Source: Candidatus Brocadia pituitae
GTDB lineage: Bacteria; Planctomycetota; Brocadiia; Brocadiales; Brocadiaceae
NCBI GenBank assembly: GCA_017347445.1
Contig: AP021856.1
Location: 2,426,613 to 2,490,612, forward strand
Reading direction: 5' to 3'
DNA length: 64,000 bases
Positions 1 to 64,000 of this stretch are shown here, one piece after another. Numbering within the stretch: the stretch's first letter is position 1; the number at the start of each line of letters is the position of its first letter. The notes below the pieces were generated by a model, which did no database searches, was not told where the DNA came from, and saw nothing but the letters and a program-made list of their open reading frames with translations. Both the position numbers and the translations under genes were made by a program.

Positions 1-182
1 TTTTCTGCCTGCCCAGGATTTGACAACTCTCTGAGAGGCGCATCTACAAAATACGAATAAAACAATAACCCAACCGTAACAAAAATAGCAGCTAAAAATT
101 CTTTAGCAACCAGGGTGGGCCATGTAAACACCTTATCGTCTTTAAATTCGACTAATCCTTTCTTTTCCTGCCTAACTTCCAT
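1..182 (-). CDS. Cytochrome b subunit IV (PetD-like), N-terminal part, cut by window edge
   Basis: About 60 codons are present, starting at the ATG complementary to 180-182 and running off the left edge. The translation begins MEVRQEKKGLVEFKDDK, has a hydrophobic segment around residues 29-47, and ends in APLRELSNPGQAE. That last stretch matches the motif of subunit IV / cytochrome b C-terminal domains that precedes the NPAKAPWYFLG region. It lies directly downstream of the cytochrome b6-type gene on the same strand, as in split b6/subunit IV complexes. Its role would be quinol oxidation with the Rieske protein in the (anammoxosome) membrane. The remainder, including any fused heme c domain, cannot be seen. 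Confidence 0.8.
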   Translation of the reverse strand, partial: MEVRQEKKGLVEFKDDKVFTWPTLVAKEFLAAIFVTVGLLFYSYFVDAPLRELSNPGQAE

Positions 183-233
183 GGAACCACTCCTCAGAAA
201 TATCTCCCATAAATTATTCTAAATTCCGCTCCA

Positions 234-1004
234 TTATAAAGGACCAGAAATCCCACCGTCCTTGCGAACCCTCCAGAAATGTACCATCATAAGCGCAGAC
301 GCTATTACAGGTATTGCAATGCAGTGCCAGACGTATGCCCGGAGCAATGCAGGGGCATCAATCGTCGTCCCGCCTAATAATGCGAAACGGACATCATTAT
401 CGGCCCTCATACCCAAAATATACGCAAACGGACCTTCATGGCCTAAAAAAGGTGTTGCACGCGCCATATTGGTACCTACGGTAATCGCCCAATACCCTAA
501 CTGATCCCATGGCAGCAAGTAACCGGTAAAACTTAACAAAAATGTGAGAACCAGCAAGATAACGCCAACCACCCAGTTGAACTGTCTCGGCGGTTTGTAC
601 GAACCAGTTAAAAACACCCTGAACATATGGATGCTTACGGTAATGACCATTGCGTGCGCACCCCACCGGTGTGAATTTCTCAAAAATCTGCCAAACGGTA
701 CTACATACATTAAATCCACAATATCTGCATATGCCCTGTTCACATCCGGGACGTAATAAAACATTAAAAGAATACCTGTTATTGTTTCAAACAGAAATAT
801 AAAAAATGTTATCCCTCCCATACACCAGGTAAAACGGAGCTTCGTACCATGTTCCCGCACTTTCGCAGGGTGTAAATGCAACCATACGTTGCTTATGATT
901 TGAAGAGCCCTGTTCCTCGGAGTATCTGTGTAACCATGGCGAAATACAGACTTCCAAATTTCATTGTCTGTAATTTTTTTTAATAAATCAGGAACTAGCT
1001 TCAT
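234..1004 (-). CDS. Cytochrome b6-type subunit of a bc/b6f-like complex
   Basis: A 256-residue membrane protein with four hydrophobic segments. The di-heme ligands are visible as H112/H126 (spacing 14) and H227/H242 (spacing 15); the 15 spacing is the b6 rather than the mitochondrial pattern. Cys61, in [11 protein letters not shown], aligns by eye with the Cys of cytochrome b6 (YCLGGIT) that covalently holds heme ci, so a third heme is possible (inference). The length equals b6 plus an N-terminal extension. It sits between the oxidoreductase (upstream) and the subunit IV gene (downstream), all on the minus strand, consistent with one operon for a quinol-oxidising complex. Confidence 0.92.
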
Positions 1005-1069
1005 GTAAACATTCCTTTCTCCACCATTTTTTCGTACTTTTTCCTCCCCCCATAATAAGAATTATCCTC

Positions 1070-2830
1070 CTATTCCTCCGTTTCTTCGATCGTTTTATTT
1101 ATTTCCTCATTCGGCTTCCAAAGCACACGCTTTAAGGTTATTACGTTCACCGGACAATCTTTACAATTACCGCACCGAATACATACATCGGTATATTTTA
1201 TTACTATTCCGTCCTTACTAACAAACGGTCGATAGTCTTTGCCTTCGTTGCTTACGTCCACTTGCTTTAGAGCGCCGACCGGACACACCAGGCTGCAACG
1301 TCCACAAAGGATACACTCATTGGTTTCCACATTGATACTGAGATCACACTTTAAGCAGCGCAGGGCTTCTATCTTTGCCTGAGATTCGGTAAGACCCAGT
1401 TCAACTAAATCAAAAGTGGACTCTCTCTTCTCAACGGGCAATAACCCCATTTGCTGACGAGGTACAGCATCATAATTTCCTTCCCGTTCGTCAAATTCAT
1501 TCTCTAAAAGGGTAACCCAGACCTTTTCCGCAGGTTTCTTAATTACTTCCCCTCTGATATATTTGTCGATAGAATTTGCTGCGGTATGCCCCTGCGCTAT
1601 GCATTCAATAATGGTACTCGGACCAAGGGTTACGTCTCCCCCGGCAAAAACACCTTGTTTATTGGTCAGGAGATTATCATCCACCGCAATCGTTCCCCAC
1701 TTGGTAACACCCAATCCGTAATTATCTCCCAGGAATGCCAAGTCGGCTTCCTGACTAATTGCGGTGATAATACAATCTGTCTCGATAGTAAATGCAGAAT
1801 CAGGAACTGGCTCAGGCCGCCTCCGTCCACTGCTGTCTGGTTTACCAAGCCTCATTTTAATGCACTCCAGGGCCTTTACCTTTCCATTTTCAGTAACGAC
1901 CCTGACAGGCGCTGACAAGAAATGAAATTGTACCCCTTCATGCTCTGCCTCCTCGATCTCCCACGGCAAAGCCGGCATTTCCTCTCTCGTCCTTCTATAT
2001 ACGATAAATGCATCCTGACAGAGACGCTTAGCCGTCCTCACCGCATCAATAGCAGAATTACCGCCACCAATCACTGCCACTTTTTCACCCGGGCTCCTTA
2101 CATCACCCTCATTCACATTCTTCAGAAATTCCAGGCAATCCATGACACCTTGTGTACCATCCTCACCTGGTATTTCAAGTCTCTTCCCCCTTTGTGCGCC
2201 AACGGCAATAAATACCGCCTTATATCCTTCTTGAAATAAATCCTGAATTGATTTTCCCTGACTTCCAATAGCACAGTTTGTTTTAATATCTACGCCGCGA
2301 GCTACAATCTGGCTCACATCAAACATGATCTGCTCGCGAGGCAATCTATAGGATGGAATCGCCCACATCATCATACCGCCAACCTGAGATTCCTTCTCAA
2401 AAACGGTTACGGTATACCCCATTCCGGCAAGGTCATTCGCAGCAGTTAAACCAGCGGGACCGGCACCAATCACCGCAATCTTTTCAACTCTTTTTGGTAC
2501 CTTTGGTGGTGGAATTTTTATCTTATTTTTGAAAATATGGTCGGTAACAAACCGTTTTAATGCGTCTATCGCTACCGGCCTGTCAAAATCACCGCGTTTA
2601 CATTTTGATTCACAGGGGTGAGGGCAAACATACCCACAGACGGCGGGAAACGGATTGGTCTCTCTCATTAATTTATAAGACTCTGCATACTTGCCCTGGC
2701 TAATTAAGCGAATATAACCGGGAACGTCCATGTGGGCAGGACATCGATGCTGACAACGAATATTTTGTTGTAACCAATCCAGATCAAGAAGTGCTCTTAT
2801 TCCTTTTTTGGGCAAAGTCGCCTGATTCAT
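1070..2830 (-). CDS. FAD-dependent NAD(P) oxidoreductase with Fe-S clusters (GltD/NfnB-like) in the bc-complex operon
   Basis: 586 residues. The N-terminal cysteine-rich domain of the GltD type (residues about 25-80, CQHRCPAHMDVPGY then CGYVCPHPCESKC) is followed by an FAD-binding GAGPAGL motif near residue 121 and a second dinucleotide motif IGGGNSAIDA near 255. The C-terminus has two ferredoxin motifs (CILCGRCSLVCP and CIRCGNCKDCP), the second one residue shorter than usual. The family moves electrons between NAD(P)H and ferredoxin or other partners. Its place between the Rieske and cytochrome b genes suggests it couples the quinol-oxidising complex to NAD(P), an arrangement known for anammox bacteria. 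The direction of electron flow cannot be read from sequence. No strong Shine-Dalgarno sequence is seen near the ATG. Confidence 0.88.
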   Translation of the reverse strand: MNQATLPKKGIRALLDLDWLQQNIRCQHRCPAHMDVPGYIRLISQGKYAESYKLMRETNPFPAVCGYVCPHPCESKCKRGDFDRPVAIDALKRFVTDHIFKNKIKIPPPKVPKRVEKIAVIGAGPAGLTAANDLAGMGYTVTVFEKESQVGGMMMWAIPSYRLPREQIMFDVSQIVARGVDIKTNCAIGSQGKSIQDLFQEGYKAVFIAVGAQRGKRLEIPGEDGTQGVMDCLEFLKNVNEGDVRSPGEKVAVIGGGNSAIDAVRTAKRLCQDAFIVYRRTREEMPALPWEIEEAEHEGVQFHFLSAPVRVVTENGKVKALECIKMRLGKPDSSGRRRPEPVPDSAFTIETDCIITAISQEADLAFLGDNYGLGVTKWGTIAVDDNLLTNKQGVFAGGDVTLGPSTIIECIAQGHTAANSIDKYIRGEVIKKPAEKVWVTLLENEFDEREGNYDAVPRQQMGLLPVEKRESTFDLVELGLTESQAKIEALRCLKCDLSINVETNECILCGRCSLVCPVGALKQVDVSNEGKDYRPFVSKDGIVIKYTDVCIRCGNCKDCPVNVITLKRVLWKPNEEINKTIEETEE

Positions 2831-2880
2831 AAAACACTCTGGCTTTCTAAAAAATATTCCTCTTATCTACTGTCACATGA

Positions 2881-3393
2881 TTATACCACTAGCTCCGTTT
2901 CAAGCGGTACAATTTTGCTTGTATCGACAACCAACTTACCGCTGTCGTCCAAAACAACTTCAAAGTGATTGAGTGGCCTTGGGGCCGGGCCGGCAAAGTT
3001 TACGCCGTTCCGATAATATTTACTGCCATGGCACGGGCACTCAAAGATATTTTTTTCCTTGGAAAATTCAACGGCACATCCCAAATGCTGGCATACTACC
3101 GAGAGGGCTTTATAACTATTCCCGTCACGCACAATAAATATTTTCCTAGACTTAAGCGTCGTCACTGAGTTTTCCAAAAAGGACTTCGGATCCCCGACAG
3201 AAAATCGTGGTGAAGGCTCAAAAAGTACCTTGGGATAAAAAAAACCTTTGTATCCCATAATTTGTGATAAATATGCCCCAATGGTGGCAAAAAATAAACC
3301 CCAACCAGCCAAACTTAATACATTTCTGCGGGAAAAAGTAAACCAAATTCCCCCTTCCTTCTCTGACGTAAAACCTTTTTCTTTCATTTTCAT
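2881..3393 (-). CDS. Rieske [2Fe-2S] protein
   Basis: 170 residues. A twin-arginine-like signal anchor (SRRNVLSLAGW, about residues 21-45) is followed by a Rieske domain with the cluster motifs CQHLGC and CPCHGS and a following aromatic-rich region. The start ATG at 3393 has a GGGGGAGG ribosome site six bases upstream. Rieske proteins are exported folded by Tat and anchored by an uncleaved helix, which fits. It is the first gene of the minus-strand bc/b6f-like operon, followed by the NAD(P) oxidoreductase, cytochrome b6 and subunit IV. Its role is one-electron transfer from quinol to a c-type cytochrome. Confidence 0.95.
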   Translation of the reverse strand: MKMKEKGFTSEKEGGIWFTFSRRNVLSLAGWGLFFATIGAYLSQIMGYKGFFYPKVLFEPSPRFSVGDPKSFLENSVTTLKSRKIFIVRDGNSYKALSVVCQHLGCAVEFSKEKNIFECPCHGSKYYRNGVNFAGPAPRPLNHFEVVLDDSGKLVVDTSKIVPLETELVV

Positions 3394-3569
3394 AACGACC
3401 TCCCCCGGTAAAAAAACCGTTATTTTTTAACTATTTAAGGGTTCTTGTGCACAACCTTCTGTATTTATAGGTGTAAAAACTACTCGCAATCCTACGAAAG
3501 GCGAATATTATATTTATCACTAAGAAAAGTCAAGAATAATTTTATGAAAAGATGCTCCTGTTGTATATC

Positions 3570-3815
3570 TTATGACTTTTTTATCAACAAGCGATACGTA
3601 TTCTCCACATTTTCTACTTTTACAATTCTATGCCCTTCTTCTTTAATACTTCGCGGAACGCTCCTAATGGGTTCGCCATCATCTAATATCACCTCTAAAA
3701 TCTGGCCTGCATCCATCATTTCCAGCTTTAATTTAGTTTTTACAAAATTAATGGGGCAAAGAACCCCCCTGAGATCAATTTTATCGTCGGGCATAATCTT
3801 TTCTTCTTCTGTCAT
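3570..3815 (-). CDS. tusA: TusA/SirA-family sulfur carrier
   Basis: An 81-residue protein with the TusA signature DLRGVLCPINFVKTK; the single conserved Cys-Pro is the persulfide carrier site. The remainder (ILEVILDDGEPIRSVPRS) follows the family pattern. In the family the protein relays sulfane sulfur between sulfurtransferases, for tRNA thiolation, molybdenum cofactor or dissimilatory sulfur metabolism. Here it ends a minus-strand run of JAMM peptidase, cysteine synthase, DsrE-like protein and sulfite reductase genes. A role as sulfur donor or carrier in cysteine synthesis is therefore plausible but inferred. There is a gap of about 100 bp to the upstream JAMM gene. Confidence 0.9.
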   Translation of the reverse strand: MTEEEKIMPDDKIDLRGVLCPINFVKTKLKLEMMDAGQILEVILDDGEPIRSVPRSIKEEGHRIVKVENVENTYRLLIKKS

Positions 3816-3914
3816 GGTAAGGCCTTAGTCAAGAAATTATTCGGTTATGTCATGCTTACGAGAGTAATAGTCTTTGGTATCTCGTTATTCCTTAATGATA
3901 CCTTCTCTACCCGG

Positions 3915-4331
3915 TTAACACAAATTTATTTCTTCTTCCTGAAACTGTTTTTTTTCTTCATCAAAAACCCACGACCTGCTCACGACCCGTTCTCCGTTTT
4001 CTACCGCTGCAATCAGATATGAATAACCACACCACGCATGCTCAGTATCGAAAGCTGAAGGAATGGCGGGGTGATCAGGATGCGAGTGATATATGCCAAC
4101 GATCTGAAGGCCTTTTCGCGCCGCCTCTTTATCGGCTTTTACAAACTCCCTTCCTTCTATTTCATATCTATCATGATTTCTTTCTGTGTTCGTATTTCGT
4201 AGAGGACGAACTTCAACCACCCTTTTTTCGGTGGTATTCGTGCCAATTAACAGCCCACAACACTCCACAGGGTAGCTCTTTTTTGCTTCACTCTCAACTT
4301 CATAAAGCTTATTCTTATCAATCCACAGCAC
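3915..4331 (-). CDS. JAMM/MPN+ metallopeptidase (Mec-like)
   Basis: 138 residues. The zinc-binding JAMM motif is complete: HSHPDHPAIPSAFD near residues 82-95, with the upstream Glu candidate in the beta strand around residues 25-35. Bacterial stand-alone JAMM proteins beside cysteine synthase (for example Mycobacterium Mec with CysO/CysM) release cysteine from a C-terminally thiocarboxylated carrier. The next gene upstream is a cysteine synthase, supporting that role. No CysO/ThiS-type ubiquitin-like carrier gene is visible in this cluster. The start is a GTG at 4331 preceded by AAGGGG about ten bases away; an internal ATG would truncate the fold. Confidence 0.87.
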   Translation of the reverse strand: MLWIDKNKLYEVESEAKKSYPVECCGLLIGTNTTEKRVVEVRPLRNTNTERNHDRYEIEGREFVKADKEAARKGLQIVGIYHSHPDHPAIPSAFDTEHAWCGYSYLIAAVENGERVVSRSWVFDEEKKQFQEEEINLC

Positions 4332-4368
4332 GCTCTTTAACCCCTTACCAATACAGTCGCTCTTTTAA

Positions 4369-5331
4369 TTATCCACCCGCCCAAAAACTCGTGCTCAAAT
4401 AGCGGTCGCCTCTGTCTGGAAAGACCGTAACAACGGTACCGCTTTCAATTTCATGTGCAACCATTAAGGACGCCACAAGCGCTGCTCCGGAAGAATATCC
4501 AACAAAAAATCCTTCTTCCGCTGCAAGACTTCTCACAGACTCATAGGCGTCTTCTGTCTCTACCGCTATCTTCCTGTCCGGAAAGTGCTCGTCGTAAATA
4601 CCAGGAACTACCGAGGTGGCCATGTGTTTCATGCCCTCCAATCCGTGAATGGGAGTAGCGGGCTCAACAGCAATCACCTGAATATCAGGGTTATATTCCT
4701 TTAAACGCCTGCCGGTACCCATAAGAGTGCCACTCGTACCCAAACACGCAACAAAATGTGTCACGCTACCCGCAGTTTGTTCCCACACCTCCACACCGGT
4801 CGTTTCAAAATGCGCCTTCCAATTGGCTTCATTATTATACTGATCTGCATAAAAATACCGGGAAGGGTTTTCCGTTACAATCCTTTTCGCTTCTGACATG
4901 GCGCCATCAGAACCCAGCAATGGATCGGTAAATATCATGGTTGCCCCAAAGGCACGCACAATCCTCTTCCTTTCTTCACTCACATTTAAGGGCATCACCA
5001 GGGTTACCCGGTATCCTTTCTTTGCACCAATGAGCGCATAGGCGATACCCGTATTTCCGGAAGTGGAGTCTATTATGGTGGTATCTTTCGTTAATTTACC
5101 GGTTTTTTCAGCCTCTTCTATAATCCGCAAAGCAGGGCGGTCCTTAACCGACCCGCCCGGGTTTAACCATTCTGCCTTGACATAAATTCCCACGTCCTTA
5201 TTTCTCAGACCCTCAGCAACCCTGCTAATCTTTAAAAGAGGCGTATTCCCGATTTTATCCAAAATTGAGGTAGTAGGGACATTCTTATGCTGGTATCTCG
5301 TATCCTTTTTCTCTGTCATACGAATTGTCAC
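4369..5331 (-). CDS. cysM: Cysteine synthase (CysM/CysK family, PLP-dependent)
   Basis: 320 residues with the full O-acetylserine sulfhydrylase pattern. The PLP-lysine region is GSVKDRPALRI, the substrate loop is STSGNTGIAYA, the phosphate-binding loop is GTSGTLMGTGRRLKE, and the C-terminal motif is GYSSGAAL. It makes cysteine from activated serine and sulfide or a thiocarboxylated carrier. The adjacent JAMM gene (downstream) and TusA favour the CysM/CysO-type variant, but the sulfur donor cannot be settled by reading. The GTG at 5331 has a GAGG site seven bases upstream; the ATG four codons later (5319) lacks one, so GTG is preferred. Confidence 0.92.
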   Translation of the reverse strand: MTIRMTEKKDTRYQHKNVPTTSILDKIGNTPLLKISRVAEGLRNKDVGIYVKAEWLNPGGSVKDRPALRIIEEAEKTGKLTKDTTIIDSTSGNTGIAYALIGAKKGYRVTLVMPLNVSEERKRIVRAFGATMIFTDPLLGSDGAMSEAKRIVTENPSRYFYADQYNNEANWKAHFETTGVEVWEQTAGSVTHFVACLGTSGTLMGTGRRLKEYNPDIQVIAVEPATPIHGLEGMKHMATSVVPGIYDEHFPDRKIAVETEDAYESVRSLAAEEGFFVGYSSGAALVASLMVAHEIESGTVVTVFPDRGDRYLSTSFWAGG

Positions 5332-5350
5332 TAGGTAACCTCATCTTCCG

Positions 5351-5773
5351 TTATATAAACAACTGTGTTTCCGCACCATCCGCTATTTCCAAAAGTGTCG
5401 TTAATCCCAGGATGTCGTCTACCTTTGTTCGAACCTGCGATTCTTCCAACTCCATTAATTTCACGGCGCCCGTGCATGCATAAACTTTTAGATTCCCCAT
5501 TGCCCTTACATCACGAAGCAATTCTTTGAGTGAAATGGGATGAATCGCTTGCATGCGTTTTAGCAATTTTTCACCCTCTGCACCACATTCCGCAGCCAGT
5601 CTTGCCGGGTCAAACTCTTCATTCACAAATCTTTTCAATGCCCAAAAAAAGAGGAAGATATACGTCTCTCTTCCCATGGAAGCAGCAGTAATAGCCAACG
5701 TAACAATCTGATACAATTTATCGTACGTACCGCTATGTGCAAAGATAACAAATCTTTTCTTGTCTTTCATCAT
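5351..5773 (-). CDS. DsrE/DsrF-like family protein
   Basis: 140 residues resembling the DsrE/DrsE-like sulfur relay fold: an N-terminal beta strand with KKRFVIFAHSGTYDKLYQIVTLA, helix-rich middle, then VRAMGNLKVYACTGAVKLMEL, where the Cys sits where the sulfur-carrying Cys of DsrE/TusD-type proteins is expected. It is eight bases downstream of the sulfite reductase gene and just upstream of cysteine synthase. It could relay sulfur from reduced sulfite to TusA or cysteine synthase (inference). Two consecutive ATG codons (5773, 5770) are both possible starts. Confidence 0.75.
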   Translation of the reverse strand: MMKDKKRFVIFAHSGTYDKLYQIVTLAITAASMGRETYIFLFFWALKRFVNEEFDPARLAAECGAEGEKLLKRMQAIHPISLKELLRDVRAMGNLKVYACTGAVKLMELEESQVRTKVDDILGLTTLLEIADGAETQLFI

Positions 5774-5781
5774 AGCCTGTG

Positions 5782-6672
5782 TCAGTTTTTTATGAAAGTG
5801 CCAACAACATCTTTTTTAAACTTTTCCAAACCTACCCGGGCTATACATGAACCGATTCTTTCCTTGGGCTTGCCATGCTCCTTATACCATTTTACGGTTG
5901 CGTCAACAAAATCATTCACCTTATTATCAGGTAAAAAATTTAACACCTCATCGGCCTCCCGCGGGTGTCTTCCATGTTTTCCACCGGTACGCACCAGCCA
6001 ACCCTTTTTCTTGTCTTTCCATGCATCCGTCGGGCACGCCCGAATACAGTCCCCACAATACACACATTTGGATTCATCAAACACCGGCCTGCCTTCTTTA
6101 TCTGAGATAATTGCACCTTCCTGACAGGCCTTGGCACACAAAGTGCATCCATTGCACAAATCCTTGCCCCATACCGGATAAACCACCCCCTGAAAACCCA
6201 GATCCATTTCCCGAGTCCTTGTGCAATCGATTGGACAACCAGAAAATCCGATCTTAAACTTATGGGGACATGAAATGCCAAAAAACTTTTCGTCAACCTC
6301 TAACGCCTTCGATTGCGTGTCCATAATCCCATTGGGATTATATTCACAGCCTCCGCATGCCGTAGGCACCCTGACTCTCGGACCACAGGAAGCAACCTTT
6401 TGCCCCACGGCTGCCAATTCCTTTATAACCGCGTCAAAATCATCAATATGTACGCCGACAATCTCCACTGATTGCCTGAAACTTAAGTGACAAAATCCCA
6501 TCCTGCTATATTTTTTTGCAACCTCTGCAATCTTCAACATTCTATCGGGTGTAATACGTCCACCCGGCACCTTTAACCGTACGGTAAAAAGGTCCCGCTG
6601 ATTCTGCTTGATAAAACCGCCAGACTTTAATTCATTCAGGTCTACTCTTTGTGTCCCTGTCTTTTCAGCCAT
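5782..6672 (-). CDS. Small siroheme/4Fe-4S sulfite (or nitrite) reductase with inserted ferredoxin domain
   Basis: 296 residues. An N-terminal ferredoxin-like half (residues about 15-80) precedes the siroheme-4Fe-4S motif, with cysteines in TACGGCEYNP and GFSGCPIDC. A two-cluster ferredoxin insert follows (CNGCTLCAKACQEGAI and CVYCGDCIRACP). This is the layout of anaerobic AsrC/DsrAB-like small reductases. The start ATG has AGGAG about five bases upstream. It is followed by DsrE-like, cysteine synthase, JAMM and TusA genes, and siroheme synthase is just upstream, so assimilatory sulfite reduction for cysteine is the most economical reading. Nitrite as substrate is an alternative in this nitrogen-cycling organism. 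Confidence 0.85.
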   Translation of the reverse strand: MAEKTGTQRVDLNELKSGGFIKQNQRDLFTVRLKVPGGRITPDRMLKIAEVAKKYSRMGFCHLSFRQSVEIVGVHIDDFDAVIKELAAVGQKVASCGPRVRVPTACGGCEYNPNGIMDTQSKALEVDEKFFGISCPHKFKIGFSGCPIDCTRTREMDLGFQGVVYPVWGKDLCNGCTLCAKACQEGAIISDKEGRPVFDESKCVYCGDCIRACPTDAWKDKKKGWLVRTGGKHGRHPREADEVLNFLPDNKVNDFVDATVKWYKEHGKPKERIGSCIARVGLEKFKKDVVGTFIKN

Positions 6673-6830
6673 TTAAGCTCCTGTCATGGTAACGTAACTG
6701 ACATAAATCGAATAATCAATGAATAAATACCAACCGTCTCACGGCATAAGCAAGCCCAGGACGGATAAATTTTATTTTAACACGCAAAAAATATCTTGCA
6801 AGAAAAAAGAAATCTATAGAGTTTGTCGAC

Positions 6831-7472
6831 TTATTTGCTTGCGGATATTTTTTCGAAGATGATCTCCCCTATCTTCTTCTTCGCTTCCGGGACACCTTTC
6901 TGCTTTATTATTTCAAGGATATCAGGTTCTGCAATACGCTGCAGGATATCACGCCTTATTGATTCATTCTTTATTTCTGAAAGCATCTTTTGGCGCATCT
7001 CTGATAAGAGTTTTGTAAATTCGTCATATTCCTCACCAAAGTGCTGTTCCAGGTTTTCTCTTATATTCCTGGCCAAGGCCGGACTTGCCCCACCCGTTGA
7101 GATGCTGATGCAAAGATTGCCTCGCATAACGGATGCTGGCACAATGAAGGAACACAATTCCGGTTTATCGACAACATTCACTAAGATTCCGCTCTCAATA
7201 GCGTCACGATAAACCTTTTTGTTCACCACTCCATCGTCCGTAGAGGCAATCACAAGAGCCGCTCCCTTCAGGATAGCCGTGTCATATTTCTGTTGAATCC
7301 GTTCCACACCCGTCTCTCCTTCCAGTTCTGGACAAAAGTCAGGCGACACTACGGTAACTTTTGCGCCCGCCTCTTTCAGGCTGCACACCTTGCGCCACGC
7401 AACATTGCCACCACCCACCACCACACATTTTTTGCCCTGAATATTCAGGAATATCGGATAATATTTTGCCAT
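6831..7472 (-). CDS. Precorrin-2 dehydrogenase / sirohydrochlorin ferrochelatase (Met8/CysG N-terminal type)
   Basis: 213 residues from the ATG at 7472. It begins MAKYYPIFLNIQGKKCVVVGGG, the classic N-terminus with the NAD-binding GGGNVA loop. The middle contains ASTDDGVVNKKVYRDA and ISTGGASPALARNIRE, both diagnostic. It completes siroheme, the cofactor of the sulfite reductase encoded next. A longer reading frame starting at 7502 would overlap the end of lysA and adds no family residues, so the shorter start is chosen. No uroporphyrinogen methyltransferase domain is attached. Confidence 0.92.
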   Translation of the reverse strand: MAKYYPIFLNIQGKKCVVVGGGNVAWRKVCSLKEAGAKVTVVSPDFCPELEGETGVERIQQKYDTAILKGAALVIASTDDGVVNKKVYRDAIESGILVNVVDKPELCSFIVPASVMRGNLCISISTGGASPALARNIRENLEQHFGEEYDEFTKLLSEMRQKMLSEIKNESIRRDILQRIAEPDILEIIKQKGVPEAKKKIGEIIFEKISASK

Positions 7473-7485
7473 CGTATTGTAATTA

Positions 7486-8775
7486 CTACGTAAAAATTTC
7501 ACCTTTCACTAAATCATCATACGTCTCCCGTTGTCTGACAATATGATATTGATCTCCATCTACCAGCACCTCACAGGGACGCGGGCGGGAATTGTACTGG
7601 GAACTCATCGAAAAACCATACGCACCGGCACTGAATATTGCCAATAAATCCCCTTCCCCGACTTTCGGTAACGCCCTACCGGCGGCAAAGACATCGCTGC
7701 TTTCACATACCGGGCCCACAATATCCACCAGTTCCATTCCCTTTTTTATCGCCGGTTTTTCAGGATCTTCAGTCTTCGGCATGGATATACCCGTGTCCAC
7801 CGGCCATATCCGGTGAAAGGCGTCATACAAGGCTGGCCGTAGTAAATCATTCATAGCTGCATCGCAAATAACAAACTTTTTACCATATAGGGTCTCTTTC
7901 GTATACGTCACCCTGGTAACCAGGATCCCGGAATTCCCGATAATATACCTGCCAGGTTCCATAATAAGATTGCATTGCATCTCTTTCACCAGGGGAAGAA
8001 TTTCCGATGCGTAATCCTTTGGCTGCAATACTGCTTCACCCGTGTATGAAATACAATACCCACCCCCTATGTTCATGTATTCGATATCCAGCCCCACCCC
8101 CCTGCACTTTTCAATGAGCTTTACGATCTTCCGGAGGGAGCTCACATAAGGATCAACCGTATAAATGGGGGAACCCAAATGCACGTGCAATCCGCACAGT
8201 TCGATGCTGCCATATTGTGCTGACTGTTTAATAAGTCCTTCGGCCTCAGTAAAATCAATGCCGAACTTATTCTCCCTCTTCCCCGTTGTCGTCTTTGCAT
8301 GGGTCTTTGCATCAATGTCAGGATTGATTCGCAAAGCCACCTTTGCCACCTTGCCTGCCTCTTTTGCCAATTGATTAATATGGTTGAGTTCCGCCTGGGA
8401 TTCCACATTAAACATAAAGATATCGTTCTCAAGGGCATATTGTATCTCCCTGTCCGTTTTCCCTACACCTGCAAAAACAATCTTTGAAGGATCACCGCCG
8501 GCCTTGATTACCCGGAAAAGCTCACCTCCGGAAACCACATCAAAACCCGACCCCACCTCCGCCAATATTTTACAAACAGAGAGGTTGGAATTAGACTTCA
8601 CGGAAAAACAGATCAAGTTATCGACATCTTCGAAGGCTGTCCTGAGCTCATGGTAACGGGCTAAAATCGCATTTTTGCTATAGATATAAGCCGGAGTTCC
8701 CACCTCTGAGATAATATCTTCTATCTTTATCTTTTCGCAAAAGAGCGCCTTGTCCCGGTATTCAAATGTATCCAT
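7486..8775 (-). CDS. lysA: Diaminopimelate decarboxylase
   Basis: 429 residues, the usual length for LysA. The PLP-lysine lies in CFSVKSNSNL (residues about 55-65); HVHLGSPI, NIGGGYCI, EPGRYIIGNSGIL, VGPVCESSD and GAYGFSMSSQYNSRPRP are all family landmarks. It converts meso-diaminopimelate to lysine. It lies only a few bases downstream of argH and overlaps or abuts the siroheme synthase start region, so the three are probably cotranscribed. An AAAGGG sits about ten bases before the ATG. Confidence 0.97.
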   Translation of the reverse strand: MDTFEYRDKALFCEKIKIEDIISEVGTPAYIYSKNAILARYHELRTAFEDVDNLICFSVKSNSNLSVCKILAEVGSGFDVVSGGELFRVIKAGGDPSKIVFAGVGKTDREIQYALENDIFMFNVESQAELNHINQLAKEAGKVAKVALRINPDIDAKTHAKTTTGKRENKFGIDFTEAEGLIKQSAQYGSIELCGLHVHLGSPIYTVDPYVSSLRKIVKLIEKCRGVGLDIEYMNIGGGYCISYTGEAVLQPKDYASEILPLVKEMQCNLIMEPGRYIIGNSGILVTRVTYTKETLYGKKFVICDAAMNDLLRPALYDAFHRIWPVDTGISMPKTEDPEKPAIKKGMELVDIVGPVCESSDVFAAGRALPKVGEGDLLAIFSAGAYGFSMSSQYNSRPRPCEVLVDGDQYHIVRQRETYDDLVKGEIFT

Positions 8776-8778
8776 AAA

Positions 8779-10173
8779 TCATTTACCCTTTGCAATAATC
8801 AGTTTCTTTTCCCAATACGCAATACGTCTCTTGACAAAACCTGGCGCTGTAGAACCATAGCTGCGGTAATTCCTGATACAATTCTCCACGCCAAGCACCT
8901 GATACACATCCTTTTCTATGACAGATGAAAATGCCTGAAAACCCGTCAATTGCAAATCCAACAATTTGCATTGCACCCGAATACACTCCCGCACGATCTT
9001 TCCCACAATCTCGTGTGCCTTACGGAACGGAACGCCCTTTTTGACCAGATACTCAGCTAACGCAGTCGCATCGATAAAGCTCTTCTCACAAGCAGCCGTC
9101 ATCTGTTCCCGGTTAAATTTCGTATGTACCACAAGTTCAGACAAAATGGATAACGATGCCTGAACCGTGTCGGTTGCATCAAAGAGCGCTCCCTTATCCT
9201 CCTGCATGTCACGGTTGTAACTCAACGGCAATCCTTTCAGCAAGGTAAGTAATGCCGTCAAATGGCCATACACCCGGCCACATTTCCCCCGGATCAGCTC
9301 AAGCACATCAGGGTTCTTTTTTTGCGGCATAATACTGGACCCTGTACAATATGCATCGCTGATTTCAATAAACTTCACCTCATCGTTACACCAGATAATC
9401 CATTCCTCACACAGACGGGACAGATGCATGGCAATCATGGAAAGGCAAAATATGAACTCAATGCAAAAGTCACGATCACTCACGGCATCCATGCTGTTTT
9501 CACAAACCCCTTCAAATCCAAGCAGTTTCGCCGTAAATGCAGGATCGGTTGGAAGCGTTGTACCGGCAAGGGCGCAAGCACCGAGGGGTGATTTGTTGAG
9601 CCGGTCAAAGCAGTCTCTGAGTCGTGTCGTGTCCCGTTCCAGCATCTCGACATACGCCAGCAAGTAATGTGACAACAATACGGGCTGGGCGTGCTGAAGG
9701 TGGGTAAAACCTGGCATAATGAATCCAAAAAACGTTTTTCCCTTCTGTACCAATTCCCTTTGCAACGATGTCAGAAGACCTATCATAGTATGCGCCTGAT
9801 CACGCATCCAGAGGCGCAGGTCGAGAGCAACCTGGTCGTTTCTGCTTCGGGCAGTATGGAGTTTTTTGCCGGCCTCGCCAATCCGGTCAATGAGTGCTGA
9901 TTCAATATTCATGTGGACGTCTTCCAGAGATTCCCGGAACTTGAACTTCCCGGCATCTATTTCAGCGAGGATTTCCTGCAGACCTTTAATAATGGCTGCT
10001 TTTTCTTTTTCCGTAATAAGCTTGCACCTGGCAAGCATGGTTGCGTGGGCAATACTTCCTTCAATATCGTATTGATACAACCTCCAGTCAAAGGAAACTG
10101 ATTCGGTAAAGGACTCAACCGATGCAGCCGTTTGCTGGGCAAATCTGCCACCCCAGGGTTTTCTCTGTTTCAT
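8779..10173 (-). CDS. argH: Argininosuccinate lyase
   Basis: 464 residues, matching the family. The fumarase/aspartase signature GSSIMPQKKNPD is present, with EDVHMNIE and ARSRNDQVALDLRLW near the N-terminus. It splits argininosuccinate into arginine and fumarate. It is the first gene of the minus-strand run that continues into lysA, siroheme synthase and the sulfur genes. A 470-bp region separates it from the divergent signalling locus, so its promoter should lie there. Confidence 0.98.
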   Translation of the reverse strand: MKQRKPWGGRFAQQTAASVESFTESVSFDWRLYQYDIEGSIAHATMLARCKLITEKEKAAIIKGLQEILAEIDAGKFKFRESLEDVHMNIESALIDRIGEAGKKLHTARSRNDQVALDLRLWMRDQAHTMIGLLTSLQRELVQKGKTFFGFIMPGFTHLQHAQPVLLSHYLLAYVEMLERDTTRLRDCFDRLNKSPLGACALAGTTLPTDPAFTAKLLGFEGVCENSMDAVSDRDFCIEFIFCLSMIAMHLSRLCEEWIIWCNDEVKFIEISDAYCTGSSIMPQKKNPDVLELIRGKCGRVYGHLTALLTLLKGLPLSYNRDMQEDKGALFDATDTVQASLSILSELVVHTKFNREQMTAACEKSFIDATALAEYLVKKGVPFRKAHEIVGKIVRECIRVQCKLLDLQLTGFQAFSSVIEKDVYQVLGVENCIRNYRSYGSTAPGFVKRRIAYWEKKLIIAKGK

Positions 10174-10643
10174 AATTCACTCAATCTTTTTGCAGGATTC
10201 TTTCCGCTAATAGAGAAGATTATCGTGTAGGCGTTCTCAAAAAACAAAGGAAGTACTATAGCGGAATATTGATGGTGAGTCAATAAAATTCAACGATACA
10301 GGCGGTGAGATGTCAGAGTCATTAGCTGCAAGGAAAGGGAATAAACAATCTCAGTGTCTTTAATCTTGATATAAATTTATATTGGCAATAAATGAGGCGA
10401 GATCAGCCGGGGTAATCTTAATTATCTGTTGCCAGAGAAGAACCGCGTATTCGCTCTCTGATACCTGAATAAAATTCACGAAACTCCAACGAAAGCATCT
10501 TCTTTAATACCTTATATTATCGGTAATCATCCAAACTGCATTCGCTTAAAGAAAGAATGAAAAAAGTTGCAATTTATTTGTTTTTGTGTTAGAAGGAGTG
10601 GTGATAAGATTCAGAGAAGATACCAGGTAAAGGCAAAAGCTGG
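10174..10643. other. Divergent intergenic region between argH and the FHA locus
   Basis: About 470 bp without a convincing gene. It should carry the promoters of both argH (leftward) and the FHA gene (rightward). On the minus strand, 10360-10479 could be read as a 39-codon frame with a GTG start (ends ANINLYQD). It has no ribosome site, so it may be a gene remnant. I see no clear terminator hairpin or named riboswitch. Confidence 0.5.
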
Positions 10644-12317
10644 GTGTTTCATATGCAAAAGGCCAGAATTGTATCTTTACGTAAGCCAGAAAACCAGTTT
10701 GAGATTGGTTCAAGAGAGATCCTCATTGGCCGTTCTCAGGATTGTGACATTTGCATACCGGAACAACATGTCTCCCGACGTCAAGCCAGGATCTCCATAG
10801 AAAATAGCTGCTATGTAATAGAAAATCTGGGCAAAAATCCCATTTTTATTAATGGCAAACCTTCCGAAAAACATTTCCTTATCAATGGCGACCAGATATC
10901 TTTTGGCAACACCGAATACGTCTTTCATGCTGAAGAAAATAAACCAGGTTTTCAGGAACCCATATTTGAAGAAAGGACGGTAGTTGTTAGCACGCCCATT
11001 ATCAAGGAAGCCATACCACGGGTGGTGATTATTTTTCCTGACGGGCAAACGAAAAAATACGACATGAATAAGGATACCTTGCTAATTGGCAGAACAACAG
11101 AAGCAGATATCCACCTCGATGATCATGCCATTTCCAGAAAGCATTGTGTAATTAAAAAGGGTTCAGAAGGTTACGTTATTGAAAATTTGAGTGATACAAA
11201 TCCGCTGATCTTCCAAAATAGACCCTTTCAAAAAAGGCGCCTTATCTCAGGTGACCAAATCAAAATGGGTTCTTATGTTATCTCCTTCTTCTCTGATCGC
11301 CAGGAAGACATTCGGCGTGAATCAGAGATTGCTTCTGTGAAGATTATGGGCATTCAGTTAAGCATATGGGTGTCATCTGCTTGTTTGCTCATTGTTTTAA
11401 CAGTGTCTATACTCTATTTCCAGATTTATAGCCCGGCGAAGGCAAGAAAGACCCTTACTATGGCAGCCGCTTACGCCAAAGAGGGTAATTACCATAAAGC
11501 CCATGAAACGCTTATCAAACTTCTTCGTACGAACCTGCCGCAACGGGAATCACAAAAGGCAAGAGAATTGCTTTCCCAGGTTATTCTTCCTATCGCCCAG
11601 AAAATGGTATCAGAAGAAAAGTTGTCGGAGGCAAGGGGCTTCCTTATTACGTATCTCAGTAAATACGGGTTGGAGGGAACGTCTTCTCGTGATGCCTGGG
11701 CGCTTCTGGATCAATGCCGTCTGAAGTTAGGACAACAATTAGAAGATTCCGGAAATTATACGGAGGCTTTAAGGGAATATTCAGCAATAAGAGAAGACAG
11801 CGCTTGCTTTGATGAGGCGCAGCAGGACATTAGCCGCCTGTGGTTAATCAACCAGCAGTCTCATTTTAAACAACAAACGGTAAGCCAGCTCCTGAAAGAG
11901 GCTGAGGAACATTTTCAGGCGCAACGCTATCTTACCCCGATCAATAAAAATGCTTATGCGGCATATCAGGCCGTTCTCTCTCTGGAGCCAGGCAACAATG
12001 TCGCCAGAAAACAGATAGAAAAAATTAAGGACATTTATCGTATGAGCGGTGAAAGAGATTTTCAACAACATGACTATGCAAAGGCTATTTCAACTTTTGA
12101 AATGTATATGCTTATCGACCCACAGGATAATACCATAAAAGAAAAGGTCATTGAGTGCAGACAAAAGCTGGCGCTCATGGGCAAATCGGAAAATAATGAT
12201 AAAGATGCCCGGAAAGAAAAAATTAAACGTCTCCTGGAAAAGTCTGGTTCCGAGTCAACATGGATCATGAAATATCTGTTTGAAGAAGATCAACAGAAAC
12301 CTACGGAGGTACCATGA
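10644..12317 (+). CDS. Membrane-anchored protein with two FHA domains and TPR-like repeats
   Basis: About 557 residues. FHA domain 1 (residues about 25-90) has IGRSQDCDI and SRRQARI, a Gln replacing the usual His. FHA domain 2 (about 130-210) has IGRTTEADI and the canonical SRKHCVI. A transmembrane helix follows (LSIWVSSACLLIVLTVSI, near 235-258), then a helical region with TPR-like repeats to residue 500. FHA domains bind phosphothreonine, so this protein would read the output of the kinase encoded at 22179, with the FHA half cytoplasmic and the TPR half across the membrane (inference). The GTG at 10644 has AAAGG about ten bases upstream; the ATG at 10653 is an alternative. It overlaps the next reading frame slightly. 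Confidence 0.85.
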   Translation: MFHMQKARIVSLRKPENQFEIGSREILIGRSQDCDICIPEQHVSRRQARISIENSCYVIENLGKNPIFINGKPSEKHFLINGDQISFGNTEYVFHAEENKPGFQEPIFEERTVVVSTPIIKEAIPRVVIIFPDGQTKKYDMNKDTLLIGRTTEADIHLDDHAISRKHCVIKKGSEGYVIENLSDTNPLIFQNRPFQKRRLISGDQIKMGSYVISFFSDRQEDIRRESEIASVKIMGIQLSIWVSSACLLIVLTVSILYFQIYSPAKARKTLTMAAAYAKEGNYHKAHETLIKLLRTNLPQRESQKARELLSQVILPIAQKMVSEEKLSEARGFLITYLSKYGLEGTSSRDAWALLDQCRLKLGQQLEDSGNYTEALREYSAIREDSACFDEAQQDISRLWLINQQSHFKQQTVSQLLKEAEEHFQAQRYLTPINKNAYAAYQAVLSLEPGNNVARKQIEKIKDIYRMSGERDFQQHDYAKAISTFEMYMLIDPQDNTIKEKVIECRQKLALMGKSENNDKDARKEKIKRLLEKSGSESTWIMKYLFEEDQQKPTEVP

Positions 12318-12439
12318 TAATACGATATTCATATCGCAACCCGGATACAATTAAATCTCCCTTAAGAAACGGAGGCAATGGGGTTGCCAAACATTTGATA
12401 CAATCTGTCGCAATGAAAATGGAGAAAAGAAGATTTTGC

Positions 12440-14065
12440 ATGGCAATACGATATAAAGTCTTATTTCTAGGCTTCCTGTTATTGTCCTTTCCGGCCTGCA
12501 CATCTGTTACTGAGCATGTGAAACCTTACGCATCGAAAGAAGCGGAGCTGCCCAGGCGCGTAGCCGTCTTGCCTTTTGTCAATAAGACGTCAAATCCCGA
12601 AGCGAGTGTCACAGTTCAAAAGATGTTTTACAACTTCTTCAGTTCATTAAGCTATCAGGATAGAGAACCTTTCCAGGTAGACTCGATCTTAAAGAAATCT
12701 GGTTTATATAAAAAGATTGCGTCCGGAGAAGACGTCTCTTCGAAAGAGATCGGCAGTGTGCTGGATGTCGATGCCGTTGTTTACGGAGAAGTCACCTCTT
12801 TTGGAAAAATTTTTGCTGTCGTTTATACGGACTATCATGCCGGCCTTAAGGCAAAGATGGTTGATTGCAAAACGGGGAATCTGATCTGGCAGAATCATAA
12901 TACGGCGCATCAACGGGATGTCAGCATTCCTACCAATCCCATTGGCCTTGCAGCAGCGGTTGCGGAGAAGCTTATTCTTTTGAATATGAGACAAAGGGAT
13001 GACATAAAGGTCACGGCCTTTCTTTGTATGGAGATGATTGAGACAATTCCTAACCCACCCGAAATTGCCGCGTCAGGCCCACGGATACAGGTACTTGTGC
13101 ATAATGGAGCAGACAAGCTCCTGAAACCCGGTGAATCACTGAAAGTTGTTATGGTGGGCGAACCAGGACATATTGCCAGTTGGGATATGTTACCCTTGAT
13201 CAAAGATATGCCGATGAATGAGAAAGAGCCAGGTACGTACATTGGCGACTATACGATTAAACCAGATGATAAACTTTTCTCCGGGACGCTGGTTGGTTAT
13301 CTGAAATCAAAGGAAGGAGACAAAAGCCGCTGGGTTGATATATTAGGTACCGTTTCTATGGGAAAACCAACGCCTCTGCCGCAAGAGATATCCACAGACC
13401 TGGTTTTGACTTCCGGGAAAAGTCCCTATCTCGTGGACGAAACCCTTCTTGTCATGCCTCAGGCAAAACTTATCATAGAGGCGGGCACCGTTCTCTGGTG
13501 TAAAGACATCGGGATCGTGGTACAAGGCGGGATCGTAGCAAAAGGTACGCGGGAGAAACCAATTCGATTTATGAATATTGATTCAGAGCCCTGGAAGGGG
13601 ATTATTATTGATCAAAGCAAAGGAGATAATATTTTCTCTCATTGTGAAGTTCATAATGCCCAAAATGGGATTCGGGCCAGGGCATCAATTGTGCGCATGG
13701 ATAATTGTTTATTTCAGAACAATACCATGGGAATCTATTTTGAGGAAGGAGCAGCCATCATTATGAAATCACTTATCAGGGGTTCGCAGGAAATTGGTAT
13801 CCATGCCCTGAAAGGTGAAATCACCATAAAGGATTCTACCATTTCAGAAAATGAATTGGGCGGTATTCTTTTAGATTCAGCCAAGGCGAATATTAATAAC
13901 AATAACATCTACAATAACGGGCAGTGGGAATTAAAGGGAGAAGGTACCGGCATATCAGGCAATATAACGAATAACTGGTGGGGAAGTACTGACATTGCTA
14001 ATATACGCGTAATCGGGGCAGTCGAAATAGAACCCATTCTAAAGGAGACAATAAAGATGTTTTGA
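12440..14065 (+). CDS. Lipoprotein: GNA1162/DUF799-like domain plus parallel beta-helix
   Basis: 541 residues from the ATG at 12440 (alternatives 12413, 12419). The signal peptide ends in an imperfect lipobox SFPAC. Residues about 20-190 match the DUF799/GNA1162 pattern (RRVAVLPFVNKTSNPEAS, then DVDAVVYGEVTSFGK and CKTGNLIWQN), also seen in CsgG-related periplasmic proteins. A beta-sandwich-like stretch follows, then a right-handed parallel beta-helix (GTREKPIRFMN, NNNNIYNNG, NNWWGSTD) similar to pectate-lyase-like surface proteins. It begins about 120 bases after the FHA gene and is probably cotranscribed. An assembly or anchoring role in the envelope is inferred; the combination of these two domains is unusual. 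Confidence 0.78.
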   Translation: MAIRYKVLFLGFLLLSFPACTSVTEHVKPYASKEAELPRRVAVLPFVNKTSNPEASVTVQKMFYNFFSSLSYQDREPFQVDSILKKSGLYKKIASGEDVSSKEIGSVLDVDAVVYGEVTSFGKIFAVVYTDYHAGLKAKMVDCKTGNLIWQNHNTAHQRDVSIPTNPIGLAAAVAEKLILLNMRQRDDIKVTAFLCMEMIETIPNPPEIAASGPRIQVLVHNGADKLLKPGESLKVVMVGEPGHIASWDMLPLIKDMPMNEKEPGTYIGDYTIKPDDKLFSGTLVGYLKSKEGDKSRWVDILGTVSMGKPTPLPQEISTDLVLTSGKSPYLVDETLLVMPQAKLIIEAGTVLWCKDIGIVVQGGIVAKGTREKPIRFMNIDSEPWKGIIIDQSKGDNIFSHCEVHNAQNGIRARASIVRMDNCLFQNNTMGIYFEEGAAIIMKSLIRGSQEIGIHALKGEITIKDSTISENELGGILLDSAKANINNNNIYNNGQWELKGEGTGISGNITNNWWGSTDIANIRVIGAVEIEPILKETIKMF

Positions 14066-14071
14066 ATTGTA

Positions 14072-14124
14072 AAAAGTGTGCCATGGCACACTTTTGTAAC
14101 GTCACACAAATGTGCCATGGCACA
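14072..14124. terminator. Two copies of a GTGTGCCATGGCACAC palindrome
   Basis: Just after the lipoprotein stop, 14072-14095 reads as a perfect 24-base palindrome flanked by A and T runs, and 14111-14124 repeats its core (TGTGCCATGGCACA). The first could act as a bidirectional terminator. The tandem 40-bp spacing of two identical cores also fits an operator bound by a dimeric protein. Confidence 0.5.
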
Positions 14125-14330
14125 CTATTTTATAATTCTCCACACACTTCCTATGCCTTTTTGGATCGCTTTCTTTTTCCACAAGTCTTTAATGCCCTAT
14201 CAATTATGAGAATTATTTTTTAAAATTTAAATTCTGTTATGCTTGGTATTACAATTGCTCCTATGTTCTTTCACGATAAGGGCAAACCATGAGTGATCAT
14301 GGGACGCAAAGTAACAGGGTCTTGCGGTCC

Positions 14331-14366
14331 GTTTAAACAGTTTAAACCGCTTAAACCGTTCAAACG
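14331..14366. repeat. Four tandem 9-bp units of GTTTAAACC type
   Basis: Four adjacent nonamers: GTTTAAACA, GTTTAAACC, GCTTAAACC, GTTCAAACG. They lie in the 410-bp gap before the beta-barrel gene, about 15 bp before a terminator-like hairpin. Each unit is nearly palindromic. They may be a protein-binding array or simple repeat expansion; no function is evident. Confidence 0.7.
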
Positions 14367-14380
14367 GCTTTGAAAAAGAC

Positions 14381-14435
14381 AGCCTTACTGCCGAAGATTT
14401 TTTTGAGAATATCTTTGCAGTAAGGCTTTTTTTAT
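14381..14435 (+). terminator. Hairpin plus T-run upstream of the beta-barrel gene
   Basis: AGCCTTACTGC at 14381-14391 pairs with GCAGTAAGGCT at about 14417-14427, followed by a run of T. It has the form of a Rho-independent terminator. As it lies 30 bp before the ribosome site of the 14479 gene, it may end transcription from the lipoprotein gene or act as an attenuator. Confidence 0.65.
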
Positions 14436-14478
14436 TTAGCAAAATAAACGTAAAAAGATGCTTTAAGGAGCCTAAACA

Positions 14479-15810
14479 ATGGGTGAATTTACGGGAGCTT
14501 TGTGTATGTCAAAATATAAATTTGTGAAGCACCATATTTTTAAGAGTGATAAAGTTGCTAAAATTAGACCGCAGCTTCAAGAATACAAAACCTTACCTTT
14601 TTTAATAGTGGGTTTTACCGTCCTTTTTCTTTTGAATTTATGCGTTGTAAGGCCAATGCACGCCCAAATACCAGGTGAAATTCCGGGTGAAGTTGAAAAA
14701 GAGATTATTGACACGGTTTCTGAAGAAGGCGCTGTAGGGGGAAATATCAATATTTTAGTTTCAAACTATCAATTCGAAAATATTAGCACACGACTTGGGG
14801 CTTTGCGAAATACCAAGGAAGGACTTGAGAAGAGAGGGTTGGCTTCCAATGTTCATGGACAAACACTCCATCCGAACTTGTACGCAGGACTTCTCTCTGA
14901 TGTGGGACTCGGGGGCAATGGAAAAGAAAATGGAACTAATTTTTTGAGTAAACTGGGATTTTATACCGATGGATCAGCTTTTTTTGGGGATAAAGACAGA
15001 ACGGAAAATGAACCTTCTTTTGATTTTGACAATGATTTTGCCACGGCAGGCGTTGATTATAAGATTAACGACAATCTTATCATAGGCACCACTTTTAACT
15101 ATGTAAACACCGGGATCGATTTTGATTCACCTGGAGACCGCACCGATGTTGACACGTATAATGCCTCAATCTATGGGACCTATTATGTATCAAAAAATTT
15201 TTATATCGACGGTTATGGCATGTACGGATGGAGTGACTTTGATACCAGGCGCAACATCGATTTTTCAGATTCACAACATGAACAATTAGAAAGTGATCAT
15301 AACGGGCACCAATACGCCCTGGGTATTACTTCCGGTTACGACTTTACTATTGGTGGATTTACTGTAGGACCGTTAGGGAGAATTTTTTATAACAAAATAA
15401 ATATTGATGGGTTTGATGAAAAATTTAGTTTAAATAACGAAATTCTGGATGTCGATTCCCAGGAAGCGGATTCCCTGACAAGCACCTTAGGCTTTCAGTC
15501 TTCTTACGCCTTAAAGTTACCCAGCTGTTTTCAAAAAATACGATTAGGGGTGTTAGTGCCTCAGGTGCGGGTTGAATGGGTGCATGAATACAAAAACGAC
15601 AGTCGCGATTTAGAGGCATCCATCACGTCATCGAGCCAGTCAATAAATATTTCAACGGAGGATCCGGATCGTGATTATTGCAAAATCGGACTTGGCATGT
15701 CAGGGGTTTTTGCCGGTGGAATCTCCACGTATGTCTATTATGAAAATATCCTGGGATTTGAAGACCTGACCGCACACAACATATCAGGGGGAATCCGGAT
15801 TGAGTTCTAG
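14479..15810 (+). CDS. Outer-membrane autotransporter-type beta-barrel protein
   Basis: 443 residues. AAGGAG lies nine bases before the ATG at 14479. A hydrophobic signal segment (TLPFLIVGFTVLFLLNLCVV, about 50-68) ends near MHAQ. A short passenger follows, then about 270 residues with alternating beta strands (DYKINDNLIIGTTFNYVNTG, YYVSKNFYIDGYGMYGWS) and a terminal aromatic, Phe, as required for barrel insertion. This fits the autotransporter beta-domain with little passenger. The long N-region before the signal is unusual; a second in-frame ATG is at 14506. It precedes the large surface mosaic gene and could be its anchor or pore (inference). Confidence 0.82.
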   Translation: MGEFTGALCMSKYKFVKHHIFKSDKVAKIRPQLQEYKTLPFLIVGFTVLFLLNLCVVRPMHAQIPGEIPGEVEKEIIDTVSEEGAVGGNINILVSNYQFENISTRLGALRNTKEGLEKRGLASNVHGQTLHPNLYAGLLSDVGLGGNGKENGTNFLSKLGFYTDGSAFFGDKDRTENEPSFDFDNDFATAGVDYKINDNLIIGTTFNYVNTGIDFDSPGDRTDVDTYNASIYGTYYVSKNFYIDGYGMYGWSDFDTRRNIDFSDSQHEQLESDHNGHQYALGITSGYDFTIGGFTVGPLGRIFYNKINIDGFDEKFSLNNEILDVDSQEADSLTSTLGFQSSYALKLPSCFQKIRLGVLVPQVRVEWVHEYKNDSRDLEASITSSSQSINISTEDPDRDYCKIGLGMSGVFAGGISTYVYYENILGFEDLTAHNISGGIRIEF

Positions 15811-15924
15811 CAAACGATTTAAAAAAAACACCTGTTCATGATATTTTATAGATAGAGACAGTCTCATGGCGGCGACCGTCGTCTCAATACGCACAAGGGA
15901 GTTTAAAAAATAGAGGAGAGTAGA

Positions 15925-18900
15925 ATGAGAAAGTTATTGATAATCTTAAGCATGCTCTTGTTTGTGATGCTTTTTCAGGATGAATCTATCAAAATTTATG
16001 CAAATTCCAAGCATTGTGTACCAGGTGTTGTATCTGATGATACTACAAATAATTATCATGATTATACTATCATTGACAATACCAACGCGATTCTTCAAGC
16101 TAAAAAAAAGGATGGTTCGAAAAAGAAAAATAAGTCTCATGCCGCTTCTATAGAAGAAACTTTTGGGCCACAGGCCCTTATGTTTGATAATTATGGCTAT
16201 GAATTTGATTTACTATTTCAAGCTGACGAAATACCAGGGAAGGGATTCATTAGCGGGACAGCAACATCTCCCGGCTGTTGTGGAACCTTTACGATAACTG
16301 GCACGTATGATGGAATAAAATTCAAAATGACCATGAAAAGATCCCGGAATACCTGTAATCTTGTGCAATGTGTGGATTTCAAATATAAAGGAAGACTTAT
16401 AGAAGACACCGCAACGATGAAAGGGTCATGGAGAAATATTGGCAAGCCAGGGAATGGCAATTTTAAAATGAGGCCTCTTTCTGGTTTTATTGATGGCATG
16501 GTAAACGGTGGAATAGGCGAAGCTACCATACCTCTTCTGGCCACGGTAACAATCAGCGGTTTGAATTGGGAAACGAAAACCCAAGTTGATGGTTCTTATA
16601 AATTCCTGGATGTGCCGGTAGGCACCCGTACTCTGATCGCCAAGGCTCAAGGTTACGAATCGTTAACCAGAACCGTAGAAATTGATAAGGGATCGAATCC
16701 CATCAATTTCGTGCTCAAGCCTTTCGGTGAAATTACAGGCAAGGTAGCTGATCCTGCAGGCGTTGGTATTGGTAGTGCAACAGTTTCATCGAATCCTGGT
16801 AATTATTTAACTTTTACTGATGATGACGGACGTTATACCCTGTCAGATGTTGTTTCAACTGCCCCGGGAAGTTCCTATGAACTAACCGCATTTAAAGAAG
16901 GTTACAAAGAAGAAACAGAGCCAGGAGTTGTGGTATTCCCTGGAGCAGCTACGGAAGTGAATTTTACCCTCGTACCTTTACCGACAATTACACCTACACC
17001 TACACCATCATCTACGCCTACACCTATACCAACGCCTTCATCTACGCCTACACCTACACTTTTTGGCACTATCGAAGGTACGGTAACGGATTCTTCAACA
17101 GGTAATGGCATTTCTAACGTTAACATCTCAATCGATACTGGCGGTTCTGACCTTACTGATCAAAATGGAAAGTATATCTTGTCAGACGTAATTCGTGGAA
17201 ACCACACCCTCACCGCATCTAAGAAGGGGTATTTAAACAAGGAACCACTAAACATTGTTGTAACTGCAGGAAAAACCACCACAAAAGACATTACGCTTAT
17301 ACCCGATGATGGAGGAGGTGGTGGCGGTGGTGGCGGCGGAGGAGGAGGCGGTGGGGGAACAACACCAACACCGACACAGACACCAACACCTATTGTTTTT
17401 GGTGTTATTGCAGGTACTGTAGCAGATGCAGTTTGTGAATTTGGTGTTTGTGAAATTGATAATGCCACGGTAACAATCGTAGATTTAGAAGGAGTGCCGC
17501 CCAAAAAAACGGATAATAATGGTTTCTATCAATTTGAGAATATACCTGTTGGTACGCATACGATGATGGCATCAGCAGATGGATATCAGGAATCATCACA
17601 GCTAGAAATTTTCGTAACTGCAGGAAAAACTACGCCAGTAAACATTACGCTTATACCCGATGATGGAGGAGGTGGTGGCGGCGGAGGAGGCGGTGGGGGA
17701 ACAACACCAACACCGACGCCAACACCGACGCCAACACAAACGCCAACACCAACGCCAACACCTATTGTTGGTGTTATCGAAGGTACTGTAACTGATGCTG
17801 ATAATGATGGTGTTGGCATTGCGGATATTACGATTTCAACTGATAGGGGAGGCTATTCTATAACTACGGACCCGGAAGGGAAATATACCCTGCCAGGTGT
17901 AGTTGCCGGGTCATATGCCCTTACAGCCTCCGGAGAGGGTTATAATCCTCAAACAGTCCCAAACGTCGCAGTAGTTGCAGGAGATACTACTACGGTAAAT
18001 TTCTCTCTTACACGTGAAATTATAACCGGGAATATTTCGGGTACTGTAGCAGATGCAGTTTGTGAATTTGGTGTTTGTGAAATTGATAATGCCACGGTAA
18101 CAATCGTAGATTTAGAAGGAGTGCCGTCCAAAAAAACGGATAATAATGGTTTCTATCAATTTGAGAATATACCTGTTGGTACGCATACGATGATGGCATC
18201 AGCAGATGGATATCAGGCATCCTCAAAGACTGTTAGAGTCAAAGAAGGAGAAAACCAGGTCGATTTTGCTTTAGAAATTGTGACCAACCCAACGAAGATC
18301 GCCTTTACCAGCAACCGCGATGACAACTTCGAGGTCTATGTGATGGGCGCGGACGGCAGCACACAGACGAACCTCACCAATAATGCCGGGAGCGACAGAC
18401 TTCCTGTCTGGTCACCGAACGGTCTGAATCTCGCATTCGCTGCCACCCGGGACGGTAACGCCGAGGTCTATGTAATGGAAGCAGATGGCAGCGCACCCAC
18501 AAACATCACCAACAACTCCTCGTTCGATAGTGAGCCCGCCTGGTCGCCTGACGGCCAGAAGCTTGCCTTCGAGAGGCAGGCCTTCGGGACAAGCAGCAAC
18601 CGCGAGATCTACGTGATGAACGCCGATGGCAGCGCACCCGAAAACCTCACCAATAACCCGGCGTTCGATGCCGATCCTGCCTGGTCCCCTGATGACAAAC
18701 TCGCGTTTGCTACTAACCGCGACGGCAACTTTGAGGTCTATGTCAGCGGAACCGCCGTGAACCTTACCAATAACCCTGAGTTCGACGGCCATCCTGCCTG
18801 GTCACCTGACGGCCAAAAACTCGCCTTCGAGAGCGAACGAGACGGCAACCGCGAGATCTACGTCATGAACTTCGATGGCAGCGCACCCGTGAACCTCACC

Positions 18901-19842
18901 AATAACCCAGGGTTCGACGGTGAGCCTGCCTGGTCCCCTGACGGCCTGAAACTCGCGTTTGCTACCGACCGCGACGGTAACTTTGAGGTCTACGTGATGA
19001 ACGCCGATGGGGGCGCTCAGACGAACCTCACAAACAATCCGGCGTTCGATAGCGAGCCTGACTGGCAGCCGCTGCCTCGGCCGGGTCCCGACTTGATAGT
19101 AACTACCCTGGAGACCACAGGACCAGCAACAATGAATTCGGAAAATAATATTGAGATACCAATCCGCGTGGTCATCAAGAATCAAGGCGATTCAACTGCT
19201 GACATTTTCAAGGTATCGTTAAGATACACTGGATCGAGCGGAGAATTCTCTGTTGGCTTTACCGTTAAGGGACAAGAGAATTCTTATTACCCCTTTACAA
19301 AGGCTTCGCTTGTCGCTGACGCTGAAATGATTTTCGAGGGAATAGTAACGTTTATCTCTTCATTTGATGCTGGAGATACTATATCGATGGTTGCAATTGC
19401 AGATAGTTGCTTTGGTGATGAATTTGCGCCTGATTATTGTCGTGTCGAAGAAAGTAACGAAGACAACAATACATCCGCTGCAATAGAACTATCATTAAAT
19501 TCCATATCTAATATTCGGTTAAATCCCCCTTCGCCTGCTAATGTGTTCTTTGGATCAAATGTAAATATAGATTTTGATTATATAATAGGTGAAAAAGGTG
19601 GGGTACGTATTTTCGCGAGGCCTTTTAGTGATGGGTCATTGATCCCAAATTTTGCGGCTAGCGGCTCACTAATTTATCAACCTGGAAGAGGTAGCGGAAG
19701 CGGGTTTTTTACTATTAGAAGGGGGGATGTGGATACTGTGCATGTGGATCAGATAAGATTCCAGATGTATAATGCTGATCAAAGCAAGTTGCTTTTGGAA
19801 TTCTTCATCTCCGTGGATTATTTATTCTATATAATTTTATAG
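15925..19842 (+). CDS. Giant exported mosaic: carboxypeptidase-regulatory-like repeats, Gly/PT linkers, six-bladed PD40 propeller, CARDB-like domain
   Basis: 1305 residues with a signal peptide (residues 1-27) and GAGGAG before the ATG. After a unique N-domain come several carboxypeptidase regulatory-like (transthyretin-fold) units, recognisable by endings such as GSYALTASGEGY. They are joined by poly-glycine runs and Pro-Thr linkers. Two units (nt 17413-17590 and 18040-18217) are 178 bp each and differ at one base. Residues about 790-1050 form six PD40/TolB-type blades (EIYVMNADGSAPENLTNN type). A CARDB-like domain and a C-terminal beta domain follow. The propeller DNA is clearly more GC-rich than its flanks, pointing to domain acquisition. 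It is a likely cell-surface adhesin or scaffold. The stop codon TAG lies at the edge of a MITE-like repeat. Confidence 0.88.
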   Translation: MRKLLIILSMLLFVMLFQDESIKIYANSKHCVPGVVSDDTTNNYHDYTIIDNTNAILQAKKKDGSKKKNKSHAASIEETFGPQALMFDNYGYEFDLLFQADEIPGKGFISGTATSPGCCGTFTITGTYDGIKFKMTMKRSRNTCNLVQCVDFKYKGRLIEDTATMKGSWRNIGKPGNGNFKMRPLSGFIDGMVNGGIGEATIPLLATVTISGLNWETKTQVDGSYKFLDVPVGTRTLIAKAQGYESLTRTVEIDKGSNPINFVLKPFGEITGKVADPAGVGIGSATVSSNPGNYLTFTDDDGRYTLSDVVSTAPGSSYELTAFKEGYKEETEPGVVVFPGAATEVNFTLVPLPTITPTPTPSSTPTPIPTPSSTPTPTLFGTIEGTVTDSSTGNGISNVNISIDTGGSDLTDQNGKYILSDVIRGNHTLTASKKGYLNKEPLNIVVTAGKTTTKDITLIPDDGGGGGGGGGGGGGGGGTTPTPTQTPTPIVFGVIAGTVADAVCEFGVCEIDNATVTIVDLEGVPPKKTDNNGFYQFENIPVGTHTMMASADGYQESSQLEIFVTAGKTTPVNITLIPDDGGGGGGGGGGGGTTPTPTPTPTPTQTPTPTPTPIVGVIEGTVTDADNDGVGIADITISTDRGGYSITTDPEGKYTLPGVVAGSYALTASGEGYNPQTVPNVAVVAGDTTTVNFSLTREIITGNISGTVADAVCEFGVCEIDNATVTIVDLEGVPSKKTDNNGFYQFENIPVGTHTMMASADGYQASSKTVRVKEGENQVDFALEIVTNPTKIAFTSNRDDNFEVYVMGADGSTQTNLTNNAGSDRLPVWSPNGLNLAFAATRDGNAEVYVMEADGSAPTNITNNSSFDSEPAWSPDGQKLAFERQAFGTSSNREIYVMNADGSAPENLTNNPAFDADPAWSPDDKLAFATNRDGNFEVYVSGTAVNLTNNPEFDGHPAWSPDGQKLAFESERDGNREIYVMNFDGSAPVNLTNNPGFDGEPAWSPDGLKLAFATDRDGNFEVYVMNADGGAQTNLTNNPAFDSEPDWQPLPRPGPDLIVTTLETTGPATMNSENNIEIPIRVVIKNQGDSTADIFKVSLRYTGSSGEFSVGFTVKGQENSYYPFTKASLVADAEMIFEGIVTFISSFDAGDTISMVAIADSCFGDEFAPDYCRVEESNEDNNTSAAIELSLNSISNIRLNPPSPANVFFGSNVNIDFDYIIGEKGGVRIFARPFSDGSLIPNFAASGSLIYQPGRGSGSGFFTIRRGDVDTVHVDQIRFQMYNADQSKLLLEFFISVDYLFYIIL
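17413..18217 (+). repeat. Near-identical 178-bp internal duplication with poly-Gly/PT linkers
   Basis: Units at 17413-17590 and 18040-18217 are aligned base for base and differ at a single position (GCCGCCC versus GCCGTCC). The poly-glycine plus CCAACACC-type linkers at about 17308-17395 and 17660-17765 are also near copies differing in length. Such units can recombine or slip, changing protein length in frame. Confidence 0.9.
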
Positions 19843-19965
19843 TAAACGTATTAAATAAGTTGACATGTACTGGTCATTGCGAGCGACAGCGAAGCAATCC
19901 CCCTATAGGGATTGCTTCGGGCTAACGCCCTCGCAATGACAACTTTCTTTAAGCGTTTACTATAA
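19837..19965. mobile_element. MITE-like element, copy 1 (129 bp)
   Basis: Perfect 12-bp terminal inverted repeats TTATAGTAAACG (19837-19848) and its complement (19954-19965), followed inward by a further imperfect match of about 15 bp. The core carries an inverted pair of ATTGCGAG...GAAGCAATCCC type (19873-19941). There is no coding capacity. The left end contains the TAG stop of the large surface gene. It is related to the copy at 33263. Confidence 0.75.
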
Positions 19966-20004
19966 TTGAATAGATAACACTTTTTCTTTAAAAGATTTTC
20001 TCCA

Positions 20005-21975
20005 ATGCGTAAAACAATAGTATTGTCGGTCTTTACCATTATTGCTGCTTTTCTCTTTTCTTTATCAGGCTGTCAATACAAAACCCTGTCTGAAAGGGAA
20101 AACGCCCAATTGATGTCTGAACTCCCTGCCTCATCATCTGAGGCAGACGATCTGCTCATTGTTGATTGCCTCCTTCCCGGCCAGATTCGAAAACTGGGAA
20201 ATATGACTTATCTGACGTCCCGACGTGCCGTCAAAACTACTGCATTAACTTGCAGAATCAGGGGTGGGGAGTATGTTGCCTACGACCGTGCAAATTACGA
20301 AACGGCTGTAAAGGTTTGGTTAGCACAGGCCGAAGGGGGAGACAAGATCGCCCAGACATATGTCGGTGAAATCTACGAAAAGGGCCTGGGGAGAAACCCT
20401 GATTATATCCTTGCAGCCACATGGTACAAAAAGGCCGCTGAACAAGGGTATGCAAGCGCCCAGATCAATCTTGGCCAGCTTTATGAACAAGGTCTGGGCG
20501 TGCAGAAAAACATGGCAGAGGCGGTAAAGTGGTATCGGAAGGCATCGGGAATGGAAGATGCCATAACCATCGACCCTGCCAGCGTTAATGCAGAAACAAA
20601 CAGGAAGTTAGAGGAACTCAGGCAGGAGGTTGATCGCAGAAGAAAGCAGGAAGAGTCGTTGCAAAACCAGATGGAAGAGACACAACAACTCCTGGATCAA
20701 GCCCGGCAGGAATTAAACACAAAGAAAGATGAAGCTGATACCGGGAGCAAAGACAAAGAAATAGCTGAATTGAGGCAAAAGATTATCAAATTAGAGGATG
20801 ATGCTGAAAAAAACAAGGCGCAACTGAAAGTATTTCAACAGGAAGACGAGAAGGCCTCCGGACCAACGATTGAGATGATCGATCCCAGGATTCCTCCGGC
20901 TCAATATCTGGAGACAAGGCAGGTAAGAGGTCTCAAGCTGGAAGCAAAACAGAATGTTTCCAGAGTTACAATACAGCCAGGAACAGAGCGCATTATCAGG
21001 GGAAGGGTGATTGCCCCTTCCGGGTTGCATCTCTTTGCCGTAAATAATAAAGAAGAAAAGCTTGACAAAGAGGGGGCATTTAAAGTATCCGTTAAGGTTC
21101 GGGACGCAGACGTGCCGGTGAGTTTGCGTGCAATTGACAAAAAAGGGAGACAAACTACTCAGTTGCTTATCCTGACCGTGGGTTCTCAACCTTCTCAGGA
21201 GCAGAAACAGAAATTACCGCCCGAATTTTTTGGCAACTATCACGCATTAATCATCGGTAACCAGGAGTATAGGTTTTGGAGTAGTTTGGATACACCCAGG
21301 AAGGATGCAGAAGAAGTAGCAAAGATTTTAAAAACCAAATATGGTTTTAAGACAAAGACCATTCTGAACGCCACACGGTTCGATATCCTGAAGGCCCTTA
21401 GTGAATATCAACGAACTCTGACGGAAAAGGATAATCTTCTTATCTACTATGCGGGTCATGGATATCTGGACACACAGATTGTCCGTGGATATTGGATACC
21501 GGTTGATGGAGAGAAAGAGGTCAGGGCAAACTGGCTGACTACTATTGATATTACTGATATGATCAGTATTATGGAGGCAAGGCATATCCTGCTGGTTTCT
21601 GACTCCTGTTATTCGGGCATGTTAACACGATCGGCAATTCCACCGATTGAATCTGCTGCAGCGGACGAGATACGCCATCAAATGACCCGAATTGCGGCAG
21701 GAAAGAAGTCCCGCACGGTGCTTACTTCCGGTGACTTGCAACCTGTTTTAGACAGCGGCGGTGGCGGCCACTCTGTTTTTGCAAAGGCCTTATTGAATGT
21801 TCTTCTGGAGAATAATGCTATTCTCGAAGGGATGCGATTACATAAGGAGGTTTCTGCCCACCTTACTGGTGCCGCTCCTGCTGTTTATGTGGAGCAGGTT
21901 CCGCAGTATGCACCACTCAAGTATTCCGGGCATGAAATGGGTGAATTTTTCCTGGTTCCTGTCAAAGAGATGTAG
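20005..21975 (+). CDS. Caspase-like (C14) lipoprotein with Sel1 repeats
   Basis: 656 residues. The lipobox LSGC at residues 20-23 marks a lipoprotein. Two Sel1 repeats lie at about 95-182 (YVGEIYEKGLGRNPDYILAA type), a charged coiled coil at about 198-282, a short beta domain at 290-395, and a caspase/metacaspase domain from about 410. The catalytic dyad is visible: His485 in YYAGHGYL and Cys535 in VSDSCYSG. Caspase-fold proteases next to kinases and DUF4384-like domains occur in planctomycetes and cyanobacteria with unknown substrates. Export outside the cytoplasm is notable, since most bacterial caspase homologues act inside. It is followed by the kinase gene. Confidence 0.9.
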   Translation: MRKTIVLSVFTIIAAFLFSLSGCQYKTLSERENAQLMSELPASSSEADDLLIVDCLLPGQIRKLGNMTYLTSRRAVKTTALTCRIRGGEYVAYDRANYETAVKVWLAQAEGGDKIAQTYVGEIYEKGLGRNPDYILAATWYKKAAEQGYASAQINLGQLYEQGLGVQKNMAEAVKWYRKASGMEDAITIDPASVNAETNRKLEELRQEVDRRRKQEESLQNQMEETQQLLDQARQELNTKKDEADTGSKDKEIAELRQKIIKLEDDAEKNKAQLKVFQQEDEKASGPTIEMIDPRIPPAQYLETRQVRGLKLEAKQNVSRVTIQPGTERIIRGRVIAPSGLHLFAVNNKEEKLDKEGAFKVSVKVRDADVPVSLRAIDKKGRQTTQLLILTVGSQPSQEQKQKLPPEFFGNYHALIIGNQEYRFWSSLDTPRKDAEEVAKILKTKYGFKTKTILNATRFDILKALSEYQRTLTEKDNLLIYYAGHGYLDTQIVRGYWIPVDGEKEVRANWLTTIDITDMISIMEARHILLVSDSCYSGMLTRSAIPPIESAAADEIRHQMTRIAAGKKSRTVLTSGDLQPVLDSGGGGHSVFAKALLNVLLENNAILEGMRLHKEVSAHLTGAAPAVYVEQVPQYAPLKYSGHEMGEFFLVPVKEM

Positions 21976-22022
21976 AGACTTTCACAGAGTAGCAGGAAGG
22001 TAATAATTAATTTTCTGAAAAA

Positions 22023-22093
22023 GTAGGGGCGAAGCATTTACTGCTTGTGTATGAGCGCATGTATTCCAACGATAGCAAATGCTTCGCCCCTAC
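22023..22093. repeat. Inverted repeat GTAGGGGCGAAGCATTT with 37-bp spacer
   Basis: GTAGGGGCGAAGCATTT (22023-22039) and its exact complement (22077-22093) flank a short spacer between the caspase and kinase genes. It resembles widespread REP-type intergenic hairpins; it may also end or stabilise the upstream transcript. Confidence 0.75.
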
Positions 22094-22178
22094 ACTGCGC
22101 GGTAAACATCACCATTATTTGAATTTTCAAAAAAACTAAACGGTTACGCGGGAAGTAATTATACAAAAGGAAAAGACG

Positions 22179-24227
22179 ATGTTAGGAAAAAGTGTCGGAG
22201 ATTTTGAGATAAAGGAAGAAATTGGCAAGGGCGGTATGGGTAGGGTTTACAGGGCTATCCAGAAATCCCTTAACAGAGAAGTGGCTATAAAGGTGTTGTC
22301 TGCTGCATTAAGTAACAACGAAGAATTCATAGAGAGATTTGACCTTGAAGCCAAGTCCGTTGCCAAATTGATCCAAACCAACATTATCCAGATGTACAGC
22401 AAAGGGGTAACGGAGGATGGCATTCACTACTTTGCTATGGAATTTGTACATGGGGAGGACCTGTCTTCAAAAATAAGACGTGGGGATACCTTCTCAGAAA
22501 AAGAGGTTATTGACATTATCACCCAGGCCTGCCGTGGATTAGAAGAGGCCCAAAAATTTGGAATTATTCATAGAGATATAAAACCCAGCAATATCCTGAT
22601 TACCAATGATAGCGTAGTGAAGATTGCCGATTTTGGTCTGGCAAAGAGTCTTGAAGCAACCATGAAATTAACGAAAACAGATGTATTCATGGGAACGGTT
22701 AATTATACTTCCCCTGAACAGGGATTGGGAAAGCCAATCGATCACCGAACCGACATCTATTCACTGGGGATTGTCTTTTATCAGATCTTAACAAATAAGC
22801 TTCCTTTTGATGCTGAATCAGCCGCTACTGTTATTTATAAACACATCCATGAAGAACCTGAAAAGCCACGAAAGATTAACCCTAATATCTCTCCAGGGGC
22901 TGAGGCAGTTATCCTGAAGGCAATAGCCAAAAAGCCTGAAGACCGGTACCAGAATATGACAGAATTCAGGCGGGCGCTTGAGTCATTATTAGATACGAAA
23001 CCAAGGGAACTGATAAAAAAGAAACAGGGTTTTTCTTACGTCAAAATTGCCGTTCCCGTATTATTAGTAATAGCCGGAATTGTGCTATACTTTTTGCTCA
23101 CTGCGCCTACCGAAAGTCAACAAGTAGCCAAACTTGTTGAGCAAGCAGATGCATTTGGCAAAAAACATGATTATAAAAAGAGTCTGGAAAAACTAAAAAT
23201 GGCTTATCATCTATGCACATCAGAAGATATCGCTGATAAGATCATTGAACAATATTTTCAATATTCATTAGGTTCCATAGCCTGGTCGATATCATCAGAG
23301 AGCGATCTTCTGAAAGATAAAACCGTATCGGTAATTCCCTTTGCTAAATTAAATGGTGAAAAAAGCGAACAGGGAAAAATTGTTGCATCCGAGCTTATCA
23401 AGCAACTGAAAATATTTGGTGCGTTAAACGTATACGAGAAGGAATTCCTGCCAGAGGTGATAAGAGAAATACAAGTTGTTAAAAATGGGGTTATGAGCGA
23501 TGATGCGCGGGAAACATTAAAAAATCTGATTGACACAGAAAGTGTTGTCGTTGGCTGGATCGGTTATGCTGAAAATACCTTCAAAATAATCACAAGCATG
23601 TTCCATATTGAAAGTGGTAAAATATTAAAGACTGATACCGTTGATATGCTTGGCTGGAACATTAATGATACCGTAAAAAGTGCAGAATTGCATGTCAACG
23701 TCTGGATGAACAATAAAACGTATACTATCGGCGATCCGGCAACAATTTTTTTAAAAGCAAACAGAGATTGTTATATTACCCTGTTTAATGTAAGGAGCAA
23801 CGGTGAGATCTGGGAATTGTTCCCTAACCGGTATCAACCGGATAATTTTGTTAAGGCAAATAGAGAATACAATATACCGGGAACAGATGACCAATTTGTG
23901 TTTAGGGTCTGTGAACCTCCCGGAAAGGAATATATAAAGGTGGTGGCAAGTACTGTTCCTTTATCACCGGGAGAGATACAGAAGCAAATCTCAAACGATA
24001 CCTCATTCTTTGTGGCAAAAGCCGAAAATATAGTTCAAAATGACGATTACGTATTCCGCTCTGTATCACCAGCAGAAATGAGAGGGATTCATGAAATCCT
24101 TAAGAAGCGGGCTATAGAGGTCGTTTCAACTCAGAAAGGCAAGAAACTTAGTTATGGGGAATCTGATGCAGGATTTGATTATGCAGTAAGCAGCTGGGCA
24201 TTTGAAACAATAAAATTACGAGACTAA
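22179..24227 (+). CDS. Transmembrane Ser/Thr protein kinase with DUF4384-like C-terminal domain
   Basis: 682 residues. The kinase domain occupies residues 8-275: glycine loop GKGGMGRVY, Lys38, Glu57, HRDIKPSN (Asp133), DFG (Asp151) and SPEQ. All catalytic residues are present. A transmembrane helix lies near 287-309 (VLLVIAGIVLYFLL). The C-terminal part contains a GumN/FlgO-like stretch and a DUF4384-like beta domain (TYTIGDPATIFLKANRDCYITLFNV, about 505-610). AAAGGA precedes the ATG. PP2C is encoded convergently next to it, and FHA proteins flank the locus at both ends. It presumably senses an envelope state and phosphorylates Thr targets bound by FHA domains. Confidence 0.93.
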   Translation: MLGKSVGDFEIKEEIGKGGMGRVYRAIQKSLNREVAIKVLSAALSNNEEFIERFDLEAKSVAKLIQTNIIQMYSKGVTEDGIHYFAMEFVHGEDLSSKIRRGDTFSEKEVIDIITQACRGLEEAQKFGIIHRDIKPSNILITNDSVVKIADFGLAKSLEATMKLTKTDVFMGTVNYTSPEQGLGKPIDHRTDIYSLGIVFYQILTNKLPFDAESAATVIYKHIHEEPEKPRKINPNISPGAEAVILKAIAKKPEDRYQNMTEFRRALESLLDTKPRELIKKKQGFSYVKIAVPVLLVIAGIVLYFLLTAPTESQQVAKLVEQADAFGKKHDYKKSLEKLKMAYHLCTSEDIADKIIEQYFQYSLGSIAWSISSESDLLKDKTVSVIPFAKLNGEKSEQGKIVASELIKQLKIFGALNVYEKEFLPEVIREIQVVKNGVMSDDARETLKNLIDTESVVVGWIGYAENTFKIITSMFHIESGKILKTDTVDMLGWNINDTVKSAELHVNVWMNNKTYTIGDPATIFLKANRDCYITLFNVRSNGEIWELFPNRYQPDNFVKANREYNIPGTDDQFVFRVCEPPGKEYIKVVASTVPLSPGEIQKQISNDTSFFVAKAENIVQNDDYVFRSVSPAEMRGIHEILKKRAIEVVSTQKGKKLSYGESDAGFDYAVSSWAFETIKLRD

Positions 24228-24257
24228 GTTTGTAGGTTCCCAAGGGTAAAAGAAGCT

Positions 24258-25007
24258 TCACTCTGTTAGTTCACATAAAGCCACGGTGATATTATCGTTC
24301 CCCCCGGCTGAATTGGCCAAATTGATAAGCTGTTCGGCTTTTTCAAAAAGGGTACCACGAGAAGAAAGGACACTTTCAATCGCAGGGTCATCTACCATAC
24401 CGGTAAGGCCATCAGAACACAACAAAAAAAGATCCCCACAAACCCCCTTTCCTCTAATCAGGTCAAGTTCCAGTTTTTCATGAACTCCCACTGCCCTGAG
24501 GATGACATTGCGATGCAAGCGATTTTTTGCGTCAGCCTTGCTGAGGAGTCCTTTATCTATCTGATCCTGAACAAGAGAGTGGTCACGGGTTATTTTTCTC
24601 AAATGCCCCCGTCTCAATAAGTAGGTGCTGCTGTCTCCCACATGACCAAGTACAAAATGATTGTTATAAAAGGCAATCAATTCTGCAGTGCATCCCATTC
24701 CATAATATTCTGGTTTATTGCTTGCCTGGTTCAGAATCTGTTCATTGGCAAAACGGAAGGTCTGTTGTACTAGTTCAAGAATTTCTTGTTCTGATTGTCT
24801 GCCGGACTTCGAAAAAATTTCAAAGGCTGTTTTTGTAAAGATCTGGCTCGCGACTTCTCCGGCAGCGGCCCCGCCCATACCGTCCGCAACAGTGAAAAAT
24901 CCCAAATCAGGTTCTATAAGATAAGCATCCTCGTTGTGAGTGCGTTTTAGGCCGATATCCGACTTAGCACAACAAACTATTTTATTGGTAGCTGTTTTTA
25001 AAATCAT
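24258..25007 (-). CDS. PP2C-family Ser/Thr protein phosphatase
   Basis: 249 residues from the ATG at 25007. Motifs: SDIGLKRTHNEDAYL, the metal-binding VADGMGG, LLCSDGLTG, and GGNDNITVAL, covering the metal ligands of bacterial PP2C (Stp/PrpC type). A longer frame opens at a TTG (25103) but adds 32 residues that no family member needs, so the shorter ATG is preferred. It is convergent with the kinase gene and separated from it by about 30 bp. It should reverse the kinase phosphorylation. Confidence 0.93.
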   Translation of the reverse strand: MILKTATNKIVCCAKSDIGLKRTHNEDAYLIEPDLGFFTVADGMGGAAAGEVASQIFTKTAFEIFSKSGRQSEQEILELVQQTFRFANEQILNQASNKPEYYGMGCTAELIAFYNNHFVLGHVGDSSTYLLRRGHLRKITRDHSLVQDQIDKGLLSKADAKNRLHRNVILRAVGVHEKLELDLIRGKGVCGDLFLLCSDGLTGMVDDPAIESVLSSRGTLFEKAEQLINLANSAGGNDNITVALCELTE

Positions 25008-25246
25008 ATAAACAATATTTTTCTGATCATATAAAAGCCAGATTTGTTTTTTATCAAACAAACCATGGAAAACGTACTCACCATATTCGGCATTTTGAAA
25101 CAATATTTTAGATGATTTCCTCTGTTGGTTTGAGAACTGACTGAATCAAAAATTATCACATTTTTACAAATAAAACAATCTATTTTTGTACTTTTTGATA
25201 AAAATTTATCTTGCTTATATCAAAAGAATAAGACATAATTTTTATA

Positions 25247-25978
25247 ATGAAGCGCCGTCTTGACATCGTTGTCCAGCTCGTTCACATCCTAGGTCCTACG
25301 AAGGGAAATATCCAGGAATTCCAGCAAGAGTTGATTACTATTGGCCGCAATCCGTCCTGCCATCTTCGCTTTCCTGCAGATCTGGTTATTGTCTCAAGGA
25401 ATCACGCCGAAATCATTCGGGAAGGGAATCAGTTCAAACTGATCAATAAAAGTCCGAATTTTACCTATATCAACGGAAAACAGATTGAAACCGAAAAGGA
25501 TGCGTATCTCAAAAACGGAGATATCCTGGAATTTGCCAGAGGCGGGCCAAAGGTGAGTTTCCTTACCGAAATGAGGGAGCCACGTGCAGAGACCAGGAAT
25601 GAAACTGGAACCTCTGATGCCGTTCATACCTTTGACGATAAGCAGGAAGAAATCGCGGTTCAAAAAGCAATAGTATCGCTGGTCATCCAGTACGGGCCTA
25701 CCCTTCGTTCATTCAAAGAATTCCCTGTTGTCCTGGGAAAAAATCCAAAGTGTGGATTTGTAATTGACCAACCTTCCATTTCTGATCAGCAGGCGCAGAT
25801 TTTCTTCAGCCAGAATCAATACTGGATAAAGGACCTTACCGGAAGGAGATCGGTTCAGATAAACAAAGTGCCCATTGATTTCCAGGCTTCTCTGAAACCA
25901 AATGATGAGATTGCCATAAGCAATCAGGGTCCGGTTTTCCGGTTTCTCGGCGAAGGCCGGCTTGTAGAAATTACATAA
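25247..25978 (+). CDS. Cytoplasmic protein with one canonical and one degenerate FHA domain
   Basis: 243 residues. The first FHA domain (about 12-95) has IGRNPSCHL and SRNHAEII, the phosphothreonine-binding Arg, Ser and His region. The second (about 140-235) has LGKNPKCGF and SDQQAQI, lacking both the Arg and the SRxxH signature, so it is probably not a phosphopeptide reader. It has no signal or membrane segment. It is transcribed divergently from the phosphatase gene. It is a likely soluble effector or adaptor of the kinase. Confidence 0.85.
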   Translation: MKRRLDIVVQLVHILGPTKGNIQEFQQELITIGRNPSCHLRFPADLVIVSRNHAEIIREGNQFKLINKSPNFTYINGKQIETEKDAYLKNGDILEFARGGPKVSFLTEMREPRAETRNETGTSDAVHTFDDKQEEIAVQKAIVSLVIQYGPTLRSFKEFPVVLGKNPKCGFVIDQPSISDQQAQIFFSQNQYWIKDLTGRRSVQINKVPIDFQASLKPNDEIAISNQGPVFRFLGEGRLVEIT

Positions 25979-26139
25979 CCGCATTGTTGAGAAATGCAGG
26001 TGTGTTCACATAGGAGAAACCATTGGTAATCTATCGCGGCGCAACCTCAATCAAAGCAATTTTACCACGGACAGGACAAAACACAAAAAATTGTGCATCC
26101 CATAGATCAAGAATTGCAATCAGGGACGTACAAGTATAA

Positions 26140-26225
26140 AAGAAAAGGCTCTCACCTCCCTTTCCTCCAAACCGTATAGGCGGATCTCCGCATACGGTGC
26201 TCCGGTTCCTGGTAATATTGCCTTC
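26140..26225 (-). ncRNA. Possible group II intron-type hairpin remnant
   Basis: On the minus strand the segment reads ACCGTATGCGGAGATCCGCC followed by TATACGGT, then a GGAGG-rich stretch. This hairpin (26173-26200) with trailing purines resembles the stem found beside the maturase ORF in bacterial group II introns. No reverse transcriptase or other intron domain is present nearby, so at most it is a scar. Confidence 0.3.
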
Positions 26226-26261
26226 AATCCATTCAAAGCCATTAATACAGAGAATGTTATA

Positions 26262-27287
26262 CTACATTCCTATATATTTTGCATAAAGCCCCTTTGCAAT
26301 AGCAATATCATTAGTACCTGAGATAATTGAACGTCCATCGGGAAATACGGTTAACTCGCATTTGCCGGTTTTTAATCGTAGTAAAAAACTGTTATAGGAT
26401 ACTTTCCCCACCTTTTCTAACCGTGCTGCGAGTTTCACCAGGTCTAATGCTGATCCGACAGGCGGTAAGATTTGTATGGCATTTCTGCCACACAGGGTGG
26501 TTGTCATTGAGCAGGCATTTTTGGTTAAGAATTCATAATGATGTTGACTGCATGTTATGCAATTGGTCTTATCTTTGATATCTTCTGCAAATATCCTTTT
26601 CATTTCATTACGCCATAGGTCGATTTTCAAGAGTCCTTTGCTCACCGCATCGTAATTGTTCGTAAGAATTTTCAGGGACTCTGCCACTTGAACAGAGGCA
26701 ATCAGGCTGGCGATTGGAGCAATAATTCCTTCGGTATCACAGGTGCCGGCAGTGCCAAATGGCGGAACATTTTCAAGCATGCAGCGGAAACACGGGGTTT
26801 TTGACGGGATAATATTCATCGTTATACCTGTACTTCCTATACAGGCACCATAAATCCATGGTATCTTGTTTTTCACGCAATAATCATTGATAAGGAATCG
26901 CGTCTCAAAGTTATCGGTTCCGTCAACGACAAGATGTGCATCTTGCAGGAGGGTCTCGATATTCGTGGGATTCAGATCAGCTACAAAAGATTCAACCTGA
27001 ATGAGGGAGTTGGTTTTTTGAAGTTTTTTTTGTGCGGCTATTGCCTTTGGAAGGTTTTGTTTAATATCATCTTCGTCGAATAAGGATTGACGCTGAAGAT
27101 TGCTTTCTTCAATGTAATCGCGGTCTATAATTTTTAAACATTTTATACCGCTCCGGACGAGAAGATTTGCTGAAGTGCATCCTAACGCACCGCAGCCTGC
27201 CAGCACAACAGACTTCTCCATCATTGTTTTTTGGCCTTCTTTACCTATGCCATAAAACAATACCTGCCGTGCATAACGAGCAGCCAT
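26262..27287 (-). CDS. ThiF/MoeB/HesA-family adenylyltransferase (E1-like)
   Basis: 341 residues. Begins RYARQVLFYGIGKEGQ and has the ATP-binding AGCGALGCTSANLLVRSG at about 30-47, IIDRDYIEESNLQRQ, and the zinc-binding cysteine pairs FRCML and CITC. The family adenylates the C-terminal Gly of ubiquitin-like sulfur carriers (ThiS, MoaD). No carrier gene is adjacent. The C-terminal 70 residues (TLCGRNAIQILPPVG then TGKCELTVFPDGRSIISGT) match the extension of MoeB-like proteins of anaerobes. It is tightly linked to an unknown Cys-rich gene upstream. It could activate the carrier used by the JAMM/cysteine synthase cluster, 20 kb away (inference). Confidence 0.9.
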   Translation of the reverse strand: MAARYARQVLFYGIGKEGQKTMMEKSVVLAGCGALGCTSANLLVRSGIKCLKIIDRDYIEESNLQRQSLFDEDDIKQNLPKAIAAQKKLQKTNSLIQVESFVADLNPTNIETLLQDAHLVVDGTDNFETRFLINDYCVKNKIPWIYGACIGSTGITMNIIPSKTPCFRCMLENVPPFGTAGTCDTEGIIAPIASLIASVQVAESLKILTNNYDAVSKGLLKIDLWRNEMKRIFAEDIKDKTNCITCSQHHYEFLTKNACSMTTTLCGRNAIQILPPVGSALDLVKLAARLEKVGKVSYNSFLLRLKTGKCELTVFPDGRSIISGTNDIAIAKGLYAKYIGM

Positions 27288-27288
27288 G

Positions 27289-27966
27289 CTAACTTTTTAT
27301 GGTGAAATTACTCAGGCAAGAAGTGTCTCCCGTGGCAAGTGCCTTTTCCCGTTTATATTCGATTTGGGAATTTATTCCTTCACCAAACCCGGCAATCCAT
27401 TCATTTACAATATTGCACATTGTTAAGAAATCTGCCCCTGCGTCTTGCCAATAAGGTTCGTGAACGCAGCTTTCATGATCCCATGAGGTACTTTTTTCAG
27501 ATTCCGCCACCACCTGTGCGCCCCGGTCGCAAGGCATCCCGTCACAGAGGTAATCTCCCATCACCTCAAATGCCTTTGAAGTATTATTGCAATCTAATGG
27601 TGTTAACCCTCTGTTCTTGGTGGATTCTTTTCCACAACTTATACCATGATTATGGGCTGCTTCAGCTGCTATCTTTGCAGCATCATTGAATTTTGCGCAA
27701 AATGCTGCAATCGTTGCCGCTTCTCGCGTTTCTATCTCAATAATGAGGCTCTGTATACCCTGATGAATGGGTTTGTTGGCTAATAATTCTTCAAGGGGTT
27801 TATTTTCGGTTGATTTTGGGTATTTTTTATATACCTGTTCAAGGATTTTGTCTGCCTCTGCACCATATTTCGATTTAAATGCAGAAATAATGGCAGATTC
27901 CCTCCCCTCTGTAGTTTTAATTTTACCATACATCCAATGATGGATTGGCCCTAATACTAGACTCAT
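27289..27966 (-). CDS. Conserved cysteine-rich protein of unknown function
   Basis: 225 residues. GAGGAG lies about seven bases before the ATG. The N-terminal half is helical. The C-terminal half has spaced cysteines (YLCDGMPCDRG, SCVHEPYW, MCNIVNEW) and ends with GDTSCLSNFTI. That pattern (Cys, large aromatic region, GD..C near the end) recalls the L-2-amino-thiazoline-4-carboxylic acid hydrolase-like family, but I cannot confirm it. Its stop codon nearly touches the ThiF-like gene, so the two are probably one operon. Processing a sulfur-containing substrate is a guess. Confidence 0.6.
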   Translation of the reverse strand: MSLVLGPIHHWMYGKIKTTEGRESAIISAFKSKYGAEADKILEQVYKKYPKSTENKPLEELLANKPIHQGIQSLIIEIETREAATIAAFCAKFNDAAKIAAEAAHNHGISCGKESTKNRGLTPLDCNNTSKAFEVMGDYLCDGMPCDRGAQVVAESEKSTSWDHESCVHEPYWQDAGADFLTMCNIVNEWIAGFGEGINSQIEYKREKALATGDTSCLSNFTIKS

Positions 27967-28060
27967 TCAAAAGCTCCTCAGGGTGAAGTTTCACAAAATT
28001 ACACAGGTTTTTGGCAACTATTTTCACAACTCCCGCTAACCCCTTTTTTTGTAAATTTTT

Positions 28061-28107
28061 ACCACCCCTCAATCCCCTCCTTTGTAAGGACGGGATTGAG
28101 GGGTGGT
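28061..28107. repeat. Inverted repeat ACCACCCCTCAATCCC
   Basis: ACCACCCCTCAATCCC (28061-28076) and its complement (28092-28107) form a 16-bp stem with a 15-base loop, between two minus-strand genes. It belongs to the C-rich/G-rich intergenic hairpins also found near 29908 and 34948. It may end the NifU transcript. Confidence 0.65.
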
Positions 28108-28139
28108 TCATTTTGGTTTCGGCTGTGCCTCGGTAGAGA

Positions 28140-28358
28140 TTATGCCAGTTCTACGGATTTTACTTCAGGAATTTCTTCTCTGAGTCGTTCTTCTACACCA
28201 TATTTTAGCGTCATAAGTGCGCTTGGGCACGTACCACACGCACCCCTTAAACGAACCTTTACAACGCCGTCTTGCACATCTACGAGTTCTATATCACCGC
28301 CATCCGCTTGTAATGCAGGTCTAATATTTTTCAGCGCTTCTTCTATCTTTTCTTTCAT
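28140..28358 (-). CDS. NifU C-terminal-domain Fe-S scaffold/carrier
   Basis: 72 residues from the ATG at 28358, which has AGGAGG about six bases upstream; the longer frame to 28409 lacks such a site. It consists only of the NifU/Nfu C-terminal domain: EALKNIRPALQADGGDIELV followed by the cluster-binding GACGTCP. The family accepts and delivers 4Fe-4S clusters, fitting an Fe-S- and heme-rich anaerobe. Paired with the DUF1858 gene just upstream. Confidence 0.95.
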   Translation of the reverse strand: MKEKIEEALKNIRPALQADGGDIELVDVQDGVVKVRLRGACGTCPSALMTLKYGVEERLREEIPEVKSVELA

Positions 28359-28374
28359 GAAGATCCTCCTGGTT

Positions 28375-28605
28375 TTAAGGGTTAGTTGTTTTCTTTTCGA
28401 TGACGTCATTCAACTCTTTAATAATAACTTCCGGATCAATATTATGCATGGTGGCGCCGAACGCAATATCTTCGGTTTTTGAACCTGGACAGGTAAAACA
28501 ACCAGCTCCAAAATACTTTTTCACAACGGCTTCTGTTTCCGGATATTGTTTAATTACCTCCCCAATGCTCGTCTTTTTTGTTATCTTTTTTAAAGCTTCT
28601 GTCAT
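28375..28605 (-). CDS. DUF1858 domain protein
   Basis: 76 residues from the ATG at 28605, preceded by GAGG. Contains GEVIKQYPETEAVVKKYFGAGCFTCPGSKTED, typical of the DUF1858/ScdA-N domain, where the CxxC sits after a short helical bundle. The domain is often linked to Fe-S or nitrogen-oxide stress proteins. It is 16 bp from the NifU gene, so a role in Fe-S handling is likely, though inferred. Confidence 0.88.
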   Translation of the reverse strand: MTEALKKITKKTSIGEVIKQYPETEAVVKKYFGAGCFTCPGSKTEDIAFGATMHNIDPEVIIKELNDVIEKKTTNP

Positions 28606-28866
28606 ATGTTTAAATTCCTCATAAAAAATCTTACAGGACAAGGGCAATGAATTTCAGAGAAAATACCGTTCATCCTGATTAATAAACAGTTGTAATCATA
28701 CCAAGTATTTCATGCCAATAATGGATCCCAATCGATATACAAATTAAGGTTAGCTAACGATGGAGTTTTTGTCAACCAAAAAACAAGATAGGCGTTTAAA
28801 AACGGAGACGGATGTCTGAAAATTTTCATTGATTAATGACTCTTTATCTTTTACACTTATTTGCCT

Positions 28867-29727
28867 ATGGACATTTTTTCCCATATCCCTTTTATCATTG
28901 TCATACTCTTATATTTTATCTCCTCCGTGTGGTCAATAGGCTACATTATAAAACCTGTCTTTTTTAATAAGAAGGTGGGGAAGTGGTCAATGATGATGGG
29001 CTTTCTTATCCACAGTGGTTTTTTAATATTTCTGGGTCTTGAGTCCGGAAATATCCCGATAACAAATGTCTATGAATCTTTCATATCATTAATTTGGTGT
29101 ATTTTATTTGTTTATATTAATCTGGATTATCTGTATAAACTGCCAGCGTTAGATACGTTTTTGGTCCCTGTCGTTACGGCACTTTCTCTCTGGGCGCTTA
29201 CGTTTGATGGTGGAGATCTGTTAATTACTGTAAGTCTTCAGAGTTTCTGGCTCATAGCGCATATCATACCTATATTCATTGGCTATGCATCTTTTACGAT
29301 ATCATTTAGCCTGAGCATTATGTATTTAACTCAGCAGCGACAATTAAAGCATAAACTGTTTGGCCCGCTTTTTACGAGGCTGCCGTCGCTTGAGGGAATT
29401 GACCGGCTTATGTGGAAAACCATTTCTTTTGGTTTTCCTCTCCTCACGCTTGGGCTGGTATTCGGCACATTCTGGGTCAAAACGCAAAACATTTTGGGTG
29501 AGCAGTGGTATCTGGATTATAAGGTTGTTCTGGGTTTAGCTACCTGGCTCATATATGCAGCGCTCCTGCACATGAGACTTGTTTCTTCATTCCATGGCAC
29601 GAAGATCGCTTGTCTGACGATAGCAGGTTTTTGTCTGGTGCTTTTCACTTTTATTGGAACCTTTTTTATGGGCTCCAAACACGCCTTTCAAAAGGTGAGC
29701 GAACATACTCATGAAAAGTTTGAATAA
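28867..29727 (+). CDS. hemX: HemX/CcsA-like cytochrome c assembly membrane protein
   Basis: 286 residues and about eight hydrophobic segments. SVWSIGYIIKP near the N-terminus and FWLIAHIIPIFIGYASFTISFS in the middle match the CcsA/HemX family. The tryptophan-rich heme motif is degenerate (GEQWYLDYK), as in HemX, rather than WGxYWxWD of CcsA/CcmC. It is followed by hemA, the usual HemX context. The start is the ATG at 28867; a TTG two codons earlier is possible. HemX tunes glutamyl-tRNA reductase levels in other bacteria. Confidence 0.85.
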   Translation: MDIFSHIPFIIVILLYFISSVWSIGYIIKPVFFNKKVGKWSMMMGFLIHSGFLIFLGLESGNIPITNVYESFISLIWCILFVYINLDYLYKLPALDTFLVPVVTALSLWALTFDGGDLLITVSLQSFWLIAHIIPIFIGYASFTISFSLSIMYLTQQRQLKHKLFGPLFTRLPSLEGIDRLMWKTISFGFPLLTLGLVFGTFWVKTQNILGEQWYLDYKVVLGLATWLIYAALLHMRLVSSFHGTKIACLTIAGFCLVLFTFIGTFFMGSKHAFQKVSEHTHEKFE

Positions 29728-29763
29728 CCGTGAACACGATTATCATACAATATTTCAGAAAAG

Positions 29764-29880
29764 TTAGCATTTGCCGCAACCTATCGGGTGCATTATTTCA
29801 TGAATTTGCGCAAGAAAAAGCATGAGGTTGCTCTCCGTGGAAATATCCATGTTTTCACGAGACGATATACTCGGTTCCAT
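29764..29880 (-). other. Possible 38-codon remnant or small ORF between hemX and hemA
   Basis: On the minus strand an open frame from ATG (29880) to TAA (29764) reads MEPSISSRENMDISTESN and ends in MHPIGCGKC. No ribosome site precedes it. It looks coding-like in composition but is very short; it may be the tail of a decayed gene. Confidence 0.25.
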
Positions 29881-29904
29881 TACATAACGCAGCACAGCCG
29901 CACC

Positions 29905-29940
29905 AAATCCCCCCTAGCAAAGGGGGTGTAGGGGGTTGTG
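29905..29940. repeat. C-rich/G-rich dispersed hairpin
   Basis: ATCCCCCCTAGCAAAGGGGG followed by TGTAGGGGGTTGTGAA. The same pattern appears, twice and inverted, at 34948-35033. It lies 50 bp before hemA and may form part of its leader. Confidence 0.55.
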
Positions 29941-29994
29941 AAAAAACTTGCTAAAAAAAGAAGTTTTTACAGAGTAATATTATAGGGATTCACC

Positions 29995-31275
29995 ATGAGT
30001 ATTCTGGTCGTTGGACTCAATCATAAATCGGCTCCGGTAGCGGTGAGGGAAAAATTAGCTTTTAATGCTAATAATATCCCCACGGCATTATCATTATTTC
30101 TCCACCGGTATCAGACGGCAGAAACCGTTATTTTGTCAACCTGTAACCGCGTTGAGATGTATGCATCAACGATGGACGGCGCAGTAAAAACAGAAGATAT
30201 CCTTTCCTTCTTTGCTGATTTTCATAAGATCGCATTAGACGAGTTTTCCCCGTATATGTATTACTACACGGATGATCGAGCCGTGAACCATCTTTTCTTT
30301 GTCACAGCCAGCCTCGATTCCATGGTACTTGGTGAATCACAAATCCTTTCGCAAGTAAAAGAGGCTTACACAACGGCATCCATGGGAGAGGCTACGGGAA
30401 AGGTTATGAACCAGTTATTTCAGCAGTCGCTTAATGTTGCAAAAATTGTGCATACCAGAACGGCCATCGGAAAAAAAAAGGTTTCGATAAGCTCGGTAGC
30501 GGTAGAATTTGCTGAAAAGATATTCCAGAATTTCACCGGCAAGATGGTCCTTGTGGTAGGCGCCGGGGAGATGTGCGAGCTTTTATTGAAGCATCTCTAT
30601 GAAGAAGGTGCACGCACGATCGTCGTTGCAAACCGCACCTTTGAACGCGCACAAGAGATTGCCAACGCCTTTCAGGGACAGGCGATTAAATATGAATTAC
30701 TGGGTGAATATCTTGCAAAAGCTGATATTATTATCAGCTCAACCTCCGCTCCTCACTATGTAATTCATGCGGATCAGGTAAAAGATGCGATCCGGCTTCG
30801 AAGGGGTAATCCCATGTTCCTTTTAGATATTGCCGTTCCCCGTGATATCGAACCTGAAATTGCCAACATTGATAATGTCTATCTCTATAATATTGATGAC
30901 CTGCAGTCCGTAGTAAGCCAGAATATTGACGAAAGAACCAGAGAAGTGGAAAAATGCCGCTCTATTATCGAAGAGGAGGTTGAGCACTTCATGGCAAGGC
31001 TTGAGGAAATGAAGATAGAGCCTGCAATAACGCTGTTGCGTAATCATTTTCACACTATTGGGAGGGAAGAGCTTGGCCGCTTGAAAACGAAACTCAAAAG
31101 CATTGATAATGGCGACTGGGAACAGGTTGTCTATACCGTGGAACGCACCATAAACAAGCTGCTCCATCACCCGGCAAAGGTCGCTAAACAGGAAGCAAAA
31201 AATGGTGGTGGATACCGGTACGTGGAAATTATCAGAAAATTATTTGGTATATTTCATCATACTGATCGTACCTAA
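29995..31275 (+). CDS. hemA: Glutamyl-tRNA reductase
   Basis: 426 residues, standard length. Begins MSILVVGLNHKSAPVAVREK; the catalytic Cys lies in LSTCNRVEMY near residue 50. FLVTAS, LGESQILSQVKEAY, SSVAVEFAEKIF and GAGEMCELLLKHL follow the family. It reduces Glu-tRNA to glutamate-1-semialdehyde, the first step of tetrapyrrole synthesis, which matters greatly in a heme-rich anammox cell. It lies downstream of hemX. No very strong ribosome site is visible (GGGATT). Confidence 0.98.
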   Translation: MSILVVGLNHKSAPVAVREKLAFNANNIPTALSLFLHRYQTAETVILSTCNRVEMYASTMDGAVKTEDILSFFADFHKIALDEFSPYMYYYTDDRAVNHLFFVTASLDSMVLGESQILSQVKEAYTTASMGEATGKVMNQLFQQSLNVAKIVHTRTAIGKKKVSISSVAVEFAEKIFQNFTGKMVLVVGAGEMCELLLKHLYEEGARTIVVANRTFERAQEIANAFQGQAIKYELLGEYLAKADIIISSTSAPHYVIHADQVKDAIRLRRGNPMFLLDIAVPRDIEPEIANIDNVYLYNIDDLQSVVSQNIDERTREVEKCRSIIEEEVEHFMARLEEMKIEPAITLLRNHFHTIGREELGRLKTKLKSIDNGDWEQVVYTVERTINKLLHHPAKVAKQEAKNGGGYRYVEIIRKLFGIFHHTDRT

Positions 31276-31336
31276 AACATTTGCTGCCCGAAAGTCATAT
31301 TTCTGAAACTTACCCGATTCTCTTCCAGATCATATA

Positions 31337-32401
31337 TTACGTTTTACACTTCCTCACTTCCTCTGTGGCTTTCTCTTCGCAAATTCTGTTGCCCCCCAGT
31401 TTTTTTGCTTTATACATCGCCTTGTCCGCATGAATCAGCAATGGCTTTACACCACAATTACTATATTGACCAATTCCGGCGATACCAATACTGATCGTCT
31501 TTTGCACCGATTCGTCCTTTTGCGGGATAGGGAGTTTAATATTTCTGAAACCCGTCAGGATGCGATTTGCAACAATACGTGCCCTGTAGTTTGAAGTTTC
31601 TGGTAATATTATGGTAAATTCCTCACCTCCATAACGGCACGGCACATCAATCCCTTTTCGTATCCGTTCTTGTATTAAGCCTCCCAGCCGTTGCAACACC
31701 TTGTCACCCATGACGTGACCGTAGATATCGTTAAAGTGTTTGAATTTATCTATATCAATAAAAAGGAGGCTTAAATTGTGGTGAAGACGCCTTGCCCTCA
31801 GCACCTCTTTTTCCAAAATTTCGTCAAAATATCTTCTGTTGTACAAACCGGTAAGTTTGTCGGTAATAGACAATTTTTCAAGTTCATCCTGAAGCTCTTT
31901 CCTTCCGGTAATATCCCTCAGGATTTCCATCTTATATATTTCCCTGCTCCCATCTACAAATGGCACAACAAGTGAATCGTATACCTTTCCCTTGATTGCC
32001 CTTTCTAACTGTACCGTCTGCCCTTTCATAACCATTTCCATAGCGTTTTGTTGGCAGATACTTTCCTTATGACATATTGCCTCATAACAAAATTTTCCCA
32101 ACGATACTCCACATTCGTCTGACGCAGCTTTATTCATATACAAAATCCTGTTGTCTTTATCCATGATGAAAATCATATCTTTCGTGTTTGAAAGGATAGC
32201 ACTGAACAAATCCCTTTGTTTGTTAACATTCGTGTGTGATTGTGGAAATATATGATAGGGTTTGTTTAATCCCTTGGCATGAAAGAAGCTTTCCTCTTCC
32301 TGTTGAATGGCTTTTCCCTGGATTCGTGGCACATTACCCTTCGCGTATTCTTTTTGCTGCACTTGGTAACCTTTCAGCTCTCGGCATTTCTTTCGTGTCA
32401 T
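31337..32401 (-). CDS. PAS-GGDEF diguanylate cyclase
   Basis: 354 residues from the ATG at 32401 (a TTG one codon earlier is also open). Residues about 65-165 form a PAS domain (LFSAILSNTKDMIFIMDKDN, then KMEILRDITGRKEL). The GGDEF domain follows from about 180, with LSITDKLTGLYNRRYFDE and the active-site loop YGGEEFTI intact. It would make cyclic di-GMP. The RxxD inhibitory-site motif is not obvious. It is convergent with hemA and has no signal peptide or membrane helix, so it is cytoplasmic. Confidence 0.93.
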   Translation of the reverse strand: MTRKKCRELKGYQVQQKEYAKGNVPRIQGKAIQQEEESFFHAKGLNKPYHIFPQSHTNVNKQRDLFSAILSNTKDMIFIMDKDNRILYMNKAASDECGVSLGKFCYEAICHKESICQQNAMEMVMKGQTVQLERAIKGKVYDSLVVPFVDGSREIYKMEILRDITGRKELQDELEKLSITDKLTGLYNRRYFDEILEKEVLRARRLHHNLSLLFIDIDKFKHFNDIYGHVMGDKVLQRLGGLIQERIRKGIDVPCRYGGEEFTIILPETSNYRARIVANRILTGFRNIKLPIPQKDESVQKTISIGIAGIGQYSNCGVKPLLIHADKAMYKAKKLGGNRICEEKATEEVRKCKT

Positions 32402-32627
32402 CAATTTATCCTTTATTTACATGACATACTATCTATTCTTTGACAACAGAAATTTGTTCTGACCGACTATTTTTTCAGGTATCGATCTCCATGATGAATA
32501 GGTTGCCTGAAATATCTTAAATAGGGTAAAATAAATTAAATTTGACATACACCAATAATTCCTATACATTAAATAACTGTAATACTATATTATATCAAAA
32601 TGCGAAATAATTCTGTACATTAATGAC

Positions 32628-32939
32628 ATGGATGATAACCGGGAACAAGAAGAGACAAAAATGCGTAACATGCTCAACAGCTATACGGCTCATAGCCATT
32701 ATAGGCTTAATCCGGATAGTAAAATGGTTGAAAGAGTCGTGAAGGGGCTGGTAATGCGCAAGATGAAATTCGGGTATGCCTACTGTCCCTGTCGTTTGGT
32801 TACGGGAGATAAGGAGAGAGATAAGAAAATTATTTGTCCGTGTGTTTATCACGTTGAAGAAATTGAACGTGATGGCGAATGTCACTGCAATCTTTTTATC
32901 GGTGACAATTATCAAACAAAAGATGAAAAAGGAGAATGA
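32628..32939 (+). CDS. Ferredoxin-thioredoxin reductase, catalytic chain
   Basis: 103 residues. The three cysteine pairs of the FTR beta chain are present: YCPCRLV, CPCVYH and CHCNLF, giving the 4Fe-4S cluster and redox disulfide. It reduces thioredoxin with electrons from ferredoxin. Its TGA stop overlaps the region just before the thioredoxin ATG, so translation is probably coupled. No variable FTR subunit gene is seen nearby, as is typical of non-photosynthetic versions. Confidence 0.93.
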   Translation: MDDNREQEETKMRNMLNSYTAHSHYRLNPDSKMVERVVKGLVMRKMKFGYAYCPCRLVTGDKERDKKIICPCVYHVEEIERDGECHCNLFIGDNYQTKDEKGE

Positions 32940-32941
32940 TT

Positions 32942-33268
32942 ATGGCCGGCGACGTTACGGTTATTACCGATGCAAGTTTTGATGGAGAAGTATTAAAATC
33001 AAATATTCCTGTACTGGTAGATTTTTGGGCTTCCTGGTGTGGTCCTTGCCGCCAACTGGCTCCGATAATAGACGAATTAGCAACGGAATATAAGGGTAGG
33101 GCAAAGGTGGGGAAACTTGATACAGAAGAAAACAGCAACACCCCGGCTACATTTGGAATTACGGCAATACCAACGATTATTCTGTTTAAAAATGGCCAGG
33201 CGGTGAATAAAATGATTGGAGTTAAATCAAAGAAGGACCTGAAAGCCGCGCTGGATGCCCAACTATAG
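32942..33268 (+). CDS. trxA: Thioredoxin
   Basis: 108 residues from the ATG at 32942, with AAAGGAG about eight bases upstream (an ATG two codons earlier is less well placed). The active site is WASWCGPCRQLAP, with the cis-Pro region ITAIPTIILFKNG. It is the obvious substrate of the FTR chain encoded immediately upstream. Its TAG stop codon is part of the left end of a MITE-like repeat. Confidence 0.97.
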   Translation: MAGDVTVITDASFDGEVLKSNIPVLVDFWASWCGPCRQLAPIIDELATEYKGRAKVGKLDTEENSNTPATFGITAIPTIILFKNGQAVNKMIGVKSKKDLKAALDAQL

Positions 33269-33415
33269 CAAATGGGTAAGAAAATTTGTCTTTGCGAAGG
33301 GGTAGGCCTGAAGCAATCCCAAGGGTGGATTGCCTGATCTTCGCTTTACCTTGGGCTTCAGCCCGATCGCTCGCAACGATAGTGCATACCAACTTATGTA
33401 AGCCGTTCACTATAA
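33263..33415. mobile_element. MITE-like element, copy 2 (153 bp)
   Basis: Terminal inverted repeats CTATAGCAAATGG (33263-33275) and the complement of TTATAGTGAACGG (33403-33415), 9 of 13 matching. The core again holds GAAGCAATCCC-type inverted repeats and CTCGCAACGATAG. It is related in ends and core to 19837-19965. No coding capacity. The left end contains the thioredoxin stop codon. Confidence 0.7.
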
Positions 33416-33421
33416 TTATGA

Positions 33422-34204
33422 TTACGTTGTTCCCAGGAGTTCATGGAGGGCGGCTGGTATATCGCCGCTTTTCATGAAGGTCTCGCCAATCAAAACAGCG
33501 TTAATTCCTTTATTGAATAATCGCAATATTTCTGCCCGTGATTTTATTCCACTTTCGCTAACAATAATTTTTCCTTCTGGTATCATGGGCCTGAGCTGAA
33601 AAGTGGTTTCCAAATTGACAATGAATGTCGCAAGATCGCGATTATTGATACCAATGATGTCCGCGCTCGTTTGCAAAACCTTTTGCAATTCTGCTCCCGT
33701 ATGCACTTCGACCAGACAATCCATTTCCAGCTCACGTGCCAGGTTTAAAAAATGCTGAATGGTATCTTCTGATAGAAGTGCAGCAATCAGCAATATGGCA
33801 TCTGCGCCGGCAGATTGGGCCTCGTAAATTTGATAAGGATCGATAATGAAATCCTTTCTCAGCACAGGTAAATCTACGGATTGTTTTACATCCTTGATAT
33901 ACGATAGTTTGCCCTGAAAATATTTTTCATCGGTAAGGACTGAAATGGCCGCGGCACCACCTTTTTGATAAAGACGGGCAATTTCGGCTGGTTGAAAATC
34001 TTCTCTAATAACCCCCAGAGAAGGCGATGCCTTCTTGATTTCTGCAATGACGCTGATGTTCGTGTCGGATTTTAGCGCCCTGCCAAAGGATCTCATATCA
34101 TGCCTTTTTTGCATTCTTTTCTCTAACACACGGAGCGGAATCTGTTTTTTATTTTTTTCAACTTCAGATACCTTATGCTGATAAATAGTGTCCAGAATGG
34201 TCAT
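33422..34204 (-). CDS. trpC: Indole-3-glycerol phosphate synthase
   Basis: 260 residues from the ATG at 34204 (a TTG seven codons earlier is also open). Family motifs: VIAEIKKASPSLGVI, VLRKDFIIDPYQIYEA, GADAILLIAALL, LVEVHTGAEL, IGINNRDLATF and SESGIKSR. It makes indole-3-glycerol phosphate in tryptophan synthesis. It overlaps the upstream membrane protein gene by four bases (ATGA), so it is in an operon with it and the GDT1-like gene. No other trp genes are in the window. Confidence 0.97.
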   Translation of the reverse strand: MTILDTIYQHKVSEVEKNKKQIPLRVLEKRMQKRHDMRSFGRALKSDTNISVIAEIKKASPSLGVIREDFQPAEIARLYQKGGAAAISVLTDEKYFQGKLSYIKDVKQSVDLPVLRKDFIIDPYQIYEAQSAGADAILLIAALLSEDTIQHFLNLARELEMDCLVEVHTGAELQKVLQTSADIIGINNRDLATFIVNLETTFQLRPMIPEGKIIVSESGIKSRAEILRLFNKGINAVLIGETFMKSGDIPAALHELLGTT

Positions 34205-34638
34205 GTTCGTTTTTGTTTCAACCAAAATTTTATAAAACGGTTGTTCTTATCGGGAAAAGTATTTGTTGCAATGAGTATTCGCATTGAAGGAAGGGCGTGA
34301 ATGAGCCGAAAGGAGACCCAACTGCATAAAACCAACCGAAGGGTAAGATACGCCGTGTGTTGGACAAAGAATCTGATAAGAAAATTGCATGCAAGCGCCA
34401 CAAACAGAGCTATGGTGCCGTAAAAGCAGTATTGAGACCGGTAACGGATACCATACCCCAAAGCGATCATGAATAACCCTATCGTAAGATAGCTGAATCC
34501 ATAGCCGCGCTGAGCAAGTCCCTGACTAGTCGTAAGTGCAAGAATGCTGAGAATGACACCTAAGATTCCAAGAAAAATGGTCAGGTTTGCAACCTTTCCT
34601 ACACGTTGTGCATGATGTATCTGGTCTTTTTCACCCAT
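34201..34638 (-). CDS. Small membrane protein, unknown function
   Basis: 145 residues from the ATG at 34638, one base after the stop of the GDT1-like gene. There are about four hydrophobic segments (ANLTIFLGILGVILSILAL, YLTIGLFMIALGYGI, FYGTIALFVALACNFL, and a last weaker one) and a basic C-terminus. I do not recognise a family. Four-base overlap with trpC downstream suggests coupled translation rather than shared function. Confidence 0.7.
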   Translation of the reverse strand: MGEKDQIHHAQRVGKVANLTIFLGILGVILSILALTTSQGLAQRGYGFSYLTIGLFMIALGYGIRYRSQYCFYGTIALFVALACNFLIRFFVQHTAYLTLRLVLCSWVSFRLIHALPSMRILIATNTFPDKNNRFIKFWLKQKRT

Positions 34639-34639
34639 T

Positions 34640-34912
34640 TCAAACTTTACCAAATAAAATAAGGATACCAATAATAATAAATGCAATAGCCGCACCTACC
34701 TTGATAAAATCGATGGGTAAAAATTTGGTGATGACTGTACCAACAGCAACTCCGATAACCGTCACAACAGCAAATGCAAGCATGGTACCGAGAAAGACCA
34801 GGACGGGTTTATTGGTCTTGCTTGTCATAAGGATGGATGCAAGCTGTGTCTTGTCGCCAAGTTCTGCCAAAAAGATCGTGATAAAGGTGCTCATGAGAAT
34901 CTTCCAATCCAT
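34640..34912 (-). CDS. GDT1/TMEM165-family cation exporter, single-domain form
   Basis: 90 residues. The signature ELGDKTQLASIL occurs once (residues about 16-27), followed by two further hydrophobic segments. Full-length members carry the E-x-G-D-K-[ST] motif twice in about 190 residues; this half-size form must dimerise. The family exports Mn2+ or Ca2+. GGAG lies nine bases before the ATG. It is the first gene of the trpC transcript. Confidence 0.88.
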   Translation of the reverse strand: MDWKILMSTFITIFLAELGDKTQLASILMTSKTNKPVLVFLGTMLAFAVVTVIGVAVGTVITKFLPIDFIKVGAAIAFIIIGILILFGKV

Positions 34913-35305
34913 AGCTCAGTAACTCCTGTAACAAGTTATTCCGTTTAATTCCCCCTTAATAAAGGGGGATTCAGGGGGTTGTTCTCTTTCTGGAAACTTT
35001 ACAACCCCCGCACCCCCTTTTCTAAGGGGGATTTTTTGCTTCTACCTCCCCAAAAACCGCTCAAATAAAATGAAAATTCCTATACAATCAAATTAGTGAA
35101 ATTCAATTCTGATGACAAAGGTATATCAGAATATGGTCATAGAGTCAACTCCCAAGCGGGGATTTCATTCATTCGGTATGCCGCTGCTTTTTATCGTTCA
35201 TCCGTGCAATTGCGCTATCAGTCTGAAATTTCCTGCCGGGAAAATAAAAAACCTCCTGTGTTCCGGAACACAGGAGGTTTTCGCAATATCTTTTACAAAA
35301 AAATC
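34913..35305. repeat. Inverted pair of C-rich/G-rich hairpin repeats in an intergenic gap
   Basis: 34948-34982 and 35001-35033 are inverted, related copies (AATCCCCCTT...AAGGGGG...GGGGTTGT). Each also folds internally. The pair could form a 35-bp stem. The rest of the gap holds no supported gene; the small frames seen there have no ribosome site. A terminator lies at 35249. Confidence 0.65.
35247..35284 (-). terminator. Strong bidirectional terminator after the Rh gene
   Basis: AAAACCTCCTGTGTTC and its complement GAACACAGGAGGTTTT abut with a CG between them, giving a 16-bp stem with A and T flanks about 20 bases beyond the stop codon of the minus-strand Rh gene. One of the clearest hairpins in the window. 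Confidence 0.9.
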
Positions 35306-36703
35306 TTAGTGATGCTCTTCTTCAACGATAAATTCTACGGCATCATCATAAGACTGTTTTCTGTAACCAAACAAGGATACAATGGTTCCTGCCGCAAGCC
35401 CGGTAATCCAGGCAATAATAAACGTCACAAACACGCCTTTGATTTGTAACCCTGGCACAACATTCTGGGCGATAAAAATAGCTGCCAGACCACCGAGCAT
35501 GCCGGGCATACCATGGAGATTGTGAACACCACAGGTATCAATTCCCTTTATTGCCCTTTGGACTCGTGGCTGAATGAGAGCAAAACCAATGACACTTAAA
35601 ATACCAGCAATGAAGCCCAACGCAAGAGAAGCCTTTGGCGTTGTATGGGCACATGAAGAGCCAATTGCGACACCACCGGCAAGGGCGGCATTGGCCATAT
35701 CTTCTATCGCAATCTTTTTCCGAATCATCGTGCTTGCAATGTACGTCGATACCGTTGCGCCACAGAGTGAAAGAATGGTGTTTACTGCGGCCAAAGGCAT
35801 CTTGGAGATCTCTGCCGGTGCAGCACAAAAGGAAGGCCAGAAGATCCACAACATCATACTTCCTAACATGGAAAATTGATTGCTGATCTTATCAGATTCG
35901 ATTTTTTTGTTAAAATCCTCACTCGTGGTCATTCGAACAATGACACCTAATCCGAAATAGGCGCCAAATTGATGAATAACAATAGAACCTCCGGTATCTA
36001 TCAGTAGTCCCTTTGGGATCAGACCCATACCATTGTCCAGCATAATCCATTCGTTCAGCATATAAGAAGGAACGAATATCAATGCCATGATAATATACTG
36101 GGACATCTTCAATCTGCCCAGGAAGGCGCCGGTTGCAATCAATATGCTCGCAGCACAAAACTCGGCAAGGATTAACCGGTCCATGGTTAATTCCGCAGGT
36201 TCTCCAAAGATATGCATTTTCTTGAGAAACATATAATAGGGGATGACGACGCTTACTGCGATATAGGTTGCAGTAACAGCGCCGTAACCGTACCGCTTTA
36301 CAAAAACCATTAAAAATCCGAAACCGACCATCAACATGGCCATAACATGGATGGCCTTACCGTATTTGGCTAATTCAAGAAAATCCTCCATCGCACTGGC
36401 CACTCCACCATGCGCTTCACTATGGGCGGACGCGGGCTCAGCCTTGATTGTTGTCTGGGTTTCCACGCTGTTACTGGCAAGGAGGATTTCATGACTTCCT
36501 GCATTTACCCCAGATGTCTGCTCCAGAGTTGACCATGCGTGCTGATCGTTCTGCGTATCGTGGATTGCAAACACCGCATGCTCCACGGATTGACTCCCCG
36601 GCTCTTCAGATCCATAGCAGTGTTGCATTACCCCCAGCAAGGGAATACTTAAAAGACTCATGCATAATACAACACACAAATTCAGAAACTTTTTTACTGT
36701 CAT
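35306..36703 (-). CDS. Rhesus-type ammonium/ammonia channel
   Basis: 465 residues. GGAGG precedes the ATG. A signal peptide (residues 1-29) and a unique 70-residue extracytoplasmic segment precede about eleven membrane helices. GGSIVIHQFGAYFGL and DTCGVHNLHGMPGMLGG are hallmarks of Rh proteins, the His in each lining the pore, distinguishing it from AmtB. It would move NH3/NH4+ across a cell or anammoxosome membrane. No PII gene is adjacent, which agrees with Rh rather than Amt control. A strong terminator ends the transcript. Confidence 0.93.
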   Translation of the reverse strand: MTVKKFLNLCVVLCMSLLSIPLLGVMQHCYGSEEPGSQSVEHAVFAIHDTQNDQHAWSTLEQTSGVNAGSHEILLASNSVETQTTIKAEPASAHSEAHGGVASAMEDFLELAKYGKAIHVMAMLMVGFGFLMVFVKRYGYGAVTATYIAVSVVIPYYMFLKKMHIFGEPAELTMDRLILAEFCAASILIATGAFLGRLKMSQYIIMALIFVPSYMLNEWIMLDNGMGLIPKGLLIDTGGSIVIHQFGAYFGLGVIVRMTTSEDFNKKIESDKISNQFSMLGSMMLWIFWPSFCAAPAEISKMPLAAVNTILSLCGATVSTYIASTMIRKKIAIEDMANAALAGGVAIGSSCAHTTPKASLALGFIAGILSVIGFALIQPRVQRAIKGIDTCGVHNLHGMPGMLGGLAAIFIAQNVVPGLQIKGVFVTFIIAWITGLAAGTIVSLFGYRKQSYDDAVEFIVEEEHH

Positions 36704-37176
36704 CTGGTCGTCCTCCTTTTCCTTTAAAAATTATGTTAGATGAAATTAACACATGGTGTTTTCCAAGGTATACCACGAAAAGACAACAGATTATTTGTCC
36801 ATTTCAGGTGGTGCATAGTTTCAGCCATTTAGTAAGATTTTTTTCACTCTTTCCTAGCCTATCCAGAGGATAGATTTGTTTGCACAACCATACATAAGTA
36901 CAAATGGTATTATTGTGTCATCATATAGCGAACTGCCGGTGAGTGTTGATATTTTGGGGATATATATAGTTTATTTAATACAAAATATCAAGAGAAAAGT
37001 CTCTGCTCATGTGATTACCTTAAAAAAATAGATAAATACCTTGTGTTGAAAATAAGCGAAACTCATGCCATAACAATTTTAATGGGAACGATATGGAGGT
37101 GACGAAAAACCGAAAGGGAGAGATACTAGAAAAAATTGCGCCTATTGGTGGGTGAGATACTCATGAACAGTATGGT
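36704..37176. other. Intergenic region upstream of the Rh gene
   Basis: About 470 bp. It must contain the Rh promoter on the minus strand. A 20-codon frame at 37093 with its own GGAGG (MEVTKNRKGEILEK) is the only coding-like trace. No repeat, terminator or riboswitch was recognised. Confidence 0.4.
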
Positions 37177-38835
37177 TTAATTGCCCAGTAATTGTGCCTT
37201 TTTAAACTCATAGTCCTCATCGGAAATAAGCCCTTCTTCCTTCAATTCCTTTAATTCTGCAAGTTTGTCGTCTTCGAGTCCTTTTTCAGAAGAAGTAGTT
37301 GGCGACGGCTCATTCATCTCCGTGCCGGCAAGTTCTTTGAGTTTGAAGGTATAGTCTTCTTCCGTAATAAGGCCATCATCGTAGAGTTCCTTCAGATCTT
37401 TTACTTTTTCGTTTTCCGTTGTACTCTCAGAAGGCATTAAATCCGTTTTTTCCGCATGGGAAGAAATTGCCGATGAATCATTCTGAGTTTGCAACGAAGT
37501 AATTTCTTCCAGCTTCTGCTTGTAATCATCTTCAGTGATGAGTTGCTGGTCATAGAGCTCTTTTAACTCTGCTGCTCGCTCGTCTGGAGAGATATTTCCA
37601 GGTATTTCTGCTTTCGGTTCAGCTTTCGGCGGAGTTAATAGTTCTTTTCCCTTGCTTTCGAAATCCTCATCAGAAATTAGGCCTTCATGTCTCATTTCTT
37701 CCAAAAGTTTGAGTTTGTCATCAGGTGAGAGCTCTTGTTCTTGAGCTGAGTGTCCTTGTACAGATGGTGACTCTTCATCAGGTACAATTGGTGGCCCCAC
37801 CATGCTGTCAAGTGCTTCATCAGCGAATCCCTTGATCGTAGATTCAAGGTTTTCCGGTTGTTGTGAAACATCTTCGTCTTCCAGGCGTATTTTCTTTTTT
37901 GCATAGCCTTTTGTTTCCGGAAGCGTACCGATGTCATTGCCTTTCATAAGGGCGTCTTTTTTTTCCTCATATTCAACAGCAGAGATGGTCCCTTCTTCTT
38001 TAAGCTCCAATAATTTTGAAAGTTTTTCATGTAAGTCCTTAATGTCTATAGAAGGCATTTCAGGAGTACTTATATCTTTTGACCTCTTTTTCTTTTCTAT
38101 TTTCGAGATTTTATGGGAAGATTCAGGAAGTTCATCTTTTGCGGAACTCAATACTTCAGGGGGAGATTCTTTGTGTTTGTTTTCTGCAACTTCTTGTGTG
38201 TCCGCCACCGCATTTTGGATAGCTTCCTCATCAATATCTTTTTGTGGAGATATTTGGTTTTGTTCGGGGAGCTTTTCTGGTTTTTTCACTGCGAGCCTTT
38301 TCTCTTCTTTTCCACCGCGGGCCGTCTTCTTTTTTTCCCTGATGGATTTTTCATCTCTACCATCAAATGGCGGCGAAAAGATCGATACTGCCATAAATGG
38401 CTCACCACCGGTATTAATAAACTTATGTATCGTTTTACTGGGAATTTGCAGGATAGAACCAGACTTTACCAGGTATCTTGTGCCATCAAGCGTGGCAATG
38501 CCACTTCCTTTTTTAACATAGATAACCTCATCGTGTCGCTTATGGTAATGAGGATGAAATTCCCCATTTTCACGAACCTGAATGAGATGCATGCTTGAAT
38601 TCTTGTTTTTACCCACCTCAGTTATCTTTACCTCTTCATCTTCGCCAAGAGGATTCTTGCTCGCAATCTCCTCAATATTTTGTACGTTAGAAGAAAAGAC
38701 TTCCGGAAATTTGGTGGGATGCTGGAGTGATTCTATAAAATTTACGGGGTAATATTTAACGGTGGTACACCCAAGAAAGGTGGCAGGCAAGAGTGAAATT
38801 AAAAGCCGGGGAATACCGGTTTTTTGAATTATCAT
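37177..38835 (-). CDS. Cupin-domain lipoprotein with five C-terminal SHOCT-like repeats
   Basis: 552 residues from the ATG at 38835. Lipobox FLGC around residue 23. A cupin domain (about 75-165) shows PHYHKRHDEVIYV and IPSKTIHKFIN, so metal ligands are present. A long acidic/lysine-rich linker leads to five copies of a helix-hairpin-helix repeat of the form LxELyDxGLITEEDYxxKxxEL, the SHOCT pattern, at about 280-305, 370-395, 415-440, 470-495 and 525-552. SHOCT units usually occur singly in cytoplasmic or membrane proteins; five in an exported cupin is unusual. Neighbours give no clue to substrate. Confidence 0.8.
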   Translation of the reverse strand: MIIQKTGIPRLLISLLPATFLGCTTVKYYPVNFIESLQHPTKFPEVFSSNVQNIEEIASKNPLGEDEEVKITEVGKNKNSSMHLIQVRENGEFHPHYHKRHDEVIYVKKGSGIATLDGTRYLVKSGSILQIPSKTIHKFINTGGEPFMAVSIFSPPFDGRDEKSIREKKKTARGGKEEKRLAVKKPEKLPEQNQISPQKDIDEEAIQNAVADTQEVAENKHKESPPEVLSSAKDELPESSHKISKIEKKKRSKDISTPEMPSIDIKDLHEKLSKLLELKEEGTISAVEYEEKKDALMKGNDIGTLPETKGYAKKKIRLEDEDVSQQPENLESTIKGFADEALDSMVGPPIVPDEESPSVQGHSAQEQELSPDDKLKLLEEMRHEGLISDEDFESKGKELLTPPKAEPKAEIPGNISPDERAAELKELYDQQLITEDDYKQKLEEITSLQTQNDSSAISSHAEKTDLMPSESTTENEKVKDLKELYDDGLITEEDYTFKLKELAGTEMNEPSPTTSSEKGLEDDKLAELKELKEEGLISDEDYEFKKAQLLGN

Positions 38836-39406
38836 GGAAAACAATTTGCTAAAAACAGTGCTTATATACGTGTCTTACCTATGCTGGGAATGTGTGTTGC
38901 TAACAATGCTGTTTAATACAATCTATTTATTAAAGCAAAAGATTTTGCGTATTGCAAGCGTGTATTTTAATTCCCCGGGGCCACGTCAAATATAACTGCA
39001 AGTAATTCCCGGTAAAAAGAAAAGAAATAAACTGACTTTTTCAACATGGCTCTCGTATACTGGTTTCATGAACCATGAAGAGACAAGAAAAAACGACAGC
39101 CAATCATTCCTTGTTATTCGAAGCAAATCTCATGTAAAATGCTAATCAACTGCGGTAACTTTCTGCGCCACGAAAACACAAAAGAACTAGGAATAATCTT
39201 GGTGCCATAGCAACTTTGTGGCAACTGTAAATCATTAACATCAAGCCATTCGAATCATCCCGAAAAGCCTCTAAAGTGGAAATATATTGCCATAAGCATC
39301 GAAAAGAGTATAATTTTAAATGATTTATTAGCTTGTGCTGTTGTTTACAAGTTCATCAGTAGAAGACAAATTCAAAACTCACTCTATTTTAAGAGGAAAA
39401 TATCTT
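38836..39406. other. 570-bp gap before the toxin-antitoxin genes
   Basis: No supported gene. A reading frame opens at 39335 and runs into hicB but starts upstream of its ribosome site. I see no strong hairpin. The hicBA promoter should lie in its right half. Confidence 0.4.
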
Positions 39407-39649
39407 ATGTTGACAGATTATATTAATGCTGCTATGCAAAAGGCACATTACGAAATTTTGCCCGATAATGAGGGTTACTTCGGCAAGATTGAATGCCTTC
39501 AAGGAGTCTGGGCTAATGCAAGTACCCTTGAAGGTTGCCGGGAAGAATTAAGAGAGGTCATGGAAGAATGGATTCTATTAGGTATCAAAATGGGGCATAC
39601 CATTCCTGTAATTGATGGAATAGACGTCAACATTAAGGAAGTAGTTTGA
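39407..39649 (+). CDS. hicB: HicB-type antitoxin
   Basis: 80 residues from the ATG at 39407, which has AGAGGAAA nine bases upstream. The partial RNase-H-like HicB fold is recognisable: YEILPDNEGYFGKIECLQGVWANA, then EVMEEWILLGIKMGHTIPVI. It lacks an obvious C-terminal DNA-binding domain, as in short HicB proteins. It overlaps hicA by one base (TGATG), in the reversed order hicB-hicA. It neutralises HicA and may repress the pair. Confidence 0.88.
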   Translation: MLTDYINAAMQKAHYEILPDNEGYFGKIECLQGVWANASTLEGCREELREVMEEWILLGIKMGHTIPVIDGIDVNIKEVV

Positions 39650-39867
39650 TGCCAAAATTTGGCCCTATTAAACGCAAAGATTTGATTCGTTACTTACGGC
39701 AGCTTGGATTTATTGGTCCATACTCTGGAGGAAAACACCAATTTATGGTTAAGGAGAAATTAAAGGTTCGTATCCCCAATCCGCACAAAAGTGACATTGG
39801 TGAAAATCTTCTTAAGCAAATTCTTAAAGAAATCGGATTAGATAGGTCAAAATGGGAAGAACTTTGA
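39649..39867 (+). CDS. hicA: HicA-type mRNA interferase toxin
   Basis: 72 residues from the ATG at 39649. The dsRBD-like HicA fold with catalytic His appears as GGKHQFMVKEKLKVRIPNPH; the helix LLKQILKEIGL ends it. It cleaves mRNA in related systems. The start overlaps the hicB stop, so translation is coupled. Confidence 0.9.
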   Translation: MPKFGPIKRKDLIRYLRQLGFIGPYSGGKHQFMVKEKLKVRIPNPHKSDIGENLLKQILKEIGLDRSKWEEL

Positions 39868-39983
39868 AATGATTCATGAATTAGATACGGTTGTTCTTTC
39901 TCACGATATGAAGGAACACAATTTGAAAAAAGACGATATAGGTATAGTAGTACACTGTTATAAAAATAATGAGGTAATAAAAT

Positions 39984-40208
39984 ATGAAATTTGAGCGCAT
40001 AACGGTTGATCCCAATGTTTGCACGGGTAAGCCATGTATTCGTGGTCTTCGTTTCCCTGTTTCACGTCTCCTGGGACTTCTTGCATCCGGAGAAACAAAA
40101 GAAACCATTCTCAAAGCATATCCTTACTTAGAAGCTGAAGATATTGATGAAACTTTACGCTTCGCTGCATTTCTTGCAGAAGAGGAGACGGTAGAATTTT
40201 CACGATGA
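39984..40208 (+). CDS. DUF433 antitoxin-like protein
   Basis: 74 residues. FERITVDPNVCTGKPCIRGL is the DUF433 signature, followed by a winged-helix-like segment (LLASGETKETILKAYPYLEAEDI). DUF433 proteins are paired with DUF5615 PIN-like proteins as toxin-antitoxin modules. The next gene is exactly that and overlaps by four bases (ATGA). Confidence 0.92.
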   Translation: MKFERITVDPNVCTGKPCIRGLRFPVSRLLGLLASGETKETILKAYPYLEAEDIDETLRFAAFLAEEETVEFSR

Positions 40209-40531
40209 GGTTTCTTGTTGATATGCCACTATCTCCAGAACTAGCAGACTGGCTTTCACAACAAGGGCACAACGCTGTCCACGCCATCGAACTGGGTTTA
40301 GGACGCGCTTCAGATATGACAATTTTAGAGCGTGCTCGAATTGAAAAACGTATAGTAATTACCGCTGACTTAGATTATTCACGTCTTTTAGCATCGACAA
40401 AATACGAAGAGCCAGGATTGATACTTTTCAGAGGTGGCAATTATAGCGACCAAGAAGCAATAGAACGTCTAAAACGAGTATTTGAGACGGTGACACCTAA
40501 AGACTTATCAAATTCCTATAGTTGTCATTGA
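40205..40531 (+). CDS. DUF5615 PIN-like toxin
   Basis: 108 residues. FLVDMPLSPELADWLSQQGH at the start and VITADLDYSRLL in the middle carry the conserved acidic residues of the PIN-like (Mut7-C) nuclease fold. It is overlapped by the DUF433 gene and together they form a second toxin-antitoxin pair next to hicBA, both close to ssrA. Confidence 0.92.
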   Translation: MRFLVDMPLSPELADWLSQQGHNAVHAIELGLGRASDMTILERARIEKRIVITADLDYSRLLASTKYEEPGLILFRGGNYSDQEAIERLKRVFETVTPKDLSNSYSCH

Positions 40532-40993
40532 AAAGGGTAGAATTCGTCGTCGGCATCTTCCAATTTAATCATAATAGCAATAATTTATGCTTCGCATTAA
40601 ATTTACTTTAAAGCCATTCGTTAGCAATCTTCGATAAACTTAACTTAGCATTTTGGTGACACATTGGTGACGGTATATTTAAGGTATGAAAATTTGCAAA
40701 TCATTGTAATACAAATACTTAATAAATTTTATCGGCAGGTTCAATTCCCCCATTAATTTCTAGCCATCCTAACATATCCTATTTCTTATACTTAACAAAA
40801 ATAAAGGGCAACATCACTTAAGATGTTGCCCTTTAAAATACATCATCACTCTATTATCATTTTCTAACTACGTCCATTTTCATTTCAATTCGTAATCATA
40901 AAAATCTTGCACTTCCCTGAAACTGAGGACACATTGGGGACGTTATTTTTGGCAGCTTAAAATTCATAAGTTATTAATTTTAAGTAACTTAAT
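40532..40993. other. Gap between DUF5615 and tmRNA
   Basis: About 460 bp without a gene. It contains the hairpin at 40803-40836 (see the terminator entry) and phrases of AT-rich sequence. No attachment-site repeat of the tmRNA 3' end could be found in it by eye. Confidence 0.45.
40803..40836. terminator. Bidirectional terminator
   Basis: AAAGGGCAACATC and GATGTTGCCCTTT form a 13-bp stem around a 6-base loop with flanking A and T tracts. It lies downstream of both the DUF5615 gene (plus strand) and ssrA (minus strand) and could serve both. Confidence 0.8.
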
Positions 40994-41349
40994 TGGTGGA
41001 GGCGGCGGGAATTGAACCCGCGTCCCTAGACATTTCAGCATAGGCTTCTACGTACATAGTCTATTTATTGAGTCTCGTCACCCAGAACCCCAATAGACAG
41101 GGTTTCCGATAACCAGCCAGGTTTAAGAGTTCGCCCAGCCCCCACCTGACAGAAGGACCAAACTAACCTGCTAGTCGTCGTTTCATTACCCACGCAGGTA
41201 AGGATAATAAAACGTGGCTGTTAATTAAGCAGCCATTGCCATTGGATATTCGGCATTTAAATCATTTTGCCAGGTTTTTAACGAGGCCGCCTGACAACCT
41301 CAATACGCCACCTATACCTCAACGTGTCCGGTCGAATCCTTTCGCCCCC
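40994..41349 (-). ncRNA. ssrA: Transfer-messenger RNA (tmRNA)
   Basis: Reading the minus strand from 41349, GGGGGCGAAAGGATTCGACC opens the tRNA-like part. GGACGCGGGTTCAATTCCCG and then CCGCCTCCACCA close it at 40994. The first seven bases pair with the 3' end (GGGGGCG with CGCCUCC, one G-U). The CCA is encoded. The tag frame ends ...ATG GCT GCT TAA; with the GCC in TTTAAATGCCGAA as resume codon the tag is AEYPMAMAA, though a more upstream resume codon cannot be ruled out. It rescues stalled ribosomes with SmpB, which is not in this window. Confidence 0.96.
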
Positions 41350-41519
41350 TTATAATGTTTTATCCTTACAAAATTATTATACCAGTTTACACAGGATAAA
41401 GCAATTCAACAATTAAATTCTAAGCAAAACTTGTAAACTGGGGCTAGCACCCCGGTTCAACGACGGCTCATCAGCGCCGTCCGCTGCAATCGATTGTCAA
41501 TCATGCTTTTTTCTCGTAC

Positions 41520-42053
41520 TTAACTCCTTTCTTCTCCAGTCATTGGATCTATAACAAGCTCGATCCCTTGGCCACGCTTGAGAAGTTCGACATCCCAGAA
41601 TCCTTCATCGAATTCTACGTCCGTTATTGTCCCCAGCTTACGTGCTTCTAAGGACTGTATAATTGTTGAGAGGGCCAAGACGTTCGTCGTTGGTATTTCA
41701 TCAGAACCCACTCTCTTCCGGTGTTTCTCCTTACCAGACTTTGGATTGATGTAAAGTTTCTTGCAACCATCGGTGGCGCAAACCTTTACCTCACACAAGC
41801 CGTCACCAAACCCGACTTGCCATCTTAATATACTGTCCAGTTTTTAAGGTATATTATACCTGCTTAATTTCACAACAGACTCTGCACGAACTTGTGGGAA
41901 TTCTGCCATCAACAACAATCCATAAGGTCCATTTTTCTTATTCATTATTACAACATTCAACAGAGATTCTTTAATCTCTGGGTAATCAGAGTCATCATAG
42001 CCCCTGCCAAAAAAAAGATTATTTTCTGTAAGATATTGACAATATAATGTTTG
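41520..42053 (-). pseudogene. Probable decayed gene, two in-frame pieces around a TAA
   Basis: The minus-strand frame from about 42053 to 41844 reads coding-like (NLFFGRGYDDSDYPEIKES ... PQVRAESVVKLSR) and ends in TAA. In the same frame, directly after that stop, translation continues (DSILRWQVGFGDGLCEVK) to 41520, with CATDGCKKLYINPKSGKEK and a C-terminal part, TDVEFDEGFWDVELL then LVIDPMTGEE, that resembles a PepSY-like unit. The second piece on its own would start only at TTG. No ribosome site is visible for either. A single inactivated gene is the simplest view; two small genes are possible. Confidence 0.45.
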
Positions 42054-42214
42054 AGAGAGTTAAACCTGTAATTTAGAAAAGTGAATTTTTGCAACGGCAC
42101 AAGAAATAATTTAGTACAACACTATATTTTTTCTTCAATGATAATTTTAGGTATAGAATTAGCTCTTGATACCATCACATTATGAGCCTATAAGGTATTT
42201 ATTGGAGGTGGCAA

Positions 42215-42550
42215 ATGGTAAACAACATAAATCCCACGACATCAAAACTTTTAGAAGAGATAAAAAGGTTGTCTGCACAAACAGCAAAGAAACAAGGAAA
42301 TCATATTGATTTTAAAGATAGTGTGCTGAATGATCACCCTCATACGATCAAAGACTTGAAAAGGACGAACTTAATGAATTCCATCGAAAGGATACAAAGA
42401 AAAAACAACATACCGACAAAGACACCCGAGAATTTTGAGCAGGAAATCTTCACAAAAAATGTTCAAGCATCTAAATGGACTAAAGTTGTAGCTACGCCAA
42501 AAAACAACAGAGCGGAGGCTGTGGGATCATCTCTCGATATTTATCTATAG
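42215..42550 (+). CDS. Hypothetical protein (111 residues)
   Basis: GGAGG lies six bases before the ATG and a terminator hairpin follows the stop, so this is a real transcription unit. The protein is hydrophilic, basic in the middle (NSIERIQRKNNIPTKTPEN), with no membrane segment or recognisable motif. I do not know its function. It stands alone between gene remnants and the protease operon. Confidence 0.7.
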   Translation: MVNNINPTTSKLLEEIKRLSAQTAKKQGNHIDFKDSVLNDHPHTIKDLKRTNLMNSIERIQRKNNIPTKTPENFEQEIFTKNVQASKWTKVVATPKNNRAEAVGSSLDIYL

Positions 42551-42561
42551 AGAAGAAAGGT

Positions 42562-42611
42562 AGCAAGCTGATTTTCGAAGAAAAGGAGGAAAGCGAAAAA
42601 TCAGCTTGCTA
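42562..42611 (+). terminator. Hairpin after the 111-residue gene
   Basis: AGCAAGCTGATTTTCG at 42562-42577 pairs with CGAAAAATCAGCTTGCT ending at 42610, around a 17-base loop. A strong SD sequence sits immediately downstream (see the small ORF at 42627), so it could also control that. Confidence 0.75.
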
Positions 42612-42626
42612 AAAAGGAGAACAATT

Positions 42627-42692
42627 ATGACACTTAAAACATCTATATTTAAAAAAAAGTTCCGCTATCACAAAATTTTTTTGTATTTGTAG
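42627..42692 (+). CDS. Putative 21-residue peptide
   Basis: AAAAGGAG lies seven bases before an ATG. The frame encodes MTLKTSIFKKKFRYHKIFLYL, basic and amphipathic, and then TAG. It comes just after a large hairpin. The ribosome site is among the best in the area, but the product is too short to judge; it may be a truncated gene start or leader peptide. Confidence 0.3.
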   Translation: MTLKTSIFKKKFRYHKIFLYL

Positions 42693-42823
42693 ATAGAATT
42701 AAATTATAATTGATTTTATATGAAATATAAAATGACATCTATATGGATTCCGGCAACTGTTTTTTCTCCGGATTCAGCACTTCCTAAAAAGAATAAAGAT
42801 GAATCTCTGTAACGATACTACCA

Positions 42824-43042
42824 ATGAAGCCCTTCAAAAAAATGCTTTTGCTCACCGGAATAGGTTTGATCTATATTGTAATGGCCTACATAACCTTTCT
42901 CGCTGTCGTAAAAGTACATAGAACCAATGATCCTTCTGTTGCGAAGAAGATAGTCATTTTGACTTTTTTTGCAGACCTATTCATGTTTACTGGTAGTGGA
43001 TATTTAATTTACAAACTGAAAATTCCTATGGATAAAACATGA
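42824..43042 (+). CDS. Small two-helix membrane protein
   Basis: 72 residues with two transmembrane segments (LLLTGIGLIYIVMAYITFLA and KIVILTFFADLFMFTGSGYL). It overlaps the DegP-like gene by four bases (ATGA), so the two are translationally coupled. It is unrelated to any family I recognise; a partner or regulator of the protease is plausible. Confidence 0.7.
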   Translation: MKPFKKMLLLTGIGLIYIVMAYITFLAVVKVHRTNDPSVAKKIVILTFFADLFMFTGSGYLIYKLKIPMDKT

Positions 43043-44550
43043 AGCGTTTACGATGTTTAATTTTCTGGTGGACATTCCTGAGTGTCCTGTCTTTATTTTC
43101 TGTCCATCTTGCTTTTGCTGCCAGAAATGACGATAACAACCGATTAAAGCAAGAACTCCTTGATCTTGAAAAACTTACAAACCCACTGATTCAAACATTT
43201 CGAAAAGTTTCACAACTCGTCAGTCCCTCTGTAGTGAGTTTGAGCACAGAGAAAAAGACATTCCAGAATGAAAAAAATGAAATCGAGCCTCCACCACCGT
43301 CTCAAAATTTCCCGCCGAAACATGAACCTCATGCTGAGACGCTACCCAAAAAAGGTCTTGGCTCAGGAATTATCATTGACGAACGTGGCTATATTTTAAC
43401 GAACAACCACGTTATCACCGATTTTTCTGAGGATGAAATCACGGTGGTCACTTATAATGGGGAACAATATAATCGTGTGAAGATCATCGGGATCGATCCG
43501 AATACCGATATTGCAGTCATTAAGGTAGAGGGGGAAGATTTTACACCGATTACCTTTGGTAATTCTGAAGAAGTGCACGTGGGAGATTGGGTTATTGCCA
43601 TTGGCAGTCCCTTCGGGTATCAGCAAACCGTTTCTGCCGGTATTATCAGCGCCAAAGGAAGAACCCATGTTATTCCATTCGAACTTCCTTTTCTTTACGA
43701 AGACTTCTTTCAAACCGACGCAGCCATTAACCCCGGCAATAGCGGAGGGCCGCTGGTAAATCTACGCGGCGAATTAATTGGGATGAACACCGCCATAGCA
43801 ACCCGATCGGGCGGCTTTCAGGGCGTGGGATTTGCCATATCTGCCAGCATTGTAAAAGAAACCGTCGAAAACATTATGGCCACAGGAACCGTCGTGCGGG
43901 GGTATCTGGGTGTAGGGACACACGATATTAATACTGAGCTGGCACAAATACTTGGCCTCAAAGACAAAAAAGAAATTGCCCGCCGATTTGGCTTGTCATC
44001 TGAGAAAGGGGTATTTGTTCTTGAGGTATGGAGTGATACCCCTGCTTCAAAGGCCGGCATCTCTCCGGGTGATATCATCTTGGAGATCGGTGGGAAAAAG
44101 ATCGGAAACACCATAGACCTCCAGCATGCAATTCGTTGTGCTAAGATAAATGCCACGGTTGTTGTAAAGGTCGTGCGTAACGGTGTGGAAAGTGCACTGA
44201 CAGTGCTCGTTGAGCCCCAGCCTCAAGACCTCGGAGGAAAAACCTATGTCGCTATGAGAAAACTTGACGAACCTACAAAATTTTCTTTAGGGCTGGTAGT
44301 CAATGACTTAAATCCGGAAATCGCAAAATCTCTTGGATTTGTAGGTGAACAGGGGGTTTTAGTTGTTGATGTTGAAGCAAATAGTCCATCTGAACGAGCT
44401 GGTATACAACCAGGCGATCTCATTACCAAAGTCGGAACAAAGGAGGTTCGGTCTGTTTTAGAATTTATGACCCTTATGGAGGAGTTCATGGAAACAAACA
44501 CGCCAGTGAGTATCTTTGTAAAGGATAAGGGTTTTATAACGTTGAAATAG
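43039..44550 (+). CDS. DegP/HtrA-family periplasmic serine protease
   Basis: 503 residues. Signal peptide to about residue 28 (LAFAA). The trypsin-like domain contains the full triad: His in LTNNHVIT, Asp in NTDIAVIKV, and Ser in NPGNSGGPL. Two PDZ domains follow (about 285-390 and 405-500), with carboxylate-binding loops GYLGVG and FSLGLV. The length fits HtrA/DegP. It degrades or refolds envelope proteins. It starts within the end of the small membrane protein gene. Confidence 0.96.
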   Translation: MKRLRCLIFWWTFLSVLSLFSVHLAFAARNDDNNRLKQELLDLEKLTNPLIQTFRKVSQLVSPSVVSLSTEKKTFQNEKNEIEPPPPSQNFPPKHEPHAETLPKKGLGSGIIIDERGYILTNNHVITDFSEDEITVVTYNGEQYNRVKIIGIDPNTDIAVIKVEGEDFTPITFGNSEEVHVGDWVIAIGSPFGYQQTVSAGIISAKGRTHVIPFELPFLYEDFFQTDAAINPGNSGGPLVNLRGELIGMNTAIATRSGGFQGVGFAISASIVKETVENIMATGTVVRGYLGVGTHDINTELAQILGLKDKKEIARRFGLSSEKGVFVLEVWSDTPASKAGISPGDIILEIGGKKIGNTIDLQHAIRCAKINATVVVKVVRNGVESALTVLVEPQPQDLGGKTYVAMRKLDEPTKFSLGLVVNDLNPEIAKSLGFVGEQGVLVVDVEANSPSERAGIQPGDLITKVGTKEVRSVLEFMTLMEEFMETNTPVSIFVKDKGFITLK

Positions 44551-44664
44551 TTTTATTTAGTTGATACGCCCCGCTTTAATCACCCGACATTAATCTTGTT
44601 CGTTACGCTGGTTTATTCTTATCTATTGAACCAGCCATTTCAATAGCACATAGGGGATTTTGAT

Positions 44665-45003
44665 TTAAACACGACGCACACGGTCGGAGCCCCTTTGTTT
44701 ATCGATCCACGCTCGTTCATCTTTTGGCGCACCATGGTAATCACCATGCCAGTTATCCTCCCCCCACTCCCATACGTTTCCGTGCATATCGTACAGACCA
44801 AAGGCATTTGGCTCTTTTTCCCCTACCGCATGGAGTTGTCCCCCTGAGTCTTCACTATACCATCCCACCTTATCAAGATCCTCATCCTTGTCTTCGCTAT
44901 AGTACTGTGTTTTGCTCCCGGCACGGCAGACCTATTCCCATTCCGCCTCGCTTGGCAGGCGCAGACCTGCCCATTTTGCATAGATTGCCGGGAGAACATT
45001 GAT
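44665..45003 (-). pseudogene. SUMF1/formylglycine-generating-enzyme-type gene, fragment with in-frame stop
   Basis: The minus strand reads IYAKWAGLRLPSEAEWE, then TAG where EYACRAG would be expected, then [14 protein letters not shown] and on to [18 protein letters not shown], ending VRRV at a TAA (44665). The C-terminal RGGSW part and the N-terminal half are missing. So a single nonsense mutation plus truncation at both ends. The right edge is near the IS fragment at 45059, which may have caused the N-terminal loss. Confidence 0.85.
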
Positions 45004-45058
45004 TTATAAGCGGTGAATTTTCAAAACGGCTTGTAGTGCCGGCCTACCCTATTGACGC

Positions 45059-46096
45059 ATGCAGGGCAAACTGCGAAAATGCTTGCATATTTCTCCGAGC
45101 AAAATCACGGACGAAAGAGGGAAGAACCCACCGGTATTAGAGTGTTGTAGAGAACCGCCGTGTCAGCGTGAATGGTATTTACGAAGCGCAATGGGAGATC
45201 TGTTGGGGGAGGATTATTCGCTGGCACAGAAGGATAAGCCGTATCGGTGTTTGGATTTGCTGCTTGAACATCGCGATGAGCTGTTTGGGTTTTTAAAATG
45301 GCAATGGGGCAAGCTGTTTGGTGCGAAGTACGCTGTGCTGCTGTATGATTTGACGAGTACGTATTTTGAAAGCGATCCACCACCAGCGGGATCGGATAGT
45401 AAGAAACGTTTTGGGTACAGCCGGGACAAACGTTCGGATTACGTTCAGGTGGTAGTGGCATTGGTGTTGACGCCGGCAGGATTTCCCGTGGCCTACGAAG
45501 TATATCCTGGCAATACAAGAGATACCGCGACGCTGGAGGAGTTTCTGGGTCGGATCGAAAAGCAGTATGGGAAATTCCGGCGCACCTGGCTTATGGATCG
45601 GGGTATTCCAACGGAGGAGATGTTGAAAAAGATGCGTTCCCGCGGGATTGACTATTTGGTTGGCACTCCCAAAGGACATTTGAGCCGCGTTGAAAAATCA
45701 TTGCTCGAACAGACCTGGATGCAGGCGCGAGAAGGCGTCCGGGAGAAAATGCTTCAGCAGGAATCAGAGTTCTACGTCTCGATGGAAAGCCATGACCGGG
45801 TAGCCAAGGAACGTTCCATGCGTCGCCGCAGACTCAAGCGTCTGTGGAGAAGCCTGCACGAACCTCGTAATCGAAAGTACATCGCTCGCGATGATCTGCT
45901 GATGCATATTGGGGCGTTAAAGAAAGAATCCGGGCGGGACTTTGGGCTGGTTCGTATCTCTCTGCCAAATCCCCAGGAGCCGGTGAGTGAGAATACGTTT
46001 CATTTCAGCCTGGACCGTGAACGTCTGAGGCGAACGTTGCGGCGCGAGGGACGCTATCTGCTTCGTTCCAATATGCAAGCCTCTTATAAATTATGA
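45059..46096 (+). mobile_element. IS1634-type (IS4-related) transposase fragment
   Basis: 345 codons. LLYDLTSTYFESDPP, RFGYSRDKRSDYVQVVVAL, TPAGFPVAYEVYPGNT, TWLMDRGIPTEEML and YLVGTPKGHLSRVEK match IS1634-family DDE transposases and include the first two acidic residues. The C-terminus ends just after REGRYLLRSNMQ, before the conserved third acidic residue region, so the enzyme should be inactive. The N-terminal 40 residues do not resemble the family, suggesting loss there too. No terminal inverted repeats could be identified. Confidence 0.85.
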
Positions 46097-46451
46097 ATGA
46101 CGTCCGGATCAAGCCGTTCCAGTATGCACAATGCTCACCCAACTTCAACAAAAGCGTCATAAAAGAGGTGGAAAATGGTGAAAAATCAAGCAAGTAAAAG
46201 TGGTAACCTATTGGTATGGCTAGATATTAAATTTTAGAACTCCAATGTCGTGCCTAAATATTATTGTTTTTATTACCTTTGCGGTTTTTTCCCGGTATAC
46301 TAATGAGATGTTCGTTCGTGAAAAATCTAAAAAAGCATATGGCAAGAAGAGATATATGACTCTGTTGATTAAGTCCTTTCAAACCAAATTAATGATAACC
46401 ATACAGGGCATGCCAATTAATTAAAATGAAAATTCCTATGCATCCAAAATT
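46097..46451. other. Gap after the transposase fragment
   Basis: About 355 bp with no supported gene and no clear hairpin. It may include the decayed remainder of the insertion sequence, but I see no second inverted repeat. Confidence 0.35.
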
Positions 46452-46784
46452 ATGCCAAAAGATGAAACGCTAAACGAGTTAATCGACCTCGTAAAAAACA
46501 TAGGCAAAATATATGACGATGAGGGCATGAGCGTTGAAATCGATTTCGACTTTAATGACGGCATAATTCTCATCAAATACCCGGGTGCTGATGCAAAACA
46601 AAAAACCTGCATCTTAAATTCTAATAATAAAACGATCAGCGGAATTGACACTACAAAACTCTGGTTGCCCGCTTACTCTCATGAGCAGGCTGCAAACAAA
46701 AAACTGCTCCAATTTCTGCAGACAAACGGCTATGCTCTTTCAACTCTTACCTACAAAAGAAAGGATAAAGATATAAAAAAATAA
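46452..46784 (+). CDS. Hypothetical protein (110 residues)
   Basis: Starts MPKDETLNELIDLVKN and is mostly acidic, with GIILIKYPGADAKQKTCILN and a basic tail. No membrane segment or known motif. No good ribosome site is visible, so expression is uncertain. It is flanked by transposon debris and a flavodoxin gene on the other strand. Confidence 0.45.
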   Translation: MPKDETLNELIDLVKNIGKIYDDEGMSVEIDFDFNDGIILIKYPGADAKQKTCILNSNNKTISGIDTTKLWLPAYSHEQAANKKLLQFLQTNGYALSTLTYKRKDKDIKK

Positions 46785-46886
46785 CATGCGCAAACCAGTT
46801 TTCGGGCGTCATGGTCAACACGGAAATACATGAAACTGACAGGTCATAGACAAAAGGCATTAAAATAAAGTATCCTGGTGACGTAT

Positions 46887-47327
46887 TTAAAGTCTTTTCC
46901 CAAAATCGCGGCCGTAAGCCTGACATGCCCTCAAACCTTCTGTCGTATCTACCTCGCGCTCCTTCAGGATGAGGGCGCCCAGACTGGTCATCTTCATCTG
47001 GTAAACGAACTCCATCGTATCAAAAATTATTTTTGGCGCTTCTCCGCTATGGGTATGAGGTCCAAAGGCACCGCCCAGTTTACCTTCCAACTTTGCCTTC
47101 CGTGCGAGAAAAAGGAATGTCTTGAAGTTTTCTGTCATATCCTTATGATAGGTTGGACAACCAAAGAGGTACCCATCAAAGCCCTGCAAATCTTTCTCAG
47201 TTTTAATCTCAGATATTTTTTTCATTTCAACATCATTTCCACTAAAACGAACACCTTCTGCAAGATATTCTGCCATTTTTTCTGTCTTGCCGGTGAGACT
47301 AAAATAGCCAATGAGCACCTTTTTCAT
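46887..47327 (-). CDS. Flavodoxin-domain protein
   Basis: 146 residues. KVLIGYFSLTGKTEKMAEYL is the FMN phosphate-binding loop region, and FDGYLFGCPTYHKDMTENFK is the second flavin loop. The C-terminus FGPHTHSGEAPKIIFD is typical of WrbA/flavodoxin-fold proteins. It is a one- or two-electron carrier or quinone reductase; the partner is unknown. It is followed on the same strand by a gap, then two small genes. Confidence 0.88.
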   Translation of the reverse strand: MKKVLIGYFSLTGKTEKMAEYLAEGVRFSGNDVEMKKISEIKTEKDLQGFDGYLFGCPTYHKDMTENFKTFLFLARKAKLEGKLGGAFGPHTHSGEAPKIIFDTMEFVYQMKMTSLGALILKEREVDTTEGLRACQAYGRDFGKRL

Positions 47328-47346
47328 TACCTTAATCTCCTCATTT

Positions 47347-47733
47347 TCATGTTATGTCTGAATTCATTTCTTCCCATGTAATGCCGTAAGGGACATCAGC
47401 AGGGGTATAACCCGCAATATAAGCAAACGTCTCATTTGAATATGCATCAAATGCATCCACCATTTGATCTTCCTTCTTACACTTCCGTGCCTTGGTATGA
47501 TTCTCCAGGGACTGTTTTAAGTTTGCAACATAAGAAGGATCAAGATTAACACCCAACAACTGTAATTCTGTGATCGCGCGGAGCCAATCTACCCCAAAAT
47601 GGTTCTTATATCCTTTTACCAGATTCTTTCCAGGGTATTTGGGAATCCAATGTCTGGCAGATTGAAGCCTTCTCGCCCTGTTCATACACTTATGCCGCAA
47701 GGAATATGACTTCTTTTTTTTCTTTCTTGCCAT
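47347..47733 (-). CDS. Hypothetical protein with basic N-terminus
   Basis: 128 residues. The N-terminus is highly basic (ARKKKKKSYSLRHKCMNRARR); the middle includes YPGKNLVKGYKNHFGVDWLRA and the C-terminus GYTPADVPYGITWEEM. I do not recognise the family; the basic start and helical middle suggest nucleic-acid binding. It is 20 bp upstream of the flavodoxin gene on the same strand. Confidence 0.6.
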   Translation of the reverse strand: MARKKKKKSYSLRHKCMNRARRLQSARHWIPKYPGKNLVKGYKNHFGVDWLRAITELQLLGVNLDPSYVANLKQSLENHTKARKCKKEDQMVDAFDAYSNETFAYIAGYTPADVPYGITWEEMNSDIT

Positions 47734-47772
47734 ATGAATTATCAGAAATTTATCGATTCACCCCCCCTTCAC

Positions 47773-47991
47773 TTATCCCCCGTTTTCCTGCAACGCTACA
47801 TGTGTACCGCCACATTTTTTACAATGATAATCACTTGGCTCAATCTCGCCACGCTCATACATAGTTGCCAACTCCATGGCATGTTCTTCTGTATTGGCGC
47901 ATGCAACAATCGAATCCAGTTCCGTGTAATCGTTAGAACAATGAAAGGGATGTACCTCACCATCTATAATTACATACAGATTCTTGCCCAT
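47773..47991 (-). CDS. Small zinc-ribbon-like protein
   Basis: 72 residues, with HPFHCSNDYTELDSIVAC in the middle and YHCKKCGGTHVAL near the end, giving a CxxC and single Cys/His that could bind zinc. RBS-like GGAGGA precedes the ATG. Function unknown; it may share the transcript with the basic protein downstream. Confidence 0.65.
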   Translation of the reverse strand: MGKNLYVIIDGEVHPFHCSNDYTELDSIVACANTEEHAMELATMYERGEIEPSDYHCKKCGGTHVALQENGG

Positions 47992-48249
47992 ATGTCATCC
48001 TCCTCTCCTTGAATTGAGAAAAACAATTATTCGTTGCTATCTTATCTTTCCTGCAAGCATGTTGTAATATATTAATGCCTTACTATAAAACAATATTCCA
48101 AAACTAACAACACAAATTGTTTTGCATCACCTGTGATTACCTTTCTCCTCTGAATGAGATTGTAAATGAGCAAAAATATGTTATAGTAAAAAAAATGTGC
48201 TTTTAAGAAAGACGTTGACAATATTGATACTAACAAGGAGATGAAGAAA

Positions 48250-48408
48250 ATGGAAAAGTATAAATGTACTGTTTGTGGTTACATCTACAACCCTGCCAAA
48301 GGTGACACATCTCATGGTGTAGAACCGGGCACGAGTTTTAAGAATTTGTCTGATGATTGGTCGTGCCCTGTTTGCGGAGTACCAAAAGAAGATTTTGAAC
48401 CGTTTTAA
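48250..48408 (+). CDS. Rubredoxin
   Basis: A 52-residue protein that is complete. [17 protein letters not shown] and [15 protein letters not shown] give the two CxxCG knuckles of rubredoxin. AAGGAG lies ten bases before the ATG at 48250; the ATG at 48241 is too close to that site. It carries one electron via an Fe(Cys)4 site. It is followed after three bases by the MmgE/PrpD gene. Confidence 0.96.
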
Positions 48409-48411
48409 CAC

Positions 48412-49785
48412 ATGACGCAGGTGGAACATCTCGCGACGTTTGTCGGACGATCGTCGTACGACATTCTTTCTGATGCGGTTCGCAGTCAGCTCAAAATCCG
48501 AGTGCTTGATTCCCTCGGTTGTGCCATCGGCGCTGTTGATGGAGAACCAATTCAATTAATCAGAACGCTGATTGATGATTTCGGCGGTGCAAGACACTGC
48601 ACCATGATTGGAGGAGGTCAAACATCTCCTGATCGCGCAGCGTTCTATAACAGTGCATTAGTGCGCTATCTGGATTTTAACGACAGCTACCTCGCAAAAG
48701 GCGAAACGTGCCACCCCAGTGATAATCTTGGTGCTATACTCGCCGCTGCCGAGTATGCAAACCAAAACGGCCGGGAATTCATGACCGCTCTCGCGGTTGC
48801 TTATCAGGTGCAGTGCCGCTTGAGCGACGTTGCTCCGGTACGGGCCAAGGGCTTTGACCACACCACGCAGGGAGCTTACGCAGTAACGGCAGGCATATCC
48901 AGAGCACTGAGATTAGACGAGGCCAAAACTGCCAACGCACTTGCAATCAGCGGAACGGCATTTAATGCTTTGAGGGTAACCCGAACCGGTGCGCTGTCCC
49001 ATTGGAAAGGTTTGGCATACCCAAACACCGCTTTTGGTTGCACGCATGCAACCTTCCTGGCCATGCGGGGAATTACCGGCCCACTGGAGGTCTTTGAGGG
49101 AAATAAGGGCTTTATGGATACCATTGCCGGGCAATTTAAGATTGATTGGTCTCAGGAAGATTTGGGGCGGGTAAAGAGTACAATACTGAAGAAGTACAAT
49201 GCCGAGATTCATTCGCAGTCGGCCATTGAAGGTATCCTGGAACTAAAGCGAGAGTGCGGTTTTACTGCCGCTGAGGTAACACAGGTTGAAATAGAGATCT
49301 TTGATGTGGCATATCACATCATCGGAGGCGGTGAGGAAGGAAACAAGACCGTTGTCAGGACAAAGGAGGAGGCCGACCATAGTCTCCCCTATCTGATTGC
49401 GGTTGCAGTACTGGATGACCGTGTAATGCCAGAGCAGTACAAACCGGACCGTATCCGGAGTCACGATGTACAAGAATTGCTTAAAAAAATCCTGGTGAGG
49501 CCATCAGAAGCTTTTAGTTTGCGGTTCCCAGACGAAATGCCATGCCGAATCACCGTCTCTCTCTCTGACAGCCGAGTGCTAATCAAAGAAAAAAAAGACT
49601 ATGAGGGTTTTTATACTAATCCCATGCGATGGGAAACCGTAGTGCGGAAGTTCGAGAGACTCAGTGGACCATACACAGAGGCATCCCTGCGCCTCAAAAT
49701 CGTAGATGCGGTCGCTGATTTGGATTCAATACAGATTTCATATCTATTGGGATTGCTGGCAAAGGTTCAGATTCCGGCAACTTGA
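48412..49785 (+). CDS. MmgE/PrpD-family protein
   Basis: 457 residues. LDSLGCAIGAVDGEPIQLIR, AFYNSALVRYLDFNDSYL, TQGAYAVTAGISRAL and HSQSAIEGILELKRE follow the 2-methylcitrate dehydratase/PrpD family. The true substrate is uncertain, since no prpC or prpB is nearby; PrpD homologues include aconitate and iminodisuccinate enzymes. It begins three bases after the rubredoxin stop, suggesting cotranscription. Confidence 0.9.
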   Translation: MTQVEHLATFVGRSSYDILSDAVRSQLKIRVLDSLGCAIGAVDGEPIQLIRTLIDDFGGARHCTMIGGGQTSPDRAAFYNSALVRYLDFNDSYLAKGETCHPSDNLGAILAAAEYANQNGREFMTALAVAYQVQCRLSDVAPVRAKGFDHTTQGAYAVTAGISRALRLDEAKTANALAISGTAFNALRVTRTGALSHWKGLAYPNTAFGCTHATFLAMRGITGPLEVFEGNKGFMDTIAGQFKIDWSQEDLGRVKSTILKKYNAEIHSQSAIEGILELKRECGFTAAEVTQVEIEIFDVAYHIIGGGEEGNKTVVRTKEEADHSLPYLIAVAVLDDRVMPEQYKPDRIRSHDVQELLKKILVRPSEAFSLRFPDEMPCRITVSLSDSRVLIKEKKDYEGFYTNPMRWETVVRKFERLSGPYTEASLRLKIVDAVADLDSIQISYLLGLLAKVQIPAT

Positions 49786-50460
49786 TGTTAAAGAATTTCA
49801 ACGTATTAACCATTCCTGGTTGCTGTCGACCGCCTATATTCCCCTCAATGAAGGGTAATACAGGGCATAGGTGTCAGGTTAAACGATTTGAGGCGCATGA
49901 CATGCCGGCTCTATCCGTGTCTGCTTGTAACCCACAAGGGTACGAAAACTGGTGGAGATGTTGCAATCCATTGTCCCCCGCTGGCGGGTGATTAAGGGGG
50001 TGGAACGGCATGAGTGAAAATTCCGGTAGGTATACAATCTGAATATCCATACGTTTATTTAGGCTATTACTCTACAATGATTGACGAACCATTGCGGTAA
50101 GGTTCAAGTTTAAAACTTGTTTTCATAACAAAGGGATAGTTGAAGTGGGGAAAAAGTCCAATCCACCCCCTGCACCCCCGTCAGCGGGGGACATGAAGGA
50201 TTCAATAAAAAGAAAGAATTAACCGTGACTATTGATTCCGCAACCTAATCCGAACGACTCGGAAGAGACAATATCCGAAGTATGAAACTTGAGAAGCAAC
50301 CCTATCAGGATTACTCTTGCTCATAATTTTTGCTAAAATGTCAAAATATGTTTGAGAAGATATTAACACTCCGTGGGATATAAGAAGAGCAACACTATGG
50401 TTTTCTTTGCGACTTGGTATCTTTGTGGCAAAAAAGACAACAGATTCAGGAGGTTCAAAA
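49786..50460. other. 675-bp region with half-copies of C/G-rich repeats
   Basis: Contains partial C-rich/G-rich units (TCCCCTCAATGAAGGG near 49838, GGCGGGTGATTAAGGGGG near 49983, CCACCCCCTGCACCCCCG near 50163), like those at 28061, 29905 and 34948. Reading frames in it lack ribosome sites and family features. The ComA gene promoter should lie near the right end. Confidence 0.5.
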
Positions 50461-51303
50461 ATGGCACAATCTAAGATCCACACCACAGAACGCTCGTTTG
50501 CCTTTCTAAAGGTAAACGAACGTCAACCAAAGCCTCGTACGCGGGGCGTTACGGAGATCCGTGGCCCCTATTATACACCGATGGGCAGACATTATTTACA
50601 AGACGTGCTGGAAACTATGGGCGCTTATGTTGATACACTCAAGTTTGCTGGCGGATCCTTCAGCCTCATGCCACGGCAGGTGGTAAAAGAACTTATCGAT
50701 ATCTGCCATGCGCATAACGTTCGTGTCTCCACAGGCGGCTTTATGGAATACGTCCTTACCCAGGGAATTGAAGCAGTAAATCGTTACCTTCTTGAATGCA
50801 AGGAGATCGGTTTCGATATCGTAGAGATTTCAAGCGGCTTTATCACCATACCGACAGAAGACCTTGTGCGACTCGTTGAGAAGGTACAAAAGGCTGGGTT
50901 GATCGCAAAGCCGGAAGTCGGCATTCAATTTGGTTCCGGCGGTGCAAGCGCCGTTGCAGAACTGGAGGCAGAAGGAACGCGCGATCCGGAATGGGCAATT
51001 TTACAGGCAAAGCGCTTTTTGGAGGCCGGTGCACATATGATTATGATCGAGTCAGAAGGGATTACCGAAAATGTAAAGGTGTGGCGGACTGATGTTGTGG
51101 CCAGGATCATCAATGCATTGGGGCTGGAAAACGTGATGTTTGAAGCGGCCGATCCAGACGTCTTTTCGTGGTATATTAAAAATTACGGGCCTGAGGTCAA
51201 TCTCTTTGTTGACCACAGCCAGATTGTTCAGCTTGAATCTCTGAGATCAGGTATCTGGGGAACAAAAAGCCTGTGGGGTCGTGTTCTCACACACAAGAGT
51301 TAA
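50461..51303 (+). CDS. comA: Phosphosulfolactate synthase (ComA-like)
   Basis: 280 residues from the ATG at 50461, which has AGGAGG about eight bases upstream; an 18-codon longer frame has none. Landmarks: GGSFSLMPRQVVKELIDICH, VSTGGFMEYVLTQG, EISSGFITIP, KPEVGIQFG and IMIESEGITEN. The enzyme adds sulfite to phosphoenolpyruvate, the first step of coenzyme M synthesis in methanogens; homologues also occur in plants and bacteria without coenzyme M. No ComB, ComC, ComDE or XcbB-E gene is in the window, so the product use is open. Confidence 0.92.
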   Translation: MAQSKIHTTERSFAFLKVNERQPKPRTRGVTEIRGPYYTPMGRHYLQDVLETMGAYVDTLKFAGGSFSLMPRQVVKELIDICHAHNVRVSTGGFMEYVLTQGIEAVNRYLLECKEIGFDIVEISSGFITIPTEDLVRLVEKVQKAGLIAKPEVGIQFGSGGASAVAELEAEGTRDPEWAILQAKRFLEAGAHMIMIESEGITENVKVWRTDVVARIINALGLENVMFEAADPDVFSWYIKNYGPEVNLFVDHSQIVQLESLRSGIWGTKSLWGRVLTHKS

Positions 51304-51494
51304 GTGAAAAAGGAGGTGATAATCAAAATTATCAATTATAGAGAATTTAAAGAAACGAGAAACGAAGTTCACTGCCATGAACAATGGCTATTGTTACGTG
51401 ACGATCGGTCAATTTTATCTTCCCGTAAACATTGATAGTTGATTATAAAACAACTTGTTTTCACAAAACTCAGAAAAAAGGAGAGACAGACAAC

Positions 51495-51917
51495 ATGAGA
51501 CAAAATGTAACTATGCTATTTAACGCCTGTGTCCTATTTGCAACCATGACGCTCATTAGTTCTAACGTATACGCCAACGAGAATGAGAAGGAGTCTGGAT
51601 GGAATATCGGTGTTGCCGGTAAAAAAACGATATACGTCGCACACTGGACACATACCCCGGAAAACTGCCCTGGCAGGAGCGACGAACGAGCAATGATGCT
51701 GAGTAATTTCTGGGAGGGAAGAAAAATTGCCGAAAAGAATGGCGTAACAATACTGGGGGCTTACGCCACAGTTACAGAACATGATTTTTTTATTATTCTG
51801 GAAGCAAATAATTATAATGCCGTAGTAGAGTTTTTTCGTCCACTGCTGCCCAGCCAAACCGGGAAAATTGTACCCGTTCTCACTATGGAAGAATGCCTGC
51901 AGGTGGTGTCTCAATAA
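51495..51917 (+). CDS. Exported small protein, DUF3303/GYD-like
   Basis: 140 residues from the ATG at 51495 (AGGAGA upstream). A signal peptide ends at about residue 27 (NVYAN). The mature part is an alpha-beta ferredoxin-like dimer fold in appearance: KTIYVAHWTHTPENCPGRSD, then TEHDFFIILEANNYNAV and FFRPLLPSQTGKIVPVLTMEE. This resembles the DUF3303 family, but proof needs a profile search. It lies 190 bp downstream of the comA-like gene. Periplasmic. Confidence 0.65.
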   Translation: MRQNVTMLFNACVLFATMTLISSNVYANENEKESGWNIGVAGKKTIYVAHWTHTPENCPGRSDERAMMLSNFWEGRKIAEKNGVTILGAYATVTEHDFFIILEANNYNAVVEFFRPLLPSQTGKIVPVLTMEECLQVVSQ

Positions 51918-52355
51918 AAAACATGGTAACAATTTAGTTTTTTTGAAAATCTTAAGAGAAAACCGAGTTTTGCTGTCGGTATCTGAGCGTATAACAAGGA
52001 GGGACAGATTCAAAACATGTCTTTCTAATTTCCAAATCCTGAAAGGATGTCATGATTATAGCCAATAGATGCATTTTCTCCTGTTAACCCCGTAGGGGTG
52101 ATATTGGTTTTTTATGTCGATGTCATGGTACTGTTATTTCACCCCTTCGGGCTTTTTTACCGCAGAGCGGATTTGCTTTATTGCGTGTGAATGCCCGCAG
52201 GTGTGCGCCTCCAGAGAAGGGCATTTTTTCAAAAAGCTAAAGTGTTACTAAACATGAAATTCATCTGACTAACACGCAAGAGATTTCGCACGCATTGCGC
52301 AATCAAGATACCGTTTGTTATCTCATTAATACCCTAAAGATTGGAGGTATAATTT
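51918..52355. repeat. Gap with inverted CCCCGTAGGGGTGA repeat
   Basis: Between 52085 and 52160 lie AACCCCGTAGGGGTGATAT and, inverted, TTTCACCCCTTCGGGC, both locally palindromic. This is a common intergenic type. The second is followed by a T-run and may be a terminator. No gene is supported. Confidence 0.6.
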
Positions 52356-52616
52356 ATGAAAGTAGCTGTTTATGATACCTACGTTGTGAAGAAGGACGGT
52401 GCAAAGATGCATTTTGATATTATCGTCCCAAATGACCAGTCACATGAAAATGTCCTTAAATATGGCCACGAATATCTCAAAAGAGCGGGACAAGAGGGGC
52501 AACCACTCACAACCAAGGAATGTCGCTTCTGTCATATGGAGGAGGCATCAGCGGATGTTGAAAAGGCCATTAATGAGAGCGGTTATTATATTTACGAAAT
52601 GGAAGGATGTAATTGA
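52356..52616 (+). CDS. DUF2024 family protein
   Basis: 86 residues with GGAGG about nine bases before the ATG. It begins MKVAVYDTYVVKKDGAKMHF, as DUF2024 proteins do, and has ECRFCHMEEASADV, a CxxCH, near the middle and GYYIYEMEGCN at the end. Cytosolic, function unknown. Located just before an aldo/keto reductase gene. Confidence 0.88.
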   Translation: MKVAVYDTYVVKKDGAKMHFDIIVPNDQSHENVLKYGHEYLKRAGQEGQPLTTKECRFCHMEEASADVEKAINESGYYIYEMEGCN

Positions 52617-52649
52617 GAAATACCCTATCCGCTTTTATGGGAGGTTAAC

Positions 52650-53501
52650 ATGGAGTTCAAAAGGCTGACAGATACTATCACAATACCTGCTATAGGTTTC
52701 GGGACATGGACTATTGGCGGAGGGGATGTGGCAGACACTACGTATGATAGTGAAGATGTTTCTGCGATTCAAAATGCAATCAAACTTGGAATAACAAACA
52801 TTGATACTGCAGAAGCATATGCTGAAGGCCATGCAGAAGAGCTGGTTGGAAGGGCAATCGGTGGTTTTGAGAGAAAAAATCTATTTATCACCACGAAAGT
52901 TTCTCCGGAGCATTTACGCTACGACGATCTCCTTGCATCCGCAAAAGGGAGTCTGGGGAGGCTAAAAACGGATTATATTGATTTATATCTGATTCATGCG
53001 CCAAATCCAGACATCCCCATACAGGAAACCATGAAGGCAATGGATTGTCTCGTTGAACAAAAACTGGTCAAGTGCATTGGGGTAAGTAATTTTTCGGTCG
53101 AGCAAATAAAAGAGACGCAGAAACATACCAAAAATAAGATCCGGGCTAACCAAATTGAATACAACTTACTGGTGAGAGATAAAGGCAGAGTTACAGAAAA
53201 TATGGAATCTGAAATAATTCCCTATTGCCAGAAAAACGATATTCTCATTATCGCATGGAGGCCTCTTGCAAAGGGTGAACTCGCAAAACCCGGCTTTAAA
53301 ATCCTGGATGAACTAACCAAAAAATACAACAAGACGCAATCTCAAATTGCGATAAATTGGCTAATTTCTAAAGAAGGAATTGTTACCATAACGAAATCAA
53401 CAAAGGTTGAACACCTTAAAGAAAACCTGGGTGCGATCGGCTGGAAATTACAGCAAGAAGATGTCGATCGACTAAATAACTCATTTGGAGCTTTAAGCTA
53501 A
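52650..53501 (+). CDS. Aldo/keto reductase
   Basis: 283 residues. PAIGFGTWTIGG at the start, NIDTAEAYAEGHAEELVGRA (catalytic Asp and Tyr), DYIDLYLIHAPNPDIP, KCIGVSNFSVEQI and the C-terminal NADPH-binding region VTITKSTKVEHLKEN. It reduces aldehydes or ketones with NADPH; substrate unknown. GGGAGG upstream of the ATG. Likely cotranscribed with the DUF2024 gene 33 bp upstream. Confidence 0.94.
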   Translation: MEFKRLTDTITIPAIGFGTWTIGGGDVADTTYDSEDVSAIQNAIKLGITNIDTAEAYAEGHAEELVGRAIGGFERKNLFITTKVSPEHLRYDDLLASAKGSLGRLKTDYIDLYLIHAPNPDIPIQETMKAMDCLVEQKLVKCIGVSNFSVEQIKETQKHTKNKIRANQIEYNLLVRDKGRVTENMESEIIPYCQKNDILIIAWRPLAKGELAKPGFKILDELTKKYNKTQSQIAINWLISKEGIVTITKSTKVEHLKENLGAIGWKLQQEDVDRLNNSFGALS

Positions 53502-53520
53502 TATTCTGCGTAGAGATTGG

Positions 53521-53690
53521 CCATACTCAAGAAGCTCACAATGTGTAATTTGTGAACTTGATACCGAGTCACCATAGTCTAACGGGGTGGCACGGGCAAT
53601 CTATGATTGCCCGTGTTTTGCATCAACGCTTATTTTCTTGTGCTTACGCGGTCTGCTTTGTATTGTCTATTCAATAATGAATACTTCGTA
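53521..53690 (+). repeat. Dispersed hairpin element, copy 1
   Basis: The central hairpin CACGGGCAATCTATGATTGC plus CCGTG (53591-53615) is preceded by AGTCTAACGGGGTGG and followed by TTTTGCATCAACGC. About 150 bp align by eye with 63375-63535. No coding potential. Confidence 0.8.
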
Positions 53691-53699
53691 ACCCACGCG

Positions 53700-53790
53700 G
53701 TGCAAGTCCAACACGGACAAACAAAGTTTGTCCGTGCCACCCTATTACCATTTTAAAATTCATTTTGTATGAACATTTTGAGTGTAAGAC
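53700..53790 (-). repeat. Dispersed hairpin element, partial copy 2 (inverted)
   Basis: Hairpin CACGGACAAACAAAGTTTGT plus CCGTG (53712-53736), followed by CCACCCTATTA. It faces copy 1, 100 bp away, so the two could form a larger composite. Confidence 0.7.
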
Positions 53791-53874
53791 GAAAAATTAC
53801 TATGTCACAGAATTTATACTACTTGTTTTAGATGAGACTGGCTTTAGTGAAGTGAAAGGAGGTTTAAATTTACC

Positions 53875-54219
53875 ATGTTTGAAATAAAACGGGTTTATGA
53901 AGAGCCTGCTAAGAGGGATGGTACACGGGTTTTGATTGATCGTCTCTGGCCGCGAGGTCTTAAAAAAGAAGATGCTGCCGTCGATTACTGGATGAAAGAG
54001 ATTGCCCCCAGCGACACACTCCGAAAGTGGTTTGGTCATAAAGAGGAACGCTGGCAGGAATTCAAAAGCCGTTACCTAAAAGAGTTGAAAGAAAAAAATG
54101 AATTCTTACAACAATTGATAGATTTAGGGAAAAATAAAAAAGTTACTCTCCTATATGCCGCCAAAGATGAAGAAAGAAATAATGCACACGTGCTTTTGGA
54201 TATATTGAACAAGGAATGA
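53875..54219 (+). CDS. DUF488 family protein
   Basis: 114 residues, AAAGGAGG before the ATG. KRDGTRVLIDRLWPRGLKKED, APSDTLRKWFGHKEERW and VTLLYAAKDEERNNAHVLL are typical DUF488 motifs. Function is unknown; family members have a Rossmann-like fold. It lies 100 bp upstream of the multiheme cytochrome gene on the same strand. Confidence 0.93.
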   Translation: MFEIKRVYEEPAKRDGTRVLIDRLWPRGLKKEDAAVDYWMKEIAPSDTLRKWFGHKEERWQEFKSRYLKELKEKNEFLQQLIDLGKNKKVTLLYAAKDEERNNAHVLLDILNKE

Positions 54220-54319
54220 ATTGGGATTATCCACAACAAAAAGACTGTGTTATGGAGGGGAAAGTACCATATAACATTCTATAGCTGATCACCTGAACAA
54301 GAGAAAAGAGAATTAATCC

Positions 54320-55915
54320 ATGAACAACAAAACAAACTGGCGAAAGATTTTTTATCTGTTTTTACTCTTTGGACTGTCAGTTTTTGGTGCTGTGTGTGCC
54401 GAGGCTGTTGAAAAACAATTTCCGCTCGATGCAAAGCCAGGTCCTGTGTTATCAACTGCGAATCAAATGTGCGTCGACTGCCATAAAACCACGACGGCTG
54501 CCCTGGTAATGGAATGGGAACGGTCACGTCATGCTCAAAAGGGGGTAGGGTGTATTGATTGTCACAAGGCTAATGAGGGAGAAATTGACGCCTGGCAGCA
54601 TATGGGGGCTTTGATTTCCATATTAGTTACTCCCAAAGACTGCTCAAATTGCCATGCAATTGAGGCCCAAGAGTTCTCAAGAAGCCATCATGCTAAAGCT
54701 GGTGAAATCCTTTATAGCCTTGATAATCTGCTTGCCGAGAGGGTTATTGGCCTTCCTGACAATAATGCAGATGCCGTTAACGGTTGTCTGCAATGCCACG
54801 GAAGCATAATAAAATTTAAGCGTAATGATGCAGGTGAGATATTGCGAGATAACGGAAAACCGGTACTTGACCCTAACACATGGCCAAACAGTGGAATTGG
54901 CCGGTTAAATCCGGATGGTTCAAAAGGTTCGTGCCACGCATGCCATTCGAGACATTCATTTGAGGCAAAGTTGTCCAGAGCGCCTGAAAATTGCGGAAAG
55001 TGCCACATGGGGCCTGACCATCCGCAAATGGAAATTTATAGAGAGTCAAAGCATGGAATTGCGTATACCGCCAATATCGACCGCATGGCACTGGATAAGG
55101 AAGGTCGCTGGGTGCTGGGAAAGGATTACTCCGCAGCTCCGACATGCACAACCTGCCATATCAGCAACTACATGACGTCGGAGGGCGAGCATAATGCAAG
55201 CAACCATGATGTTGGAGAACGACTTAGCTGGACACTTCGACCGGTCGTCAGCACAAAGATAAATACGGTGATTTATGAAGATGGGTTTAAGGAAGATTAT
55301 CCCGACACCCGGAAACTGCCTGAGATTGGTGAAGAGGTGCAGGTGATTGAAAAAATTGTACAGGACGAAACGTTGGTAGATAAAATCGTTTCAAAGCGCG
55401 TTAATAAAATTGTGAGCTGGCAAGAACGGCGTGAAAAAATGAAGGGCGTGTGTAGAAATTGTCATAATCATACCCATGTCGACAATTTTTACCAACAATT
55501 CGATAGTCTTGTGGCCCTCTACAATAAAAAATTTGCTGAGCCAGCACAGGCAATGATGAATGCATTGACTGAGGATAAAATCTTAAACCCAAATTCCCCA
55601 TTTGAACATGAAGTTCAATGGATTTTCTGGGAATTGTGGCACCATGAAGGCAGAAGAGCACGACATGGCGCAAGTATGATGGGCCCTGATTATACACACT
55701 GGCATGGCTTGTATGAGGTGGCTAAACACTATTATATGAAGTTTTTACCTGCTGTAATTAAGGTCGCTGCCCGAAAGAGCGAGGAGATGAAGTCAAAATA
55801 TGAACAAAAAATCGAGGAATTGCTGAACCAGGAAGAACATATATGGATCAAGGGTCTTTCTGAAGAAGAAATAAACGTATTAAAGTCTGCATACAAAAAT
55901 CGTTATGATGAATAA
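54320..55915 (+). CDS. Octaheme cytochrome of the hydroxylamine oxidoreductase (HAO) family
   Basis: 531 residues. Signal peptide to about residue 28. Eight CxxCH heme motifs start at residues 51, 78, 108, 156, 205, 225, 276 and 378, the exact HAO number. The C-terminal helical part has HHEGRRARHGASMMGPDYTH, whose Tyr458 occupies the place where oxidative HAOs crosslink a tyrosine to the P460 heme; reductive homologues lack it. An insert at about 310-370 is extra relative to nitrifier HAO. Anammox genomes carry several such paralogues with roles in hydroxylamine, nitric oxide or nitrite conversion. Which one this is cannot be told from sequence. Confidence 0.93.
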   Translation: MNNKTNWRKIFYLFLLFGLSVFGAVCAEAVEKQFPLDAKPGPVLSTANQMCVDCHKTTTAALVMEWERSRHAQKGVGCIDCHKANEGEIDAWQHMGALISILVTPKDCSNCHAIEAQEFSRSHHAKAGEILYSLDNLLAERVIGLPDNNADAVNGCLQCHGSIIKFKRNDAGEILRDNGKPVLDPNTWPNSGIGRLNPDGSKGSCHACHSRHSFEAKLSRAPENCGKCHMGPDHPQMEIYRESKHGIAYTANIDRMALDKEGRWVLGKDYSAAPTCTTCHISNYMTSEGEHNASNHDVGERLSWTLRPVVSTKINTVIYEDGFKEDYPDTRKLPEIGEEVQVIEKIVQDETLVDKIVSKRVNKIVSWQERREKMKGVCRNCHNHTHVDNFYQQFDSLVALYNKKFAEPAQAMMNALTEDKILNPNSPFEHEVQWIFWELWHHEGRRARHGASMMGPDYTHWHGLYEVAKHYYMKFLPAVIKVAARKSEEMKSKYEQKIEELLNQEEHIWIKGLSEEEINVLKSAYKNRYDE

Positions 55916-55984
55916 ACGGATTTTAACTGTATGCCTCTAAGAATACATTCAAGATGCTCTAAATGGTGAATTTTAAATTGCTAA

Positions 55985-56085
55985 CAGGGTAGCACGGACA
56001 AGCTATGCTTGTCCGTGCCACCCCGTTAGATTACGGCGACTTTGTAACAAGTTTAAAAATCATAAATTGTGATACTCTTGAGTAT
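55985..56085 (-). repeat. Dispersed hairpin element, copy 3 (inverted)
   Basis: Hairpin CACGGACAAGCTATGCTTGT plus CCGTG (55993-56017), then CCACCCCGTTAGATTACGGC. It aligns, on the minus strand, with copies 1 and 5. Confidence 0.8.
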
Positions 56086-56122
56086 ATGATCATTTGCTAT
56101 CCTTTCATTCTAAAGTAATATT

Positions 56123-57994
56123 ATGTTGTCACATATTCTGACAAAAACAAGACTGTTTTCTTTCGGTAAGATCATTCGCTGGCTCAATCGCCAGCAATTC
56201 TCCGAATCAGTTGCTCTTGCTGTGATAGCAATACTCGTTGGCCTTGCGAGCGGTATAGGAGTATGGCTCTTCAAACAACTATTTAATGTAATATACCGGT
56301 ATGCTTTTGAGGGGATAGATACACCCCTGGGCATTTTGCACCAGAAAGGAATCGTCCTTCGATTTTTCTATGATTTGGCAAATTGGGCTGGATTTGACGG
56401 GATAGGAACAGCTCTGGGTTCCGTAGGAAATTGGCTGATCTACTTTATACCTGTACTTGGAGGTCTCGCTGTCGGACTGATTTCCCATTTTATTATCGGT
56501 AAGGAAAGATATGTGGGCATAGCAGGCATTATGGAATCCGTAGCATTAGGGGGCGGGCGCCTTCCCTATCGAAAAATACCAACCAAAACAGTTGCCGCTG
56601 CATTATCTCTTGGAACAGGCGCTTCAGTGGGTCCCGCAGACCCTTCAATGCAGATTGGCGCATACGTAGGATCCATGTTTGGACAACTCTTGCGCCTTTC
56701 TGATGAACGAATTCGTGCACTCGTTGCATCGGGTGTTGCAGGAGGCATCGCTGCAGCCTTTAATGCACCTATTGCCGGCATATTCATCGCTTTGGAAATT
56801 ATTATCGGAGAACTGAGCGTAAACGCCTTTGGGATCGTTACCTTAGCATCTGTGATCTCATCTGTGTTTACTCAGGCCGTATCAGGCCATGAACCTGCAT
56901 TTCGCATCCCTGCATATGCCTTTAATTCAGCATGGGAACTGCCGCTCTATTTTGGATTAGGTGTGCTATCCGGACTTGGCTCTGCATTCTATATTCGTTT
57001 GCATCATTTTACTCGGGGTATCTTTGATACATGGAATGTCCCGCGCTGGTTCAAACCAGTAGTTGCGGGCCTCGTTGTCAGCCTCGTTGGAATGTATCTG
57101 CCTCAGATATTTGGCACAGGTTATGCCACCATTGAAAATATCTTATACGGTAAGCCGATGACGGTGACTCTCCTGCTTTCACTGACGTTAGCCAGGCTGG
57201 TGCTAACACCAATCTGCATTAGTAGCGGTTTTCACGGAGGGGTATTTGCGCCTTCCCTGTTTTCCGGCGCTACCCTTGGTGGCGCTTATGGACTCATTGC
57301 CAGACAGGTTTTTCCTTCGCTCAACATTTCGCCCCCTGCCTTTGCAATGGTCGGGATGGCGGCCGTCCTTGCAGGCACAATACACGCGCCAATCTCCTCA
57401 TTCATCCTGCTCTTTGAAATGACCCATGACTACCGGATTATTTTGCCACTGATAGCTGCGGTAAATGTTAGTCTGTTTCTCTCGTGGCACCTGCAACACG
57501 ATTCTGTATACACCCTGGGACTGACGCGCAAGGGTATACGTTTACAACGAGGACGCGACATTGACGTGCTTGAAACAATTACGGTAAGTAAAGTCATGGA
57601 GACTGCAATCGTCACTTTGCGGGAATCTGATTCGCTGGCAGTAGCAACCGATTTACTTACCAGAAAACGGCAGCACGGCTTACCCGTGCTCAGTGATGCA
57701 GGCGAATTGACTGGCATTATCACGGTGCAAGATATTGACCGCGCACAGGATGACGATAGTGGCACAGCGCGTTCTGTTGGTGAAGTCTGCACACGAGAGC
57801 TACTCCTGGCATATCCGGACGAAACGATTGGCGCCGCTTTACGTCGTATCGGAGTCCGCAATGTTGGTCAGTTGCCTGTCGTTGCACGTAATAATCCGCG
57901 TCATTTAATAGGTTTGCTGCACAATACGGATATCGCACGCGCTTACGATCTGACCGTGACCCGCCGTGCGTCAACACGACATCGTGCTTATTAA
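56123..57994 (+). CDS. ClC-family chloride channel with CBS domains, gating Glu replaced
   Basis: 623 residues. About twelve membrane segments up to residue 440, then a CBS pair (about 480-615). The pore motif after the fifth segment reads GTGASVGPADPSMQIGAYVG, where the family has GREGPxVQ; the gating glutamate (E148 in E. coli ClC) is Ala here. GGVFAPSLFSGATLGG (GxFxP) is intact. Loss of the gating Glu usually turns a Cl/H+ exchanger into an uncoupled channel. The end overlaps the NDH-2 upstream frame; the two may be coupled. Confidence 0.93.
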   Translation: MLSHILTKTRLFSFGKIIRWLNRQQFSESVALAVIAILVGLASGIGVWLFKQLFNVIYRYAFEGIDTPLGILHQKGIVLRFFYDLANWAGFDGIGTALGSVGNWLIYFIPVLGGLAVGLISHFIIGKERYVGIAGIMESVALGGGRLPYRKIPTKTVAAALSLGTGASVGPADPSMQIGAYVGSMFGQLLRLSDERIRALVASGVAGGIAAAFNAPIAGIFIALEIIIGELSVNAFGIVTLASVISSVFTQAVSGHEPAFRIPAYAFNSAWELPLYFGLGVLSGLGSAFYIRLHHFTRGIFDTWNVPRWFKPVVAGLVVSLVGMYLPQIFGTGYATIENILYGKPMTVTLLLSLTLARLVLTPICISSGFHGGVFAPSLFSGATLGGAYGLIARQVFPSLNISPPAFAMVGMAAVLAGTIHAPISSFILLFEMTHDYRIILPLIAAVNVSLFLSWHLQHDSVYTLGLTRKGIRLQRGRDIDVLETITVSKVMETAIVTLRESDSLAVATDLLTRKRQHGLPVLSDAGELTGIITVQDIDRAQDDDSGTARSVGEVCTRELLLAYPDETIGAALRRIGVRNVGQLPVVARNNPRHLIGLLHNTDIARAYDLTVTRRASTRHRAY

Positions 57995-58010
57995 ACGAAC
58001 ATCAGGAATC

Positions 58011-59219
58011 ATGGAAACTAAAAAGAATGTTGTTGTATTGGGAGCCGGCTATGGTGGAATTACGGCTGCACTGAGATTGGCAAGATTATTCCATAAGCAT
58101 CCGGAATATCAAATACATCTCATTGACAAAAACCCTTACCATACGCTCAAGACACAATTGCATGAGGCAGCGGTTCGAAAAACGGAGATATCCATTCCTA
58201 TTGACCGCATTATACAAAGACGAAATATCATCTTTCATCTTGGAGAAGTAACCAGGATTGATCCCCGCGAACATATTGTTCATGGGGAAAGCGGATCTTT
58301 ACCATTTCATTTCCTGATAATAGCGATTGGAAGTCAGGTAAATTTTTATAATATTCCTGGATTGCAGAAAAACTCCTTACCGCTTCAGACAATAAAAGAC
58401 GCGCGTATGATCTATGATTCTATAGGTCTACTCTGTATGCGCGCTGCATCAGAACCGGTTGAAGAAAGACGAAGAGATATGCTTCGATTTGTCATCGGTG
58501 GCGGGGGTTTGTCAGGAGTAGAATTCGCCGCTGAGCTCGCTGACCATGCGATGCAGTGCACCCGTGATTCTCATGTGAATCCTCATGAGATTGAAATCAT
58601 CATTGTCGAATCGGGTAGCCAGGTCGTCTCGAAAATGGATGAATCTTTTGCGGCACATGTTCATAAAAAACTCCTTGGCAAAGGTGTAAAAATCATACCA
58701 AATTCAAAGATCATTGCCCGGACACCTGACACTGCAACCCTTTCATCGGGTGAAGTGTTGAAAACAAAGGCTTTAATTTGGACAGGCGGTATTCGCATCA
58801 GTGAACTTGCAAGAGAAAGCGGGTTGAAAACCGGACAATCAGGACGCATCATTGTAGATGAGTACCTTCGGACAGATGGTTACCCTTTTATATACGCCAT
58901 TGGTGATAGTGCCCTTGCAATAAATCCCTACACAAAAGAAACTGTTCCTGCCGCTGCCCAGTTTGCATTGCAACAAGGACGATTAGTAGCGCACAATATT
59001 TACGCAGATATGATTGAGGGATCGAGGGAACCATACCATCCAAAGGTACTGGGTGAGGTTGTCAGCCTGGGAAGGCATCTTGCTGTGGGATGGCTGGCCC
59101 TGCCCTTTTTGAAAAAAATTACCTTTGTTGGTTTTTTGGGAAATCTTCTTAAAACTGCCATCCAGGAGAAACACATATTCCACCTGAGAAAAGAAAGTGG
59201 AAAGTGGATAACATCGTAA
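58011..59219 (+). CDS. Type II NADH dehydrogenase-like FAD oxidoreductase
   Basis: 402 residues from the ATG at 58011. NVVVLGAGYGGITAALRLAR binds FAD; FVIGGGGLSGVEFAAELADH binds NAD(P)H; and YAIGDSAL completes FAD binding. The C-terminal region (WLALPFLKKITFVGFLGNLLK) is amphipathic, as in membrane-attached NDH-2. It oxidises NADH and reduces quinone without proton pumping. A GTG 15 codons earlier, overlapping the ClC gene, is a weaker start. Confidence 0.92.
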   Translation: METKKNVVVLGAGYGGITAALRLARLFHKHPEYQIHLIDKNPYHTLKTQLHEAAVRKTEISIPIDRIIQRRNIIFHLGEVTRIDPREHIVHGESGSLPFHFLIIAIGSQVNFYNIPGLQKNSLPLQTIKDARMIYDSIGLLCMRAASEPVEERRRDMLRFVIGGGGLSGVEFAAELADHAMQCTRDSHVNPHEIEIIIVESGSQVVSKMDESFAAHVHKKLLGKGVKIIPNSKIIARTPDTATLSSGEVLKTKALIWTGGIRISELARESGLKTGQSGRIIVDEYLRTDGYPFIYAIGDSALAINPYTKETVPAAAQFALQQGRLVAHNIYADMIEGSREPYHPKVLGEVVSLGRHLAVGWLALPFLKKITFVGFLGNLLKTAIQEKHIFHLRKESGKWITS

Positions 59220-59252
59220 TAATTTGTTACGATAAAGAAGATTGTTTGTTTT

Positions 59253-59440
59253 GAACTCCGGCACTGGAAATAACAGAGCAGTGCCCATAAACGAACGATC
59301 GGTTCCGCGGGACAGAATGCCGTTGATGAGCCGGAGCATTATACACATGGAAATGTGATTGTGATAATCTACGAAAAACATGATGAGGTTTTACAGATGA
59401 TCCCAGGCAAGATGATGCAGATACCCAGTGTGAATGGAAT
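59253..59440 (+). repeat. Duplicated flank copied from the VOC-PPOX intergenic region
   Basis: 59253-59335 matches 61246-61330 (GAACTCCGGCACTGGAAATA ... GAATGCCGTTGATGAGCCG), where the latter is the 3' end of the VOC gene plus downstream sequence. 59382-59418 matches 61537-61573, the ribosome site and first codons of the PPOX-like gene (GAGGTTTTACAGATGAT versus GAGGTTTTACAAATGAT). Confidence 0.8.
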
Positions 59441-60689
59441 AAAAAAACTACTCGTGAAACCAGTTTTTGCGGTGGCGGTGACGGCGTTTGTTACTATTGC
59501 TACAATACAAGCCACAGCAGCTCGTGGCGAAGATATGAAGGGTTCCAGGGGCTTGTTCCCGCAGACTCTCTGCCCGGTGACCTGGAAGAATATCGATAAG
59601 ACTACCTTCGTGGATGCGGAGGGGCATCACATCTACGTCTGTTGCCGGCGATGTCTGGCCGCCGTAGAAGCCAGGCCAGCAGAATACATTCAGAGGCTCT
59701 TAGCCAAGGGCCAGAAAGCTGAATCTCTGTCCACTACGGTGAATAGCTGTTCTATAGGCGATTGTCCGCCTCCGACGAAAGTCAAGGCAGACGTCAAGGC
59801 AACCAAAGAGGTCGTAGTGGACGGACCCATCATCTCCACGCTGGGTTTGAAAGTCCTGATGGACGCCCAGGTGCCAATGACGATCTTAGATGCTCGGGCC
59901 GGTAGTAATTGGGATGACGGCCGGCGGATCCCCGGCGCCAAGGGCCTGAATAGCAAAGCGATGGCCGATGACGCCGCGTCGGTCATCAAGTCGAAAAACG
60001 ATCTGGTAGTTACGTACTGCGTCAGCGTCAATTGCCCGGCCAGCAAGCTGCTCGCCGATCGCCTCCGTCAACTCGGCTACAAACACGTAATCGAGGACAC
60101 TGAGGGCATCTACGGCTGGGCCGATGCCAATGGCCTGCCTGTCGACCAGGTTCTGGTGGCCGACGGCGGAGCTCCCAAGGAAAAAATCCGTACCGATGAG
60201 GCTGCGAGCCAGGCCTGCCTTCTTCCTCCGGCACAGGCACGAATGGATTACAAAAAAATTACTCCGAAAGGCGTCAAAGCCATAATTAAACTGGAGAAAT
60301 ACGTCAGACAAAGTGGTCTCGAACCGTCATTGCTGGAAATGGTAAAAATACGTGCGTCACAGATAAACGGTTGTGATTACTGTCTTGATATGCATATCAA
60401 GGACGCCCTGTCACATGGCGAAACGGACAAACGTATTTTCGCCTTGTCAACCTGGCGCAAGGCTCCGCTTTTTAGCGAACGTGAACGTGCCGCGCTAGCG
60501 TGGACGGAAGCGGTAACGCGTGTTGCCGACACGCACGTGCCCGACGACGTGTACGAGGCGCTCTGCAAACAGTTTGCCGAAAAAGAACGGGTCGATCTCA
60601 CCTTAGCTATTGTGGCCATCAATAGCTGGAATCGGCTGAACATTGCGTTTCGTACGGTTTCAGGGTCTTACCACCGTTCAAAGAATTAA
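59397..60689 (+). CDS. Exported YHS-like/rhodanese/AhpD chimera
   Basis: 430 residues from the ATG at 59397 (GAGG eight bases upstream). A long n-region and hydrophobic stretch (VFAVAVTAFVTIATIQATAA) form a signal peptide. Residues about 55-115 have CPVTWKN and YVCCRRCL, like a YHS/TRASH metal-binding unit. A rhodanese domain follows (about 145-255), with VTYCVSVNCPAS where the active Cys lies. From residue 283 the protein becomes AhpD/carboxymuconolactone decarboxylase-like, starting MDYKKITPKGVKA, with the redox CxxC in INGCDYCLDMH. The AhpD part is normally a separate cytosolic protein. Base composition is more GC-rich than neighbours, suggesting acquisition. Confidence 0.85.
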   Translation: MIPGKMMQIPSVNGIKKLLVKPVFAVAVTAFVTIATIQATAARGEDMKGSRGLFPQTLCPVTWKNIDKTTFVDAEGHHIYVCCRRCLAAVEARPAEYIQRLLAKGQKAESLSTTVNSCSIGDCPPPTKVKADVKATKEVVVDGPIISTLGLKVLMDAQVPMTILDARAGSNWDDGRRIPGAKGLNSKAMADDAASVIKSKNDLVVTYCVSVNCPASKLLADRLRQLGYKHVIEDTEGIYGWADANGLPVDQVLVADGGAPKEKIRTDEAASQACLLPPAQARMDYKKITPKGVKAIIKLEKYVRQSGLEPSLLEMVKIRASQINGCDYCLDMHIKDALSHGETDKRIFALSTWRKAPLFSERERAALAWTEAVTRVADTHVPDDVYEALCKQFAEKERVDLTLAIVAINSWNRLNIAFRTVSGSYHRSKN

Positions 60690-60882
60690 ATTGCTTGGAA
60701 CGCAGCGGCGGCACAATCCGGACCGTCTCCTGTGCAGATAATAAGGGATAACATCGTAAAAATTTTTATAATACAATATTAAGTGATTGACCACCGAAAG
60801 TCAGGCGATGGTTACGAGCAATCGGGATCCTGATACAAACGTGTGTGATGGGGTTTCCTGTCGCAGGAAAGGAGTTAGAGTG

Positions 60883-61266
60883 ATGTTCAAGAGAGTCGAC
60901 CATGTGGAAATCGTACCAGAGAATTCGGAAAAAACCATCGGCTTCTATGTAGATGTACTAGGCTTTAGAATTAAGAGTCGTAAGGAGATGAATATATCTC
61001 CCATGAAAGAGATTATCTATCTTGAACTTGGCGATACCGTCATTGAGATTATCTCCGTTGATAATCCCAGTCCAAAATCCGGTAATCCCTGGGAGATTGG
61101 ATACAGGGGTATTGCCCTTGAGGTTGACAATATGGCAAGGGCAGTGGATTATCTGAAGGGTAAAGAGATACCCATAACCCGGGAACCAGTAGACTTGGGC
61201 AACTCATTCCGTGGAGAGATAAGAGACCCGGATGGACTTCTTATTGAACTCCGGCAGTGGAAATAA
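60883..61266 (+). CDS. VOC (glyoxalase-like) protein
   Basis: 127 residues from the ATG at 60883, with GGAG about nine bases upstream. FKRVDHVEIVPENSEKTIGF, YLELGDTVIEII and DPDGLLIELRQWK show the two beta-alpha-beta-beta-beta modules and metal-ligand positions (His, Glu, Glu). Substrate unknown; relatives isomerise methylmalonyl-CoA or act as glyoxalases. Its 3' end is the source of a duplicated segment at 59253. Confidence 0.9.
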   Translation: MFKRVDHVEIVPENSEKTIGFYVDVLGFRIKSRKEMNISPMKEIIYLELGDTVIEIISVDNPSPKSGNPWEIGYRGIALEVDNMARAVDYLKGKEIPITREPVDLGNSFRGEIRDPDGLLIELRQWK

Positions 61267-61359
61267 CAGAACGATGCCCAGTAGCGAACAACCGGATCAA
61301 ACGGGTAGAATGCCGTTGATGAGCCGAAGCGCCGGCACAAGGAAGTAATCTGTGATACA

Positions 61360-61475
61360 AAAACACGGACAAGCATAGCTTGTCCATGCCGCCCCGTTAA
61401 ATTATGACGACCCGGTACCAGGCCAGTAAATCACAAATTATGAGCCTCTTAAGTATAACCACCAGGCCATAAAGT
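61360..61475 (-). repeat. Dispersed hairpin element, copy 4 (inverted)
   Basis: Hairpin CACGGACAAGCATAGCTTGT plus CCATG (61364-61388), then CCGCCCCGTTAAATTATGAC. It shows the same flank order as copy 3. Confidence 0.8.
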
Positions 61476-61551
61476 TTTACACAAAGGACACAAAGAGAGA
61501 CTTATAAAAAAAGAAGTTTTTGCAGGGTAACACAATATGGAGGTTTTACAA

Positions 61552-61923
61552 ATGATACCAGACAAGATGTTACAGATTCTTAAATACGAGGGCGTAGTCG
61601 CTATAGTGACCATGGGTGGAGACGGTCCGCATATGGTAAATACCTGGAATAGCTATATAACCGTCACCCGGGATGGGCATCTTTTAATCCCTGTTGGCGG
61701 CATGATACGGACTGAGGCTAATGTGGAGAAAAATAACAATGTTCTTTTAACCCTTGGAAGTAGAGAAGTGCAGGGGTTCCGCGGCCCGGGCACTGGATTT
61801 TTCATCAAAGGCACGGCGGTATTCATAAAATCCGGAGAACACTTTGACGTCACAAAACAGCGATTTTCCTGGGCAAGAGCGGCTATGGAGATAACAATCC
61901 TCTCTGCCACGCAGACATTGTAA
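61552..61923 (+). CDS. Pyridoxamine 5'-phosphate oxidase-like FMN-binding protein
   Basis: 123 residues from the ATG at 61552, with GGAGG eight bases upstream (the ATG at 61537 lies before this site). Contains KYEGVVAIVTMGGDGPHMVNTWNSY and GVLIPVGGM-like FMN-split-barrel features, LGSREVQGF and GTGFFIKGTAVF. It is a small flavin reductase-like protein; substrate unknown. Its first codons are also found, copied, at the start of the rhodanese chimera gene. Confidence 0.85.
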   Translation: MIPDKMLQILKYEGVVAIVTMGGDGPHMVNTWNSYITVTRDGHLLIPVGGMIRTEANVEKNNNVLLTLGSREVQGFRGPGTGFFIKGTAVFIKSGEHFDVTKQRFSWARAAMEITILSATQTL

Positions 61924-62075
61924 AAACAGGGTTTGCCGTGTGAGATGAAAAGTCTCTGTCTTTCTGGTAAATATTCGTCGTAACGCCTGCCACATGCTCC
62001 GTGATAAAATGCAGCCGGTACAGAACGAATAAATTAATTTTTATAAATGAATATTTGTTAATTGTGCAGACTCGG

Positions 62076-63296
62076 ATGAAAACAGCCTCTCTCCAAAAAG
62101 ATACTTCAGGACAGATTCAGATGGCAACCGTTTATACTATTTTGTTCGGCATCAGTTTTTCACACATGCTGAATGATATGATTCAATCCCTGATCCCGTC
62201 CATTTATCCTCTTTTAAAAAATTCATTTAAACTGAGTTTTGCCCAGGTCGGTTTAATTCAACTGGCTTTTCAGATGACGGCCAGCATATTGCAACCCTTT
62301 GTGGGTTTTTACTTTGATAAAAAACCACAGCCATTTTCCCTCACCATTGGAATGGGTTTTACCCTTGTTGGGCTCATCTTCATCTCTTTTGCCCATAGTT
62401 TTACCGCTATCCTCATCTCTGTAGCCTTGATCGGTACCGGTTCATCTGTCTTCCATCCTGAATCTTCCAAGATCGCTTATATGGCATCCGGAGGCAAGCG
62501 TGGCCTTGCACAATCTATTTTCCAGGTTGGAGGAAATGCAGGCACTGCTATCGGGCCATTATTGGCCGCTTTGATTGTTGTACATTTTGGCAGAAGCCAT
62601 GCAATGTACTTCGGTATTTTGGCATTGATTGCAATTATTATCTTATTCTATGTCGGCAAATGGGCAAAACCGCGTTTAGCAGAAATGAAAAAACAAAAAA
62701 GTATGGCAACAGTCACAGAATATCACCCGCATCTGTCAAAGCAAAAAGTTCTTATCTCTGTTGCAATCCTGTTGGTGCTTATTTTTTCCAAATTTTTCTA
62801 CCTTGCCAGCATCAGCAGTTATTATACTTTTTTTCTGATTGATAAATTTTACGTAAGCATTAAACACTCTCAGTTATTCCTGTTTGTATTTTTGGCATCA
62901 TCTGCATTGGGAACGTATTTCGGCGGGCCCCTGGGAGACAGGTTTGGGAGGAAATATGTGATCTGGTTTTCAATTCTTGGAGCTGCGCCATTCACCCTGC
63001 TCATGCCTTATATGAGTCTGTTCTGGACAGCAGTCTTCAGTGTAATCATCGGATTTATTTTGTCTTCTGCATTTCCGGCTATCTTAGTGTATGCACAGGA
63101 ACTGCTGCCTGTTAAAATAGGAATGATATCAGGATTATTTTTTGGATTTGCATTCGGAATGGGTGGCTTAGGTTCGGCTTTGCTGGGAATGCTGGCCGAC
63201 GCAACCAGCATTTATTATGTCTATCATGTTTGCGCCTTCCTTCCATTGATAGGATTAATCACCTGTCTGCTCCCAGATCTAAGTAAATCAGGGTAA
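62076..63296 (+). CDS. MFS exporter of the fosmidomycin-resistance (Fsr) type
   Basis: 406 residues from the ATG at 62076; a GTG 25 codons earlier is open too. About twelve hydrophobic segments. ISFSHMLNDMIQSLIPSIYP, TGSSVFHPESSKIAYMAS and GGNAGTAIGPLLAAL are diagnostic of the Fsr subfamily. It exports small organic anions in exchange for protons in related bacteria. No obvious ribosome site; the preceding 150 bp are otherwise empty. Confidence 0.88.
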   Translation: MKTASLQKDTSGQIQMATVYTILFGISFSHMLNDMIQSLIPSIYPLLKNSFKLSFAQVGLIQLAFQMTASILQPFVGFYFDKKPQPFSLTIGMGFTLVGLIFISFAHSFTAILISVALIGTGSSVFHPESSKIAYMASGGKRGLAQSIFQVGGNAGTAIGPLLAALIVVHFGRSHAMYFGILALIAIIILFYVGKWAKPRLAEMKKQKSMATVTEYHPHLSKQKVLISVAILLVLIFSKFFYLASISSYYTFFLIDKFYVSIKHSQLFLFVFLASSALGTYFGGPLGDRFGRKYVIWFSILGAAPFTLLMPYMSLFWTAVFSVIIGFILSSAFPAILVYAQELLPVKIGMISGLFFGFAFGMGGLGSALLGMLADATSIYYVYHVCAFLPLIGLITCLLPDLSKSG

Positions 63297-63374
63297 AAAC
63301 ACCTAAATAACAAAGAAAGAAAGAAAGAAAAAAAAACATCCGTACCTCTATTTATTTTAAAGTATACCCAAGAG

Positions 63375-63535
63375 GCTTACAACTTGTGATTTACACACTT
63401 GATGACGGGTCGTCATAATCTAACGGGGTTGCACGGACAAGCACTACTTGTCCGTGTTTTTGCATCCCTGCTTACTTCCTTGTACTTGCACAACCTGCCT
63501 TGTATCGTCTATCCAAAGGATGAACATGGCCATCT
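63375..63535 (+). repeat. Dispersed hairpin element, copy 5
   Basis: Hairpin CACGGACAAGCACTACTTGT plus CCGTG (63432-63456), with AATCTAACGGGGTTG before it and TTTTTGCATCCCTGCTTACT after it, matching copy 1 over about 150 bp. It lies directly upstream of the FNT gene. Confidence 0.8.
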
Positions 63536-63592
63536 GCCTTTTGCTGAAGCAAGAGGCGTAATTTTTCAGAATCGTATTTATCAAAAGTATTG

Positions 63593-64000
63593 ATGAGAAA
63601 AGATACTACTAAAAATCTTAATAATAGTACTGATCCTGATGCTTATTCGCCCCCTCAAATTGCTGACAGAATTGATAATGTAGCGATAGCAAAGGCAAGA
63701 CTAAGCTTCTCTCAGACCTTTATGTTGAGTGTTTTGGCAGGAGTCTATCTTGGAATAGGTGCCCAATTTTCCACTTTGGTAACCAGCGACTCTACCCTTC
63801 ATTTTGGAATTACCTCTTTTATTGAAGGCATCGTCTATTCACTTGGATTCATACTGGCAGTAATTGGCGGCGCGGAGGTATTTACCGGCAATTGCCTGAT
63901 AATCATGGGTTTTGTGAGTAAAAAGATTACGGCACGTGCATTACTCAGTAACTGGATTATTTCGTACACTGGTAATTTCGTGGGTAGTTTCACGATGGTC
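63593..64000 (+). CDS. Formate/nitrite transporter family channel, N-terminal part (cut by edge)
   Basis: 136 codons are visible from the ATG at 63593. After a short cytoplasmic tail (YSPPQIADRIDNVAIAKARL), the FNT pattern follows: LAGVYLGIGAQFSTLVTSD, then SLGFILAVIGGAEVFTGNCL, the family signature GxELFTGN. It is likely a nitrite or formate channel; nitrite is the anammox substrate. No strong ribosome site precedes the ATG. Confidence 0.9.
   Translation, partial: MRKDTTKNLNNSTDPDAYSPPQIADRIDNVAIAKARLSFSQTFMLSVLAGVYLGIGAQFSTLVTSDSTLHFGITSFIEGIVYSLGFILAVIGGAEVFTGNCLIIMGFVSKKITARALLSNWIISYTGNFVGSFTMV

Follow-up and report, generated by a model that had tools for sequence, protein, structure and literature searches.

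The chromosome of Candidatus Brocadia pituitae contains a minus-strand gene run which, judged from its sequence, probably forms the reductive and PLP-enzyme half of a protein-thiocarboxylate system of sulfur assimilation, with the CysO carrier and the MoeB-type E1 encoded elsewhere in the chromosome. The run lies in a window of 64,000 nt, the whole stretch of DNA that was analysed (GCA_017347445.1, contig AP021856.1, 2,426,613-2,490,612), and its genes are numbered within that window. The first-pass annotation had proposed a route from sulfite to cysteine with TusA, JAMM and DsrE in place of a CysO carrier. It had allowed that a Gly-Gly carrier encoded elsewhere would undo this reading, and a search of the genome found one, a CysO homologue 1.49 Mb from the cluster; the substitution is thus wrong at the level of the genome. 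The features of the window that enter the argument are the following.

6831..7502, minus strand: CysG N-terminal domain protein (precorrin-2 dehydrogenase / sirohydrochlorin ferrochelatase); TIGR01470 164 bits, cut-off 62
5782..6672, minus strand: small siroheme sulfite reductase (SiR), 296 aa, with an inserted 2x[4Fe-4S] ferredoxin module; Pfam NIR_SIR_ferr, NIR_SIR and Fer4
5351..5773, minus strand: DsrE2-like sulfur relay protein; Pfam DrsE_2 44.9 bits; PDB 2qs7 E=5e-15
4369..5331, minus strand: CysM-type cysteine synthase (PLP, fold type II); PALP 240 bits; TIGR01136 (cysKM) 355, cut-off 344
3915..4331, minus strand: JAMM/MPN+ metallopeptidase, Mec/HcyD-like; Prok-JAB 85.3 bits; all zinc ligands there
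3570..3815, minus strand: TusA/SirA-family persulfide carrier, motif CPINF; Pfam TusA 78.7 bits, cut-off 28.6
26262..27287, minus strand: MoeB/ThiF-family E1-like protein, 341 aa; PRK12475 390 bits

The positions and families of the five genes from SiR to TusA, and of the siroheme synthase just upstream, agree with those first given, with Pfam matches above cut-offs (DrsE_2 for DsrE). The intergenic gaps between SiR, DsrE, CysM, JAMM and TusA are 8, 19, 37 and 99 bp, respectively, and the order cysG, sulfite reductase, DsrE2-like, CysM, JAMM, TusA is the same in relatives. Conservation of the cluster, which had been suggested as a check, was borne out: JAMM lies close downstream of SiR in 39 of the 44 Brocadiales loci with such a sulfite reductase, and contig ends explain three of the five exceptions. 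Scalindua clusters keep JAMM with CysM not beside it, which shows that CysM cannot be the sole partner of JAMM. The CysG protein matches Pfam NAD_binding_7 and Sirohm_synth_M, stands just upstream of SiR in Brocadiales relatives also, and has the predicted role of siroheme supply.

The catalytic and ligand residues of the cluster proteins were compared with those of known families. The sulfite reductase matches NIR_SIR at 94.7 bits (Pfam), its best NCBIfam model, sulfite_red_C, is below cut-off, its best PDB match is to 7np8, an F420-dependent sulfite reductase, over the C-terminal half of that enzyme (E=8e-39), and its cluster cysteines are conserved in the alignment of homologues. The DsrE2-like protein falls narrowly under the cut-off of the older DsrE Pfam model and has a conserved Cys in YACTGAV; its gene is a Brocadiales-specific member of the cluster and is missing from Deltaproteobacteria-type operons. 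CysM scores 376 bits with TIGR01138 (cysM), under its cut-off of 394, has an intact PLP Lys motif (SVKDRPAL), and is as similar to E. coli CysM and other O-acetylserine sulfhydrylases (OASS) as to M. tuberculosis (Mtb) CysM, from which it differs in having no C-terminal extension and in a family-wide Lys at the position of Arg220. E. coli CysM has Arg there as well, so the residue is non-diagnostic for O-phosphoserine specificity. The C-terminus of CysM, ...WAGG, was rejected as a hidden Gly-Gly carrier, relatives ending in ...WAGV and others. The JAMM protein is the only one found in the genome and its catalytic motifs are intact, namely the E of PVECCG plus HSHPDHPAIPSAFD (the E, HxH, S and D residues of Mec-type). 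JAMM frames of about 230 residues in Scalindua were considered as JAMM-carrier fusions and rejected, the extra part being a hydrophobic C-terminal extension with no CysO domain. TusA has Cys-Pro-x-Asn-Phe in every aligned cluster homologue.

The CysO homologue (95 residues, G000:C1:942232-942519, L001 1483-1770) is a full-domain match to M. tuberculosis CysO (best PDB 3dwg_C, E=4e-25), and a CysO-type carrier was found in all 14 Brocadiales genomes searched. The earlier statement that no ubiquitin-like carrier is present is correct for the window, which has no ThiS/MoaD-type gene, but not for the genome, in which ThiS/MoaD-type matches occur only at 0.29 and 0.94 Mb. The C-terminus of the carrier reads PAIAGG-HS, and Gly-Gly is therefore not terminal as translated. 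Of 62 distinct carriers, 49 continue past Gly-Gly as a tail or fusion. Family f42 carriers are joined by a linker to a NIL domain (CysO-linker-NIL), which places Gly-Gly inside the chain; each of the four genomes has a JAMM homologue, and this arrangement implies proteolysis behind Gly-Gly. Tails are also found in genomes without a detected JAMM, so that co-distribution gives no support to the tail as a sign of JAMM dependence. A second function of the carrier as MoaD is unsupported, the genome being without a MoaE match.

A MoeB-type E1 is encoded at G000:C1:1611782-1612591 (L003), 0.8 Mb from the cluster. The E1-like gene reported 20 kb from the cluster does exist (26262..27287), but it is not of the type found in operons: the operon-linked E1s of relatives score 364-401 bits against the MoeB at C1:1.61 Mb and 109-143 bits against the nearer protein, which disfavours the latter, and it is probably not the E1 of the thiocarboxylate pathway. 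The operon E1 has no rhodanese domain, and TusA is present. Iyer 2006 predicted SirA/TusA as the sulfur relay in operons with a rhodanese-less E1 (PMC1779556), and by analogy TusA is best read as a relay to the E1 or carrier, not as a substitute carrier. Of the proposal that sulfur is delivered by TusA or an unlinked carrier, then, the unlinked carrier is the part that found support. Carrier and E1 lie so far from the cluster that their partnership with it in B. pituitae is argued from homology only.

Relatives supply the linkage. The homologues form a single run in Deltaproteobacteria, thrC2-SiR-tusA-cysO-NIL-cysM-JAMM-moeB (for example L088, L092, L103 and L106), and the anammox version is this one-run system split into three loci; cysM, JAMM and cysO are adjacent in some other Planctomycetota (L143, L146, L147, L152, L158). 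Among 196 Planctomycetota genomes, the CysO carrier is present in 42 of the 44 with JAMM and in 27 of the 152 others (Fisher 6e-22, kinship ignored).

For Brocadia we infer every chemical step of the pathway as follows. Siroheme sulfite reductase would produce sulfide. The sulfur would then sit as persulfide on TusA (in Brocadiales also on DsrE), unless sulfide is used directly in free form. MoeB would adenylate the C-terminal Gly-Gly of CysO, and sulfur transfer would give CysO-COSH, which CysM would combine with O-phosphoserine or O-acetylserine to form a CysO-cysteine adduct. Release of cysteine from the adduct by JAMM, with regeneration of the carrier, is plausible, and JAMM probably also matures CysO by removing the tail (HS) behind Gly-Gly. 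A second PLP enzyme, ThrC2, whose gene adjoins cysO, probably draws on the same carrier as well. A separate cysK-cysE operon lies at C1:2957200-2958605, and a sulfide-dependent route to cysteine is therefore already available, an observation that stands against the pathway proposed here.

ThrC2, an altered threonine synthase paralogue, is the nearest partner of the CysO carrier gene. The two genes are adjacent in 11 of 14 Brocadiales and also in Deltaproteobacteria, Omnitrophica and families f42, f48 and f54, and CysO is present in all 38 genomes with ThrC2. ThrC2 has lost sequence motifs seen in solved threonine synthases (NSxNxxR...GQKT and GNxGN) and has NVNLRPYYGEGSKT and PMAGGSL instead, with little change across phyla, and a true plant-type ThrC1 (585 bits to Arabidopsis 1e5x) is encoded separately. 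These features suggest, tentatively, that the carrier may serve mainly for homocysteine, with ThrC2 a candidate carrier-dependent homocysteine synthase that would couple CysO-COSH with O-phosphohomoserine, or with a similar activated form of homoserine, and JAMM releasing homocysteine. SiR and TusA would then be the sulfur supply, cysK-cysE the source of cysteine and CysM a second user of the carrier, and the upstream steps would be compatible with those of the preferred pathway. A NIL domain, the methionine-binding domain of L-aspartate semialdehyde sulfurtransferase (L-ASST) (PMC12068725), is in or fused to the ThrC2-CysO unit in other lineages, in some of which it may sense methionine, but the neighbourhood of thrC2-cysO in Brocadia yielded no NIL gene. 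ThrC2 and CysO occur in 11 of the 12 genomes that have neither PF01053 (MetB/MetC/MetY) nor DUF39, and ten of these are anammox; the best PF01053 match in the Brocadia genome is only E=1e-10, with none at 1e-60, and DUF39 (PF01837) was found neither there nor in any Brocadiales searched. However, four Brocadiales have a PF01053 enzyme besides ThrC2, a total of 27 ThrC2 genomes have another known route, and the product of ThrC2 could be threonine or cysteine.

It is unlikely that SiR simply provides free sulfide to CysM as an ordinary O-acetylserine sulfhydrylase while JAMM, TusA and DsrE are engaged elsewhere, in tRNA thiolation or de-conjugation. The genome does encode CysE, and the equal similarity of CysM to E. 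coli and Mtb enzymes is in keeping with such a role, but the dedicated cysK-cysE pair already does this job, and the co-occurrence of JAMM with CysO and the one-run cysO/moeB operons of relatives would be left unexplained. That TusA or DsrE replaces the carrier, passing persulfide sulfur straight to CysM with JAMM cutting a TusA- or CysM-bound product, is very improbable even though tusA and JAMM adjoin cysM, since the genome encodes a CysO carrier and a candidate E1 for it, a persulfide carrier forms no peptide-like bond for JAMM to cleave, and Deltaproteobacteria operons hold tusA together with cysO.

In Wolinella succinogenes, HcyS, HcyD, HcyF and MetY form a thiocarboxylate methionine pathway with a sulfite reductase, an E1, a carrier with a residue behind Gly-Gly, a JAMM and a PLP enzyme. 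Brocadia has the same kinds of component, including a carrier precursor tailed behind Gly-Gly, but the PLP enzyme of its cluster is CysM, ThrC2 lies beside the carrier and there is no MetY (PF01053) in the genome. PMC5764234 names the protein thiocarboxylate pathway. With the CysO-CysM-Mec system of Mtb (PMC3227635; PMC12910592) Brocadia shares a Gly-Gly CysO-type carrier, a CysM-type PLP enzyme, a Mec-type JAMM, a MoeB/MoeZ-family E1 and a parallel CysK/CysE route. In Mtb, mec-cysO-cysM form one operon, which is typical and not essential, whereas the Brocadia genes are split over three loci, SiR, TusA and DsrE are clustered with cysM and JAMM, the E1 lacks a rhodanese domain and the carrier has a two-residue tail. 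Two gene-neighbourhood classes described by Iyer, Burroughs and Aravind in 2006 (PMC1779556) are mixed in the Brocadia set, class 4c (ThiS/MoaD carrier, JAB, E1 and cysteine synthase) and class 4e (carrier, JAB, rhodanese-less E1, SirA/TusA and sulfite reductase); the 4e genes stand together in Deltaproteobacteria operons such as the four named above, and Brocadia has them too, but split. The ThrC2 and NIL partners are without mention there ('threonine synthase' and 'NIL' are absent from the text). The L-ASST route of anaerobes (DUF39/COG1900 plus NIL/ferredoxin; PMC5764234, PMC12068725) likewise has NIL in a sulfur-transfer unit, but Brocadia has ThrC2 and CysO instead of DUF39. The Brocadia system is thus a variation on these mycobacterial, Wolinella and 4c/4e systems.

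The carrier-free reading is corrected, and a predicted sulfite-to-amino-acid thiocarboxylate system of anammox bacteria is seen to be divided among three loci of the chromosome. In a metagenome study of 2019, none of the anammox genomes had cystathionine beta-lyase or gamma-synthase, and its authors proposed that these bacteria may profit from the amino-acid metabolism of others (PMC6714388). Price et al. 2018 held that at least one further homocysteine pathway is still to be found, and listed Aquifex and Acidimicrobium as having no known route (PMC5764234). If the assignment of ThrC2 is true, ThrC2-CysO would be an unrecognised methionine route and would fill an anammox gap now taken as methionine auxotrophy. 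The ThrC2-CysO-NIL set provides named genes for expression and assay, by which these two questions become directly testable.

Six minus-strand genes with short intergenic gaps lie at the left end of the 64 kb window, on a complete chromosome (4.08 Mb, one contig) whose closest named relatives are Candidatus Brocadia species, the sulfite reductase being 96% identical to that of Ca. Brocadia carolinensis. The catalytic motifs of the encoded proteins are unbroken.

6831-7502, minus, cysG
5782-6672, minus, siroheme sulfite reductase (SiR)
5351-5773, minus, DsrE2-like protein
4369-5331, minus, CysM
3915-4331, minus, JAMM peptidase
3570-3815, minus, TusA

The run from SiR to TusA described in the first-pass annotation is confirmed, is far beyond chance, and is kept across Brocadiaceae in the order argH-lysA-cysG-SiR-DsrE-CysM-JAMM-TusA-Rieske-gltD; Scalindua loci retain DsrE, JAMM and TusA, and CysM does not adjoin them. 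In the window TusA and every aligned homologue from such clusters, CPxNF replaces the usual CPxP motif. The Scalindua JAMM proteins (loci L059, L061, L065, L067, L072, L074 and L076) have a C-terminal, hydrophobic extension that is roughly 80 residues long and likely a membrane anchor. Elsewhere in the window, 20005-21975 encodes a caspase-like (Peptidase_C14) domain joined to Sel1 repeats, close to FHA-domain and PP2C-like genes.

The same annotation placed TusA, JAMM and DsrE in the role of a CysO carrier, seeing no ubiquitin-like carrier in the cluster, and inferred that TusA or an unlinked carrier delivers sulfur. Across the whole genome, Pfam ThiS matched two genes, a thiamine-type ThiS adjoining a thiG-like gene and a CysO homologue that lies directly downstream of a second threonine synthase paralogue, ThrC2, on the same contig (C1).

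C1:940917-942155 (4918-6156 of locus L126), ThrC2, with altered substrate-site motifs
C1:942232-942519, CysO homologue, 95 residues
C1:1611782-1612591, MoeB-type E1, the putative carrier-activating enzyme
Window 26262-27287, E1-like gene, PRK12475 family

The best PDB match of the 95-residue carrier is M. tuberculosis CysO (3dwg_C, E=4e-25), with the full domain covered, and its C-terminus reads PAIAGG-HS. Each of the 14 Brocadiales genomes searched has a homologue. The carrier therefore exists and is unlinked, as the second alternative had allowed. A CysO-type carrier encoded elsewhere is also what the annotation itself had named as refuting its carrier-free reading, which is wrong. A CysO-type carrier occurs in 42/44 Planctomycetota genomes with a close JAMM versus 27/152 without (Fisher p 6e-22; 196 genomes; relatedness uncorrected). 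MoaE, the molybdopterin synthase large subunit, had no match in the Brocadia genome; 11/14 control genomes have it.

Cleavage after Gly-Gly must precede carrier activation, as with HcyS-Ala and HcyD in Wolinella. Among 62 distinct carriers, 13 stop at Gly-Gly and 49 continue, most often by two residues. Some genomes with no JAMM match carry tails as well, so JAMM is a putative trimming enzyme. In four genomes of Planctomycetota family f42 (L176-L179), all with a JAMM homologue, Gly-Gly lies mid-chain in a CysO-linker-NIL fusion, which resembles a ubiquitin-fusion precursor.

Both E1-like genes listed are convincing. Against the MoeB type, the carrier-operon E1s of relatives reach 364-401 bits, and against the window gene 109-143. 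The window gene immediately follows a gene whose 225-residue product lacks a Pfam match, and the two together span 26262-27966. The MoeB-type E1 is without a fused rhodanese domain, and the rhodanese protein encoded downstream has a hydrophobic N-terminus and looks exported.

About 20 loci from Deltaproteobacteria run thrC2, sulfite reductase, tusA, cysO and a NIL-domain gene; where the contig or locus continues, cysM, JAMM and moeB often come next. Two Omnitrophica loci (L108, L115) read cysM-SiR-tusA-thrC2-cysO-moeB-NIL, with a weak JAMM match ahead of the run in L115, and cysM-JAMM-cysO adjoin in some other Planctomycetota. As the parts stand together in relatives, the Brocadia arrangement amounts to a single system split three ways, into the window cluster, the thrC2-cysO pair and moeB.

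In the proposed pathway, SiR would reduce sulfite; the sulfur would pass to TusA and, in Brocadiales, to DsrE, as their conserved cysteines suggest, or be used as sulfide; MoeB would activate the CysO Gly-Gly end to a thiocarboxylate, CysM would form a CysO-cysteine adduct and JAMM would release cysteine. A parallel cysK-cysE operon is also present, much as a CysK1 route exists alongside CysM in M. tuberculosis. CysO/CysM/JAMM-type steps have been described for mycobacteria (PMC3227635; PMC12910592). SirA/TusA, always present in sulfur-assimilation neighbourhoods with a rhodanese-less E1, has been proposed as a rhodanese stand-in (Iyer et al. 2006, PMC1779556), a role that fits the Brocadia gene set. 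The system is a split, mixed variant, combining their neighbourhood classes 4c and 4e, of known thiocarboxylate assimilation; the split, mixed form is new.

A true plant-type ThrC1 lies elsewhere in the genome (585 bits to Arabidopsis 1e5x). ThrC2 scores in Planctomycetota are sharply bimodal (at least 455 bits in 38 genomes, next best 237), and all 38 ThrC2 genomes have CysO (p 8e-22). ThrC2 has NVNLRPYYGEGSKT at the site of N-SxNxxR-EGQKT in solved threonine synthases and PMAGGSL at that of the GNxGN-type motif; the lost Ser, Asn and Arg bind the phosphate of O-phosphohomoserine. As these changes are conserved across phyla, they suggest a different substrate or acceptor.

Cystathionine enzymes have been reported missing from anammox genomes, with help from other bacteria suggested (PMC6714388), and at least one homocysteine route is held to be still undiscovered (PMC5764234). 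PF01053 (MetB/MetC/MetY; E <= 1e-60) is found in 182/196 Planctomycetota genomes, and Brocadiales, complete genomes among them, make up 10 of the 14 without it. The present genome and nine further Brocadiales yielded neither PF01053 nor the DUF39 homocysteine enzyme, and DUF39 was found in none of the Brocadiales searched. Twelve genomes lack both, and 11 of these carry ThrC2 together with CysO (p 4e-8); they belong mostly to one clade, with a single genome from family f48. The NIL domain accompanies CysO or is fused to it in other lineages; methionine binding and regulation of the L-ASST homocysteine enzyme have been reported for it (PMC12068725). ThrC2 could tentatively be a carrier-dependent homocysteine synthase, although the balance tips somewhat against it: four other Brocadiales have one PF01053 enzyme each in addition to ThrC2, a patchiness that suggests gain or loss, and no NIL gene turned up next to the Brocadia thrC2-cysO pair. 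The ThrC2-CysO association is of added interest, since through it the methionine gap of anammox bacteria becomes testable.
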